Shown here piece by piece: positions 1 to 64,000 of a stretch of DNA of 64,000 bases. The notes under the pieces were generated by a model. It ran no database searches. It had not been told where the DNA came from and worked only from the letters and a program-made list of their open reading frames with translations. This stretch comes from Pseudopyrenochaeta lycopersici (taxonomy: Eukaryota > Ascomycota > Dothideomycetes > Pleosporales > Pseudopyrenochaetaceae). The position numbers and the translations under genes were made by a program. The stretch spans positions 930,001-994,000 of the forward strand of contig NHZP01000020.1 in the NCBI GenBank assembly GCA_003313425.1, read 5' to 3'. The number at the start of each line of letters is the position of its first letter. Within the stretch, counting starts at the first letter, position 1.

Positions 1-3000
1 TAGTACCTATACTCCTGTAAGTCTTTAACCTATAGCTCGCTCTAGGCGCGTTATTATTAATAAATATAGGTCTCTTGCGAGCTTAATACTCGCTTAAACT
101 ACCTATACGTTCTCTGTAACTAATACAATACAGCAGTTACTACTACTACTACCTCTTAAACTAATACCGCAGTTATTACGGCTAGCGTTAAGCTTACGCG
201 CTGCTAGCGCTAATTTAATCTAGAGCTCGCTAGCTGCTGCTACTACGCCGCCTATACTAGCACACCTATAGGTATAGCTACCTAAGTACCTACTACCTCG
301 CCCTAGTTCCTAGGGCTAATCCTAGTTAAATAACACAGGATCGCTGCTGCTCTAGAGCAGCTTATAGGCTACGCAGCTCGCATAGTATATAGATAGGTCG
401 CTTATATCTAAGGCGCAAGCTAATATCTTTACAGAATAACGCTAATAGTAACCTAGATAGCAGCGACAGCGAGAGTAGTAATAGAGGAGGGGGTTAGAGT
501 CAGGTTGCTTAGCTTTAGAATAGTAGTAGTAGTAGTAGTAAAGATAATAGTAGTAATAATAAGTAGGGGGTGCTAGTAGCGCTTAGAGCGCAGGTAAGGC
601 TAGGAAAGAGATTAGGTGCGGCGCGAGTAGTAAGGGTTAGGTAGTTTTAGCGTTTTTAAGGTTTTTTCTTTTACTTTTTATAGATACTTATAAGCCTAAG
701 GCTATAATAATAAGTTCTACTTTTCTTTCCTAGACTTACTTCTCCTTAGCGCTTTAGTTGCGTAGCTTATACTTCCTTTCTCTTTCTTAAGCGCGTAGCT
801 CTTCCCTCTTATTTAAACTCTTAAACTAGGTTATCTATGTTTTTAAAATCTAATACTAGAGTCTAGGTATCCTAGGTTTTATTATAACCTTTCTACCTTA
901 GCTAGTACTATAGTTAGCCCTTCTTTATACGTTTACCTAAGATCTTTTTAACTTCCTAGACTTCCTCTCCTTTAGGAGTAATATTAGGTAGCTAGGTGTT
1001 TTCCTCTTCTTCCTACTAAGATTTCTAGCGTTTAAAGAGTAAGATGTAGAATATATTATAAATACAGTGGTAAGGTAGTAGAATTAAGTAATATGCCTGC
1101 GTTCTAACTACTTCTTATACTCTAAAGAGTCTAATAAACTTACTAGATAGCTTTTTATTTAGTTAGTAGGTTAAGTTAATATACTTAGTACTAAGTAATA
1201 TAAGATCTCCTTAGTAGAATACTTTATTCTTATACTTTTTATTATAATATTAGCTTTAATACTTTTATACTTTTTGTAGGTGTTCTATAAGCGCGGTCCT
1301 TACGTTATACATACGCTTAACTCTGTCTATTATATTAGGCATCTCCCCCTCTAGCCTGCTATCCTTAGGAGGTAAGGTAACTAGTAGGTACTTACTATAT
1401 ATAGTATAGAAAGGAGTTAATTTTGTTAACTTATAGACTAAATTATTATACGTAAATTAAGCTATACTTAAAAGCTTAACCTAGTTGTCCTAAGCTACTA
1501 ATACAAAGACTTAAAGGTACTGTTTAACCGTTTAATTCTAGCGTTCTGTTTGCCTATCTGTCTATAGATAGAAAGCTGTGCTTAGCTTACGCTTTACCTA
1601 TAGTTAGTAGCAGATCTCTGCCTAAAAGTTAGAGGTGAAGATAGGGCCTCTATCTAATATAATACCTTTCTATACCCTAAACTTTAAAATTATATAGTTA
1701 AAGTAAGCTTTTACAAACTATTTTACGTCTTATATCTTTAAAGCAGGTATATAGAGCGCTATCTTTAAGAAGTAATTAACAATTATAAGGATCGCATTAA
1801 ATACGCAACCTAAACTATCCTTTACTAAGAGTAACCTAGAAATAAAGTCTAGTATAACTTCCTTAAATATATCCTTAAGAACTAGTAGAGGTGCTAGCTT
1901 TCTATATTAACTATGCCTTAGAGCTTTACTCCTTTAGTAAATAGTATATATTCTTACGTACTCCTAAATATTATAACTAAGCGTTAGCTAATAGTATAGC
2001 CTTCTAATTAGCTTAAGCGTTCTACGTGCGCTAAAGTAGCCTACTATACGCGTATTATAGTTCTAGAATAAAATCTCTTACCTAATAGCTAGTTCTTTTA
2101 GAATATATATTCTACTATTATATCTTAAGACTTTTCTTTTATTAAGATGCTAAATAGGCGCCCCTCTACTACTTTAAGTACATTCTACGCGCGTAGAGTC
2201 TATAATCTGCTGCTAGGCAAAGGCGTCCCCTTACTACAGTTAGTACAGGGTCTCTATCTACATTTTAGACTCTACTATTACAGGTTCGCTACTAACTAAC
2301 ACCCTAGCTAGTAAGCGTAGCACGTATAGCATATATTCTATAGCGCTAGTAGTAGGGACCTTTATAGTTCTATAAACTGTAGTAATGTGCGTTTTACACG
2401 CGCCTACTAAGCTAAGCCTAGCTGTAGATCCTCTTACTCTACTATACTTTACTCTTACTAGTAGTTTATTCTATAAGGTAGGTAATAACTAGGTTAGTAA
2501 TGTGGAGTTAACAAGGTGGTTCGGCACAATCCCGCAGTTCTGGTGTTGTGAATGAGAGGTAACGTTGGAATCCAAGCGTGCGTGAATAACAGGAGCAGCC
2601 CTGCCTGTGCAGTCTGCCAGAAACGAAGGTAAGTATGGAGCCTGATTAAAAGTAATAAACAAAATAGTCTGAAATCTCATGAATTGACGTAGCTAATGCA
2701 CTAGCTACTTTGCAAAATCTCAGTTTTGAAGTGAATTCTCGTGGTATGTGGTGCATGAGGTTTGGTGCATGACGTTGAGATCTCTCGCATCTCCAAGTCT
2801 TATCATCAAATCTCGCTGACAAAGGAAACCCATCATCACCTGATTGCCCAGGTACCCTGTGCAACGGCACAGTAATAGGTTCTCTTATACGTAATCTACC
2901 TTTTATAAAGAGCTATTTACGGGGTTTATTTTCCCTAGGCAGTACTTTACTTTAAAATTAAAAGCTCCTAGATAGATTACCTAACGTGCTTAACGCAGGT

Positions 3001-6000
3001 TTAACTTCTATACTACGCGTATAGAGCGCAGGTTATTATAGTTACTAAGGACCTATATAGTATACTGCGTACCTTAAAGGTAATACTGCTACTGCTTAAA
3101 GCTATATATAATTACTAAGAGCTCTAAATTATATATTTTATAATTTAGCTTAGCGCTCTAAAGCTTCCTTAATATAAAGGTAATTAGATGCTATTTTTTA
3201 TCTTTAAATAACTGTAACAGAATGCCTAAGATAGTAAAGGTAGACGTATCTATCTCTACGCGTATCGCGAGAGCGGGGTTAAAGTAGCGCAGGATTAGCG
3301 CACTTAAAAAGCGCTCTTTAAGCTTCTTAAATAACGTATTCGCGGTATTATTCTAATAAAAATCCTAATTACCCTTAAGTAAATTAGTAAGAGGAGCTAT
3401 TTCTTAGGCGTATCCCTTAATAAAACGTTAATAAAAGTTAGTAAACCTAAGAAAAGACTAGAGTTCTTTAATATTTATAGGCTGTAGCTATTAAGTAATA
3501 GTCTTAACGCGCGCTAGATCTGCGCAGATTCTGCGCGTTATAATAATAAACCTAAGGAAGTAAACCTTACTTAATATAAAGGTATACTTTTTAAGGTTAG
3601 TAAAGAGCTTTACTTTTTATAGGGCTTTAAGTACAGAGCGCACTACGCGCTAGTGTATCGTAATGTCCTCGCTATAAGTATAGATAAGTATATCATTAAG
3701 GTAAACTACGCAAATATAGTCTAAATATTTGCTAAGCGCCTTATTAATATATGCTTAAAAGCTTACTAGGGCGTTAGTTAGCCTAAATAGTATAACTAAG
3801 TACTTATAGTAGCTATATTAAGTTTAAAAGGTAGTTTTCTACTTATCTCTTAATTAAATTCTTAGGTAGTAGTATATATTACGAAGATCTAGGGTAGTAT
3901 AATAACGTGCGCCTAACAGGCGATCTAGGGTCTCTCTAATTAATAGAAGCAGGTAACAATCCTTAATTATAACAGCGTTTAATCCTTAATAGTTAATATA
4001 GAGGCGAAGCTTTCTATCTTTCTTAGGGATAAATAGTATAGGGGCTCCTACAAGACTTATACTATGCTAAATCTAGCTTTTACGTAGCGCGTCCTCTATA
4101 TAGTTATAGAGTACTTTAAGCTTATGCGCAGAGAGGTTGTATAGTAGACTATATAGAGGTTCTTTATTAGCTATAAGTAGGATAGTATAGTCTAAAGTCT
4201 TAAAATTTAGTAGGGCTTCTACCTCTTTATTATTAAATATATTACTATAGTTAGCTAATACATTAGGGATACGCGCTTCTAGCGCGACACGTGCTCTAAA
4301 GATGCGAGCATTATACTCTAAACTTTTACCTATAACCTATAGTACTCCTAGAAAGTATATATTAGAGCTAGTTTACTCTACATCTTTATAAAGTTCTATA
4401 GTAGTAACAAGCTTAATATTAGCTAAAGTATATCTCTAACGCTATATTTAAGAGCTATAGTTAATATAGATATTCTGCTGTTATAAAAAGGGGTTGCTAA
4501 GTAGAAGAGGAACGCCCTCCTTATCTACTCTATACGCTGTAACCTAAGCTTAGTAATTAACGCTGTTATTATCTGTTAAGCGCACCTAAAGCTTATATGC
4601 TGCGTAGGTGTTCTAACGCTAGGCACTAATCTAACCTAGCCTTAGGAGCTCTGCTCCTTTAAGTAGTAGTAGTCCTATCTTAATAGCTAGCTTCTAACTA
4701 ATTAAGCTAACGTTAGCTTAGGGGTTAAGGATAACTTAGAGTTCCTTCTTAGGGCCTGTCTCTGCGGCTGCGCTGTACTTACGCTTTATACTTAGCAAAA
4801 TATTAATAGGTATGCGCCTTACTATTCCTAGATTGCTAGTAAGGCTTAACTTTTTCCTGTCTAGTTAATGCGTACTAGAAGGTAGTTTAGATTACTACTT
4901 TAGCACTTATTAGCGTAGTATCTAACTTTCTTATAGTTAAAGTAGGTAACCTTACTTTTATCTTATAGTCTATAGAAAGGCTTATTTAATTTATATTTTA
5001 GAGTGCTTTCTTAGGATTTTCTCTTAGATATATTACGCGTATGCTAGTCTTATATTAGTATAGCTTAGCGCAGGTTCCGCTTAAGTATAGAGCCTAATAC
5101 TATTAAATCCTCTCTAGTTATAGGAATCTAGTAGTAGTTAGTAATAGCCCTCTATAATTTAGGCCTTAACTTTAAGAAGAGATACTAAACTCTCTACGCC
5201 TTAGTATAGGGCGTAAGTTAATCTTTAATAATATTAAGGTAGGTTATAAAGGACTAAATAGTCTAGTCTTTCTACTACATAGCCTAAGCGTGCGCTGTAG
5301 CCGCTTTAAGGCTGCAATTAATTAGGTTAGATAGTAAGTTAAGCATATACTGCTTAAAGTATTCCTAGGTAGGCGTTATTCTATTTACTTTAAATGCACG
5401 CTTATAGTATATATACTAAAGGTCTCTTAAGTCTCCTTCTAAGTACTATATAGCCTAGATAACTTTATTATTATTAAGACAAAATTCCTATAGTAAGAGT
5501 TAAAATACTACTTTATATAAGTAAAAAAACTTATAATATTCCTTTAAGTTCCTTCCTTAGTATTTAGATAGATCTTAGGGTTTAAGCGTGCGTTTTACGT
5601 GTAGAGGCAGGGACGCGTTAGGTGCGCTCCTCTTACGCGCCTCTATAACCTAAACTTTAGAAGTTCTATTTATTAATAGGGCTAGGGTAAAGTTACGTTT
5701 AATACTTTCTAGCTATATAATTTCCTCCTTAATTGCGCGTAGGCGTAAAAGCGCTTAGAGCTTATCGCGTCTCTTTTTAGCAGCTAAGATACGCTCCTTA
5801 AGAGTTAAAGGTGTGCTCACGCTAAGGGTTAGTAGTTCTTTATCTACCTGCGGGTTAACTTTAATAGAGGGGTTAGGCGTCTCGCTAGCAGAGGCGGCCT
5901 ATTTACTAGATTGCGTAGGAGGAACTATCCCTAGACTATTATATAGAGAAGTATTATTATATAATATATAGTTTTAGGTAATAGTACTTACTTTATACTA

Positions 6001-6106
6001 CAGGTAATAGTAAAGGGATAGTTCTGTATTACTGTAACTTAGCTATAAGAGAGAATAATACTTGTCGTCTCCGCTCCGCGCAGCTAGCGCAGGTTTTAAG
6101 TAAGTC
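1..6106 (-). mobile_element. Gypsy-4: RIP-degraded Ty3/Gypsy element, left end outside window
   Basis: A degraded gag-pol reads on the minus strand through many stop codons. From right to left: a retrotransposon gag-like region (about 5600-4950), RT (about 4150-3450), RNase H remnant (about 3330-2880), integrase core with a recognisable DFI..L..SKDS.G-type stretch (about 2050-1300) and a chromodomain-like end (about 1000-830, KGYNKT). A small element at 2501-2871 interrupts it between RNase H and integrase. Positions 1-700 lie 3 prime of pol and hold Ser/Asn-rich plus-strand sequence of unclear status. TpA enrichment and TAG at expected Trp positions point to RIP. No reading frame is intact, so this is a relic. 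The 3 prime LTR would lie left of the window. Confidence 0.75.
2501..2871. mobile_element. TGTG/CACA short element, copy 1 (371 bp)
   Basis: It starts TGTGGAGTTAAC and ends GGCACA, flanked on both sides by the 4 bp GTAA (2497-2500 and 2872-2875). A near-identical inverted copy lies at 23850-24228. Composition is normal (CpA and TpG retained) although it sits inside a heavily RIP-mutated Gypsy element, probably because it is too short for RIP or inserted later. Both copies carry a roughly 63-67 codon ORF, but there is no other sign of coding. The ends and 4 bp duplication do not settle the superfamily. Confidence 0.75.
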
Positions 6107-6735
6107 TGTTACGGTGCGCGCTAGCCCTAGAAGAGGTCTAGCGCAACCATGCTGCAACACCAAGATTTAGATTCACGATACTTCGTTACATAACTAGCTC
6201 TAACAGCGCTGTAATTACCTTAGTATAAACAAGACTTTTTCTATACTAATTTCGCGTCTTATTATTACTAAAGATAAAGTTATTATACTAAATCTACGCT
6301 ATTTTATTAGTATATTCTTAGCCTAGGAGAGCAGATGCTTATTAAGACTTAATATAGACAGCTACTAGCTCTTCCTTATACTGTGTGCACATGTTCTAGG
6401 TAAAGCAGAAGTCTCTATTAGTATTATCGCGCATATCTAGCAGTTATAAGCGCTTTACACTTATATAACTCTTACTCTAGCTGCTAGCGAGCTTACTACT
6501 ACTCCTAAAGGGTAAGCCGCGCTCTTGCTAAGCTTGTAGGAACTAGCTAGCGTAGTACTAAGAGGCGTAGTTTCTAAGCACGCGCGCTTTCTCTAGAAGG
6601 CTATAAGCTATAAGGTAGAGTGTTTAGGTAGAGCTATAGAAGTCTATACTATTAGAGATAGACTACTTTCTATAGTTACAGTTGTGGTTAGGGTTACGAG
6701 GCTTACTACCTACGCTAACAACACAAAATCACTCT
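6107..6735 (-). repeat. possible 5 prime LTR of Gypsy-4
   Basis: The block begins TGTTACGGTGCGC next to the gag side of the minus-strand Gypsy-4 and ends near AACAACACA, which is the TG...CA layout expected of an LTR. The partner LTR is outside the window and no target duplication can be checked, so the right edge is a guess. Confidence 0.3.
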
Positions 6736-6863
6736 AATCGCAGTACTGTATACTTAATATAACAAATATAAGTTATACTCTATACAATTTAAGATAATAT
6801 TATGCGTTATTATTATGTTATTAGATATAGGAGTTATAATATAAAAATCCTAATATAGCCTAG

Positions 6864-7239
6864 TGTTGCAAACAACGCGCTGTGACCTAGGGTACGGTAG
6901 GCTCACGTGCGCGCTGACGTAGGAGCTTACCCTGGAGAGACACGTCTTTTGTGTGCATTCAAGGGCGCGCTCACGTACGCGCTTACGTGCGCGCTCACGT
7001 GCAAGCTGATGGGCAAGCTCACGCAGGAGGCACCTGAAGGTAGACTCACGTGCGCGATCACGTGCGCGCTCGCGCACGCGTACACGCTGCTCACGCTCCT
7101 ACTGTATAATGGCCCCTGTAATAGGCCGTGCTCAGCTCTCCTTTATATAGCTGGCTCTCAAAGCCTCCTAGACAAAACAGTGGTCCATCTCATAGATCAC
7201 CTGGGTAACTGTTGCCAAGCTCTCCCTTTTTCCTCCACA
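6864..7239 (+). mobile_element. CACGTG-rich short element, copy 1
   Basis: One of four copies in the window (others 42879-43244, 43944-44310, 56406-56796). It begins TGTTGCAAACAACGCGC and ends TTTTTCCTCCACA. The middle is a run of imperfect units containing CACGTG or ACGTGCGCG. All four copies keep CpG, CpA and TpG and are barely RIP-mutated despite high mutual identity. ORFs predicted here are by-products of the repeat. Confidence 0.8.
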
Positions 7240-7649
7240 ATATATAATTTAACTATAAAGCTATACTATATTTTATAAAGTTACATATAAAAATTTATAA
7301 GAGAGAAAGTTATACTTAAATAACTTTATAATTAAATTATATATTTACTTAGTTATTTAAATTTAAGAATCTATAATACTAACTTTAATAGTATTTTAAA
7401 AAAAAAAGTTAAAAAATAAATTATTTATTTTTATAGAAAATTAATAAATTTCTTAAACTATTTATTTTTAAAAATGTAATTAACAAGGATTATAGTACTA
7501 TTTAAGAAATATATCTTTAATATTAAGATTATTTTTATTTTATTTATTAAATAAGGCTAGAAAAATAGAAATAGAGGCGGGATTTTGGTAGATTTTGGTG
7601 AGGAAATGCGGGCGTTACGAGGGGCTGGGCGTTACGAGGTGAGCCACGG
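7240..7649. mobile_element. right arm of a foldback MITE ending in CCACGG
   Basis: An AT-rich arm ends in TTTTGGTGAGGAAATGCG, then two GTTACGAGG units, then CCACGG followed by TA (7650-7651), the pattern of TA-inserting foldback elements. It resembles the element at 18800-25982 and the arm at 55559-56011. The left arm was not found; the CACGTG-rich element lies directly upstream. Confidence 0.5.
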
Positions 7650-7651
7650 TA

Positions 7652-8046
7652 TAAACTTAGCTACAATCTTAACAGAGGAAAATAGTAAACTTTATGCCTT
7701 AAACACGCGTTTACGACGTAGGAAGGACAAACAGCAATAATATATTGCAGCTAGAGGTGCCTTACAGGTTAAGGCAGGTTACGCGTTCGCTGTAGCTACT
7801 AAAATAGCGTCAAACTTAAGGGTAGAGGAGGAGGCTTCCCGGCCTCGGCAACGAGCACCACTAACCTGCACTAAATGCGGAACTCAAGGTCATAATCGGA
7901 CTTCGTGTAAACAAAGATAGAGAGTAATACTACTATATTTACTAGTAAACTTACCGCGTGGTTGTCGCATTATCGTGCGTTGAGATCCGCCTGTTTTGAT
8001 GAGGTGGCCCACTAACTGGTGTTGCCTACTAACTGGTAGAACACGT
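7652..8046 (+). pseudogene. pogo-C: 3 prime end of a pogo/Fot1-type transposase and right TIR
   Basis: The plus strand encodes the C-terminal part of a fungal pogo/Fot1 (DDE_1) transposase, ending in an intact zinc knuckle at 7867-7908 (C-x2-C-x4-H-x4-C: CTKCGTQGHNRTSC). This C-terminal knuckle is typical of fungal Fot1-like transposases. The element ends with GGTAGAACACGT and TA (8047-8048), matching the ACGT-ended TIRs of the other pogo elements in the window. The catalytic domain is missing, cut off by the foldback arm upstream, so this is a fragment. It is less RIP-affected than its neighbours. Confidence 0.7.
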
Positions 8047-8317
8047 TATAGTGTGTTATAGCTAGAGCCTTAGGCGATTAAGCACCTGTTACTAAACCTA
8101 AAGACTGTCCTCTGCTAATTAAAGCTATACTAATCTACAGTAAACTTAAGACGTAAAATTACTATAGCTCTATTAATTTTTAGTCTGCACTTTACTCTAA
8201 ACTTGTATAATCTAGCTTTAAGGAGGGTACGTTAAATAGTCTTCTTTGATACATGGGAGGTAGCTTCATTAGCTGCCTACATCCCAGCCTCTTCAAGGAG
8301 CTTGCGGTACTCAATTT
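8047..8317. other. intergenic, transition out of repeats
   Basis: Partly TpA-rich up to about 8230, then normal composition. I see a weak hairpin around 8258-8292 and no gene. Confidence 0.4.
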
Positions 8318-8425
8318 TGTTAACAGTATTAGGGAGTAAGTGATTGATTGATTGAGGTCCGACTCAGGGAGCCGGACTGACTTATATAGTTCCCAGTCGC
8401 CTGATCACATGACCGGCTTCCAACA
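8318..8425 (-). mobile_element. solo Copia-type LTR, 108 bp
   Basis: Read on the minus strand it starts TGTTGGAAGCC, has a TATATAAG box and ends ACTGTTAACA, all typical of short fungal Ty1/Copia LTRs. It is flanked by a perfect 5 bp target duplication AATTT (8313-8317 and 8426-8430). No internal sequence adjoins it, so it is a solo LTR left by recombination. It is not RIP-mutated. Confidence 0.85.
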
Positions 8426-8867
8426 AATTTTTGGGAACTTTCTAGCAAGGAGAAGCAGCTTGCGATGATCGTGCCTAGTCAAAATAGGTGGACGGCCCAT
8501 CCGAGGGCGCGAGGTGTTGCTGGTGGTAGCCCCCCATCGTTGTATTGTCTTCTGAACGCAGCGTTACGAACAGCTAAGAGTCTCTGCGATTTCCTTAGTC
8601 CGCACACCCGCCTCTTTCTCGGCTAGAATATAATTGCGCTGGCTTTCTGATAGCTTACCTCCCTGCATTCAATTACTACTAATTTCTGTGCCAAAAGCTC
8701 TCATTTTAATGTAGTTATGTTGAGTTGGAGAAGCAGTGGTTCTACGCGTTCGCGCGTTGTTGTTCTGGCACGTGCGCGACGCGAACAAACTTTTGTCCCA
8801 GTACTGTATGACCCTCCTCGAAAACCGTTATAACCAGATGCCCATGTCTGGTCACGTGGCCCTTTAT

Positions 8868-8992
8868 CAGGATATCTATCGTGATAAGAGGCAACAGGGA
8901 TATCTAAGTAGCTAAAATGCTTCTCCTGATATATATCATTTTAGCCCACTATCAGGATATCAGGATAAGTATCCTTATCGCGATAGATATCA
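8868..8992. repeat. inverted repeat, 18 bp arms
   Basis: GATATCTATCGTGATAAG near 8873 pairs with CTTATCGCGATAGATATC near 8972 with one mismatch, around a spacer that is itself rich in GATATC. It could be a very small foldback element. No target duplication was confirmed. The rest of 8426-9220 shows nothing gene-like. Confidence 0.5.
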
Positions 8993-9220
8993 TTCTAAGC
9001 AGGTCTGCGGTTCGCTTACTAAGTACGTTATACGTAGAGGTTAAGCACCGCTATTCTCAGCTCCTCTATTACCCATTATAATCAATCCTTTATCCGAACC
9101 GTAATCTGCGCTAACGGGCTGTTCTGTCCCAAGTTCGACTGTGGCGGTGGATACATAGGTTGGGCTTCTCCCTATATCAGAACTGTTAGTGAACCTAGAT
9201 GCAATCTAAATATGTCTCCG

Positions 9221-10605
9221 CTACTTAGTATTTAGATCGCCTTCTAAAATAATGCATTGGGGGTTTTCACATGCATCCGTTGAAGGAAGGCACTGTGTAT
9301 GAGTGGAATGTATGGTGCGTAGCTTTGTCACGGCGGAAGTAGCGCCACGACTACTCCCCATAACCCTAGGCATGTGCTTCCGAAGAAAAGGTTTTCCAGC
9401 TGGGAGACAGGCGCAAACGATGGCTACATGCAATTCAATCGCCCTAAGAGCCTAGCGTCAGAAAAGATGACCATTATTGGAAGCTGAAGTTGATTCCACT
9501 GGCACTTACGACCACACTTCGAAGGGAAAAATCTCCCAAGTCACATCCGTTGTGTGGATCAACTCCACTGACTGCTTTAACCTAATAACGGCGACGACTA
9601 CAACACTAATTCGCGTGTTAGCTCTTCCTGCTTCAATATAATATATCTGTCATACAACATACAATCCTCCCGTCATTAACACTATTATAACGCCAATCTT
9701 TTGCTTCTTGGGGAGTCGGGTACCACGTAAAATTAGAGCTGGCAGGGTAAGAATTGCAAAATCAGTAGCAGCGTTCATAACGCCATTAAAGACCGGCATC
9801 GTTGCCCAGTTAATGCATGAGCCGCCGGTGATTGTAAGATCCCAGTATTTCTCCATTGGCCGGCAGGAGTACAGCCATCCAAACGATGCCACTAGGCTAG
9901 ACAACACCACAATTGCAATTATAATGTATATAGCGACTCGGAAGTTTCCCCAGGGTACGAATCGAATGAAAAGCATAAGGATCGAGGCTTTGATGAACAT
10001 CACTGAGATGCCATAAAAGGTTCCGCCAATCGCCCCAACCTAAAAATCAAGTCGGTCAGTCCGTTCTCTGAGCGCACAATGATTGAAACGGCGGAAGGAC
10101 TTTCATACTTTTAAACATGTGATATTGAAATCGGACATTCGGACATCCCATATGTGTCGTCCAACTCCACACTGCGTAACTGGAAACGTCTAGTCAATTC
10201 CCGTGTCCACGTGAATATATGAGCTACCTACTGATGCAGCCAATTACTGTGCTTACGAAGGCGGGAAACTAAGTTCAGGGTACTTGTTCAGCAAAACATC
10301 ACCGTAAATATATTGCTGTGAGTCTAACCCATGCGGTAAGTAATAGATCTATAGAATGTCAGCAGAGGTCCTTCGTGGGAACAGCAGGACGACTTACAAT
10401 CGTCTACATATAGGTGGCGTGTGATAAAGAGAGCAGTGTAAAATCGCATTATCGTGAACAGAGTTGAGAATATTTGACACGCGATATAAACAATGATAAG
10501 AATATGCGATTTGGACGGTGGATCGGTAAAGTTAGGCGTAATACCAGGAGGGGGTGGCATAACACCCTCGACTTCGTCTCGTTGCAAAAGATTTAGAGAA
10601 TACAT
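9221..10605 (-). CDS. PTH11-like / fungal rhodopsin-domain integral membrane protein, multi-exon
   Basis: Probable seven-helix membrane protein of the fungal rhodopsin-like (PTH11-related) family, whose members act as putative surface sensors. Exons supported: 10605-10398 (PPPPGITPNFTDPP motif, first helix, ending VDD), 10189-10109 (GVGRHIWDV, a family hallmark), 10039-9663 (FYGISVMFIKASIL, YSCRPMEKYWDL, GGSCIN, LPKKQKIG), 9605-9510 (VIRLKQSVELIHTTDVTW) and 9443-9221 (VAIVCACLPAGKP, then a polar tail). Introns 10397-10349, 10108-10040, 9662-9606 and 9509-9444 are 49-69 nt with GT...AG ends and CTGAC or CTAAC branch-like sites. The short exon or exons between 10348 and 10190, starting YLLLTAW, are unresolved. 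No RIP damage. The gene sits alone in an island between transposons; the ligand is unknown. Confidence 0.85.
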
Positions 10606-11246
10606 TTGAGTGCCAGGATTAGTGCGGAAGGGGCCTCGACGGCTTTAAACAATAACGAGTTGTGTGAAGAAGCACACGCTGCTAGAACAAAGGAATTCAG
10701 ACCCTGAGAACAGTGGAAGTTATGTACCTGAGCCAACGTGGTAGCACTTTTCGTCAGCGGTCTGATGTGGTATTGGTTAGGTTTTAGACTAGCTACGAAT
10801 ATGCATTCCCCATGGTTTCCGCAGAAACTGGTGGCTAACACGCCACCCGGAATTCCCCAGACTCCACAAACCTTTTTTTTTTGTTTTTGTTTTTTTAGCT
10901 GAATCGGACGCATCGCCGTACGCCACTTTGGGATTAGCTGCGGCTACTGTGCGTCAGATGTTGCGCGTTCTCATCCAAGCCGTTCGTCACAGCGCTGAAG
11001 GCTTCGGAATAAAAGCAACAATTGTGCCGCGAAGCAAAAAGCATTTTGACTCACGCCAGTATTCAGAGTGAGCCAATGGGATCCTGGTCCAGAAAGCGAG
11101 GCTTCAGGATCGCCGATGAAGCTCTTTGTTTCAGCTGCAAAACCTATGCGTAATAAGCTCACCCACCCACTTCCCGCCCACCCCTAGTTTCCGCCCACTT
11201 TCTTACCAAAATAATCCCTGTACGTGGCCGTGCATCTCTATATCTA
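10606..11246. other. upstream region of the membrane-protein gene, no other gene seen
   Basis: Normal composition. ORFs predicted here have no motif, and one runs through a poly(T)/poly(A) tract near 10870-10900. The promoter of the minus-strand membrane-protein gene should lie here, but no clear TATA or CAAT element was picked out. Confidence 0.4.
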
Positions 11247-11791
11247 CCGGCAAATTGCCAAAATACCACTGCTAGGCGTAAAAATTGCCCAAATACCACT
11301 GTTTCTGACCCAAATGCCACTGTTTTATTAGTGGGCTTCGCGTCCCCCACAAATGCTTTTGGACAGCAGACAAAAGCAGTAGCAGTTTTACATAAAGAGA
11401 AAGGTTAAAGTTTGTATTATAATAGATCTAAATCTCTATCCATATTCTCACGATTGGTCCGTTCGAGCTCTTTTTCTTGATCGCGTTGATAGGGCTGGAT
11501 GCTATTGTAGTCAAACCGTGGTTGTTTTTTGTGTTGACCCTCTGCTTATTCGCGTTAGAACGCGTCAACTCTTTAATCGCGTTGGACGCGTTATGAACCA
11601 TTTGCGGTTTAGTAGGTGCGGGCCGCTAAATTTTATTAGGCCAGGCTATTAATGAAACAGTGGCATTTGGGTAAGAAACAGTAGTATTTGGGCAATTTTT
11701 TGAGCTGATGTTACGTGTGTGGTACTGTACTAAAAACAGTGGTAGATAGGCAATTTTTACGCCAAGCAGTGGTATTTTAGCAATTTGCCGG
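11247..11791. mobile_element. nonautonomous DNA element with long TIRs (545 bp)
   Basis: It begins CCGGCAAATTGCCAAAATAC and ends with the reverse complement, GCAATTTGCCGG. The inverted similarity extends about 80-130 bp inward through repeated units of the type AATACCACTG and CCCAAATGCCACTG. The interior (about 11345-11650) is unique and has no ORF of note. The flanks TATATCTA and AAGATCTA match at 6 of 8 positions, a weak hint of an 8 bp duplication. It abuts pogo-A. Confidence 0.7.
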
Positions 11792-12136
11792 AAGATCTAA
11801 CGTGTCTCACAAGCGAGCGACGCGGATAAGTTAGCGCCGCACCCTACTAAGTTTAAGCACCTATCTTATCTTAACGTATAATAACTTAACACTATACTAT
11901 TTAAATACCTTTAAATAAATTAGATATCTCGCTTACTATATTAGCTATTTATATTTATTAAATTAATAGTAACTAGCCTACTATAGTAGTCTTTAATATA
12001 CCTAAAAGAATAATCTACTACTAACGCACTAGAACTACTACTTAACATAATTACTAGCTTAACTTAAAAAAGCTTACTTAGCTAGAAGAGGAAGTAATAG
12101 TTAATTATATACTTAATCTAGATTAACGTAGATTTC

Positions 12137-12539
12137 TGTTATAAACAGAAGTAGGAAGGGCGGCAGTTATAAGGATAAGGGAGGAGGCACAGACGACTAA
12201 CAAAGAGACTAAGCCTCTAAACTAACTAATAACGCTAGAGTTACGTAATCCTAGAAAACCTACGCTAAAATAGACTTAGTCCTATAAGATAGAGACGAAC
12301 TTAGAGAACCTAGAGGGAGCCTTATAGGAATCCTATAAGATAATTATATATATAGACTTATATAATATAGCCTTTATAGCATATTATAATTAACTTTAAA
12401 TAATCTATAAGTATACTACTATTTATACTTTCTATATTTAGCCTCCCTCTAGTACTGCACGTCTATAGAATACTGTAAAGAGAATTACTAGTTAACACTA
12501 GTTGCTTTATATTGTAACTACTTGATTAGATCTTTAACA
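12137..12539 (-). mobile_element. solo LTR of the Gypsy-6 family (403 bp)
   Basis: TGTTATAAACAGAAG...ATCTTTAACA with a perfect 5 bp duplication ATTTC (12132-12136 and 12540-12544). It splits the pogo-A transposase frame. The reverse complement aligns along its length with 52456-52858, the LTR next to the polypurine tract of Gypsy-6, which identifies the family. The strand given assumes the same orientation rule as in Gypsy-6. Confidence 0.85.
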
Positions 12540-13634
12540 ATTTCTACCTATATACGCAGCTATACGTAATATAGCTAATAAGCTACTATTAATACATAGT
12601 AGAAGTCTAGTTAGAATATATTAGCTATCTAACTTTATTAAGCGTTTAGATAGACTTATAACGCGTTTTACTTAGGTATATAATAAGTAACGAGCTCTAT
12701 ATAAGGATCTAAAGTTAGTTAATAGCTAGTTTAAGGAAGTAGAAGAAATAGAAGTAAAGTATAGTATATTAGATAAGGATATATTTAACTTTAATAAAGC
12801 TAGCTTTATAATAAGTAAGATAATAACTTAGCTAGTTATAACTAGGTTAGAGAGAAAAGAGTAGCTAAAGGCTATCTAGCTAAGTAACTATAAGTAGGTA
12901 ATATTAATTTAAAGTATTAATACTACTAGCTAAGTAATCTTACTCTTCTTAATCTTGACTAGCTAGTATTACTACTATACCTAGTACTAGAAAGAAGCTA
13001 TCTTATATAACTAGGCTATCTTAGTTAGTAATAATAGCTAGATAACTAATTAGCTTAAAGTAGTATAGCTAAAGTAGTTTAATACTTATATAAAGATAAA
13101 AGTAGTAAGCGCGCGTTAGCTACTTATCCTTAATAGCTATAATAGCTATTACTCTCTTAAATTTTAAGAGATTTATAAAAAAAGTAATATCTATACTCTC
13201 TATATACTACCTTACTTATTTTATTTACTATAGCCTCTTAATATTAGCTACTTCTCTCTTCTTAAGAAAGTATATAGCTACTAGATAGAGAGCTTAATTA
13301 AGGTCTATATTAACTATATTACTAAGCTTAAATTTCTACTTACTTTTAAAGTAGCTTTTAATTAAGCTTTTACTTTAGTTAATATACGCTTAGTATTTTA
13401 AGGAGTAGGCTTTATCTCTCTCTAGCTAAACGTTATCTTATTAAGGCTAGATATCTAGCTATATACGCTATTACTAGTAGCTTACTTAGGAGCTTAGTAA
13501 GGAGCTTAGTAAAGAGCTTAGTAAAGATCTTAGCTAAGAGCTTAGCTAAAAGCTTAGTAAGGAGCTCTCTAAGAGCCTTAAATACTAAAGAATATGTATA
13601 AGTTTAAAGCTTAATTAACTCTAATTAGTAATTA

Positions 13635-14109
13635 CAGTGCCCTTCCAAAAGTTCTCGCCGCTAATTTTTTTCCTCACCAAATTACACCAAAAAGTTTACT
13701 ATTTTAAGATAACTCTAAATTTTTCTATAAAAAGGATATATAATTAAAACTAAAATCTAAGATAGATAATATATTTATAGTAAGTATAAAAATATTTAAA
13801 TTAAATTACATTCTTAAGAATATATTATATATATATATTTCTAAAAAAGTAAGAAAAAATTAGAGAAAAAAGCACTTTTTACATACAAATTCTAAGAAAA
13901 TTAAAAAACTTTAACTTTAATCTTATATTATATAAGATAAGAATTTTTTTCTTTATATCCTTTTTTAAAATATTAAAGTTCTAGTAAATTTTTATAAGTA
14001 TTAATAATATTAAAATAAAAGAATATGTAGATAATAAGTTATTTTACTGTAAAAAGTGTTTGTTTTGGTGTAAAATCGCTTAGCGGCGAGAACTTTTAGA
14101 AGGGCACTG
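13635..14109. mobile_element. mariner-type MITE, 475 bp
   Basis: TIRs are CAGTGCCCTTCCAAAAGTTC... and ...GAACTTTTAGAAGGGCACTG, with TA on both sides (13633-13634 and 14110-14111). The interior is AT-rich and has no ORF. TTTCCTCACCAAA next to the left TIR recurs in several other MITEs of the window. Confidence 0.9.
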
Positions 14110-14610
14110 TATATTTAATAGTATAAGAGCTTATTACTAGCCTTAATTATTAAGGCGCTTAATTAGTTTATAAAGAAGGCTATAGTAAGAGCGTATAAAA
14201 CTAAGCTTATAAAGAGTAAGATTAATAACTTTAAGAAGGCTAATAAGGTAGTAACTTAGTAAAAGTAGCGTAAGAGAAAGTAGATTTAGAAGAGAAGAGT
14301 CTTAATAAAAATAGTTAGAGAGGATATAGTTACTTAATAAGAGGCTATTTAATAGATTAAGCGTAAAATATATTAAAGTAAAGAGTAATTAAGCCTTAGT
14401 AGTTAGGCTCTATTACGCTATAAAAAGTATAAAGAGACTAAATATAACTTATATATATATTAAAAACATACTATAAGTACTATTTAAGCTTATATATTAA
14501 TATCTATAGAGTACCTAAATTTATAGTTAAGCTATACGCTAATAGAGGTGCTTAAACTTAGTAGGGTGCGGTGCTTACTTGTCCGCGGCGCTCGCTTATG
14601 AGACACGTTA

Positions 14611-15350
14611 GTAGTCTATGACCTTGTTTTTATTACACTAAGAGACTACCTGTTGCTATATTACCCTCTTTGTAAATTTGTTCCGGTTACGCTTGACATT
14701 CAATCGCCACATCACTCCTTGAAATGGAACTTTTTAACGTGGACTTATTATGCCCCATCAAGGTTTATATTCGAGTGTTAAGTTATTTCAAGGTTGCGAA
14801 GGATTAACGCAGCGTTCCATGTGGCTACATTTGAGGGGAAGCCAATCTTGCTGTCCACCGTACTACGTTTAGGATTACTCGTTCTTCCATTGCGGCGAGC
14901 TATGCGGAGGATTACCTTGTAACACAACACTAATCTAGACAAGTAACAGCCATGAATTGAGCCATTACACCGCAGTGGAGGCCGAAGCTATACCTTTCAT
15001 ATTCCACATTTTTACTCGTATCTCGCATTTTTACTTCAACTTCCCGAATCCTTCACCGCAGATCGTACGGTATTGGTTGTTGATAGATGAAATTTAATGA
15101 AAGCTCCCTTAACCATCTCCGAAGACCATTATCTAGTGCACTGCTATACTTAGAGCATATGTCTGATGCGAACCCAGATAGGCCTCAGAAATGTGCATAT
15201 AAGGAGCATTGAATCTCCCATCACGACTTGCAAACTCATCAACACCATCTCAGAACCCAGAAAGCCCAGCCACAAACGTAATCTTCCCAAGTAAGCTTCA
15301 CCCACCTCCTTTCTCCCATTCAAAGCTCATGAACTCTACGAACAGTCAAG
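14611..15350 (+). promoter_or_regulatory. upstream region of the secreted-protein gene
   Basis: Unique sequence of normal composition between pogo-A and the effector candidate. A CATATAAGG TATA-like box at about 15197 is followed by a C/A- and CT-rich leader with no long ORF, and the start context is TCAAGATG. This is the layout of many fungal promoters. Nothing else is recognisable. Confidence 0.5.
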
Positions 15351-15755
15351 ATGCAGCTCAAGGCCATTGTCACCCTCTTCGCCCTTACGCACTCGGCATG
15401 CGCCTCAGCGATCCCTGACGCGGCTCCCAATGAAGGCGTCGAAGCCCGCGCAACCCGACTCAACTGGTTCGCAAGGCGTGATGGCGAGCAATGCAAGACC
15501 AACTGGAGTGACGTTTGTTTTGAGCACTGCGTCACCGACGGTACCGAAGCCGGGCGAAGATGCACGAGGAGTACTATCCGAAGTGACATTGTAAGGGATG
15601 ATTGCGGCATTTTTGAGCGAGTGCAAGTGCACTTGCACCTGCCCTTGAGCAAAGAATTGCTACAGAAATCTCAGGCAATGGCAATGGCAGACTTTAAACT
15701 TGCTGGATTGAAGAGTTTGGAAATGAGATACGACTGGGACCGGTTTGGTAGCTAA
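15351..15755 (+). CDS. small secreted cysteine-containing protein (effector candidate)
   Basis: A 134-residue protein with a basic-hydrophobic N-terminus (MQLKAIVTLFALTHSACASA) that reads as a signal peptide cut after A20. A short pro-like segment ends in Arg-Arg (residues 42-43), a possible Kex2 site, followed by cysteines C48, C56, C60, C71 and C85 (C-x7-C-x3-C-x10-C-x13-C). No known domain recognised. A GTAAGG donor at 15591 and CAG acceptor ending 15665 could define a 75 nt in-frame intron; splicing would remove C85 and leave four mature cysteines, but no clear branch site is visible. AATAAA follows the stop at about 15758. It lies 0.7 kb from pogo-A and 0.9 kb from the hAT stack, with no RIP damage. 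Function and host role are unknown. Confidence 0.7.
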   Translation: MQLKAIVTLFALTHSACASAIPDAAPNEGVEARATRLNWFARRDGEQCKTNWSDVCFEHCVTDGTEAGRRCTRSTIRSDIVRDDCGIFERVQVHLHLPLSKELLQKSQAMAMADFKLAGLKSLEMRYDWDRFGS

Positions 15756-16631
15756 AAATAAAGTCATTCATTTATTTGTTTTGCTTCCTTACCTAATGCT
15801 TCAATGCTCTAATTTGCTCCTTCATATTTACCGCTAAGGCCAGCTGGATGAAGCAGCGACTATGATGGTAATACAGGAGTTGTTGCAGATAGGAAGGTAA
15901 TCCTTAGTGAGGTTCATATCAGAATGAAGATAGCTGTTCTGCATCTAGCTACTGTAGTCCACGGTCAAAACCTGTACCGAAGCCCAGATCGACCGGACTG
16001 GCAACAATCAACTCGAACCCAATTACTTGATTGAGTTGATGGAGTTCAAATTGAGTTCGGGATAGAGGCTAGGTAGAGACGTGCCTGTCTTAAAAGCGCG
16101 CGCGGGGCTCAGCGCCAACGTGCAGCCTCGCCATTGCCCTTCCGCCGCGATTCTGGTGGGTCGCATTCGCCAGACAATTTTGTACAACATCTTTGTAGAT
16201 GTTTGAATGGTTTCCGATCGCTTGATATGAAATTCTAGGCTCGCAAACAGAATATTATGTGTAAGAAATAGTGACAGTGACAAAAGATCCTGTGTATTGT
16301 GTTGTGTCCTAGAGTAAGGCTAATACCACCATGTTAGACACCTGAGACGTAAGCATGGTATCGAGCTAGAGCCGTAATATCGTAAGTTGTCACACGAAGA
16401 ACAGAGAGCGCACAGTTGCACCGCGTACAGTAGTAAATTCTTAGAATGGATGTAAGCACGTGTTCCCTGTGACATCCGCATCTAGGCCTTACTTCTGGGA
16501 GGAGAAGATGTTTGTGGCATTTGGGTCAGCTTGAAAGAGGATAGGGGTCACAAAGCGAGCAGCGAATAAAGTGCCCTGAGGGGAAGCCAGAGGCTAGGAA
16601 ATGATCCATAGCTTGCCAAGCAACACTCAAT
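15756..16631. other. 3 prime flank of the secreted-protein gene, no gene seen
   Basis: Unique, normal composition. An AATAAA signal sits just after the stop codon. A GCATGGTATCGAGC stretch near 16351 loosely resembles a Copia primer-binding site, but no LTR could be paired with it. It ends at the hAT TIR. Confidence 0.4.
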
Positions 16632-16825
16632 CAGACCTGGACATCGTTCGTTTCCCCAAACGATCGTTTTGAACGATCGTTCATCGTCCGAAGGACGTTT
16701 ATGGCCAAGAACTGGTTCTTATTCTAATTGACTAGGTATTTACTATAGGAACTGTGAAAATCTCGTATATCTTAGCTATTCCTATTTCCTGTTTTAGGAA
16801 AGTTGTATAGGCAGCGCACAGGCTA

Positions 16826-18632
16826 ACGTGTTTCACCACCGAATCGCTACCCCACCACTACCAAAACGCCTACGCAGCGACGCAGCACAATACTACAATA
16901 GATATCTATACTGTGCGCAATAGTATATATTTATTCAGAAGCTTCGCTATCTTCTGCGTCCTCTATTTCTACCTTACAAGTGCGGGAGTTATGCCTAACC
17001 TCGCCGCAACGACCGCAGCGTCGTCCTACGCGCACCCTCTTCGTAGGCGTCTCGCCCTCCTCACGACTGCCACCCTCCTTTGCAGCGACTAAGTCAGCTA
17101 CCTTACTAACTGTTAGAGTCTCCTCTGCCCGTACGTAGCGCCGCTTACGGGTTTTACGCTTTGTTAATGCCTTAATCGCGTCTCGCAGGCGCGCTGTTTC
17201 TGCGCGCATCAACACTACCTTATGTGCTATCTGCTAAGCGCCCTTTGTAAGCTGCCTTACCTACTTATCTATAGAACTTATAGAAGAACTTCTCTACTTT
17301 TACATATAGTTTTGGATTAGCGTTGATTGCGCCTCTATTTTGCGGGTGTTGCGCGGCGTCTTCGCCTCCTAAGCGACGTTGTCTAGTCGTAGTAGAGTTA
17401 GCGTACGCAGCTTTACATTAAGCTTTAATAACACCGCTTCTAGGTTATGTGAGATTAGCCTAGCGCCTCTAAACCCTGCGCGAATATTCTCTAGCGTAAA
17501 GACCTTCTTAAAGGTTGCTTTAAAGGCTAGTAGAAAGGTCTCTTTACTAATGTAGTAGATGCGACTGCGTGCTAAGGCTAAGATCTCGTCGCTGTACTTG
17601 CGCTTTAACGGCGAGAAGCAGGCGACGTTAAGTAGCTGCAGCAGGTGTAACGAGTATAAGGGCATGTAGATAGTAATTATCTTCTTCTCCTTACAGAGAT
17701 CTTAGAAATTAACTAAATAGTGGCTCTTATAGCTGTTAATAATAAGCAGCCTATGCGTTCTAACAGGCTTCGCATGCGAGTTGAAGTGTTCTAGTTAGGT
17801 AAGCGCTAAATCGTTGTTTATCTAGCTAGTAGGACTAACTTAGATAACCTAGTCGTGTAGTAGATCTTTAGTAAACTAGGCAGAGATAAGAAACAGTGGG
17901 ATTACCTTCCCTGTCGCGCTGACGCCTTATACTAGGGTAACCCACTCGCGATTACTAGGCTAGAGTTTCTTCCGTTTCCTAGGCTTCTCTAAGCCTGTAA
18001 TAACTAGCTAAGACGATATCTTGCCTACTAAGAAACTAGACTCGTTAAAGTTATACATGTTCTTATCTGTAATACTGTACTTTTACCTTTATGTTCTAAA
18101 CTAGCGTAAACTAGGGCTGGATAATTGCTGGGTCCTCGTAGGCAGCTCGCTGGCGATCATACAGACGGCTCTATCGCGTTCGCAGCTCAGGTGTACGCTG
18201 AACGAACCTATTAACCTAGTTCTTACCAACAGCCTGACCACTACGCTCTCTTAGCAGTTTATCTGCTATATCTTATACGTCTGCCTTTAAGGAGGGTATG
18301 CCACGTTCAGACTCCTTAAGTACACGCTGTAAAATAACCTCCTCTTCTAACTTTGTAAGGCGCTTTGCGTTCGGCTCGCAATCGCGTTAAGAGCGTCTTC
18401 CTGCGCGTTAGTTAACAAGTGTTCTTCGTAGGACTTTGTAGATTGCTGTAGCGCAGCTATTACTTTAGAATTGCTAGGAATTAATATCTTAAATAGTAAG
18501 CTGTAGGTCGCCTTTAGTATAAGTAATTTGGAGATTGTGTGGTTGTGCTATTACTTGAAGTTGCTGCGCAGGCGTTTTGGTAGTGGTGAGGTGGCGACTC
18601 GGTGGGGTTGGCGACTCGGTGGTGAAACACGT
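16826..18632 (-). mobile_element. pogo-B: pogo/Fot1 element, 1.8 kb
   Basis: TIRs are ACGTGTTTCACCACCGA... and ...TCGGTGGTGAAACACGT, with TA on both sides (16824-16825 and 18633-18634). The right TIR contains a tandem duplication of TGGCGACTCGGTGG-like units. It is moderately RIP-mutated and inserted in the 3 prime part of the hAT element. Confidence 0.9.
16931..18520 (-). pseudogene. pogo-B transposase, partly open
   Basis: The C-terminal part is still open (17215-16931) and ends in an intact zinc knuckle (CGRCGEVRHNSRTC). Upstream, 17665-17369 encodes the well-conserved LKRKYSDEI, TFLLAFKATFKKVF and ENIRAGFRGA blocks of fungal Fot1/pogo transposases. Stops separate these blocks, and the catalytic and HTH regions (about 17700-18450) are recognisable only in pieces. 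The changes are mostly TGG-to-TAG and CAG-to-TAG, as in RIP. Non-functional. Confidence 0.8.
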
Positions 18633-19648
18633 TATACTATATATTATTCAGCCAAGCTCTTTTAAATAGGATTTCCTATCTTATTAACGCCTATATATAA
18701 AAATTGCTCAGCTTATTTAAAAAAAAAACAGAGCTTACAATCGCTGCTAACTGTTACTACAGTTCTAGTGTTGAGAACGACTATTAGCCAGCTCCCTTAC
18801 CGTGGTTTACCCCGTTATGCACAGGACGGCGTTATGCACGCATTTCCTCACCAAAATTCAGCAAAACTACCTGCTTTTAAAGCGTAATATCTCTTTAATA
18901 AGTAGCTTAAATAAAAAACTCTTAATATATCTTTTATAGATATTCTATAAAAGATTAATCTTATCTCTTTAGATTTTTAAAATTACTTAGATATACTTTT
19001 TTTTTAATTTTTCTCTTAAAATAGTAATTAGCTATAAAGATTTCTAGTAAGCTAAAGGTTTTAGACTTTTATATAGTAATAGAATCTAAAATAGTTTTTC
19101 TTAAAAACTATCTAGTTCTTAAGTTATTCTAGAAAACCTATTTTAGAAAGGTATTGTTACAAGAGGCTACGAGTAGGGATTTCAACGCTTAACTAATAGC
19201 TTAATTATTATACTACGTACAATCTTAGGTGTAATACAAGACGTTGCGTAAAGAAGAGAAGAGAACAGAAACTTAGGTGCAGAAGAATACTTAAGGGCTA
19301 GGCCTGTGCTTGAGCTTAGGCCTTAACAAGGCTAGCTAATTTAGGTGTTATAGGAACTACAGTAGTTACTATAATAGTACTCCCCTCTTACTCTTAAGCT
19401 CCTGCGAGGGGTGTTTATAGAGTAGTATTATTACTAGTGTTAGGTTTATATCTTTGCGTAGTAAGGACTTTACTCTTACTCTTACGTAGTTTTAAGTAGC
19501 TCTAAGATATTAGGGTACCTCTTATAAAAAATAGTTATAGCTTAATTATCTTTTAGGTCTGCAGCAGGTTCCTAACTTATCTTATTATAGCCTGTCTACT
19601 TTACTAGATATTTATATTAGTTGCGTTGTCTGTTAAGACGCAGGTCCT

Positions 19649-19898
19649 TGTTATGGGCGAAGAGGCCTGACTAACGAGTGTGCATTTGTCCTATACTACA
19701 GAAGGAGAAAGATAGAGAAGAGGTTACAGGTATCCTTAGAGGATATATATATATGTTCGCACGAGTGAAGAGGAACGTGCTCCTCTGGCTGCTAACTTGT
19801 ACGAGCTAATAAGAAAAGGGGGCAGAGGAGATTAAGGAGTTCTTTCCCCGTGCGATAGTAGCGAAGCCTCTCCTGCTTAAAGGGCGCAGCCCATTACA
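19649..19898 (-). mobile_element. solo LTR of the Gypsy-2 family (250 bp)
   Basis: TGTTATGGGCGAAGAGG...CCATTACA, same length as the Gypsy-2 LTRs, with a perfect duplication GTCCT (19644-19648 and 19899-19903). It is less RIP-mutated than the Gypsy-3 sequence around it. Confidence 0.95.
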
Positions 19899-22800
19899 GT
19901 CCTCTATACTTTTAACAAAGTACTCCTCTTCTTTATCTACTATTACTAGTCTAAGTAGTATTACTTATTAACTAGGTAAGTAGTCTAACTTAGCTGCAGC
20001 TAGTTAGAGTAGAGAGACGTAGAAAACTAGGTATATCTTTATAGATTTAGGCAGTTTAAGTCTGTACGAGTAAGAGGAGATCTTCTTAGCTACGCAGTAG
20101 GGGCTAAGATTCTTCTAGTCTAGCTTCTTTAAAGCTTATTAAGTATAGATATTTTAAGTATTAAGCTAGACTTCGTCGCCTACTTTATACGTAGGTGCTA
20201 GAAGGCGTTTCTTATTTACGTATTCCTATTAACAGGCTTAGGCCTATATTATTTCTTTGCAGATAAACTCTATTATATTACGCATCTTCTTAATTATCTA
20301 GTTAGCTTCTTAGGCCTGTAGAGCCTAGTACAAGGCTCTCCTTATATTTAAGGGCGGTTTAAAACCTATTTATAGGTTCTAGCTAAAGCAGGCTATTATT
20401 AGGGATAACCTAGTTAATTCTAAGACTGTATTATTAGCTTTAAATTAGGCGATAGGTAAGCAGCTAACCTAGTTAGTTTGCTGATAGTTCGTATACGCGC
20501 GTAGGACCTGCTCTATTACTAAATTTATAATCTTAGTCTGGCCCTTAGTTTTAGGGTAGTAGCTAGTTAAATAGCGTTAGTTAATTTTTAATTATTTGCA
20601 GAGTCCGTTAAAGAAAGTAGAGACGAACTGTCTGCTACAGTTAAAGATAATCGTATTTGGAAGGCTATGATATACCTACACGTAGCGAATAAACAGCTAG
20701 GTAACGTCTAGAGCTTCTATCTTAGCATAGGGGATTAGGTAGCAGTATTTAAATAGCTAATTAACTACTACTATAATATTAGTACATCCTTTAGATTTAG
20801 GGAGGTTAGTTATAAAGTTAACTAATATATCTTGCTATTATCTTTCAGGTACTAGTAGAGGCTTAAGCAGGCCGTAATACTTCTCGCAAGAGGCTTTTAA
20901 TTATTAGCAGGTATAGTAGTAAGTAATATAACAGCAGATTATCTAGAACATATTTAGCTAGTAGTATTCTCTTTAGAAGATTTCTAACATCTTTCCTTAT
21001 CCTAAGTAGCCGCCTACAGAGGAGTCGTGTACTGCGCGTAAGAGCTTAATAATAAGTTCGTCATATGTAAGGATTACTAGTTATCCCTAGTAGTACAGGC
21101 GCTAATTTTATTCTTTATATTCTAAGAGTAAGACTTTCTTAGATCGCTAAGTATTAGTCCTTAATAGGGCTAAGATTTCCTGTATAAATAGGTTAGAGTC
21201 ATATTCTACGTTAATAATCTCTTAGATAGAGCGTTTAGTTTCTAATAAAGAAAGATTATAGGCGCTAGAGAGTGCCTTAGATATTAGATATTTAAACAGA
21301 TCTAGTTGTAGCAGTATCTATTTATAAGCGTTATATACCTCTTCTTAGGCAGGCTAGTCTTAGGAGCGTCGTGTTAGTGCGTTAGGCTTTTCTCCTAGCT
21401 TACCTAGTTAATACGTAATTATAAAGTTAAAACAGAATAAGTACTCTAACTAGTAGGCTTATTAGTAGCTTAGTTGTTTTATAGTCGCGAAATACTACAG
21501 GTTCTTATAATTACTTAATATATTAATTAAGAAGTAGGCTCCCTCTAGTTCTAGTCTCTAGTATTCAAAGCAGCGTACGATTACGAGTAATTCCTTATTA
21601 TATATCTTGTAATTACTCTTAGCAGGGTTCATTCTCTTTAAGTAATACGCAATAAGCTAGAGGACCCCTCCCTCGTCCTTCTAGGATAAAACTCCTACTA
21701 TTACGTAGTCTAAGGCGTTAGCCTTAATAACTATAAGTAGGTTAAGGTTAAAGTAATAGAGAATTAGAGCAGTTATAAAAGCTTATTTTAAATTATTAAA
21801 TACTTCATAGTAAGCGTTAGTAAAGGAGTACTTAGTGTCCTTCTTTATTAGGTGTACTAGAGGTATAGCTATATATAAGAAGTTATTAATAAACCTCTAG
21901 TAGAAGTTAGCAAACCCTAGGAAAGCACGTACGTCTTTTACGTTCTTTAGGTATTCCTAGTCTTAGATAGCTTAAACCTTTCTAAGGTCTATCTTTACTC
22001 TACTTATAGTAATTATATAGCCTAGGTATATAACTTTAGATTAGTAGAACTCGTACTTATTAATATTAAGTTATAATCTAGCTTCTTATAAGGCTCTAAG
22101 GATAAATTAGACATATTCTTAGTACTCTTATAAGTTCTTACTATAGATTAAGATATTATTAAGGTAAGTAGTATAGAAAATATCTAGGTATAGACGTAGG
22201 ACGTTGTTTACGAAGTATCAGAACGTGCTTAGCGCGTTAGCTAAGCTAAAGGGCATAATAAGATACTTAAATATACTGTATCTCGTACAGAAGGCAGTTA
22301 GCTATTTGTCTCCTTCTATAATATAGAGGCAGTTAAAGGCAGTAATAATATTAAGCTTTATATAGTACTTAGCTTTACTAAGTTAGTTTAGGGTTTCCTA
22401 GATTAGTAGTATTAGGTATTAGTTCTTAATAGTAATAGTATTAAGGCCTTAGTAGTTTATATAGAATTAAAGGCCTCCTCCTAGTTTCTTAATAAAGATA
22501 ACAGGTAAGGTAATAGGGGATAAGCTAGCTTAGATAAAGCCTTTTAAGAGGTTGTCTTTAAGGTATTTATATAATATAAGTAGCTTATTCTAAGATATGC
22601 TGTACAGTAGCCTAAGGTTAGGTTGTTTACCTTCCTTAAGGTTAATCTTATAATTGTATAGCTATCTTTTAGGTAGCTAATCTAACTCTTATTATAAAAA
22701 GACTATAAGTAGATTATAATATTCAGCAGGCACTTTAGTAGCTAGGTTAGTGTAGGTTTTAGGAGTAAGGGCTTTGTTAATATTAGCGATTAATACTGCG

Positions 22801-23849
22801 AATATTTTATAGTCTTACTTCTTAGCTAGGTAAATAAGTAGTTTAGCTCTAATATAGTATATATCTAAGTTAGGTTAAGACAAGAGGTTAGGTTCTTCTT
22901 CTCTATTAGGTCTTAAAGCAGGAGTCTCTAGGGACTCTTCTACAGGTTCTTTTAGTTAGTAATTTATCTTAAGTAACTAGTAGTTATGTTAGTATTAGAT
23001 AGTTAGGTTTAGGTAAGTAGGCCTAGAGTAACTAGTATAGACTAGTACACTAGCTAAGGCTTTAGTCTTTAGTAAGTTTATGTTATAGTTCTTGCGTAGG
23101 CAGCGTTTAGGGCACTATTAAGCGTTAAACTTTAGCTATTTATACTTATAATCTATACTAATCTTATACTTATATATCTAAGGTTAGCTAAGGATTATAT
23201 TATAACAGCCTATATTTATAACGTATAGGTATAGGTTCTCTATATATTTTCTATAGTAGAGGGTTAGGTTAATAGTATAAGAGACTTCTTTACTATTAAG
23301 TACAGTTCTAGTAAATCTAGTTAGGTATATAACGTAAGGCAGTAGTATTTAATTTAGTTTTAGGTTACGCGTAAGATCTCTATAAATATAACTAATACTA
23401 GTTACTCTAGTATTAATAAGGGCTTTTAGGTTACTCTTTATAAGGCCTTATTAGATTAAGCAAGGTATAGTTATACTATATTTCTATAAGTCTTAATAGG
23501 GCGTAGCTTAGAGTTTAGCAGAGATTTAGTAAGTACGCAGTCCTAGGGAGTAACTTATCCTTAGGACAAAGCTTTTCCCTTACAAGAGTAGGAATAAGCT
23601 GCTTTATATCCGCGAGATTATCTTAAGCTACTAGTTAAGGTTAAGGATCTGCGACTCTAAGGGCTTTTTAGTAACTGCAGATAATAACTATTTATACATA
23701 GTTAGAGTAGGAGAATAGAGTAGTAATAGGAGATATAATCTTTAGAGTTATATTTAAAACAGCGTCCTTTCTTAATCTATTTTTAACGCTCCGCAGAACT
23801 AATAAGTACGTAGTTAGTAACGTTAATCTCTATTTCTATTAGACACTAG

Positions 23850-24228
23850 TGTGCCGTTGCACAGGGTACCTGGGCAATTAGGTGATGATGGGTTTCCTTT
23901 GTCAGCGAGATTTGATGATAAGACTTGGAGATGCGAGAGATCTCAACGTTATGCACCATCCATCATGCACCATGCACCACACTCCACGATAATTCACTTC
24001 AAAACTGAGATTTTGCAGAGTAGCTAGTGCATTAGCTACGTCAATTCAATGAGATTTCAGACCATTTTGTTTGTTACTTTTAATCAGGCTCTATACTTAC
24101 CTTCGTTTCTGGCAGACTGCACAGGCAGGGCTGCTGCTGTTATCCACGCACGTTTTGACTCCAACGTTACCTCTCATTCACAACACCAGAACTGCGGGAT
24201 TGTGCCGAACCACCTTGTTAACTCCACA
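23850..24228. mobile_element. TGTG/CACA short element, copy 2 (379 bp)
   Basis: Inverted copy of 2501-2871. It starts TGTGCCGTTGCACAGGG and ends AACTCCACA, flanked by CTAG on both sides (23846-23849 and 24229-24232). It differs from copy 1 by a few substitutions and small indels, such as an extra CATCATGCAC unit. Not RIP-mutated. Confidence 0.8.
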
Positions 24229-24518
24229 CTAGCGTTGTTTAGGTTAAGATAGTAAGTAACGTAAATTATTATTATATAACGTAATTAGGTTCACATAATT
24301 ATTTAGGGACTAAGAGATTATTACGCTAACTATAACTCTTCTTAAATTATTAGAGAGAGAGTAGTAGAGTTAGTTAATCTAAGCTCCTTTATTTAGGTTA
24401 GTATTAGCTACTAGCCTTCTAAAATTTGCAAAGTAAGATAAGAAGTTCTTCTTTCTTTATTTTAAGTTATCTAATTAGCTCTACGTAGTAAGTTCTTAGT
24501 TTAGATCTCTATAGGTAG

Positions 24519-24820
24519 TGTAAGGCAGTCAACACGCACAGTTGGGACGGTCTTAGTTGAAGAAACTCAATTTAAAAGGAAATGGACAAAATAGCAGATA
24601 CCTCTTACCTTCGGGGGAGAGGTGCTGCCTATATACATGAGCTAGAGCAGGCTAGTCCCGATCCAGTTACCTAGCTTGGTGAAAGGTAAGAGGTAACAGT
24701 TACCTTTCACCTGCGTCTAGTAACTTGGCAGGATCGTTACCTTTCACCTGCGTCTAGTAACTTAGAAGGATTGAACCCTTTCACCTGCGTCTAGTAACCT
24801 GAAAGGATTGAACCCTAACA
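24519..24820. mobile_element. solo LTR, family with internal 37 bp repeats, copy 1 (302 bp)
   Basis: TGTAAGGCAGTCAACACGC...GAACCCTAACA with a perfect duplication GGTAG (24514-24518 and 24821-24825). The 3 prime half holds three tandem units of about 37 bp containing CACCTGCGTCTAGTAAC. The second copy (39161-39499) has four units. No full-length member is present in the window. Confidence 0.9.
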
Positions 24821-27132
24821 GGTAGCGTTAAAGAATCTAATAAGTTAATCTATAGTTATAATATCTTTATCTATAAGAGGGTCTACTAGTATAGCAAAGT
24901 TATACTTAAGATAAGAGTGTGCGTAGATTAGGCGGGCTTCTTTATTTATAAATTAATTAGCGTTTCCTTTTAACTTATATTACAGTTTTATTAGGAAGAG
25001 TAGGAGGTCCTTCTTCCTTCTACTAAACGCAGGTAGGTTAGAGAGTTATTCTAATTTTAGCCTAATTACAGGGGGTTTAGAAAGAGAGGTTTAAGTTATA
25101 GGTAGGGTAAAAGTTATAGGAGAGAATCTATTACTAGATAATATCTCTTTATTACTTAGTTAGCTCTTAGCTTTAGTTATTATAATAGCTAGAGTAGTAG
25201 CAGACTTTATCTTAATTACCTTAAGTTCTTAGTATAGAGTCGCTATCTCTTTATAATAGTAGGCTTCCTGCTTAGATAAGGAGGCCTGTAAAGCTTTATT
25301 TCTAGCTTTTAATACTTTACTACTAACCCTTAGTTCCTATAGCTATTATAGGATAAGCTAAAATAGATCTATATTTTCTTAAAAGGCTATAGTAAATAAC
25401 ACAACGTAATGTTATAAGAGGCTATAAGTAGGGATTTTAACGCTTAACTAATAGCTTAATTATTATACTACGTATAATCTTAGGTATAATATAAGACGTT
25501 ACGTAAAGAAGAGAAGAGAACAGAAACTTAGGTGCAGAAGAATACTCAGAGGCTAGGCCTGTGCTCGAGCTCAGGCCTTGACAGGGCTAGCCAATTTAGG
25601 TGTTGCGGGAACCACGGTGGTTACCGTGACAGGTATAAAAAGAGATATTTAGCTATAACTTAAGAATTACTAGCTATTTTTAAATTTTTATTTAAAATTA
25701 GAAAATACTGTTAAGTTTTAAAACTTTTAGCCTATTTAAAATCTTTATAGCTAATTACTATTTTTAAGGAAAAATTTAGAAAAAAGTATATCTAAGTAAT
25801 TTTAAAAATCTAAAGAAATAAGATTAATCTTTTATAGAATATCTATAAAAGATATATTAAGAGTTTTTTATTTAAGCTACTTATTAAAGAGATATTACGC
25901 TTTAAAAGCAGGTAGTTTTGCTGAATTTTGGTGAGGAAATGCGTGCATAACGCCGTCCTGTGCATAACGGGGTAAACCACGGTACTGCCGAAGTACTTGA
26001 GAAGCTTAGCTGCGTCGCACTCGGTGTCAGCTGCTCGCAACCCTCCTTACCCTCTACTTCGCGGTTGCTCTTATCGTTGCCTAAGCCTGCCAGCGACCCT
26101 AGTGTAATAAGCCCCTTGCGCATCCTAGTTTGCAAGCAGTTCGCTTGCCTCTATTACCTCTACACTTATACTTTAATACTGCTTATTAAGGAGGGTACTA
26201 GTAAGGGAGAAGACCCTCTCTGGCTCGTCGCTTATAGGTAGATAGAGAGGATATTAATCGCTATTCGGGCGAGGCGAGGATAACGGCCACGAACCTTAGC
26301 GGAATGCTAGTACTTAATAGGATTAACACTGCGTACTCGCGGCTTACTTATCTACTTATTATACTTATCTGTAGTTGTAGTAATAATAGGATTATCCTTA
26401 TTAATAGTAGTGGTGAGGTAGGTTCTTAGTGCACCTAATATAGGTGGCTTTTTACTTAGTAATCTTATTAATGTGGCTTTAAGTTTACCTAGTAAGTCTT
26501 TATACTCGCGGTGCTACAGATCTCTTACTAATTGCTTCGCAGTCTTTAGCTAGGCTGTACCTACTTACTGCTTCTATTACTAGTTAATAAAGTGCTACTT
26601 GCGGCGTAGGTTAAGTATAATAGCGGCCGCTAGTGCTAGTAAGTAATCTATAAGATAATAGTACTTATTTGCCTTCGCTTATCTATGTTTAAGCAATGCG
26701 TGTATCCTTATATTACGACTAGCGTACTTAGCTTTAGTATCCTTAAGACAACTAAGTATACATTTAAATATAGGTAAGATGTAGCTAACTCCTATAAAAT
26801 TGCTAGTGCTAGCGTTACCATATAGTGCTATTATTACTTTAAAGAGTAGCTAGAGGAGGCCTTAAAAAGTTTATAGTATGCCCTAATTATCATGTGTAAA
26901 GCGATTCTAAATACCTATAACGATAGTAAGTCTTTACCTTTTTAAACGCGCTTACTACTGCTAACTGCTATAGAGTAGCAGTTACTCTTATTATTAATGA
27001 ATGTGTTAACCTTAGCTATAAGTTCTACTGCGCGATTAATTATAAGATAAGTACTGTTCTACTGCGTCTGCTAGTCCTGTATAAGCTCTAAGCAGTAAGG
27101 CTTTATAAGCTTTTTCTTACGCTTACGATTAT

Positions 27133-27262
27133 TGTAACAGTGCAGAGCCCCACTACGCCAAATGGCCAAAAGTACATCAATACTAGCTCAACTGCTAGTA
27201 CTGGGCTCTGTAACTAATATATAGGTGAGCTGTAACAGTACCCCTCTCGGCAATCCGTTACA
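27133..27262. mobile_element. very small TG...CA element (130 bp), SMART/TRIM-like
   Basis: TGTAACAGTGCAGAGCC...CAATCCGTTACA with a perfect 5 bp duplication ATTAT (27128-27132 and 27263-27267). The ends form a 6 bp inverted repeat, TGTAAC/GTTACA. It contains an internal near-palindrome around GCAGAGCCC and GGGCTCTG. No coding capacity. Size and ends fit a solo LTR of a miniature LTR retrotransposon; a small DNA element is the alternative. Confidence 0.7.
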
Positions 27263-28149
27263 ATTATAAACTTTTAGCCATCTCTTGTGCCTCTAAGGGC
27301 TCTTATGCACCTATTTTATAATATTATACATCTTTCTAACTAGTCCTTAGTACTGCTAGAGTATTACTTTATTGCAGGAATCCTTTAGTAGCTAGTTCTT
27401 AGCCTTATATATATCCTTTTAATTGCTAAATAAGAAGGATCTCGCTACTAAGTTAATAATATAGCCTATATAACGTAATTACAGCTAGTAAGCCTATAAA
27501 GCCTCTAGAACGTTAAGAAGCTTTACTAACGCGTTAATAGCTGTATTATTATTCCTAGTATTATTAAGGATAATGTAGCTAAGCTTACTGTTATGGGCGA
27601 AGAGGCCTGACTAACGAGTGTGCATTTGTCCTATACTACAGAAGGAGAAAGATAGAGAAGAGGTTACAGGTATCCTTAGAGGATATATATATATGTTCGC
27701 ACGAGTAAAGAGGAACGTGCTCCTCTAGCTGCTAACTTGTACAAGCTAATAAGAAAAGGGGGCAGAGGAGATTAAGGAGTTCTTTCCCCGTGCGATAGTA
27801 GCGAAGCCTCTCCTACTTAAAGGGCGCAGCCTATTATAATACCCTCCTCCTCCTTAAATAACTGTATTACTTCTTTATACGTAGTTTAACCTTAACCTTG
27901 TACTTGTGTAGGTAGCGTTATGTTGTTGTGCTGCAAAAGTAGAGATGTTGCGTGTACTTTTTCTTGTTCGTTTGTAAGCAATTTTCCTCCTTTACCTGTT
28001 GTTGTTGCCTAATGACGTGAAGTAGAGGAGAGGTTAGTCGTTTGCTTGCTCGTGCGCATATAAAGAGCTTTTCCTCTAACTCTTTCTTCCTCTTTTACTG
28101 CTTAACTTTAACTTGCTTGCGTACGACTCGTCTTCCTATTATTGCCAAT

Positions 28150-28990
28150 ATGCCTCCTAAAGCAGCTCCCTTAGCTGGTCAGCCTAATCGCGGTGTGTGG
28201 GGTCTTAGTGGTTATAGCGGTGGTGTAAACTATCTTGCTCGTACGACTGCTAGTAATATTATGTCTACGCACGCGGCTGCTAGGGCTGACATTGCTTAGG
28301 TTGCTTACGCTTAGCTTACTTGAACCGCTCCTAACCAAACTCAACCTGCTAGTATTGTTATTCCTGCTGCTTAGGGTAATGCGTCTCTTCTCCCTGCTGA
28401 CTACGTGATCTAGTATATCCTAGATACTCTAGTTGCGGACGAGTTTCGCCGTCTCTTTGCGACTGCTTCTGTACGTCTTATTCCTCTTTCTTTTCTATGT
28501 CTAACGTTATTTAGCCTGAGCTAGTTCGCATCGCTGAATTCTTCCTTCGTCCTGTCAATTAATCCCCGTACGATGCTTAGTGGGGCTATAGTCTTAACGA
28601 TTTCTCTCCTGTTATCGCTCGTCGTATGATTAACGCTTAGTAACTCCTCTCTAGTCGTTAATCCTACCTTAAAGCCTACCTTATCTATAGCCGCGGTTCC
28701 CTTAACGCTAACTTCTGTTCTAATAACTGTACTAAGGCTATACGAGAGCGTTGTACGTTTACAGCCTTTACTGGGTGTGTCTCTATTGCTGGCGAGTGGA
28801 GCGGGGCTTACTCTAATTACGTGTAGCAGGATCACAGTGCGTTTTGTACGGCTGGGCGTGCTCCACCTCTCCCACCTTCTAACGGAGTCTCTGTTCCTTA
28901 GCGTGGTTAAGGTTAGGGTCGAGTCCTTACTAAGCCTGAGGAGGATAAACGTTTCTTAGACGTCTCAGGTTAGAGGGCCTCGTACGGGGT
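28150..28990 (+). pseudogene. antisense accessory ORF of Gypsy-2, Cys-rich core
   Basis: It lies between integrase and the 3 prime LTR and is antisense to gag-pol. A TATAAA box at 28059-28064 and a pyrimidine-rich leader precede ATG 28150 (MPPKAAPLAGQPNRGVWG). It continues through in-frame TAG codons at probable Trp positions (near 28297, 28312, 28371, 28410), then needs a frame change near 28500-28600. Downstream, at 28716-28847, comes a Cys-rich core: C-x3-C-x7-C-x7-C, then G-A-Y-x2-Y-x8-C, where the Tyr pair may be RIP-altered Cys. A Pro/Gly tail follows. Similar Cys-rich hypothetical proteins are common in ascomycete genomes. Function unknown; no domain assigned. Confidence 0.6.
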
Positions 28991-29049
28991 TGGTTAGCTT
29001 ATACTAGCTTATTTCTCTAACCTTTTAGTAGTTTCCTAGATAGTAGCCG

Positions 29050-32000
29050 TACGGGCTGTGTATAAGTCCTCTATTTCTTATAGGCTTCTGTAGTAATAAG
29101 ATTCTCTTCTAGCTCCTAAGTTAGGTTATAGTACCCTACCTATTTTACATAGAACTTGTTATATTAATTTCGTAAGCGCTTATCTTAGATGTTCTTAATT
29201 ACCTATTTAAGGTAGTCTTCCTGTAGGTCGTCGTCTCGTACGACAATAGCAGCGGGGTTTGAGTCGTTAGTTTGTTGTGATAGGAAGGGGTCTTCAGCAG
29301 CTGGTCTTAGCTTCTCTACATGGTACGATTTGGTTCTCTATAGTACATGAAGCTCAACCTAATAGGGGTCTCGTACGCGGGCGACTTGGTACTTCTTGCT
29401 TTTCTAGTCGAGTTTCTTGCTTCTGCGTGTGGTTCGTACGTGCCTGAGGTCTAACCATACCTAGTCTCTAACCTTATACTTAGGAGCTGGGCGACGTGTC
29501 TTATTCGCCTGTGCTTCCTGTTGTTGTTGAGCGTGTGTCATAGCTGAGATAGCCCAGTCAGCAGCTTGTTTTAGCGTTCGTACGATGCTTTCTGCTCGTT
29601 CGCTAGGGGGTGTTGCTCTGTTAAGTGGGTTGCTGCTGGCTAATTTCCTAGGTAGCTCTAGGAAGGGCGAGTTTGGATAGCCGTGTAGAAGGAAGAAAGG
29701 AGCGACGCCTGTAGAGGAGTTTGTACGAGTGTTTAGCATTAGCTTAAGGATTGGGCATAGCGTTACCTAGTTGTTCTGGTTGTAGTTACAAAAGATTCGA
29801 CCAACTGCTTCAATATCACTATTCGCGCGTTCTGTAGTGCCGTCTGTTTGTGGGTGGTAGGCTGTTGACAGGTTTCTCTGTACTCCTAAGAGTTTACAGA
29901 TTTTTCCCTATAGTTCGCTTACAAATTACGTGCCCCTGTCTGATGTAATAGACCTAGGGAGCCTGTAGTAGCGGAAGACTTCTCGTACGAATGCCTAGGC
30001 TACATTATCTGCTTCAATTGTCTTAAGTAGGATTAGTATTACGCCTTTACCTAGGCGGTCTTTAACTACCATTAGGTTGGTGCAGCCAGACGACGGTAGT
30101 AGACTAGTAATAAAGTCAACTGTTAAGTCTTACTACGTACGACTAGGTACTGGTAACGGGCGTAGGTATCTGTGCTTACTGTCTCTCTACGGGGTGCTTT
30201 ATCTACATAAGCTGCAATTCCGTACGAATTAGCGGACGTTTTCGCTTATACCTGGCCAGTACTAGGTACTAGCTAGCGTGCGGTACGTTTCTTCTCTTCC
30301 TGGGTAACCTGTTTGCACAGCTAGATGTGCTTACTAGATAATTCCTGTACAAAGGGGTTCATTTTCAGGCACCTAGATCCTAGATCTCTATTAGAGCTTT
30401 CTCTCTAAGTTGATCGTGCAATCTCCTAGTAATATAGCAAGTTTCTTTGTTATGCTAGGTAGCGACCTAGCACCTAGCTTTATAGCGTCGTAGACTTCCT
30501 AATAGGTTAAGTTGTCTTATACGGCTTAGTCCTAGTGTTCAGCGATTAAGTCCTTAAGGATTAGAGCTTTTAGTAGGGACTTAGCTATAATCGAGCTGTT
30601 AAGGGTTAACGTAGGGGTTTGTACGACCCCTATAACTGTTAGATCTTGCTGTTAGGCTGGTACTAACATAATAAACTCTCTACTTACTAGGCGGCTGTCG
30701 TCCGTTCCTTGTGGTAGGTCCTGGTCTCTTCTAGATAGTGCGTCCGCTTGGGTGTTCTCCTTGCCTGGACGGTACTGCAGCTTCATATTATTAAACCGTG
30801 ATAGGTAGACTAACTATCGTACGTGTTATTCTATTATCTTTTACTTCTTTGTAAAGTACTCTAGGTTCTTGTAGTTAGTAATTACTTCAAATTCTCGTAC
30901 GCTACAGAGTTCTGTGTCCTATTCATTTAGGCATGTAATAACTGCTAGTAACTCCTTGTCGTGAATTAGGTAGTTGCTCTCGTGCGCTAGAAATTTCCTT
31001 AAGAGGTAAGCTACCGTGCGAAGGGTTCCTTACTTATCTTCTTGTAATAGTACCCCGCCTATAGTAAAGCCTAAAGAGTTACATTCTACTATTATCTGTT
31101 GTTTAGGTAAGAAAGCAGCGAGGACTTCGTCTACTAAGAATGCATCCTTAAGAGCTTAGAAACTCTGCTCTTATTCTGTGTCCCACAGGAATTTCTCTTC
31201 TTTTCTTGTTAGCTGTACGAGAGGCTCTGCTAGTTAGGAGAAGTTTAAGATAAAGCGTCTGTAGAAGTTAGCGAACCCTAGGAATCCTTATACGCCTTTA
31301 ACTGTTATTAGGGCCTCCTATTCTTAAATAGCTTAGACTTTCTTAGGGTCTATAGATATACCCTTCTATGCTTCTAGGATAAAGCTAAGGTACTTTATAC
31401 GCTAAATATTAAACTCGCATTTGCTTAGTTCTAGGTGTAGTCCTACTTCTTATAGGCGATCTAATACTTTTCGTACGTAAGCATAGTGCTAAGAGAGGGA
31501 TCCTTTAGTAAAGATAAGGATATCATCTAAGTATGCAGAGGCGAAGTCGTCTAAGAAGTCTCGTAGGGCCTAGTTAATATACCTCTGGAAGGTACTTAGT
31601 GCATTTACTAAGCTAAAGGACGTTACTAGCTACTCGTACGATCCAAATCGTGTTCGAAACGCAGTTATCTATTCTAATCCTTTGCTTATCCTTATCTTAT
31701 AGAATGCTGCAGTGACGTCTAGCTTAGTGTACTATGTAGCTCGTCTGATTTAGTTTAACGTCTCACGTATAAGAGGTAGTGGGTAACAGTCCTTCTTAGT
31801 TAGGGCGTTAAGAGCTCTGTAGTCTACACAGAATCGTAGTCCTCCTCCTAGCTTGCGTACGAATAGTACAGGTAAGGCCGCTGGTGAGCTGCTCGCACGG
31901 ATAAACCCTTTGTCTAGGAGGTCTAATAGCGTCTTCCTTAGTACTAAGAGTTTATCTCTTAATATTACGTAGAGAGGTCTGTACGGTATCTCTAGCTTCT

Positions 32001-32350
32001 GTCCATCCTTCTCTTCTAACTCTATCACGTGGTCTTGTTATAGGCCTCGCTGTGGGGGTAGCTTATTTCCTTCCTTAGGTAGGAACATCTTCAGATAAGG
32101 TCGTACGTGAGCTAGCAGGGCGTCGCATATTTCCTGCAGTGTTTTCTAGACCTTTAGGCGTAGTGCTTTCTTAATGTCCCTTAGGCTTGTAGTAAAGATT
32201 TAAGTCTTACTGTAGCTTTATCTGTAGTGTCGTACGTAGTGTTAGAAAGCTACAGCTAATACTAGGGTACAGCTAAAGTCTAGGGTAGCGTGTTCTGTAC
32301 TGCGTACAGTAACCTTATATGCTTTTAAGTACAGAAGTTTCTTCTCTGTG
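29050..32350 (-). pseudogene. Gypsy-2 pol: RT, RNase H, integrase
   Basis: RT is open from 32028 to 31750 ([19 protein letters not shown]) and contains YLDD at 31533-31522. RNase H follows at about 31250-30750. Integrase covers about 30250-29400; its C-terminal part is open at 29739-29461 (LNTRTNSSTGVAPFFLLHGY, then QANKTRRPAPKYKVRD). Stops are few and mostly TAG in place of Trp or Gln. The reverse transcriptase and integrase would copy and insert the element; this copy is inactive as written but among the best preserved in the window. Confidence 0.85.
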
Positions 32351-32879
32351 TTAATAACGCCTTTAATGCTCTCTAACTAAGTCTTCTTAAGGATTATGTC
32401 GTATTAGTAAGTAGTTAGGGTAACGTACGCAGCTGCGTGCTGCTGTATTCCTCCTACGTCTAATAAAAATTTAGTAACGTACGACACTGTGCTCTTTTGT
32501 TTGTTTACCTCTTTAATCTTAATAGGGAGGATCTTGATGCGTAGTAAGTTTAAGTCCCTTACAAGTTTCTCACTTAATAAACAGTAGGTGTAGTAACTGT
32601 TATCAATTATAGCAGTAGCTAGTTATACGGAATTAATAATAACATTTACAGATATAGGTTTTGTAGTTGCTAGCTATAGTAAAAGTAACCTTATTATTTG
32701 TATAGGGTTTTGGACTTGTGCGGGCTCTAGCACACGACTTCGTGCTAGAGCTACTCTTTTCCCTTGTCTGAGGAGGATAGGGATTCCGTTGCTTGTTTAG
32801 TAGTTGCAGATGCAATCTTTATAGGTTTTACAGGTTTATTAACCTGTCTCGTACGATAGCCTTCTTAGTTATTTAATAA

Positions 32880-34034
32880 CTTTATTATACACTAGGCTAC
32901 TTAGTGGTCGTGCAGACCGCACTTTAAACAGGCGCCGTTCTCTTTTCTTTCTTAGACCTGTTTACGTGTTCCCTAGAATTCTTTTCTAGGTTTCGCACAG
33001 AGCTAGTGAGCTCCTACAGAAGTTATCCAGTCCATCTTATTATTATCTCTTTAGGTTATTAGTTAGCTCCGCGTGTCGTACGCTTCGCCTATATAGCTCT
33101 TGCTTATAGTAATTCTCTCTACAGCTCTTAAATTTTCCTAGGTTACCCTAGTCTGTCGTACGAACTCTTCGTACGTTTCTCTAAACGGTAGTTAATAACC
33201 TGCTTAGGTCCTTAGCAGCTTACTGTTTAAGCTGCTCTTAAGATAGTTAATCTTCTAAACGTGGCTTACGTTGTCTAACCTAGCTTTAAGGAGCTTAAGG
33301 TTAAACGCTTGGACATAAGGGTTAAATTCCGTTCTTCCTTGCTTAGTCGTACGGAGGTATTTAAGGGCTTTCTCTCTTGCTGTAGGGTCCTTAAAGAAGT
33401 TATTAAGGTAGGACTATAGCTTAAGGAGGGATGGCGTTGCTAGCCTATTCATAAGGTTTGTTACATATAGGCTAAGGGCGTTAAACGCTTAGCCTGTCGT
33501 ACGAGTAATAACGTAATTCACTCTACTGTCATCGTCCGGGTAGGCTGCACGGTCTCCGTACAGCTTTACTTAGACCTTCATTTTCTATTAAAGATATTAC
33601 TCGTGCGAGCCTTTCTTAAAGACTTCTATATTTAGTAGTCTTAGTTTCCTAATCTCTTATACAGGAGAGTCTTACTGTTCTGTTAAAAAGGGGGTAGAGA
33701 CTGTGCGTGCTGTCTGTGCACTGCTTAATTCAGCGACTAAGTTCTTTAGCTCCTGAACTTGGTTCTGCAATAACTCGTACAGCTGGCTCTGCTGTTGACT
33801 AGCTAACTTGTTAAGGCTGTCTTGTAAGGAGTTAACTATTGCTAATAGATCTTCTGCTGAGGGTTGGTTATTGCGTAGTTGTCGGGGGTCGTGCTGATGC
33901 AACTGGTGTTGCTGAGGTGCGTGCTGGTGCAGCTGGTGTTGCTGCTGTCCTAAGGCTCCTGTCATCTGCATCTGGTGCTCTTATTGTTGTAGCTCGTACG
34001 CTTGTTAGTTTAAGGGCCCTTAGTGTCCGTCCAT
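32880..34034 (-). pseudogene. Gypsy-2 gag
   Basis: Probable start ATG at 34034, then a Gln/His-rich N-terminus (MQMTGALGQQQHQLHQH within it) broken by TAA/TAG at likely Gln codons, then a helical Gln/Leu-rich segment around 33800. It ends in a zinc knuckle at 32930-32889 with spacing C-x2-C-x4-H-x4-C, carrying two TAG stops. Gag packages the element RNA. The longest open part is 33971-33672. Protease follows at about 32640-32350 with a YDIIL motif and a decayed active-site region. Confidence 0.75.
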
Positions 34035-35688
34035 TATTTTTTAGGTTGTTAATCTTTCTCCTTATGTTATGGGCGAAGAGGCCTAACTAACGAGTGTGCA
34101 TTTATCCTATACTACAGAAGGAGAAAGATAGAGAAGAGGTTACAGGTATCCTTAGAGGATATATATATATGTTCGCACGAGTAAAGAGGAACGTGCTCCT
34201 CTAGCTGCTAACTTGTACGAGCTAATAAGAAAAGGGGGCAGAGGAGATTAAGGAGTTCTTTCCCCGTGCGATAGTAGCGAAGCCTCTCCTGCTTAAAGGG
34301 CGCAGCCTATTACACTTACCTATAATTCTATATATCTTAGTAATTTAATATACGTCCTAGGTAATATTAACGCCCTTATAGGAGTTATAAAATAGTAAGA
34401 GGCCTAGTAGAAGCTTACAGTTAGTGCCCTTATAGTTAGCGAAGTAAGTAACTACTCTATTAACTGCGTGCAAGTTTAGTGACGTCTATAAGTTAAATGC
34501 GAGGTAGATTATACTTAGAGCTTACTATAAAAGCTGTATTATCTTACGCTAATAATATTTTAGATCTTTAAGCACTCGCTGGGTAATTATACGCCTGTTA
34601 TTTATAGCCCTTAGGGTTTAAACTAGTAGTTATAACGTAGCTAGAAATTTAAGGAATTTAGGGTTATTAACACGCTAAAATAGAACTCTACGCCTTACTA
34701 CTTACCTCCTTAGAGCTTAGTTAACTCTCTTAAAGTTAGTATTTTAGACTAGTTAAGTAATAATACGTTAGTAATTACTTTAAGATAGGTTAAGGCTACA
34801 TAAACAAAACTAGTTAGTAAGCTTAACGTCCTCTAGGCTCTTATCTTCTATAAGCTTTAGGTAGTGCTAAGCTATGTACTTACGCACGCTTTAGACACCT
34901 CTTATTATGTTATAGGTAATCTCCTTCTAGTTTAGGTAACACGGCTTATATAACTAGAATCTTACCTTAGTTATTTAATCTTTCTGCTCTATAGGAACCC
35001 TATATTTCTACACCTACTAAGTAACTTTAATATTACTAAGAAGTGTTATAAAGCTTAAGATACGCTCCTAATTAACCTAACTGTAGTTAAACTTTAGAGC
35101 AGTAGCTAGCTTATTAGGCTAACTTTCTAGTAGCTAGATTAAGTTATTATTAGTACGCTGTAACTTAGTACGTATAGAGGGATCTACGATAACTTCTAAA
35201 AGCTTATTATTATTAGTATTATTAAGATTAAACCTTTGCTAGACAGGAGACTCCTTATCCTAGATAATAAGCTATAATAATTGTGTACTACGACGTTATT
35301 GCGGTCTAGTATCGTTAAGATAAGTAGCTAATCAGTTTTAATAATTCTTAAAGCTTATGCTGGCAGTTAATAAAGGAGTAATAAGAGAAATAGAATAAAT
35401 TTACAGTAAAACTGTATTAACGCGTTTATAATCTTATCTATTAACTTCTCTGCTTCCCCGCTTCGCGACGCGTCTGTAAACAAGAACAACAACAAAGCTA
35501 ACGATAGTCGAACGACGATCGTTCGCCGAACGATCGATCATCGTTTACTGATCGTTTACACGAACGATGTCTAGGTCTGTTCCGTTGTATTGCTCACTGC
35601 TTGGAAGCAGCTCTTGCAATCGTTCCGTTGTAGAGCACTGGGGGACGGCCACATTAGCTACTCATAGGTAAAGCGATTGAATACAAAA

Positions 35689-35863
35689 TGTAAGGGGCTG
35701 CGCAAAGGTTGCCAATGCCCGGTAACAGGATTGTATTCAATGAAGAAGAAAGCTATCTCAGGAGTAAGGCAGCATTTATTTCTGCCGAACTCCTCGTGAC
35801 TCTATGACCGAGAAACTTCTAGAAGTTTCTAAGACTCCGAAGGTTCCACCGAGGAACATTACA
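35689..35863 (-). repeat. candidate solo LTR with heat-shock-element palindrome
   Basis: On the minus strand it starts TGTAATGTTCCTCGG and ends GCCCCTTACA, the TG...CA form of an LTR. The flanks (CAAAA and ACTAG) do not match, so insertion by an LTR element is not proved. Confidence 0.5.
35812..35829. promoter_or_regulatory. perfect heat-shock element palindrome
   Basis: GAAACTTCTAGAAGTTTC is an 18 bp perfect palindrome containing four alternating GAA/TTC units at 5 bp spacing, the consensus binding site of heat shock factor. It lies inside the candidate LTR. Binding is inferred from the motif only. Confidence 0.6.
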
Positions 35864-36351
35864 ACTAGGCTTTAGCCTTTTACACGACACGCCACCATAG
35901 CCGAGAAGACTGCCCCATCTCCACTAGATAGAGACGAAAATTTATGGCGTCGCGCTGAAGGCTGGTTTAGGGTTCACGCATCAACACAGTAGAATGGGTC
36001 ATCTCCTCAGCACCTTTCTTCAGTTAATCGATAGCCTCAATGATAGAAGTAGGTGATGAGCTCTTGTGCCGTCGAATCCGATCGCGAAGAACAGTTGACT
36101 GAGCATCAAGTTCGCGTACATTGTTTAGTTTTCTAGCCTCCTAGGAGCTCTCCTCTATTGAAGGAGGTGTAGGCGTGCAAAGCTTTACATGACATGCGTC
36201 TGGCTGTAGAGGGACCAGGCGAGCACCTTAAGAAGCTGCTGAGATGTTGACCTTGGTAAGTGACTTAAGGTTGTAAGGTCGATCTTGGGCGCATCGCTCC
36301 TGATGGTACAATAGCATTGCAGGCATACGAAGTGGTCGACATGAGCAGATT

Positions 36352-36386
36352 GGGGGTAGGGGAGGGGGGCGTGGGGGTAGGGGGGG
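36352..36386 (+). other. G-run cluster, possible G-quadruplex
   Basis: Five G-runs of 4-7 separated by 1-3 bases (GGGGGTAGGGGAGGGGGG, then CGTGGGGGTAGGGGGGG) fit the quadruplex pattern. They are followed at once by two tandem copies of GGTTCCACCTGTTATTACC (36384-36421). Confidence 0.6.
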
Positions 36387-36930
36387 TTCCACCTGTTATT
36401 ACCGGTTCCACCTGTTATTACCATTATGGGCCGAGAGTAATCACAACAGAAACGGCAGCTTCCGTGAGAGTATTCTCCGAGTCAGTGCGTTTACTGGGCT
36501 GTAGCCGCCTCTGGCTCGCTGACAAAGAAATTACTGGGACAAGTTTAGAGTTTTGAGGCTTTATTCAGCAGTGATTGCTCAACAAGCCTAAGGAGTAGTT
36601 GAACCTTACTGCGTAAGGCTCACACCTAATTTCCCCAATCCGGCTTAGTCAACTCTGAATAGGTGTTTTGTAATGAAGCTGATAAGTAGAGAAAGTTCTG
36701 ATTAGTAGAGTTACTCGGCAGGGTTGACAGTTTTCTGCTGTAGAATCCCCTAGGAGGTACAGCCACCTTGGGTTAGTTAACAGGCCATAAAAATTATCTG
36801 GCGGGTTACAATAAGGGGAGAAAACTAGTCTAGATCAAGTAGATAGTTCAGGAAGAAACGATGATCATGAAGCTTTCTCTACGGAAAAGTCCGAAGCCAC
36901 GATTTCATGCAAAATAATTCGTTATATATT

Positions 36931-39900
36931 TCTATTTTCTTCTTCCCTATCTAAATATCTGCGTCCTGAGTCAGACTGCACAACCAGTTATCATTAAAAT
37001 TGGCTATTTCGCCTCGACCTTTAAAATAGAACTCTCGTTACTATGCATTCCGATCCTCCTTCTGGCTTCTGTAGCTACGGTACTTAAGCTACTAATATAT
37101 AAAACACTCTTAACGTCGCAAAAGCCTAGCGTTCTTGCAGTTATATTTTATAATCCTAACTTAGTCGTAAATCTTTAGACTCCGCAAATACTCCTTAATG
37201 ATACTAATCTTGTTTAACGCCTTTAAAATAATAATAAAACTAAAGCCGTAGTATTTAATAGTAACTATCCTAAGTCTTTTATAGTATATGCAGACTTAGG
37301 GGGATTGGAACTGTTTAGTAGGCAGCATAGAGAAGACTCCAGTCTATTAAGCCTCTAAAGGCTAATCTCGCAATTTATATTCTAGGTCCTACATTTAGTA
37401 GCCGCATAGTAGAAATCTTATATAACATAACAAATCTGTAATAAGCAACAATTAGTACTATAGAAGGTCGCGCACGTAGTACAGGCAATAAATTACTTAT
37501 CTCTATTAATATACGCTTTACAACTAAAGCTAACTCTATATTTAGGTAACTAGAGGTAGAGCCAAGTATAGTTCTTAGGGGAGGCAGAAGTTAATATCTA
37601 TTATAACTTATTAGACGTAGTCGCGCTATAGAATATATTCTAAGCTTAGAAGACATTAATACTAAGAAAACTAAGAAGATAGGCTAGATTAATAAAGCTT
37701 TTAATAGCTTAGAGGTGATATATATATATATTAATAATATTACTTTACGCTTAGCTTTATTTCTTTTAGAAGCTATTAGTACTACAAAGTAATCTATTAA
37801 CTTTATAATATATCTATTACTTAAAGATACTTTATAAGATTTAAATACCTTCTTACGCTTACTATCTAATCCTAGCGTATATACTACACTTACTAGGATA
37901 CTAGAAGTATTAGGAAATATAACTAAGTTTAACTAAGAGCTGTCTCTAGGGGCTTTCCTTCTAAAATTATACCTCTAGGAAGTTACAGAGCTCTAGGCCT
38001 ACAAGAGTTGCACGTGTATTAAGACTTAGCTTACTAAAGTCGTACTTTCTTTCTAATATAGAGTTATATCTATAGCAGATTTTATAATACGGGATTTTAA
38101 TTTTTATACTTTATGTATATATATTTAAACAAAATTAATTTTCTTACAAGTACACTTATAACAGCACGCACATATTAATTTAAACAAAGAAGGTAGTTAA
38201 ATCTTAGTGTTAGTTTAGTTTCTTTAGGAAGGTAGTATTATAATTAGAAGCGATCTCGTCTCCCTATATATAAATGCGCCTAGGCTCCTAGAGTAGTAGG
38301 GACTAGAAGGTTAATATAGCGAATAAGGAAAGCTTCCCTACTAGAAATAGAGTTGTTTCTCTAGCAGGTGATTAGTTATATACTTAAACACTAGATAATC
38401 TAAGAGAAACGTATTATAAATGTAAGTTAATGTAATGTTACATAATGTTATATTTCTCTCGATCCTTAACTTTCCGCGCGTTGTATGAACTTTTAGGTGA
38501 CTGTTATACACGGTTTCATATGTTTCTTAGAGGATCTTATAATTAATACAGTTCCTTAATCTTATTAGTATCTAAACTTTATTAAAGAAATTAAACACTA
38601 ATACATAATTTACTTGCCTAAGAACACCTTAAGCTAAGAAGTATATGCTTCAGGGAACTGAAAAAAGTGACTATAGCTAGAATCTAGATACACATGTAAT
38701 TAAGTATTTAGTATAGCCTGCCATATTAGAAAACTATTTATAGTAGGGCATATAATATCTGTATATCTATTTATAATAAGAACTAGCGCTGTAATTATTA
38801 CTAACTTATTATTATTTTTAGGATTAGATATAAACTTTCCTAACGCTAACTACTAAGTAGTTACACTAGTTCTGTCTAGAAAACTACTTAGTTCCTTATT
38901 TTTTATATTTTGCTTAGCACTTAGACGTCTAAACTAGTCTTAACACTTAGCTGCACTAGACTTAGAAGGTTAGAAGAATAAGAATAGGAATACCTCTACT
39001 ATAGGCTGCCTGCTAGAGCTAGCACCTTTAAGAACCTTAGGGCCTGCGAATATAACACCTTTACCCTAAGCTTACTATATACTAGTAAGAATAAGTTTAC
39101 AGACGAGCTGCGGGTAACTAAACCTAATACACTGCGTAACTATACTGCTAAGGGAGAACCTGTAAGACAGTCAACACGCATAGTTAAGATTGTCTTAGTT
39201 AAAGAAACTTAATTTAAAAGGAAATAGATAAAATAGTAGATACCTCTTACCTTTAGGGGAGAGGTGCTGCCTATATATAAGAGCTAGATTAGGCTAGTCC
39301 TAATCTAGTTATCTAGCTAGGTAAAAGGTAAGAGGTAACAGTTACCTTTCACCTGCGTCTAGTAACTTAGCAGGATTGTTACCTTTCACCTGCGTCTAGT
39401 AACTTAGCAGGATTGTTACCTTTTACCCGCGTCTAGTAACTTAGAAGGATTGAACCCTTTCACCTGCGTCTAGTAACCAAAAAGGATTGAACCCTACCAG
39501 AACCTAAGGAAATCTACCTTAGTAATGCTAATACTAGTAAGGAGCTTAGCTATAGTAGCCGCTATCTCGTAAATAGTCTCTTATACTACGCCTTCGCTAT
39601 ATCTAATTCTAGCGTTATTAATTAAAAGCACCTTGCGGCTCTAAATAATATAATTAAAAAGTATAAGGTCTATAACGTCTATAAACGCACAGAAGTACAG
39701 GAGATAGATAAGGGGAATAAGACTTAGCTTACTAAAGCGTTAGTAGGCTAGCTTAAGGCTGTCTATAGAGGCATATTTAGTTAGTGCTGTTTCGTAAGTT
39801 AATATAGTGTTTAAGGTGAGAGCTGTATAGAGTAGATGAATATGAACAGAAGAGTATTCGGGCACGATTTGTGGAATAAGATATAGAAGGTATCGTTTAA

Positions 39901-40226
39901 CAAGACATGAGCCCTTCGTCTTATAATTACCACACTATGAAGCTACTCCGGAGGCGGCTACGGGCTAATAACTGGTCCGGTTGCTAGAGACGCGCCGAGG
40001 TATAGTAATATTCTTAATGTCGCAGGCCAAGGTGTCATCTCAGGGAGCCTGAGGAAGAAACTGCGTTAGTAATCTTGCCATATAATCTAAGACGTGCGGG
40101 GTCAGGTTCACTAGACCAAGACACAACATACACACAATACAACTTTTCTGCTCATCATGAATTCTTCCTGATGCATCATCATCAGCACACCCAAGTGCGA
40201 CACTTAATCAAAATAAATACGTATCG
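36931..40226 (+). pseudogene. unrecognised RIP-affected region with plus-strand coding-like stretches
   Basis: Strong TpA bias, but no transposon domain or LTR pair was found. Reading through TAG/TAA, coding-like plus-strand stretches appear at about 37560-38100 (for example RRSRAIEYILSLEDINTKKT) and about 39040-39830 (for example LAALNNIIKKYKVYNVYKRT). A solo LTR at 39161-39499 splits the second stretch. It could be a duplicated cellular gene hit by RIP or an unknown element. From about 39840 to 40226 the composition is normal and no gene is seen. Confidence 0.35.
39161..39499. mobile_element. solo LTR, family with internal 37 bp repeats, copy 2 (339 bp)
   Basis: TGTAAGACAGTCAACACGC...GAACCCTACCA with a perfect duplication GAACC (39156-39160 and 39500-39504). 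It has four tandem units of about 37 bp, one more than the copy at 24519-24820, which accounts exactly for the length difference. More RIP-type changes than copy 1. Confidence 0.9.
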
Positions 40227-40228
40227 TA

Positions 40229-40629
40229 CTTCACAAGCGAACCGTTCTCACAAGCGAAACGTTCGGGCGTTTCCTCACCAAAAACGAGAAAACTTGCAGC
40301 ACAATATCTACGCAACCACACAAAAATAACTTCTTAAAACTCTACTGCTATATAAAATACGTACTTTAATTATATTGCGTTAATTTTAGCTAAATTAACT
40401 ACGTTGCTGCGGAGATTACTAAGTTAACGGTTTGTATTCTGCTTAAACTTCTACAGGTTAACAGCTGAGTTACAGAGAGAATTAATATTTATATTAAAGT
40501 ATTATCTTTATTATACATGTAATATAGAAGATCTAACAGTTTGTATATAATTATTGCGTAGTTGTAGAGACAGCGCTGTAAGTTTGCTCGTTTTTGGTGA
40601 GGAAACGCCCGAACGTTTCGCTTGTGAAG
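40229..40629. mobile_element. MITE with long TIRs, 401 bp
   Basis: CTTCACAAGCGAACCGTTC... and ...GAACGTTTCGCTTGTGAAG, with TA on both sides (40227-40228 and 40630-40631). The TIRs extend through GGGCGTTTCCTCACCAAAAACGAG. The left end contains a duplicated CACAAGCGAA unit. No ORF of note. Confidence 0.9.
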
Positions 40630-42354
40630 TACCGAGGCTTAACGTGTTCTACTACCTAATGCACGTCCCTACCTAATGCACGCGGTTTTTAAGAACACTT
40701 AAATCCTTCTATCTTCCTATCTAAATAAGCTATACTTCTAAAATTTAGTATATAAATTTCTAAAGTATTAGTAATAATTTAAAAGAATAATTATTAAAAT
40801 TAAGCTAGTATTAAAAGAGTTATATAAGTTTAAAGTTATAGCTTAAAAAGAGCTAAAATACCTAATTATATAATATTTATAAGTATTATAACTATAAAAT
40901 TTTAAATACTTATTATAATAGCTAATAAAATTAATATATTAAATTATTTAGAATTAAAAGCATATTAACGTGAGTGGTAAGCGAAACGCCTACCCTACTA
41001 AGCTTTATAACTTTGCACGTTAACAACTTAATCTTATAAAAAGCTACTATAGCTTATAGTATCTTAAATTAATCCTCTACTTCTACTATATCTTTCTTAC
41101 ATGTGCGCTTATTATATTCTACCTCTCTATAAGTTTTATAGCGTTAGATACGCCTTATACTAGCACCTATTTAAGCCCTCTCTATACGCCTCTCTACCTT
41201 AAGTTAGGTATTAACGTCTCTCTAAGTAATTAAGTCCTCTCCCTCCTCTTTTAATAGAGTCTCTCTTTACTAGATCTACTTTTTCTTACGCTTTTTCTGC
41301 TTAGAAGCAGCTCTATTTACCTCCTTAAGACTAGCTACTCTAGCTTCTAGTAATATATATAAGTATACCTTTAATATTAATCTCTTTTTAACTTATAATA
41401 CTATCTTAATAATAGAATTAGGAGAGGAACTCTTATAGTTATAAATCCTCTTTATAATTAGTATTATTTAAGCCTTTATCTTTAAAGCGTTACTAGGTAT
41501 TTTAGGGTGCTAAGAGGTAGGCCCTAGTAGAGGTAGTATAAGCGTATAATGCTTTACCTTAAGCTTTAATAGTACTACCTTTAGGCTGTGTAGGACTAGG
41601 CTAGTTACTTAGAAGCTAGATAGAATATTCTACTATAAGAACGAGGTCTTAAATACCTCCTTAAAGGAAGCTAGGAATGCTTTTTTATTAATATAGGTAA
41701 TATAACTATCTACTAAGACTCTAATCTCTCGCTAGTATACTTACTTTAATAGCGTAAAGTAGCCTATATTAAGTAGCTACAGGATATAAGATAAATAGGA
41801 AGGTATATAGAGGGTAATTATCTTATTCTCCTTATATAGATCCTAGAAGGTAAGTAAATTATAGCTCTTATAGCTATTAATTACTAGTAGCTAGTAACTA
41901 CTTACTATCTAGGCTACTATATACTAGATAAAGTACTATAGCTAGGCTAGACTAAGTTTATTATTAGTCTAGCTATTCTTACTAAGGCCTATACGCTAGC
42001 CCTTATATAGATTAGGTAACTAGGACTTATTATAGTTCTTAGCTTTAAAGGTAATAAAGGGTAAAATTGTCTAGCTTATAGTGTTAATACTCGTAATTAA
42101 CGTTACCTACTTGAGTTACTAGAAAATATCTCTAGTAGTTAAGTACGTCTCTTAGACGCAGTTACTACCTTAACAGACCCTCCTACGCCTATAGTAAAGC
42201 TAGTCTTGTTAAAGTTATAGGTATCTTTATCTAGGACGCTATACTTAGCTTTAATATTACGTATAAGGTTAAACTAGGAGCTAATAATAGCTAGATTGCT
42301 GTATAGGACTCTCTAGTAGTCGCGTAGCCTACTTAGATAGGATTTAATCTTGGG

Positions 42355-42828
42355 TAGGGTAGCAAATGGGTTACGGGTACCCGCTATGGGTATAGGTTGG
42401 GTATAGGGTTATAGATAAGTAGGTTGGGTTTGGGGTTGGGTCGCACGGACTATGGGTATAGGTTGGGGTTGGGTCGCACGGACTCTAGGTTGGGTTAAGG
42501 CTAAGGTTATGCAGGTATAGCTTTAGGTTTGGTTACGGGTACCCACTAGGGTTGCTTAGTAATCATAATAATTTACTATAATTAGTAGCATAACTAGCTA
42601 TTTTAGATACATATTAGTTAGTATTAGACCTAATATAAAAAAGACGTGATTAGTTAGACCTAGACGTACCCGAGGCTGATAATCCTAACCCTAACCTCAA
42701 CCTATTCATAGTAACCTCAACCTATACCTATTACTAGCGTATAAAGATTAGGTATAGAGCTGGGTTGGGTACGGGTCTTATGTAATCAAACCCAACCCAA
42801 CCCCAACCTATACCCATTTGCCACCCTA
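42355..42828. mobile_element. hAT-type MITE with GGGTT-rich interior (474 bp)
   Basis: TAGGGTAGCAAATGGGT at the left and ACCCATTTGCCACCCTA at the right are inverted repeats of the form known from hAT ends. The 8 bp flanks ATCTTGGG (42347-42354) and ATCTTAGG (42829-42836) differ by one G-to-A change, consistent with a target duplication later hit by RIP. The interior is repeats of GGGTATAGGTTGGG-like units with two copies of GGGTCGCACGGACT. Confidence 0.85.
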
Positions 42829-42878
42829 ATCTTAGGCTTATAAGAGACGAAGTTTCTAGCCTATTTTTCTCTTAGTTA

Positions 42879-43244
42879 TTGTGGAGGAAAAAGGGAGAGC
42901 TTGGCAACAGTTACCTAGGTGATCTATGAGATGGACCACTGTTTTATCTAGGAGGCTTAAGGAGAGCCAGCTATATAGGAGAACTGAGCACGGCCTATTA
43001 CAGGGGCCATTATACGGTAGGAGCGTGAGCAGCGTGTACGCCTGCGTGAGCGCGTACGTGCTCGCGCACGTGATCGCGCACGTGAGTCTACCTTCAGGTG
43101 TCTCCTGCGTGAGCTTGCCCATCAGCTTGCACGTGAGCGCGCCCGTGAATGCACACATAAGTACGTGTCTCTCCAGGGTAAGCTCCTACGTCAGCGCGCA
43201 CGTGAGCCTACCGTACCCCAGGTAACAGCGCGTTGTTTGCAACA
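42879..43244 (-). mobile_element. CACGTG-rich short element, copy 3
   Basis: Reverse-oriented copy of 6864-7239, from TTGTGGAGGAAAAAGG to GTTTGCAACA. The flanks CTTAGTTA and CTTAGCTA (8 bp, one C/T difference) look like a target duplication, which would suggest a hAT-type element. The other copies do not show one. Confidence 0.8.
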
Positions 43245-43943
43245 CTTAGCTACTACTATAAGTAGCTAGTAACTAATTTGCTATCTTATAGAGATAAGAT
43301 AGTATAAGGGCAAATCTTTGCGCGTCTAGTTTCCTTATATATTAGATAATCACGTCTTCCTTATACCTATTAAGCTTTAATAAGTTAGGTTAGCTATTAT
43401 ATTATAAAAGCTTTCTAGCGCGTTAGTTATAGAGAGTCCTTCTAGGAACGTTATAGACTACTACAGCTTATTAATTACTTAATATCGCGTCATTTTTATT
43501 ACTTAGATAGCTAAGATAATTCTATCCTTATAAGAGAGTAATTTAATATTAAGTTATTAAGATATTATAGTTAAAGGTAGAAGGAGGTGTAGTCTTAGCA
43601 AGAGTAGGCATTTCGCTTATCTAGGCGTTTTGCTTGCCGCTTACGTTACTATAAAGTTATATAGCTTTTTATAGTTACTTTTTTAAACTTAAAAAATAAT
43701 CAAAAAAGTTACTATATAAGTTATTTATATAGCTTTATAGTTCTAAAGTACTTTAATTATACAACAATTTTACTATTATACTAAAATATATATTTTCATA
43801 CTATAGTATATAAGAATATAAGCTATTTTATAGTAACATTTTAAAATAATAATAAAAAGCTTATATTATTATATACTGTAGTAAGAAAGTATATATTTTA
43901 ATATAATAGTAAAATAATTATATAAATAAGTTAAGTTAATACT

Positions 43944-44310
43944 TGTTGCAAACAACGCGCTGTGACCTGGGGTACGGTAGGCTCACGTGCGCGCTGACGT
44001 AGGAGCTTACCCTGGAGAGACACGTACTTCTGTGTGCATTCAAGGGCGCGCTCACGTGCAAGCTGATGGGCAAGCTCACGCAGGAGACACCTGAAGGTAG
44101 ACTCACGTGCGCGATCACGTGCGCGAGCACGTACGCGCTCACGCAGGCGTACACGCTGCTCACGCTCCTACCGTATAATGGCCCCTGTAATAGGCCGTGC
44201 TCAGCTCTCCTTTATATAGCTGGCTCTCCTAAAGCCTCCTAGACAAAACAGTGGTCCATCTTATAGATCACCTAGGTAACTGTTACCAAGCTCTCCCTTT
44301 TTCCTCCACA
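43944..44310 (+). mobile_element. CACGTG-rich short element, copy 2
   Basis: Forward copy, TGTTGCAAACAACGCGC...TTCCTCCACA, with the CACGTG/ACGTGCGCG run in the middle. No clean target duplication. Confidence 0.8.
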
Positions 44311-44588
44311 GCTCTTAAGGTAGCTTATAGCTAATTATAGCTTATTACTTTACTTAGCTTAATAGTCCTTAATATCTTTAACTATAGGAAACTAAGCGTT
44401 AAACTAGTATATACCTCTAAATTTAGCTATAAAGGCCGCGTTATTCTTAAATACCTAAGCAGCTATACTAACTAGGTTAAGGAGTTTATTAACGTATAAG
44501 CTATAAGAGATTATCTACTTGGTTACTATATATTTCTAAATATATAATAGTTACTTAACTAGTTCCTTATAGAAGTCTTTAAACATAG
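44311..44588. other. RIP-mutated sequence of unknown origin
   Basis: TpA-rich, no open frame. A minus-strand stretch reading NNAAFIAKFRGIY suggests transposase-like coding but is too short to assign. Confidence 0.3.
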
Positions 44589-45219
44589 TGTAATAGGCTG
44601 CGCCCTTTAAGTAGGAGAGGCTTCGCTACTATCGCACAGGGAAGGAACTCCTTAATCTCCTCTGCCCCCTTTTCTTATTAGCTCGTATAAGTTAGTAGCT
44701 AGAGGAGCATATTCCTTTTTACTTATACGAATATATATATATATCTGTTACGATCCTAGGAATGAGGGGACGCGCAGCTTAAAAAGGGCTCACTCGTGGC
44801 CTGGGGCTATGACGCATGTGCTAGCCCAATAGGAACTAGTGTCCCAGGAAGCTTAGCGACGGCCCCCATGGGATTCTCTAGGACACCACGTGTATCCCAC
44901 AGATCCTATAGAATCCCAGGGAAACCTACGATAGGATTTATAGGATCCTATAGGACAACCTGTATATAGATTACTATAATAGGCCCCTATAGCTTAGTGT
45001 GTTTAATTTAATATTATACTCTACAGTATAGTAATAGCAATACTAATTATTCTTAACCCTTAGTACTCTTTATAGAAGCGCCCTCTTACTGTCTTAGTAT
45101 TAAACTCCCCCCCTTCCATCTAGTCCCTCACTCTATCCCAGAGAACTAACCTTGCAATCTCATTAGCTATCCTCACTAATAGCTTTTAAGATTCTTTACA
45201 CTTTGAACACCCTTAAGAT

Positions 45220-47000
45220 AAGTGACACTGAGATAGAAACCACAAACTACTATACTACTAGGCTAGGCAACGCTGTCGCTAAACTAGACCTCTTCTATGG
45301 AGATTAATTTAAGCTCGAAGCATAGCTACTTTAGTTCAACCTATTCTTTAAGTTTAATGCGACTACTATAGATAACGACGACTAAGCAGTACTTATAATA
45401 AGCTACATAAGGGGCGAGGCTGCTAAATAGGTGAAGCCTTATTTAGTTAAGTACTTAGCTAAAGGAACTAAACTAGAGGAGCTAATTAAGATATCCGAAG
45501 ACACAGGAGAATTTAAGACACGCATGCAACAAGCGTTTAGACTGCTAAACGAAACTACTATTACAGAACGTAAAATCTAGAACATACGATAAACTTAGTC
45601 TACAGCTAATTATGCTAACAAGTTTTTAGGGTATGCTAGACAAACTAACTAGAACGACGACACCCTAAAAACTATGTATAAATAAGGCCTAAAAGCAGAC
45701 GTCTAGACTAAACTAATACGCTCTAGCATAGGCATTAACACGCTAGACGACCTAATTAACAAAACTATCTAACTAGATATAGAACTCTATAAGCTCTGTA
45801 TGCGACTTAGAGGACGACTACTAGGATAAACAAAAGAAGACAAGAAACTCTAGAAGGATTATCGCAATAAGCTAAATAATAGTTGCCTACGCTACTAGTA
45901 TTAGCTATAAGGAGTACCTAAGCAGTACATATCTAGAGGCCCTAAGGCAATATATCTAGATAACCTTAATAAGGAAAAGTTAAGTAAGGGCGGGAAGAAA
46001 AAAGAAATAACTTGCTTTAACTGTAACAAGAAAGGCTATATAGCTAAGGACTATAGATAAAAGAATAAGGTAACCCCCTAGATTAATATAATAGTCGTAA
46101 AAGAAGATAACAACAACGAAATATAGGAAGTCGTCGCAACCTAAGAGGAAGAGGCTTAAGACGTAGAGGCGCTACAGCTACCTCTCCTAGAACCTACTAA
46201 GAAAGGGATTCTAGGAACCTAGTATAGCGACGAGGAAGAGGAGAGCAACAGCTCCCTATCTCTAGTCTACGAAGATGCTAAGGAAGACCTTAATAATACT
46301 ATAGTGCTTCTAACTAAAGATTAAAAAAGGGAAAACTTTCAGAACTAGCATTAACTAGGAACCCTGAGGCTAACAACGCCTATAGAGGCAGAAAAAGACA
46401 TTATAGAACTTAACCGCTACTTATACGCATAACACATACACAAGGCACAGTATATTAATACGTTAACCCTAGAAGAATAGGAAGCAGCTATAAAATAAGG
46501 AATAAGTACGATTATCCTAGCTAAATAAGCGATGCAAGACATGTTGCAGGAATATTACAACTACCCTAAACATTATACGAAGGCAACACAAGAATAGGCA
46601 GAAAAAGCTAAGGAAGTATAGTAACCTGCAAGCGTTAGGGACGCACTATAGAAACTTCGACGAGCTAGACAGACATAGGCACTAGAACCCCTAGTAGTTA
46701 AGACCCCTAAATACGTATTACGACACTAAATAATGCTACTATTAATACGGGAAGACACCTTCTACGTACCTAACACTTAAGACCTAGTATAATAAGGGTA
46801 CCTTTAAGTTAACTCCTATAGCGAGATCGTACTTATAGACAGTAAGAAACAAGATATCTACACCTAGCTTAAATAATAAATGCATTAGGAAGATAATAAA
46901 GAGAACGTTAACCCTAACTAGCTACTTACAGAGGAAGAAGCTAGGAACTATTACGAGCGCGCAGAAGCAGCTTAAACCCTATATACTATGCGCAAAGGAC
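45220..47000 (+). pseudogene. Gypsy-1 gag
   Basis: A RIP-degraded gag with many TAG/TAA codons. An N-terminal helical gag domain is recognisable around 45290-45560, and the zinc knuckle lies at 46011-46053. There TCFNCNKKG is intact but the conserved His and last Cys are both Tyr (CAT/TGT to TAT). A Glu-rich tail follows. Structural protein of the particle in life; inactive here. Confidence 0.7.
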
Positions 47001-47449
47001 TATAGAAACTAGTACTAGACTACTTAATAGATCCACGTAATAGGCGATATAGTGTTATCTACTAGTCTTTCTATACTATAGACCTATGCGCTATACACTA
47101 CTTAAGTAAGACGGAACAGAGATACTTCCCTTACTTATTTTACTAATGCAAATACTAATAGTATAACTATCCTAAAGTTAAATGCGATAACTATCTGTAG
47201 GATAAGAGGACTATCCTCTATTTCCTAGGAAACAACGACCCTGCGGCTACTATAGTAATGCAGCTAGTCTTTAATAGAGAGTGCAATCAGCGATAATAGC
47301 AAACGTGCCTTAACTCTAACTGCCTTAAGTATAAAGATATTAAGATACTAAACAGGTATTAGGAGGAGCCTTTTTTAGAGTCGCGCCTACTAATAGGCAA
47401 GAATCACGAACCTTATGTGTAACAGGCGCATAAGGACTCCTTAAGCTAA

Positions 47450-50400
47450 ATATTAAGCTTAATAGAAGCTGGATGAAGGCACTAGTAGATTCTAGAGCAT
47501 AACAGAGCTACATTTCTACGCGAGCGATAGAATAAGCTAGCCTTATCCTATTATTAAAATTAGTACTATATCTATTAATAGTAGCTAATAGATAACTAAT
47601 GCTATTAGAGTCTGTAATCACACACGAAGTACAGAGCGTGCAACTTATTATCTAGAACTATAGGGAGACGATTAACCTAGACGTCTTTAGACTATCACAA
47701 TACAACGTAATACTAAGACTCCTATAGTTAAGAGAATACAGCCTAGACATAAATTAGAAAAAGAAAAAGTTCTTATTTAAATGCTGTAAAACAGACGTAA
47801 CTACAAGTAAGCCTACGCTGCGGCTGAGTGCCTAGGTAGATAAGAAGATAATAATTAGGATCCTTACTTTAAATAAGGACAGCCTTAAGACACAAGGGTC
47901 TAACTTAGCAGGTACTAATAGGAGGCCCTTAGACTAATAAGCTAGAGTTAAGGAGTAAAGCGCAACTCTAGTAATCTCTAATAAGTATAAAGAATATAAG
48001 TTACTCTTTTAGGAAGAGACAACTATAAAAGTATTACCTAAGTATTAACCCTAGGATTATAAGATTATCCTACAGGAAGGAAAGTAACTAACTTTTAGCC
48101 TAATTTACAGTCTATTAGAAAAAGAACTTAAAACCTTGCGTAAATACATTAAGATAAACTTAAAGAAAGAATTTATCTAAGAATTACAATTGCTAGTAAG
48201 ATACCCTATATTATTTGTACTAAAGAAAAATAGGAAGTTAAGATTATATATTAACTACTAAAAGCTTAATAATATTATAATAAAAAATTAATACCCTTTA
48301 CTAAATATAGTAGAACTACAGGATTAACTAGCCTTTGCAAAAGTCTTTATAGTATTAGACTTAAGAGGAGCGTATAACCTTATTTATATAAAGGAAGGTA
48401 AAGAATAGAAGACTATATTTAGAACACGCTACAGCTACTACAAGTATATAGTAATACTTTTTAGTCTTACTAACGCACTACCTACATGCTAGGCACTTAT
48501 TAACAATATGTTAAGAGAACACCTAGATATATTTATTATCGCATACTTTAATAATATCCTTATATACTCTAATAATCTACAGGAATATATTAAGCACGTT
48601 AAAACAGTTCTTGCCTGCTTAGGAAGATTTAGATTACTACTTAAACTTAAGAAATGTAAGTTCTATAAGGAAGAAGTTAAATTCTTAAGATATATAGTAG
48701 GTGCACACAGAGTAAAGATAAGTAAAGAAAAAATAAGAGTAGTAAAAGAATAGCCTAAACCTAAAATAGTTAAAGATATATAGTTATTTATAGGATTTGT
48801 TAACTTTAACTAACAGTTTATTAAAGACTTCTCTAAGAAATCTATCCTACTTACTAAACTTATAAGAAAAGAAATAAAATAAGAATAGGGAAATAAATAA
48901 AGAAAAGTATTCTAGATACTTAAAGAGGCCTGCATTATACCTCTAGTGTTAATTATATTCTAAACAAGAGAACTCTTATAGTTTAAAACAGATGCCTTAG
49001 ACCTTGCACTAGGTGCAACAGTAAAATAAGAACGCAACAGGAAATAGTACCTAATTACTTACTACTTAAGAAAATTCACAGACCTTAAGGAATAATACAA
49101 CGTACATAATAAAGAGCTTATAGTAGTTGTTAACGCCCTCAACTACTAGCGGATCTACGCAGAGAGCTGCTTAGATCTTACGATATTTACAGATTATAAG
49201 AACTTAGTTAACTTTACTACTACTAAGACCTTAAACCGTAGACAGGTTAGATAGGCTAAAATATTAGGATAATATAAGTTTAAGATTGTATACACGCTAG
49301 GAAAAAATAACAACAGAGCTGATACTCTTAGCCGCAGATTAGACATCGCAGGAACAAAAGTAATAGTTAATAACGCTATCCTTTAAATAAACTAGGACGG
49401 AAGCTTAGGACCTAATAAGTTATTAAACAACACTATAATAATTACGTCTAAAGTACCTAAAGAATTGCAAGAAGTAATTATCTAATAACACTATAATAAC
49501 CTAGTATACGGTTACCCTAGAATTAAGAGAACGATAGAACTTATACAGTAACACTACAGCTTCAAGAATATAAAGACTAAGGTCAAACAGTTTATTAAAA
49601 AATACGCGGACTGTTATAAGAACAAATACAGTACCTACGTACCCTACAGAGAAATGCAAGCTATAGAGCTACCTAACGAACCTTAGGCAGACATTTCTAT
49701 AGACTTTATAACAGAGTTACTACTATCTAAAGATCCTATAACAAGAATTAAGTATAATACTATCTTTAACATAGTCTACAGATTTACGAAAGCAGCAGAA
49801 ATAATACTGTTTAGGAATAACTACAATACAGAATAACTAGCATTTATTATCTTAGACAGATTAATATAATATTATAGTATACCTAAGTCAATTATTAGTA
49901 ACAGAGACAAGCTCTTTACATCTAACTTCTAGTCCACATTAATAGCCGCGATAGGAACAAAAAGAAAATTGTTAACAGCCTATCACCTACAAACAGACAG
50001 ATAAATAGAAAGAATGAACAGAATAATAAAGACTTACCTAAGGATTTATAGCAATTAACAATAAAATAATTAGGTCTTACTATTACTAATAGCACAACTA
50101 GCCTATAATAACAAATTATTAGAGTTAACTAGAAAGAAACTATTCTTTGCTAACTATAGGAGACACCCTAATCTCTTTATAAAGTTATATCCCAGCAGAA
50201 AAACTAAAGCAGCTATAAAAACAGCTAAAGAGATAAAGAAAACATATAAACAACTCTAAGAGAACCTTAAGAAAGTATAACGTAACAGTATTTCCTACTA
50301 AAATAAGAAAAGAAAAATAGCACCTTAGCTAAAGAAGGGGGATAAAGCATACTTACTTATAAAAAATCTACGCAACAAGCGACTAAGCAAGGGACTTAAT

Positions 50401-50740
50401 CACGTTAAGGTTAGACTATTTTTAGTTAAAGAACAAAACAGACTTGTAAATTATACACTTAAGCTACTACTAGATATAAAGATCCACCCCTGCTTCTATA
50501 TCTCTAAGTTAGAACTAGCCGACCCTGCTACACTATTATAGAAAATATTCCGTTATAAATTAGAAGAAGAAAATAAGTTTAAAGTTAAGAAAATCTAGGG
50601 ATACTAATAAAATAGAAGAGTTAACAACCTAGAACTAAGCTTCAGCTACCTAGTTAAATAGAAAGGGTACCTAAGCGTAGAGAGTACGTAGGAACTACCA
50701 GAAAATCTAAGAAACTGCTAAGAAAAAATTAGAGAATATT
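47450..50740 (+). pseudogene. Gypsy-1 pol: protease, RT, RNase H, integrase, chromodomain
   Basis: Protease active site reads ALVDSRA near 47480 (usually DSGA). RT spans about 48090-48770; the open segment 48508-48753 contains YFNN (48544-48555) where the family has Y-x-DD, so both catalytic Asp are Asn. RNase H about 48960-49340 (HNKELIVVV, ADTLSRRLD). Integrase about 49480-50300, with the zinc region (CYKNKYSTYVPYREMQ) and a DDE core. The C-terminal chromodomain at about 50640-50730 (YLVK, KGYLSVEST) places it among chromoviruses. Heavy RIP; no frame intact. Confidence 0.9.
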
Positions 50741-50852
50741 AGGAAAGGAAGGAAAGAAAGAAAAAGAAATAACAAACCTAAGAGGAGGGAACAATAGCAC
50801 TGCTACTACTCCCAAAGTTAGCTACCCTAGGAAGCAGATTACTATCCTCTAG

Positions 50853-51281
50853 TTATATTAGTATAAACACGCTCTAGTCTAGAGCTAGAGTGCCCAGCAT
50901 AAGACCTTCCTTAAGATTGGCAATCTCCTGCCCTAGTGCTTCCGCCGCCTTAAGGGCCTTAATTTCCTCTACGTACTGACCTAAAACGTCTACTAGACTT
51001 TGCTTACGTTTCTAAAGAAACTCCTTTTATTTACGCAAACGACTACGTTTAGAACGAGCGGCTAGCAACGCGCTCAGCGCCTTCTCCTCTGCTGCCTCAG
51101 CCTCTGCCTCTTGAGCCTCTAGACAATATATCTCCTTATCTAGCTTAGAATAGTTTAGCAATAAGATGTTAACTAGTTCATAAAGCTTATTACTATTACG
51201 ATAGCAATTACTACACTCTTTCTTTAACGATAATATCTAGCACTCCTAGCCCTGCTTTACGCAATAACCGCAGGCAACTAT
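50853..51281 (-). pseudogene. antisense Zn2Cys6-like ORF of Gypsy-1
   Basis: It reads antisense to gag-pol in the segment between pol and the 3 prime LTR, about 140 codons with only a few stops (TAG/TAA at likely Trp, Arg or Gln codons). Near the N-terminus (51272-51180) is C-x2-C-x6-C-x8-C-x2-C-x7-Y, which matches the Zn(II)2Cys6 fungal cluster if the last Tyr was Cys. Then comes a Glu/Ala/Leu-rich, coiled-coil-like region (KLDKEI, EAEAEAAEEKALSALL) and a conserved tail (TLALD, SVF). The start is probably an ATG changed to ATA. The Gypsy-6 ORF is homologous along its length. A DNA-binding role is inferred from the Cys spacing only. Confidence 0.7.
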
Positions 51282-52976
51282 AGCTAACTAGCTAACGCGA
51301 TTTATTTAATCTCTAAGATTATAACGTTGTAGAGTACTCTTAGAACTTATTAGTTAGTATATGGGGACATAAATAGTAGGGAGGAGGATGGTGTTACGAT
51401 CCTAGGAATGAGAGGACGCGCAGCTTAAAAAGGGCTTACTCGTGGCCTAGGGCTATGACGCATGTGCTAGCCCAATAGGAACTAGTGTCCCAGGAAGCTT
51501 GGCGACGGCCCCTATAGGATTCTCTGGGACACTACGTGTATCCCACAGATCCTATGGAATCCTAGGGAAACCTACGATAGGATTTATGGGATCCTATAGG
51601 ACAACCTGTATATAGATTACTATAATAGGCCCCTATGGCTTAGTGTGTTTAATTTAATATTATACTCTATAGTATAGTAATAGCAATACTGATTGTTCTT
51701 AACCCTTAGTACTCTTTACAGAAGCGCCCTCTTACTGTCTTAGTATTAAACTCCCCCCCTTCCATCTAGTCCCTCACTCTATCCCGGAGAACTAACCTTG
51801 CAATCTCATTGGCTATCCTCACCGATAGCTTTTAAGATTCTTCACAATATCCTCTAAGGATACCTATAACCTCTTCTCTATCTTTCTCCTTCTATAGTAT
51901 AAGATAAATACACACTTATTAGCTAAGCCTCTTCGCCTATATTATAAGGAGAAAGATTAATAACCTAAAAATAATAGACAGATACTAAGGGCCTTTAATC
52001 TAATAAGTATATAAGCTATAATAATAAGAGTACTAGATATAGATAACAGGAGCCTTAGGACAGCAGCAATACTAGCTGCACTAGCACGTACCTTAGCAAC
52101 ACTAGTTACATTAGCACGACCTCTAATAACTACGTAATAACTAACCCTTAGTAAAAGATCTATTAGTAATAGTTAGCTCCTTATAAGACAGCCTTAACAA
52201 GTTAGCTAGTTAATAGTAGAGCTAGCTATATAAGTTATTACAGAACTAAGTTTAGGAGCTAAAGAACTTAGTTACTAAATTAAGCAGTATATAGATAGCA
52301 CGTACAGTCTCTACCCCCTTTTTAATAGAATAGTAAGACTCTCTTATATAAGAGATTAGGAAACTAAGACTACTAAATATAGAAGTCTTTAAGAAAGGCT
52401 TATATAAGTAATATCTTTAATAGAAAATAAAGGTCTAAGTATAGCTGTATAGAGATAGTAAAGATCTAATTAAGTAGTTACAATATAAAGCAACTAGTGT
52501 TAACTAGTTAGGCTCTTTAGAGTATTCTGTAGATATGCAGTACTAGGTTAATTAAATATAGAAGTATTAGATAGTAGTATATTTATAGATTATCTTAAAG
52601 TTAATTATAATATACTATAGAGGCTATATTATATAAGTCTATATATATAATTATCTTATAGGATTCCTAAAAGGCCTCCTCTAAGTTTTCTAAGTTTATC
52701 TCTATCCTATAGGATATAGTCTACTTTAGCGTAGGTTTTCTAGAATTACGTAACTCTAGCGTTATTAGTTAGTTTAGAGGCTTAGCTTCTTTATTAGTTA
52801 TTTATACCTCCTCTTATATCCTTATAACTACTGCCCTTCCTACTTCTATTAATAATACTATCCTCCCTCTCTAGTCCTTATATCTTTATAACTAACGTAT
52901 AGCTTCTTATAGTACTACCTAATATTATTCTATTAGAGATTATATAAATACTATTAGTTAAGTTACTATAGTTTCC

Positions 52977-53396
52977 TATAAATATTATTTAAAGAAGAAG
53001 TTAGAGTATAGGATATTTTTATTAGAAGAGAAGTATAGAAATTATTATTATAATAGAGTATTATTATATAAGCTAGTAGACGTACTAGTTCTAAACTTTT
53101 CTTATTTAGATAAAGAATTAGCTTAGTTAGACGCGTAAGAAGCTAAGGCTAATAACGTAGAAGAGAAGGCGCTAAATACCCTCCTTACTACTTACGTAAA
53201 CAAGAATTAACTTTATAAATAGTAAAAGTTATTATAATATTATAACTAATAATAGGTAGATAATTCTAGTTATATTATAGAAGAAATTAAAGTATTAGAG
53301 GTAATTAAGGATGTTAACTATAAGGTTAATATTCTTAAGTAAAGGCTAATACTTATTACTTCTACCTTAGACTAGAGTATCTTTACTCTATCTTAG
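52977..53396 (+). pseudogene. antisense Zn2Cys6-like ORF of Gypsy-6, all six Cys positions now Tyr
   Basis: Antisense to the element pol and next to its 3 prime LTR. From 52977 to 53069 the frame has Tyr at spacing Y-x2-Y-x6-Y-x8-Y-x2-Y-x7-Y, exactly the spacing of the Cys cluster in the Gypsy-1 ORF, and every one is TAT, the RIP product of TGT or TGC read on the other strand. The homology then continues through LYKLVDVLVLNFSYLDKEL, NNVEEKALNTLL, EEIKVLEV and the C-terminal TLD, SIF. Several TAG/TAA codons interrupt it. Inactive, but strong evidence that the ORF family is real. Confidence 0.7.
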
Positions 53397-53677
53397 CTTA
53401 AAGGTAATCCTCTTCTTCTAAGAATTAGGTTATTAGACTAAGTTAGTTATAGTTCTAGTACCTAAGGTCCTCTTATTCTCTATTATAGGTATATTTATTA
53501 ATTTATTCTTTATAGTTTCCTAAGTTTAAGTTAAGTTCCTATATATTTTCTAAGTTAGGGTAGTCCTTCTATTTTATAAAGTACTCTCTTTCTTTATACT
53601 AGTTTCCTATAACCTTAGAGTATCTTTTATTAAGGATTTTCTTAACTTTACACTCTATTTCTTCTTTAGTCTTATAT

Positions 53678-54124
53678 TGTGCCGATGCACTTGGTGACCT
53701 GGTCACCGGGCCACTAAGGGCATCTCAGCTAGTTAGATGCAGCAGTTCAGATGCAGCAGTTCAGATGCAGCAGCTCAGGCCACAGCAGCTTAGGCCACAA
53801 CAGCTCAGACTTCAAGGCAATTAAGCGAGATTAGCAGAAAAATAAGGATGTAAGGAGGCAGGCATCCAGAGAAGGATCCAAGCATCCACTATCCAGGGGA
53901 ACATCTAAGGAACATCTAGAAGTAATTAAGACAGTACAGACAGACAGACAGATACAGCTACTACAGTTATTACCCCCCCCCCCCCCCCCTATTATTGTTC
54001 ATCCTTGTTTACCTACCTTCTACCTCTTATCTCATCCTTGATGGGATGACTACCTAGCTGTGTTCAGTAAGCTCAAGGCTACCATCGACAGGGAGAAGCT
54101 TGCTGAGGCCTCTGTTCCTGCACA
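53678..54124. mobile_element. TGTG/CACA element, 447 bp, with C17 tract and CAG-rich repeats
   Basis: TGTGCCGATGCACTTGG...GTTCCTGCACA flanked by ATAT on both sides (53674-53677 and 54125-54128). Its first 13 bases differ at only one position from the element at 23850. It holds about three tandem GATGCAGCAGTTCA units and related CAGCAGCTCAGGCCA units (53737-53812), plus 17 consecutive C (53973-53989). Not RIP-mutated, so young or protected. A solo LTR is the alternative. Confidence 0.7.
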
Positions 54125-55310
54125 ATATCTAAAGGTTTTCTATAGTAGTATTACTAAGTGCGTAGGTTCTAATAGCTTAGCGTAGAACTTTAAGTAGACT
54201 TTTATATCTTTAAGTAGTTCTAGTATGTACGTAACTAGTTTATTATATTACTTAACTTAAAATAGTCTAACTTTAACGTAGTCTAATCGTTTATTAAGTT
54301 ATTTTGTGCGTAGGTTTTTTATAAGTAAATATACTTTATCCTCCTTTTTTAGCTAAGGCACTGTTTTTCTTTTCTTATTTATATATAAAGTTTATTATCT
54401 TTATTTTTTCTTAAGTCTTCTTTATAATTATTTTAATATTTCTTATAGTTCTTCTACTATCTTAACTATAGCTTCTACTTTAATACTTAGAAAGTTTCTC
54501 TTAAATAAGTTTAGGTGTTTCTTATAGTAGGCGTAAAACAATATTTTACCTATACTTTAGATTTACTATTATTAAATATAATTTATGCTATTAGTGTTAG
54601 TAATACCTAATTATTTTATTATTTATTATAATACGCCTGTAGGTATTGTTCTAGGGTTCTATTTATTTGCTCTATTTATCTATTAGTTTCTATATAATAT
54701 ACTATAGATAGTTTCTTTTAGATACCTATCTTAGCTATAAAAGTTAACTAGAAATTAGATATAAATAGCTTATCTCTATTACTTATAATAGTCTTTAGTA
54801 TTCTATAGTATTAGAATACTTAATCCTTTATTATTTCCGCAAGTTATAGTGCTGTAAAGTTCTTTCTAAACAGTATAGACTCCGCGTATTTAATATACCT
54901 ATATATTACGTTATATATTACATTATACTTATATCTAGTTACTTTATCTATAGACTTAGGTAAATCTATAATAAAAACTATTACTATGTCTTCTTATAGC
55001 TTTATAGGTATCTTAATTACCTGCAATTCGCTATAGGGTGCGTGTGTAGCATATTTATTTTATTAGTAGGGTATATACTTCTTAATATGTATCTCTACCT
55101 TCTACCTAAGGTTCGTGATATAGTAGTTTTATTAGATAAGTTCTATAGTTTTTATAATTCCTAGGTGTTTATATATTAGATTATTATAGTGTTACTATAT
55201 AATAGTTTTATATAGATTTTTAGGGACTTCTACTTATATTTTTAAGATTACGTAGTGTTCTTATAAAGGTCTTAAGGTTCTATCTTTATTTATTTTTAGG
55301 ATTACTATAT

Positions 55311-55558
55311 TGTTATAGGCGAAGAGGCTTAGCTAACGAGTGTGCATTTGTCCTACACTACAAAAGGAGAAAGATAAAGAAGAGGTTATAGGTATCCTTA
55401 GAGGATATATATATATTCGTACAAGTAAAGAGGAACGTGCTCCTCTAGCTACTAACTTATACAAGCTTATAAGAAAAGGGGGCAGAGGAGATTAAGGAGT
55501 TTGTTCCCCGAGCGATAGTAGCGAAGCCTCCCTTCCTTAAAGGGCGCAGCCTATTACA
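55311..55558 (-). mobile_element. solo LTR of the Gypsy-2 family (248 bp)
   Basis: TGTTATAGGCGAAGAGG...CCTATTACA, clearly the same LTR as 27589-27838, with more transitions. The flanks (TATAT and ATTAG) do not match, so the original duplication is lost or the ends belong to different events. Confidence 0.85.
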
Positions 55559-56011
55559 ATTAGAAATCCTTAACCTTAAATAACTAAGTAAATATATAAT
55601 TCTTTTATAAAGTTATTTAAGAATAACTTTTTCTTTAATAAAAATTTATATATATCTTTATAAAATATAGTATAACTCTTTAAAAAATTATATATTTACT
55701 TAGTTATTTAAGATTAAGAATTTCTAATACTATAATAAACACTATTTTTAAAAAACGTTTATAAAAAAAAATATGTATTTTTATAGAAAATTAATAAATT
55801 TCTTAAACTATTTATTTTAAAAAATATAATTAACTATTTTAAAAAATATAATTAACTAAAATTATAGAACTACTTAAGAAATATATCTTTAATATGAAGA
55901 CTTTTTTATTTTATTTATTAAATAAGGCTAAAATAAATAGAAATAAAGGTAGGATTTTAGTAGATTTTAGTAAGGAAATGCGTGTGTTACGAGGGGACAA
56001 TCGCTACAAGG
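55559..56011. mobile_element. foldback MITE arm related to 7240-7649
   Basis: AT-rich sequence aligning with 7240-7649, ending AGTAAGGAAATGCGTGTGTTACGAGGGG. An internal inverted repeat (TAAATAACTAAGTAAATATA near 55578 and its inverse near 55694) gives a hairpin. No coding. Confidence 0.5.
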
Positions 56012-56013
56012 TA

Positions 56014-56405
56014 ACGTGTTCTACTACCTAATGCACGTCCCTACCTAATGCACGCAGTTTTTAAGAACACTTAAATCCTTCTATCTTCCTATCTAAATAA
56101 GCTATACTTCTAAAATTTAGTACATAAATTTCTAAAGTATTAGTAATAATTTAAAGGAATAATTATAAAATTTAAGTTAGTATTAAAAGAGTTATATAAG
56201 TTCAAAGTTATAGCTTTAAAAATACTAAAATACCTAATTATATAATATTTATAAGTATTATAACTATATACTTTTAAGTAGTTATTACAATTGCTAATAG
56301 AAATAAAATACTAAATTATTTAGTATTAAAAGTATATTACTATAAAGTTAAATAATTTTTTAAACTAAGTTTTTAAACTCAAAATAATAATTAAAATATT
56401 AAGTA
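56014..56405. mobile_element. pogo-type MITE fragment, second copy
   Basis: Starts ACGTGTTCTACTACCTAATGC after TA (56012-56013) and aligns with 40642-40967 and then 43647 onward. No coding; it runs into the CACGTG-rich element. Confidence 0.55.
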
Positions 56406-56796
56406 TTGTGGAGGAAAAAGAGAGAGCTTGGTAACAGTTACCCAGGTAATCTATGAGATGGACCCCTGTTTTGTCTAGGAGGCTTTAGGAGAGCCAGCTA
56501 TATAAAGGAGAGCTGAGCACGGCCTATTACAGGGGCCATTATACGGTAGGAGCGTGAGCAGCGTGTACGCCTGCGTGAGCGCGTATGTGCTCGCGCACGT
56601 GATCGCGCACGTGAGTCTACCTTCAGGTGTCTCCTGCGTGAGCTTGCCTATCAGCTTGCACGTGAGCGTGCACGTGAGCGCGCACGTGAGCGCGCCCTTG
56701 AATGCACACAGAAGTACGTGTCTCTCTAGGGTAAGCTCCTACGTCAGCGCGCACGTGAGCCTACCGTACCCCAGGTCACAGCGCGTTGTTTGCAAC
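56406..56796 (-). mobile_element. CACGTG-rich short element, copy 4
   Basis: From TTGTGGAGGAAAAAG to GTTTGCAACA, the longest of the four copies, with extra GTGAGCGTGCACGTGAGCGC units in the middle. Not RIP-mutated. Confidence 0.8.
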
Positions 56797-57008
56797 ACAC
56801 CCCCTAGGTGGGCAGCTCGGGCTGCTCAACTGACTAATTAGCGCGTTGTGCTTAATATCCCCCTTTACCTCTGTTTTCTGCTTGAGATTAATTCCTACCT
56901 TTACTTTTAAAAAATAGCCTTATATAGCGCGCCTCGCGTGCTCCTTAGCTCTATTTCTTTAATAACAGTAGTACTAATAGTAATAACAGCACTACTACTA
57001 CTATTAAT

Positions 57009-58008
57009 ATGCCTGCTATAAGTTACTGCAACGTAAGCTTAGGATTATACTAATTTATATAGTCTAAAGCTAAAATTGCTGCTTGCGCCCGCGCCTAAAA
57101 GGCTTGTGAGACCCGCTCCGCCGCCTCTAGGCCTAACTCTGCTGTTAGCGCCGCTGCCCCTGTTGTGCCTGCGCCTGCGCCCACGCCTACGCCCGCGCTC
57201 TTACTGCCTCCTTTACTGCCTAGTTTCCTCTTTAGGGTTAAGGAGGTAGCTTGTAAAGGTGGTAAAACACCTAATTAAGCTGCTCTCCTCGCCGCCGCTA
57301 ATCGCGCTGCCGCCGCCCTAGCTAAAGCCTAGGCTAACGCCGCCGCCTCTGCCGCTGCGCTTAAGCGCGCGCGTGCCTATATACCTCCTGTAGTTCCTTA
57401 AGATCTATAGGAGGTTGTGCGCACTCCCTAGTTACGTACCTAGGGAGTACTCTACTCTACGCTGTGCCTTTAGTGCGTAAGGAGTACGCTCTCTAGGCAC
57501 TCTTTTAGGGAGTGCTATAATAACTCTAGTAGTAGTTAGCGCTACTTCTATTATGCTTCTAGGTATAATTACGTCTCTAGGTAAGCTCTATTTTATAATA
57601 GGCTTAGTTACTAAGCTAATCCTTTATATATAGCCCCCCTATTATTCTTAGCTTTTTACTGCACCTTATAAAAGTAATTAAAAAGAATAATACTAAGGTA
57701 AGCTCTTTAGTATAATATACTGTGCTTATACTTATTAGTTATAGGAAAGTAAGGAGTTAAGGACTGTTATCTAGGCGCTTCTTAAATAAGTTAAGGGTAA
57801 GCAGAAGGAGGAGAAGGAGGAGAAGGAGGAGAGGGGGCGCGTAGCCGCGGCCGCTCGCGCTGCTAAGGAGTAGGTAGGGGGGGAGGAGGAGATAGAGGAG
57901 GATAATAAGGAGGATAGAGGTAGTAGCTTTGTTAGTAGAGAGCTTTTAGTGCGCTACTAGCGTATTATAACTCTCCTTAGTAAGGTTATTAATCTTCTCC
58001 TTAAGTAA
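57009..58008 (+). pseudogene. antisense accessory ORF of Copia-1, Ala/Pro-rich with Cys core
   Basis: A TATATA box at 56921-56926 precedes ATG 57009 by 88 bp (MPAISYCNVSLGLYWFI). Next comes an Ala/Pro-rich, low-complexity region (VVPAPAPTPTPALLLPP, ALLAAANRAAAALAKA), then a Cys core from 57465: C-x2-C-x12-C-x9-Y-x2-Y-x5-Y, where the three Tyr may be former Cys. In-frame TAG codons sit at probable Trp positions. The charged tail (KQKEEKEEKEERGR) is in a different frame, so a frameshift or intron lies between about 57600 and 57790. It is antisense to pol and located before the expected 3 prime LTR. Function unknown. Confidence 0.55.
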
Positions 58009-58099
58009 TAAGGTTAGGTTAGGCCCTTAAGGGTAAGGTAGGTTAAACCCTCTTATATAGGTTAACGTTAAACCCCTCTAGTAATATTAAATGGTTTTA

Positions 58100-61000
58100 G
58101 ATCTATTTACTTCTTATTACTCTACTCTCTTAAGCCTTTATGTCGTGTCTTAAAGGTTAAGCTGCTCTTTAAATCTTTTAAACTGTTGCTTTAGTAAGCT
58201 CTTAGTTAGCCTATTAGCTAGCATATCGCTTATTTTAAGATAGAGTACTTAAAACAATCCTTTAGCGTGCTCTTGTTATAGCTACATGTTCTGTATATCT
58301 ACATAGCGCAGCTTTGTAGTTATTCTCTTGTTTTCGCCTATTACGAGCCTAATCGTTTATTAGTTGTTGCAAAAGATCTGCTAGGCTACTCTAAGATTAA
58401 GGAGTATCTTATAGAAGAACTATTTTAGTGCTATAGACTCCTTAGCTGCGTGCGCTAGAGCAAGGAGCTCCGCTTCAGTTATTAATATAGTTACTGTTAG
58501 TTGCTAAGCTGCTTTCTAGATAACAGGGCCTCTAAAGAGCTTAACTATAAACCTATAGGATAATCTCTTTATATCTACGTTGTCTGCAAATAAAGCGTCT
58601 CTACATATTATTAGCTGAGCTCCTTAGCTAGCTCTATATTCTATCGCTAGGTTCTTTATTTAATATAGGTATATAATTACCTAATCTACTGCTTTAAAAT
58701 AAGCTTTGCTTAGGTTTGTAAGGTAGTGCGAGAGCTGCAACGTAGCGTACGCTATATTAGGTCTTATTATAATTACTGTGTATAAGATAGATCCTACATA
58801 CTCTTAGTAGTTCTTAATCTTCTACTTAGTCGCGCTCCCTTAACTTAGAGTTAGCTGCTTAGTAGGCAGGGGTGTTAATAGGAAGTAGGCAGTGTTAGCA
58901 AGGTTAAACTTTATAGCAATCTTGTCTATATAGGAGTCGTAAACAAGGGTAATCTTCCTAGCTACTCTGTCTCTAATCACTCGTATCCTAAGGAACTAGG
59001 CAACTAGTCCTTAGTCTTTAGCTTTATAGGTTGCCTTAATTAAATTAATTACTTAATAAGCTGCTACTTTGTTACTGCGGTAATACATTACTAATATATT
59101 ATCTACGTAAAACAGTACTATTACACAGCGCTCGCGGTCGTAGAATAGACACGGTTCTTCTTTTAAAGCTGTAAGACTAAGCTGTTATAAGATGCCTAAG
59201 AACTCGTGATACTAGAGAACTAGCGAATCTCTTAGGCCATACAGTACTTGTTTTAGCTGTACGCACTTGCCTGGCTTTGTGAAACCGTCTAGAAGCTCGC
59301 AGTTGACGCTTAGTTAGTTGTCCCTCCGCGCGTTTAGAAAAGCGCCTGTGATATCTAGTTAGTAGACTTCTAGGTTAAATTAAGCTGTAATTGCTATAGC
59401 TGTTTAAAACGATCGTGCTGCGAGCGTAGCTGCGTACGTTAACTTAATTAAGTCCTTTATCTAGAGATCTCCTCTTACGCAGATCCGCGCTTTACATTTT
59501 ACGAAGTAACTATCCTTATTAAGCTTATAGGTGAATACCTATTTAAGAGAGAGTAGTCTATTTTTTACTTTAGCTTAATTAATCTCTACCTATATCCCTT
59601 TCTTAAGCAGCGTATTAATCTCTTTCTTAGCTGCTTATTTAAACAGAGCTCTATACAAGTAGCTATTTAGATCCTTCTATTTATTTAGTTCTTTTAGAAG
59701 TTAATTATAATATAATTATTCTTCCTACTCTTATTTTAGAAGTATAGCTGCAGCGATTACTGCGTGCAGCGTTTTATACTCCTTACTTCCTACTTCGCGA
59801 GCAGCGTTTATAGTTAGGAAGTTTATTTAGAGGATCTCTCGCTTTCTTTAATTATCTAAACTGTATAGTAAGCTGTCTCTGTTAATTACTGCAAGCTGCG
59901 CTCTCTTCCTTACACCCTCTACCTAATCTAGTTTATTAGGATTCCTTAGGTCTTATTTCTTAAGCCTGCGGCTTACGCGGCTCGCTTCTCCCTAGATTTT
60001 GTGATTATATACTTGCTTTAGAGGTGCCTAATCTGCGTTGTGTAGAGCCTAAGAATAAGGGCTCCTACTCTAAGAGGCAGGAGCTGTTTATTTAGCTCGT
60101 TAGTCTTTATAACCTTGTAATTCGCCTAGCTTACCCCCTTCTCTAGTTAAGTACACTTCCCGTAGGTTACTAGTATAATTACCTTCTCCTTATTTCCTTA
60201 GAGGCTTATTCTCCTTTGTCTCTCTCTAGCTCTCTAGCTCTAGGGTTAGCTTAGGAGATAGAAGACCTATTTACTTATTTAGTTCTGCGTAGATCTCTAG
60301 AGGATTACTAGCCTAGCTTTCCTCTTACGTAGTTAGTATTAGTCTAACGTCTTAATCTTTTAGTTAGCTAACTATCTAATTATTTCTTTAAACTATAGCA
60401 CCTCTACGCTCTTACTTAGAGGACTAATAAGTTTCTTAGCCTTCTTACTTAATTATTTATTTAGGTAAGAGCTTTAGGATCTCTCTAGCGTGTAGTACTT
60501 TATCTAGCTTATAGAGAATATAAATAATCTTTATAGCTTCTTTTATTATAATTATAGTAATCTCCTTTTTATCTTTAAAGAACAGTTCTTTGTTAAAGGT
60601 AACATTTCTTGTGGTAATTACCTAATTAAGCTTTAGGACCTATATACAGTATATGTTAGATGCTCTATATCTAACTAGGTAACCTATATAGCCCCTTAGG
60701 GTTACTTTAAACCCTCGCTTATTACGTCTAGCTACTCTTTCCTTATTTAAAGGGTAAGCTTAGCAGCTGTACGCGTGTATCCTGCTCTGATTAGGTCTTA
60801 GATTAGCTGTAATGTAACGTACTTGCGCAAGGCTATACTAACAGAAGTACTATGTAAACTATGCGTTAAGCACCTTATTTAGTAAGCTTAGATTATGCGC
60901 TTATAAAGGGCTTATATTATATAGCTAAGCTGCTGCTTTTATTACTTCTAGCTAGAGCTTTGCTAAGAGCCTCGCTCTACTTCTTATTTTAATTAACTTA

Positions 61001-61900
61001 GTAATAATCTCTTAACCTACTTTTTCTAGGCCTCTGTTTAGCTCGTGGGTATAGGCTAGGGAGGGCTCTATTTCTATCTCTTACTCCTTCGCCTACAGCT
61101 CGTAGGTTAAGGTACCTCTCCACAGAAGTGTGGCTGTGTCTCTATCTTACTGCAGTTTACAGATCTTAAGCTAATACTAAGTCTTTACCCTACTCTAGAA
61201 GTTTATAAAGATTCTTATAATCTCTATAAGCGTTTTCTCTTATAGAGGGTATATAGTAATCTTTCTGCTATAGTTATATTTAAGTAGGATAAACTATTAT
61301 TCCTTAAGCCTTCCTATTAGTATATTAAATAAATCCTATACTACTCTCTAGAATAGCTAAAGTAATTATTCTTAAGGTCTCTATAAGATTACTTACTTTA
61401 TATATATTATAGCGCAGTGCTTACACTTTATACGCGCTATCCCTTTAATTTTTACGTTTCGCGCCTTTATTACTAACGCTTAAAGAGTAGTAGGTCCTAA
61501 GTAACCTGCTCTTAAGTGCTACAGCTCCTTAGAATTACTCCTTAGATAAGTTCTCTATAACTTTAGTTATAAGCGCTCTAGGATTACTGCGTTAATTAAG
61601 ATATAAGAGTAAGGCTTATACTTTAATTTAATAAAAGTAAGGTTATAAGCTCTCTTAAGCTTCGCAAGAACTATATTCTATTCTAGTATTCCTATACGCA
61701 GTGTATAATCTAATCTAAGATACTAGAGCTTTTTATTATTAAGACGAGCTTCTAATACTATATTTATATAGAAACCTTCTATAACTACTACTTCTTATAA
61801 GGTAAGATCCTCTATATTCTTACCTCTTACTCTATATAGAGCTCTTTTAAGTACTCTAGTGCTTATACCTTAAATAAGAAACGCTTAAGTTCCTACCTTA
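58100..61900 (-). pseudogene. Copia-1 pol: integrase, RT, RNase H
   Basis: Order and motifs fit Ty1/Copia (integrase before RT). The RT active site reads FYVDNILVMY at about 59113-59084, so the YVDD box has its second Asp changed to Asn. RNase H ends near 58100 with a GLTKAL-like region decayed. Many TAG/TAA codons replace Trp and Gln. Inactive. Confidence 0.8.
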
Positions 61901-62999
61901 ACTATTTATATACCCTACGCCTTCTTAAAGCTTCCTAGTATAAGTAGATCCTTCGTGTTAATAAGGTGCGTAGTAGCTCTATTATTAAGGATAGTGCTTA
62001 TTAAGAGGGGATAAGCAGCAAAGTCTATTATTGCGTAAACGCCTAATAAGGAGCTTAGTAAAAATAGCTATAGGTTAATTACTACAGCTTAAATACTTCT
62101 AGGGTAGGTAATTATTAGAAGCTCTATCTTAGAGATTACCTAGCCTTTCTTTATTAGGTAGTCTTAGAGGTCCTTATATTCTTTACTTAAGAGCTACTTT
62201 ATAATCTCCTCTTACTTACTAGCTGTTATAAGCGTTAACAATCTTGTTATAACTACCTTTAGGGTACAGTACTCCTCTAGTACCTAATAGTAGTTATAAG
62301 CTTTATTTAGCTTATAGGAGCACTTATTTTACTTTTTTAGGGATTACTACTTATCTAAGCGTCCTCTAAACGTTATAAATACTCCTGCTTGCCTCCCTTT
62401 TGCGTGCACGGCGTGCTCGTAGGTTATAACTAAGAAGATTTAGCTTAGCTTATCTAGTAAGATTATTAGTTCTCTAAGCGCTATGTTCTGCAGGATTTAA
62501 TTATATATAGTCTATGCCTACTTAGAGGCGAGCTTTAGAGCTAGTGCCTCTAGGAAGTCTTACGCTGCGAGCTCTCCTTTTACTTTGTAGAGATTGTATA
62601 TTTTTACTTTTATATGCAGAGTGTTCTACTTCTAGTACTACGCTTCTAGCGTTATATTCCCCTACTTCGCGATCTCTAGGTAATGTTAGTATTCTACTCT
62701 AAGGTAGTTAATTGTACTAGCTTCTAAGGGAGCAAGCTTAACCTTAAGGGCTCGTATTAGAGCCTGCACAGTGTACTTTTTCTAAGATATAAGTAGTATT
62801 ATAATTAGCGCTATAATCTCTATTAAGATAGTAGCTTAAACCTAATCTCTAACTTACTCTCCTAAAGATAAGGAAAATATATAATAGATACTCTTTCTAG
62901 GGAAGAGTATCTAGATTTAAGTAGAACATACCTAGGACAATATTTTAGTTTAGAATCTTATTTATCTTATACTTAAGTTAAGTATATTTAGGAGGCTAA

Positions 63000-64000
63000 G
63001 TTTATAAAAGCTTCTATTAGATTTAGCGAATTTTTACCTATTTTTATAACTAATAATAACTAGTAATTTAAAGAATAGGTAAAGTAAGTAATAAGCTATA
63101 AAGTTAGGGCCTCTAAGGATTCTTTAGCTGTGCGAGAATTAGAGTCTTTTTTAGTTATATGTAAACTTAACTATTAAGCGTAATAGGAAAAGAGAAGGAA
63201 GTACACAGACAGTTAGGCTAATACCCTATATAAGAGGATAGCTAATAAAGTACAACTTATAGATATTCCTACAGTATTAGATATTAAGGAGTTTAGGCGT
63301 AAGGATTAGAAGTAATATACTATTAAACTGTAACTCTTAAGAAAAAGTCTAAGACCTCTTAATATAGGGCCTTTTAATTACCTTTTTAAATACAGATATA
63401 TAGTATTCTTATAAGGTATAAGATTAATACTAGAAAGGCTAGCCTTATAAAAGTTTAGATCTTAGTTAATAAAATTAGAAGTTTAGCTATTTACTAAAAT
63501 ATTAATAAATAGAGAAGGCGCAATTACTTTCACTTTGTCTAAGACAGGACAAATTATTAAGGATATATATCCTCTATATAAGATATAGACTATTAAACAT
63601 AAAGCTTAGTAAGAAAAATTATTCCTAATAGCGTAAGCTATTAAAGAAGAGGTAGTTATAATATTTAATAACAAACTTAATTAAGGAGTACTAGAAAGAT
63701 GCGCTAGTTAGTATAGAAACTTATAGTTTCTAGTTAAAAAGAAGGATAAGAGTTATTAGATAATACTTAAGTTAATTAAGATGAACGTAGTATCTCTTAG
63801 GGATACTAATCTGCCTCTAATAGTAGATAAATTCTCTAAGTATTTTAGTAGATATCGTATTCTGTCTCTTATAGATCTATTCTTAGGATATAACTAGATT
63901 ACACTTTATCTAGATAGTAGAGATATAACTGCCTTTTATACGCTAGTTAGTTTGCTTTAATACTGTACGATAGTTTAAGACGCGACTAACTTAGTTATAG
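63000..64000 (+). mobile_element. Gypsy-5: 5 prime part of RT on plus strand, runs off the window
   Basis: The plus strand reads as the start of a Gypsy RT through stops: LVKKKDKSY, IILKLIKMNVVSLRD, LPLIVDKFSKYF and SLIDLFLGYN (63728-63895), followed by ITAFYTLVSLL. The segment 63000-63700 is probably the protease/RT linker. RIP-degraded. No LTR is visible in the window. Confidence 0.7.

What the first reader, a model, noticed from the sequence alone, without database searches (positions are those of the whole stretch)
50853..53396. Two Gypsy families share a homologous antisense ORF with Zn2Cys6 spacing
Seen: in Gypsy-1 (plus) a minus-strand ORF at 50853-51281, and in Gypsy-6 (minus) a plus-strand ORF at 52977-53396, both between pol and the 3 prime LTR and antisense to pol. 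The six marked positions have identical spacing (2, 6, 8, 2, 7): C,C,C,C,C,Y in Gypsy-1 and Y six times in Gypsy-6, all TAT. Downstream both share LY-x-LV, LDKE, EEKAL, EEIK and a TL-x-LD / S-x-F tail. Known: C-x2-C-x6-C-x(5-12)-C-x2-C-x(6-8)-C is the Gal4-type Zn(II)2Cys6 signature, and RIP turns TGT/TGC into TAT/TAC. Inference: these retrotransposons carry a conserved antisense gene for a zinc-cluster, coiled-coil protein, possibly a regulator of the element or of host genes.
Basis: partly seen in the sequence, partly recalled or inferred. Interest (0 to 1): 0.87.

Follow-up and report, generated by a model that had tools for sequence, protein, structure and literature searches.

The report
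Antisense zinc-cluster gene in fungal retrotransposons
Three families of fungal Gypsy retrotransposons carry, on the strand opposite their replication genes, a conserved extra gene whose protein keeps six exactly spaced cysteines and is predicted to fold like a Gal4-type zinc cluster joined to a long coiled coil, so it would likely bind DNA and regulate the element from within.

Summary
Between the chromodomain end of pol and the 3' LTR, three Gypsy families in this genome carry a homologous antisense frame of about 190 codons. The window's two copies are broken by RIP-type stops, but one Gypsy-1 copy elsewhere is open (190 aa, ATG, six Cys), and 175 outside homologs were found; all nine species named in the lists are Pleosporales. 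Of 176 proteins aligned, 77 reach all six columns: 66 have six Cys, 11 differ only by Cys to Tyr; spacing is 2-6-8-2-7 in 64 of 66. The antisense protein, not a sense frame, is what is conserved. AlphaFold models of two subfamilies show a Zn2Cys6-like head before an 82-86 residue helix; 17 of 18 Foldseek PDB matches are Zn2Cys6 domains, each weak alone. Pfam Zn_clus stays below its cut-off in the open copy. Antisense genes at this place are a known kind (Boty brtn, Grande, Retand); the zinc-cluster coiled-coil protein is a new variant. Transcription, DNA binding and self-regulation are inferred.

The parts
44746..45200 (+). Gypsy-1 5' LTR
   Evidence: 455 nt, 95% identical to 51392-51846
50641..50739 (+). 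chromodomain at the C-terminal end of Gypsy-1 pol (frame holds RIP-type stops)
   Evidence: translation; Pfam Chromo 8.1e-9 on the same piece of sister copy L013, X at stops
50778..51350 (-).
   Evidence: limits transferred from the open copy L013
51180..51272 (-). six-Cys region of the Gypsy-1 antisense frame, C-x2-C-x6-C-x8-C-x2-C-x7-(Y)
51378..51391 (+). purine-rich tract next to the 3' LTR (polypurine tract-like); the antisense frame begins 42 nt from the LTR, just past it
   Evidence: sequence, LTR limit; role inferred
51392..51846 (+). Gypsy-1 3' LTR; antisense transcripts would have to start in it or in the 41 nt between
   Evidence: promoter inferred
52436..52855 (-). probable 3' LTR of truncated Gypsy-6
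   Evidence: 86% to 12139-12568; end read as the shared LTR/tract junction, inferred
52899..53396 (+). Gypsy-6 antisense frame (start position by comparison with L062; C-terminal end uncertain); 11 stops in codons 24-162
52977..53069 (+). six-Cys region of Gypsy-6, all six codons TAT here; Cys codons at the same places in less mutated copies

Best explanation
Gypsy retrotransposons of this fungus carry, antisense to pol and next to the 3' LTR, a conserved gene for a protein of about 185 residues with six invariantly spaced cysteines, which is predicted to form a Gal4-like Zn2Cys6 head plus a long coiled coil and would likely act as a dimeric DNA-binding regulator of the element's own LTRs. Shown: the frame is homologous in three families of this genome and in proteins from other Pleosporales; the antisense protein is under purifying selection; the cysteines are conserved, and the window's Tyr codons are what RIP would make of Cys codons. 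Predicted: the Zn2Cys6-like head and an 82-86 residue helix. Inferred: an antisense promoter in or beside the 3' LTR makes the transcript; the protein enters the nucleus, pairs through the coiled coil, and binds LTR DNA of its own and sister copies, setting sense transcription up or down, as HTLV-1 HBZ does from the same position. Rough odds: real protein-coding gene 0.97; zinc-cluster head 0.85; DNA-binding 0.7; main target its own LTR 0.5.
For: Open copy in the same genome, 190 aa with ATG and six Cys. 175 homologous proteins (21, 107 and 106 hits, overlapping); all 9 species named in those lists are Pleosporales. Cys: of 176 proteins aligned, 77 reach all six columns; 66 have six Cys, the other 11 differ only by Tyr; spacing 2-6-8-2-7 in 64 of 66. 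In the genome's copies used (23 Gypsy-1, 35 Gypsy-6, 8 Y) the six columns hold only TGY or TAY codons (one TAA), with no Arg, while each other Cys-bearing column also holds Arg. Stops are TAA/TAG in 529 of 531 cases in these 66 copies, as RIP would make them. RIP-proof transversions between Gypsy-1 and Gypsy-6 fall 17/12/41 on codon positions 1/2/3 (p 1.3e-5). With codon position and base kept, the antisense protein's similarity was reached by 0 of 2000 shuffles in each of 5 pairs, four of which share L013. AlphaFold models of two subfamilies (mean pLDDT 76.6 and 82.4; one protein, P0078, is in both alignments) agree: a short helix after each CxxC, then helix 68-149 or 68-153. Foldseek in PDB: 12 of 13 and 5 of 5 matches are DNA-binding domains of Put3, Pho7, Cyp1/Hap1, Gal4, 1cld, Leu3 and Ppr1, all Zn2Cys6 proteins (class of each partly recalled; Pho7 and Leu3 occur in both lists). 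Zn_clus: 20 of 33 members at E<=1, best 6.4e-4; 9 of 30 in the second set, best 0.043.
Confidence: 0.55

Rival explanations
1. The protein is real and binds chromatin or DNA, but serves integration: it guides or tethers the element's cDNA-integrase complex, together with the pol chromodomain, to heterochromatin or nested sites instead of regulating transcription.
For: Pol of the same element carries a chromodomain; the window is a nest of repeats; a long coiled coil suits protein-protein tethering.
Against: Pol already has its own targeting domain; the conserved place next to the 3' LTR on the other strand fits separate expression; no interaction evidence.
Confidence: 0.15
2. The protein is an anti-silencing factor or a regulator of host genes: it counters heterochromatin, RNAi or RIP-linked silencing in trans, or acts at host promoters.
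For: The element lives in a genome with heavy RIP-type mutation; zinc-cluster proteins are a main transcription factor class of fungi (recalled).
Against: No host site or partner seen; the only stop-free match in three protein searches of this genome (150, 110 and 140 matches) is a Gypsy-1 copy, so no host-gene version was seen.
Confidence: 0.15
3. The antisense RNA, not the protein, is functional (dsRNA or interference with the sense transcript), and the frame is incidental.
For: Antisense transcripts with such roles are discussed for plant elements (PMC7264820, passages read).
Against: Amino acid conservation far above shuffles, third-position bias, constant Cys spacing across 66 proteins.
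Confidence: 0.05
4. The frame is the shadow of a sense coding region, for example a C-terminal extension of pol.
For: In Gypsy-1 and Y the pol frame coincides with the sense frame whose third positions match those of the antisense frame; in most of the seven copies examined that frame has the fewest sense stops.
Against: In Gypsy-6 the pol frame is a different sense frame; sense-frame similarity lies within 1.5 sd of its shuffle mean in 4 of 5 pairs (2.0 sd in the fifth) while the antisense frame is 4.9 to 7 sd above; the sense frame of L013 holds 4 stops where the antisense frame holds none.
Confidence: 0.02

Closest known systems
brtn, antisense gene of Boty-like Gypsy retrotransposons (Botrytis cinerea; Zhao et al. 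2011, Virology 417:248; paper not held, title and citing passages only seen)
   Same: Additional antisense gene of a fungal Gypsy element with chromodomain; [quoted passage not shown]
   Different: No zinc cluster is mentioned for it in the passages read.
Plant antisense aORF-3R genes: maize Grande gene23, rice RIRE2, Silene Retand (TRP28 domain, PF04195), bean PvRetro13
   Same: Antisense, between pol and 3' LTR, conserved across copies; nuclear (Grande) or predicted DNA-binding (TRP28) proteins of unknown role (PMC7264820, PMC11963269, passages read).
   Different: Different protein domains (TRP28, SMC); no six-Cys cluster mentioned in the passages; Retand is a non-chromovirus lineage, whereas these elements have a chromodomain.
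HBZ of HTLV-1
   Same: Antisense product of a retroelement, nuclear, with a regulatory role and an antisense promoter in the 3' LTR (PMC11963269 and PMC7264820 passages).
   Different: HBZ is a bZIP protein (recalled); here a predicted zinc-cluster head. Expression and role are shown for HBZ, not here.
Gal4-type Zn(II)2Cys6 transcription factors (Gal4, Put3, Leu3, Hap1, Ppr1, Pho7)
   Same: Six Cys in the signature spacing, head-linker-coiled coil order, weak fold matches.
   Different: About 185 residues with no room for the usual large effector domain (recalled); below the Pfam cut-off; encoded antisense inside an LTR retrotransposon; no proline in the loop between Cys3 and Cys4 in the members seen (feature recalled).

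Membership tests
Gal4-type Zn2Cys6 (Pfam Zn_clus PF00172) | C-x2-C-x6-C-x(5-12)-C-x2-C-x(6-8)-C | tested here: met
   66 of 77 proteins that reach all six columns (of 176) have six Cys; 64 with 2-6-8-2-7, one 2-6-8-2-8, one 2-9-8-2-8, the last outside the signature
Gal4-type Zn2Cys6 (Pfam Zn_clus PF00172) | Pfam gathering score | tested here: not met
   11.8 bits (P0001) and 14.3 bits (P0115) against 21; best member E 6.4e-4, its score not displayed. Hence called Zn2Cys6-like, not filed in Zn_clus
Gal4-type Zn2Cys6 (Pfam Zn_clus PF00172) | binuclear-cluster fold: short helix after each CxxC | tested here: inconclusive
   Predicted in two models; 17 of 18 PDB Foldseek matches are this fold but none below E 0.1
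Gal4-type Zn2Cys6 (Pfam Zn_clus PF00172) | binds two zinc ions and DNA | not testable with these tools
   needs purified protein
Antisense aORF-3R of LTR retrotransposons | antisense to pol, between pol and 3' LTR | tested here: met
   Gypsy-1. Gypsy-6 and Y: chromodomain-like motif on the opposite strand and a similar LTR junction upstream, by reading
Antisense aORF-3R of LTR retrotransposons | present and conserved in most copies of a family and in other species | tested here: met
   150 matches in this genome, some of them pieces of one copy; 175 outside proteins. That the outside genes sit in LTR elements is only hinted at, by an RNTI stretch before the start in P0003, P0008, P0023. Share of copies that lack the gene was not measured
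Antisense aORF-3R of LTR retrotransposons | transcribed | not testable with these tools
   no expression data
BRTN family of Boty | sequence homology to BRTN | not tested
   BRTN sequence not available; its paper is not held
HBZ-like antisense regulators | bZIP domain | tested here: not met
   No bZIP model among the 3 Pfam families at E<=10 for P0001 or the 7 at E<=1 for P0115; works-like claim only

The most novel reading that the evidence does not exclude
Pleosporalean chromodomain Gypsy elements have captured or evolved their own Zn2Cys6 transcription factor, the hallmark regulator class of fungi, and make it from the antisense strand at the 3' LTR as a self-contained HBZ-like switch that reads LTRs genome-wide, and so could wire solo LTRs and neighbouring host genes into one network.
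Probability: 0.4. Interest if true: 0.82.

Novelty: new variant of a known kind. Interest (0 to 1): 0.66.

Why it matters
Antisense genes at the 3' end of LTR elements have been noticed in plants, retroviruses and Botrytis, but in the passages read their proteins mostly give little clue to function. Here the protein carries a recognisable, testable head with a well known DNA-binding chemistry, conserved across at least three element families and found in nine named species. That makes the question of what these antisense genes do directly testable with a small protein. It also warns that Tyr-rich readings of RIP-damaged elements can hide cysteine domains, and that such proteins are mislabelled in metagenome annotation.

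Tried and rejected
Sense-strand shadow of pol: rejected. Chance resemblance of two RIP-damaged stretches: rejected. Relatives in the virus collection: 47 pattern hits, none confirmed. NCBIfam: only weak coiled-coil-type matches for P0001 and P0115, none for P0030. PDB by sequence: Cyp1/Hap1 at the right place but E 2.3, 4 and 9.3, below coiled-coil and other matches; a single member gave only coiled-coil-type matches. LTR site search: TCCTATAGGA with up to one mismatch 13 times in the window against 4.7 expected; CCTATAGG enriched in Gypsy-1 and Gypsy-6 LTR-side segments (27 in 23, 15 in 35, against 0 in similar lengths of pol) but 0 in 6 Y segments; CGG/CCG also richer on the LTR side than in pol in all three, yet pol is more AT-rich in the Gypsy-1 copies measured, so not a fair test. 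Selection on DNA of the outside homologs: only their proteins were available. The VIA-align lists are second looks at Foldseek's own hits; matches of the long helix to KAP1 and a nuclear pore protein are taken as generic.

Literature: in the rows listed by ten searches (lists capped at 10 or 20 of up to 1,022 papers) I saw no paper on a zinc-cluster antisense gene in a fungal retrotransposon; the library lacks most subscription papers, so absence is weak. Seen as passages only: PMC11963269, PMC8365987, PMC4112212, PMC3248453, PMC7264820, PMC4227169, PMC5987419, PMC9409477 (the last held only an author name).

Rows dropped: L018, L025, L026 (Gypsy-1 frame split or partial); L034, L043, L052, L056, L057, L080 (Gypsy-6 indels or partial matches); L027-L030 (repeat or partial hits of Gypsy-6-type copies); L078 (Y, match offset by one codon). 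Ten more Gypsy-6 places and most places were never fetched. A4 used 60 of the 108 proteins then held, mainly the longer ones, with close duplicates left out; one search used all 176.

Full report
What was checked. The window lies in an unnamed 62.7 Mb genome (G000:C20:930001-994000), in a nest of RIP-damaged repeats. Gypsy-1 has LTRs at 44746-45200 and 51392-51846. Its pol ends in a chromodomain (on a sister copy).

The gene is a family. Searching the genome with the window frame (X at stops) gave 150 matches (150 of 154 candidates scored; some are pieces of one copy) which I read as at least three groups: Gypsy-1, Gypsy-6 and a third group Y, with an insertion of about seven codons and 2-6-8-2-8 spacing in this genome. 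One match, in L013, has no stop; its frame opens with ATG: 190 aa, six Cys. In the window the start codon position is ATA. In L013 the pol part still holds 12 stops in 429 codons, and the antisense part is less RIP-marked than in its sisters (TpA/ApT 1.26 against 1.88-2.95 in the other 22).

Outside relatives. Three protein searches gave 21, 107 and 106 hits, 175 distinct proteins. Most have no named source. Nine species are named, all Pleosporales by the taxonomy tool: Periconia digitata, Exserohilum turcicum, Pyrenophora tritici-repentis, P. teres, Curvularia clavata, Clathrospora elynae, Didymella pomorum, Setomelanomma holmii, Ophiobolus disseminans. Full-length members share a start like M-V-S-R-S-T-A-x-R-H, 26 residues before the first Cys.

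The cysteines. In 176 aligned proteins, 77 have a residue at all six columns; 66 have Cys at all six and 11 have one to three Tyr and no other change; one further protein, not among the 77, has Gly at the sixth. Spacing is 2-6-8-2-7 in 64 of the 66. In the genome's own copies used, the Cys counts at the six columns are 22, 11, 18, 15, 5, 4 of 23 (Gypsy-1); 7, 2, 10, 11, 2, 9 of 35 (Gypsy-6); 8, 7, 4, 7, 7, 7 of 8 (Y); the rest are Tyr codons, with one stop. Each other column that ever holds Cys also holds Arg, so those look like Arg codons decaying through Cys, while these six look like true Cys.

Is the protein what is kept? RIP makes only transitions (established), so transversions between families are free of it. 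Between Gypsy-1 and Gypsy-6 they fall 17, 12 and 41 on codon positions 1, 2, 3 (p 1.3e-5; counting only strictly fixed differences 15, 11, 33); Gypsy-1 to Y gives 38, 23, 53 and Gypsy-6 to Y 37, 23, 49. Because one sense frame shares third positions with the antisense frame, I shuffled the differences within codon position and base: the antisense protein scored 315-380 against null means of 213-241, with 0 of 2000 shuffles reaching it in each of 5 pairs (four pairs share L013); the matching sense frame was reached by 47, 521, 142, 465 and 667 of 2000. The Cys part alone (codons 1-36) shows no significant codon-position bias (5, 3, 6).

How it likely works. The start codon position lies 42 nt from the 3' LTR, next to the purine tract, so a transcript must start in or just beside the LTR. 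From the anatomy (predicted zinc-cluster head, short linker, long helix with basic patches) the protein is most likely a dimeric DNA-binding factor; the closest targets in reach of selection on the element are its own LTRs. HBZ of HTLV-1 is the functional model (passages in PMC11963269 and PMC7264820). Transcription, zinc, dimerisation, DNA binding and target are all untested.

Known or new. [quoted passage not shown] What appears new, within what ten library searches listed, is the zinc-cluster coiled-coil family, its presence in nine named Pleosporales and in at least three element families. Homology to BRTN could not be tested.

Noticed in passing
window 51847-51941 and 55314-55408; 51847-52455 and 33553-34162: A 95-nt inverted repeat (90.5%) bounds the block that holds truncated Gypsy-6, and its left flank is an inverted copy of 33553-34162 (87%): a TIR-type element seems to enclose or abut the Gypsy-6 fragment.
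   Followed up: partly
window 44904-44955, 51510-51601, 52654-52714: Gypsy-1 and Gypsy-6 LTRs carry repeated TCCTATAGGA-type dyads, absent from the third family's segments; a possible binding site, not conserved in all families.
   Followed up: partly
window 51483-51493 and 51524-51534: Perfect 11-nt inverted repeat 30 nt apart in the Gypsy-1 3' LTR, not listed for the 5' LTR copy or L013.
   Followed up: no
L013 1479-2051: The only stop-free copy of the antisense gene seen in this genome sits beside a pol with 12 stops in 429 codons; the antisense part looks less RIP-marked than its own pol. Cause unknown.
   Followed up: partly
proteins P0018, P0037, P0045, P0046, P0060, P0120, P0135, P0138: Metagenome annotations name members of this family RnfC, CheZ, SbcCD, TolA-binding protein or chromosome segregation ATPase: probable coiled-coil mislabels of a fungal retrotransposon protein.
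   Followed up: no
proteins P0003, P0008, P0023: Their frames run upstream of the usual start into an RNTI stretch that in this genome is the LTR end plus purine tract, hinting that these outside genes also lie beside an LTR.
   Followed up: partly
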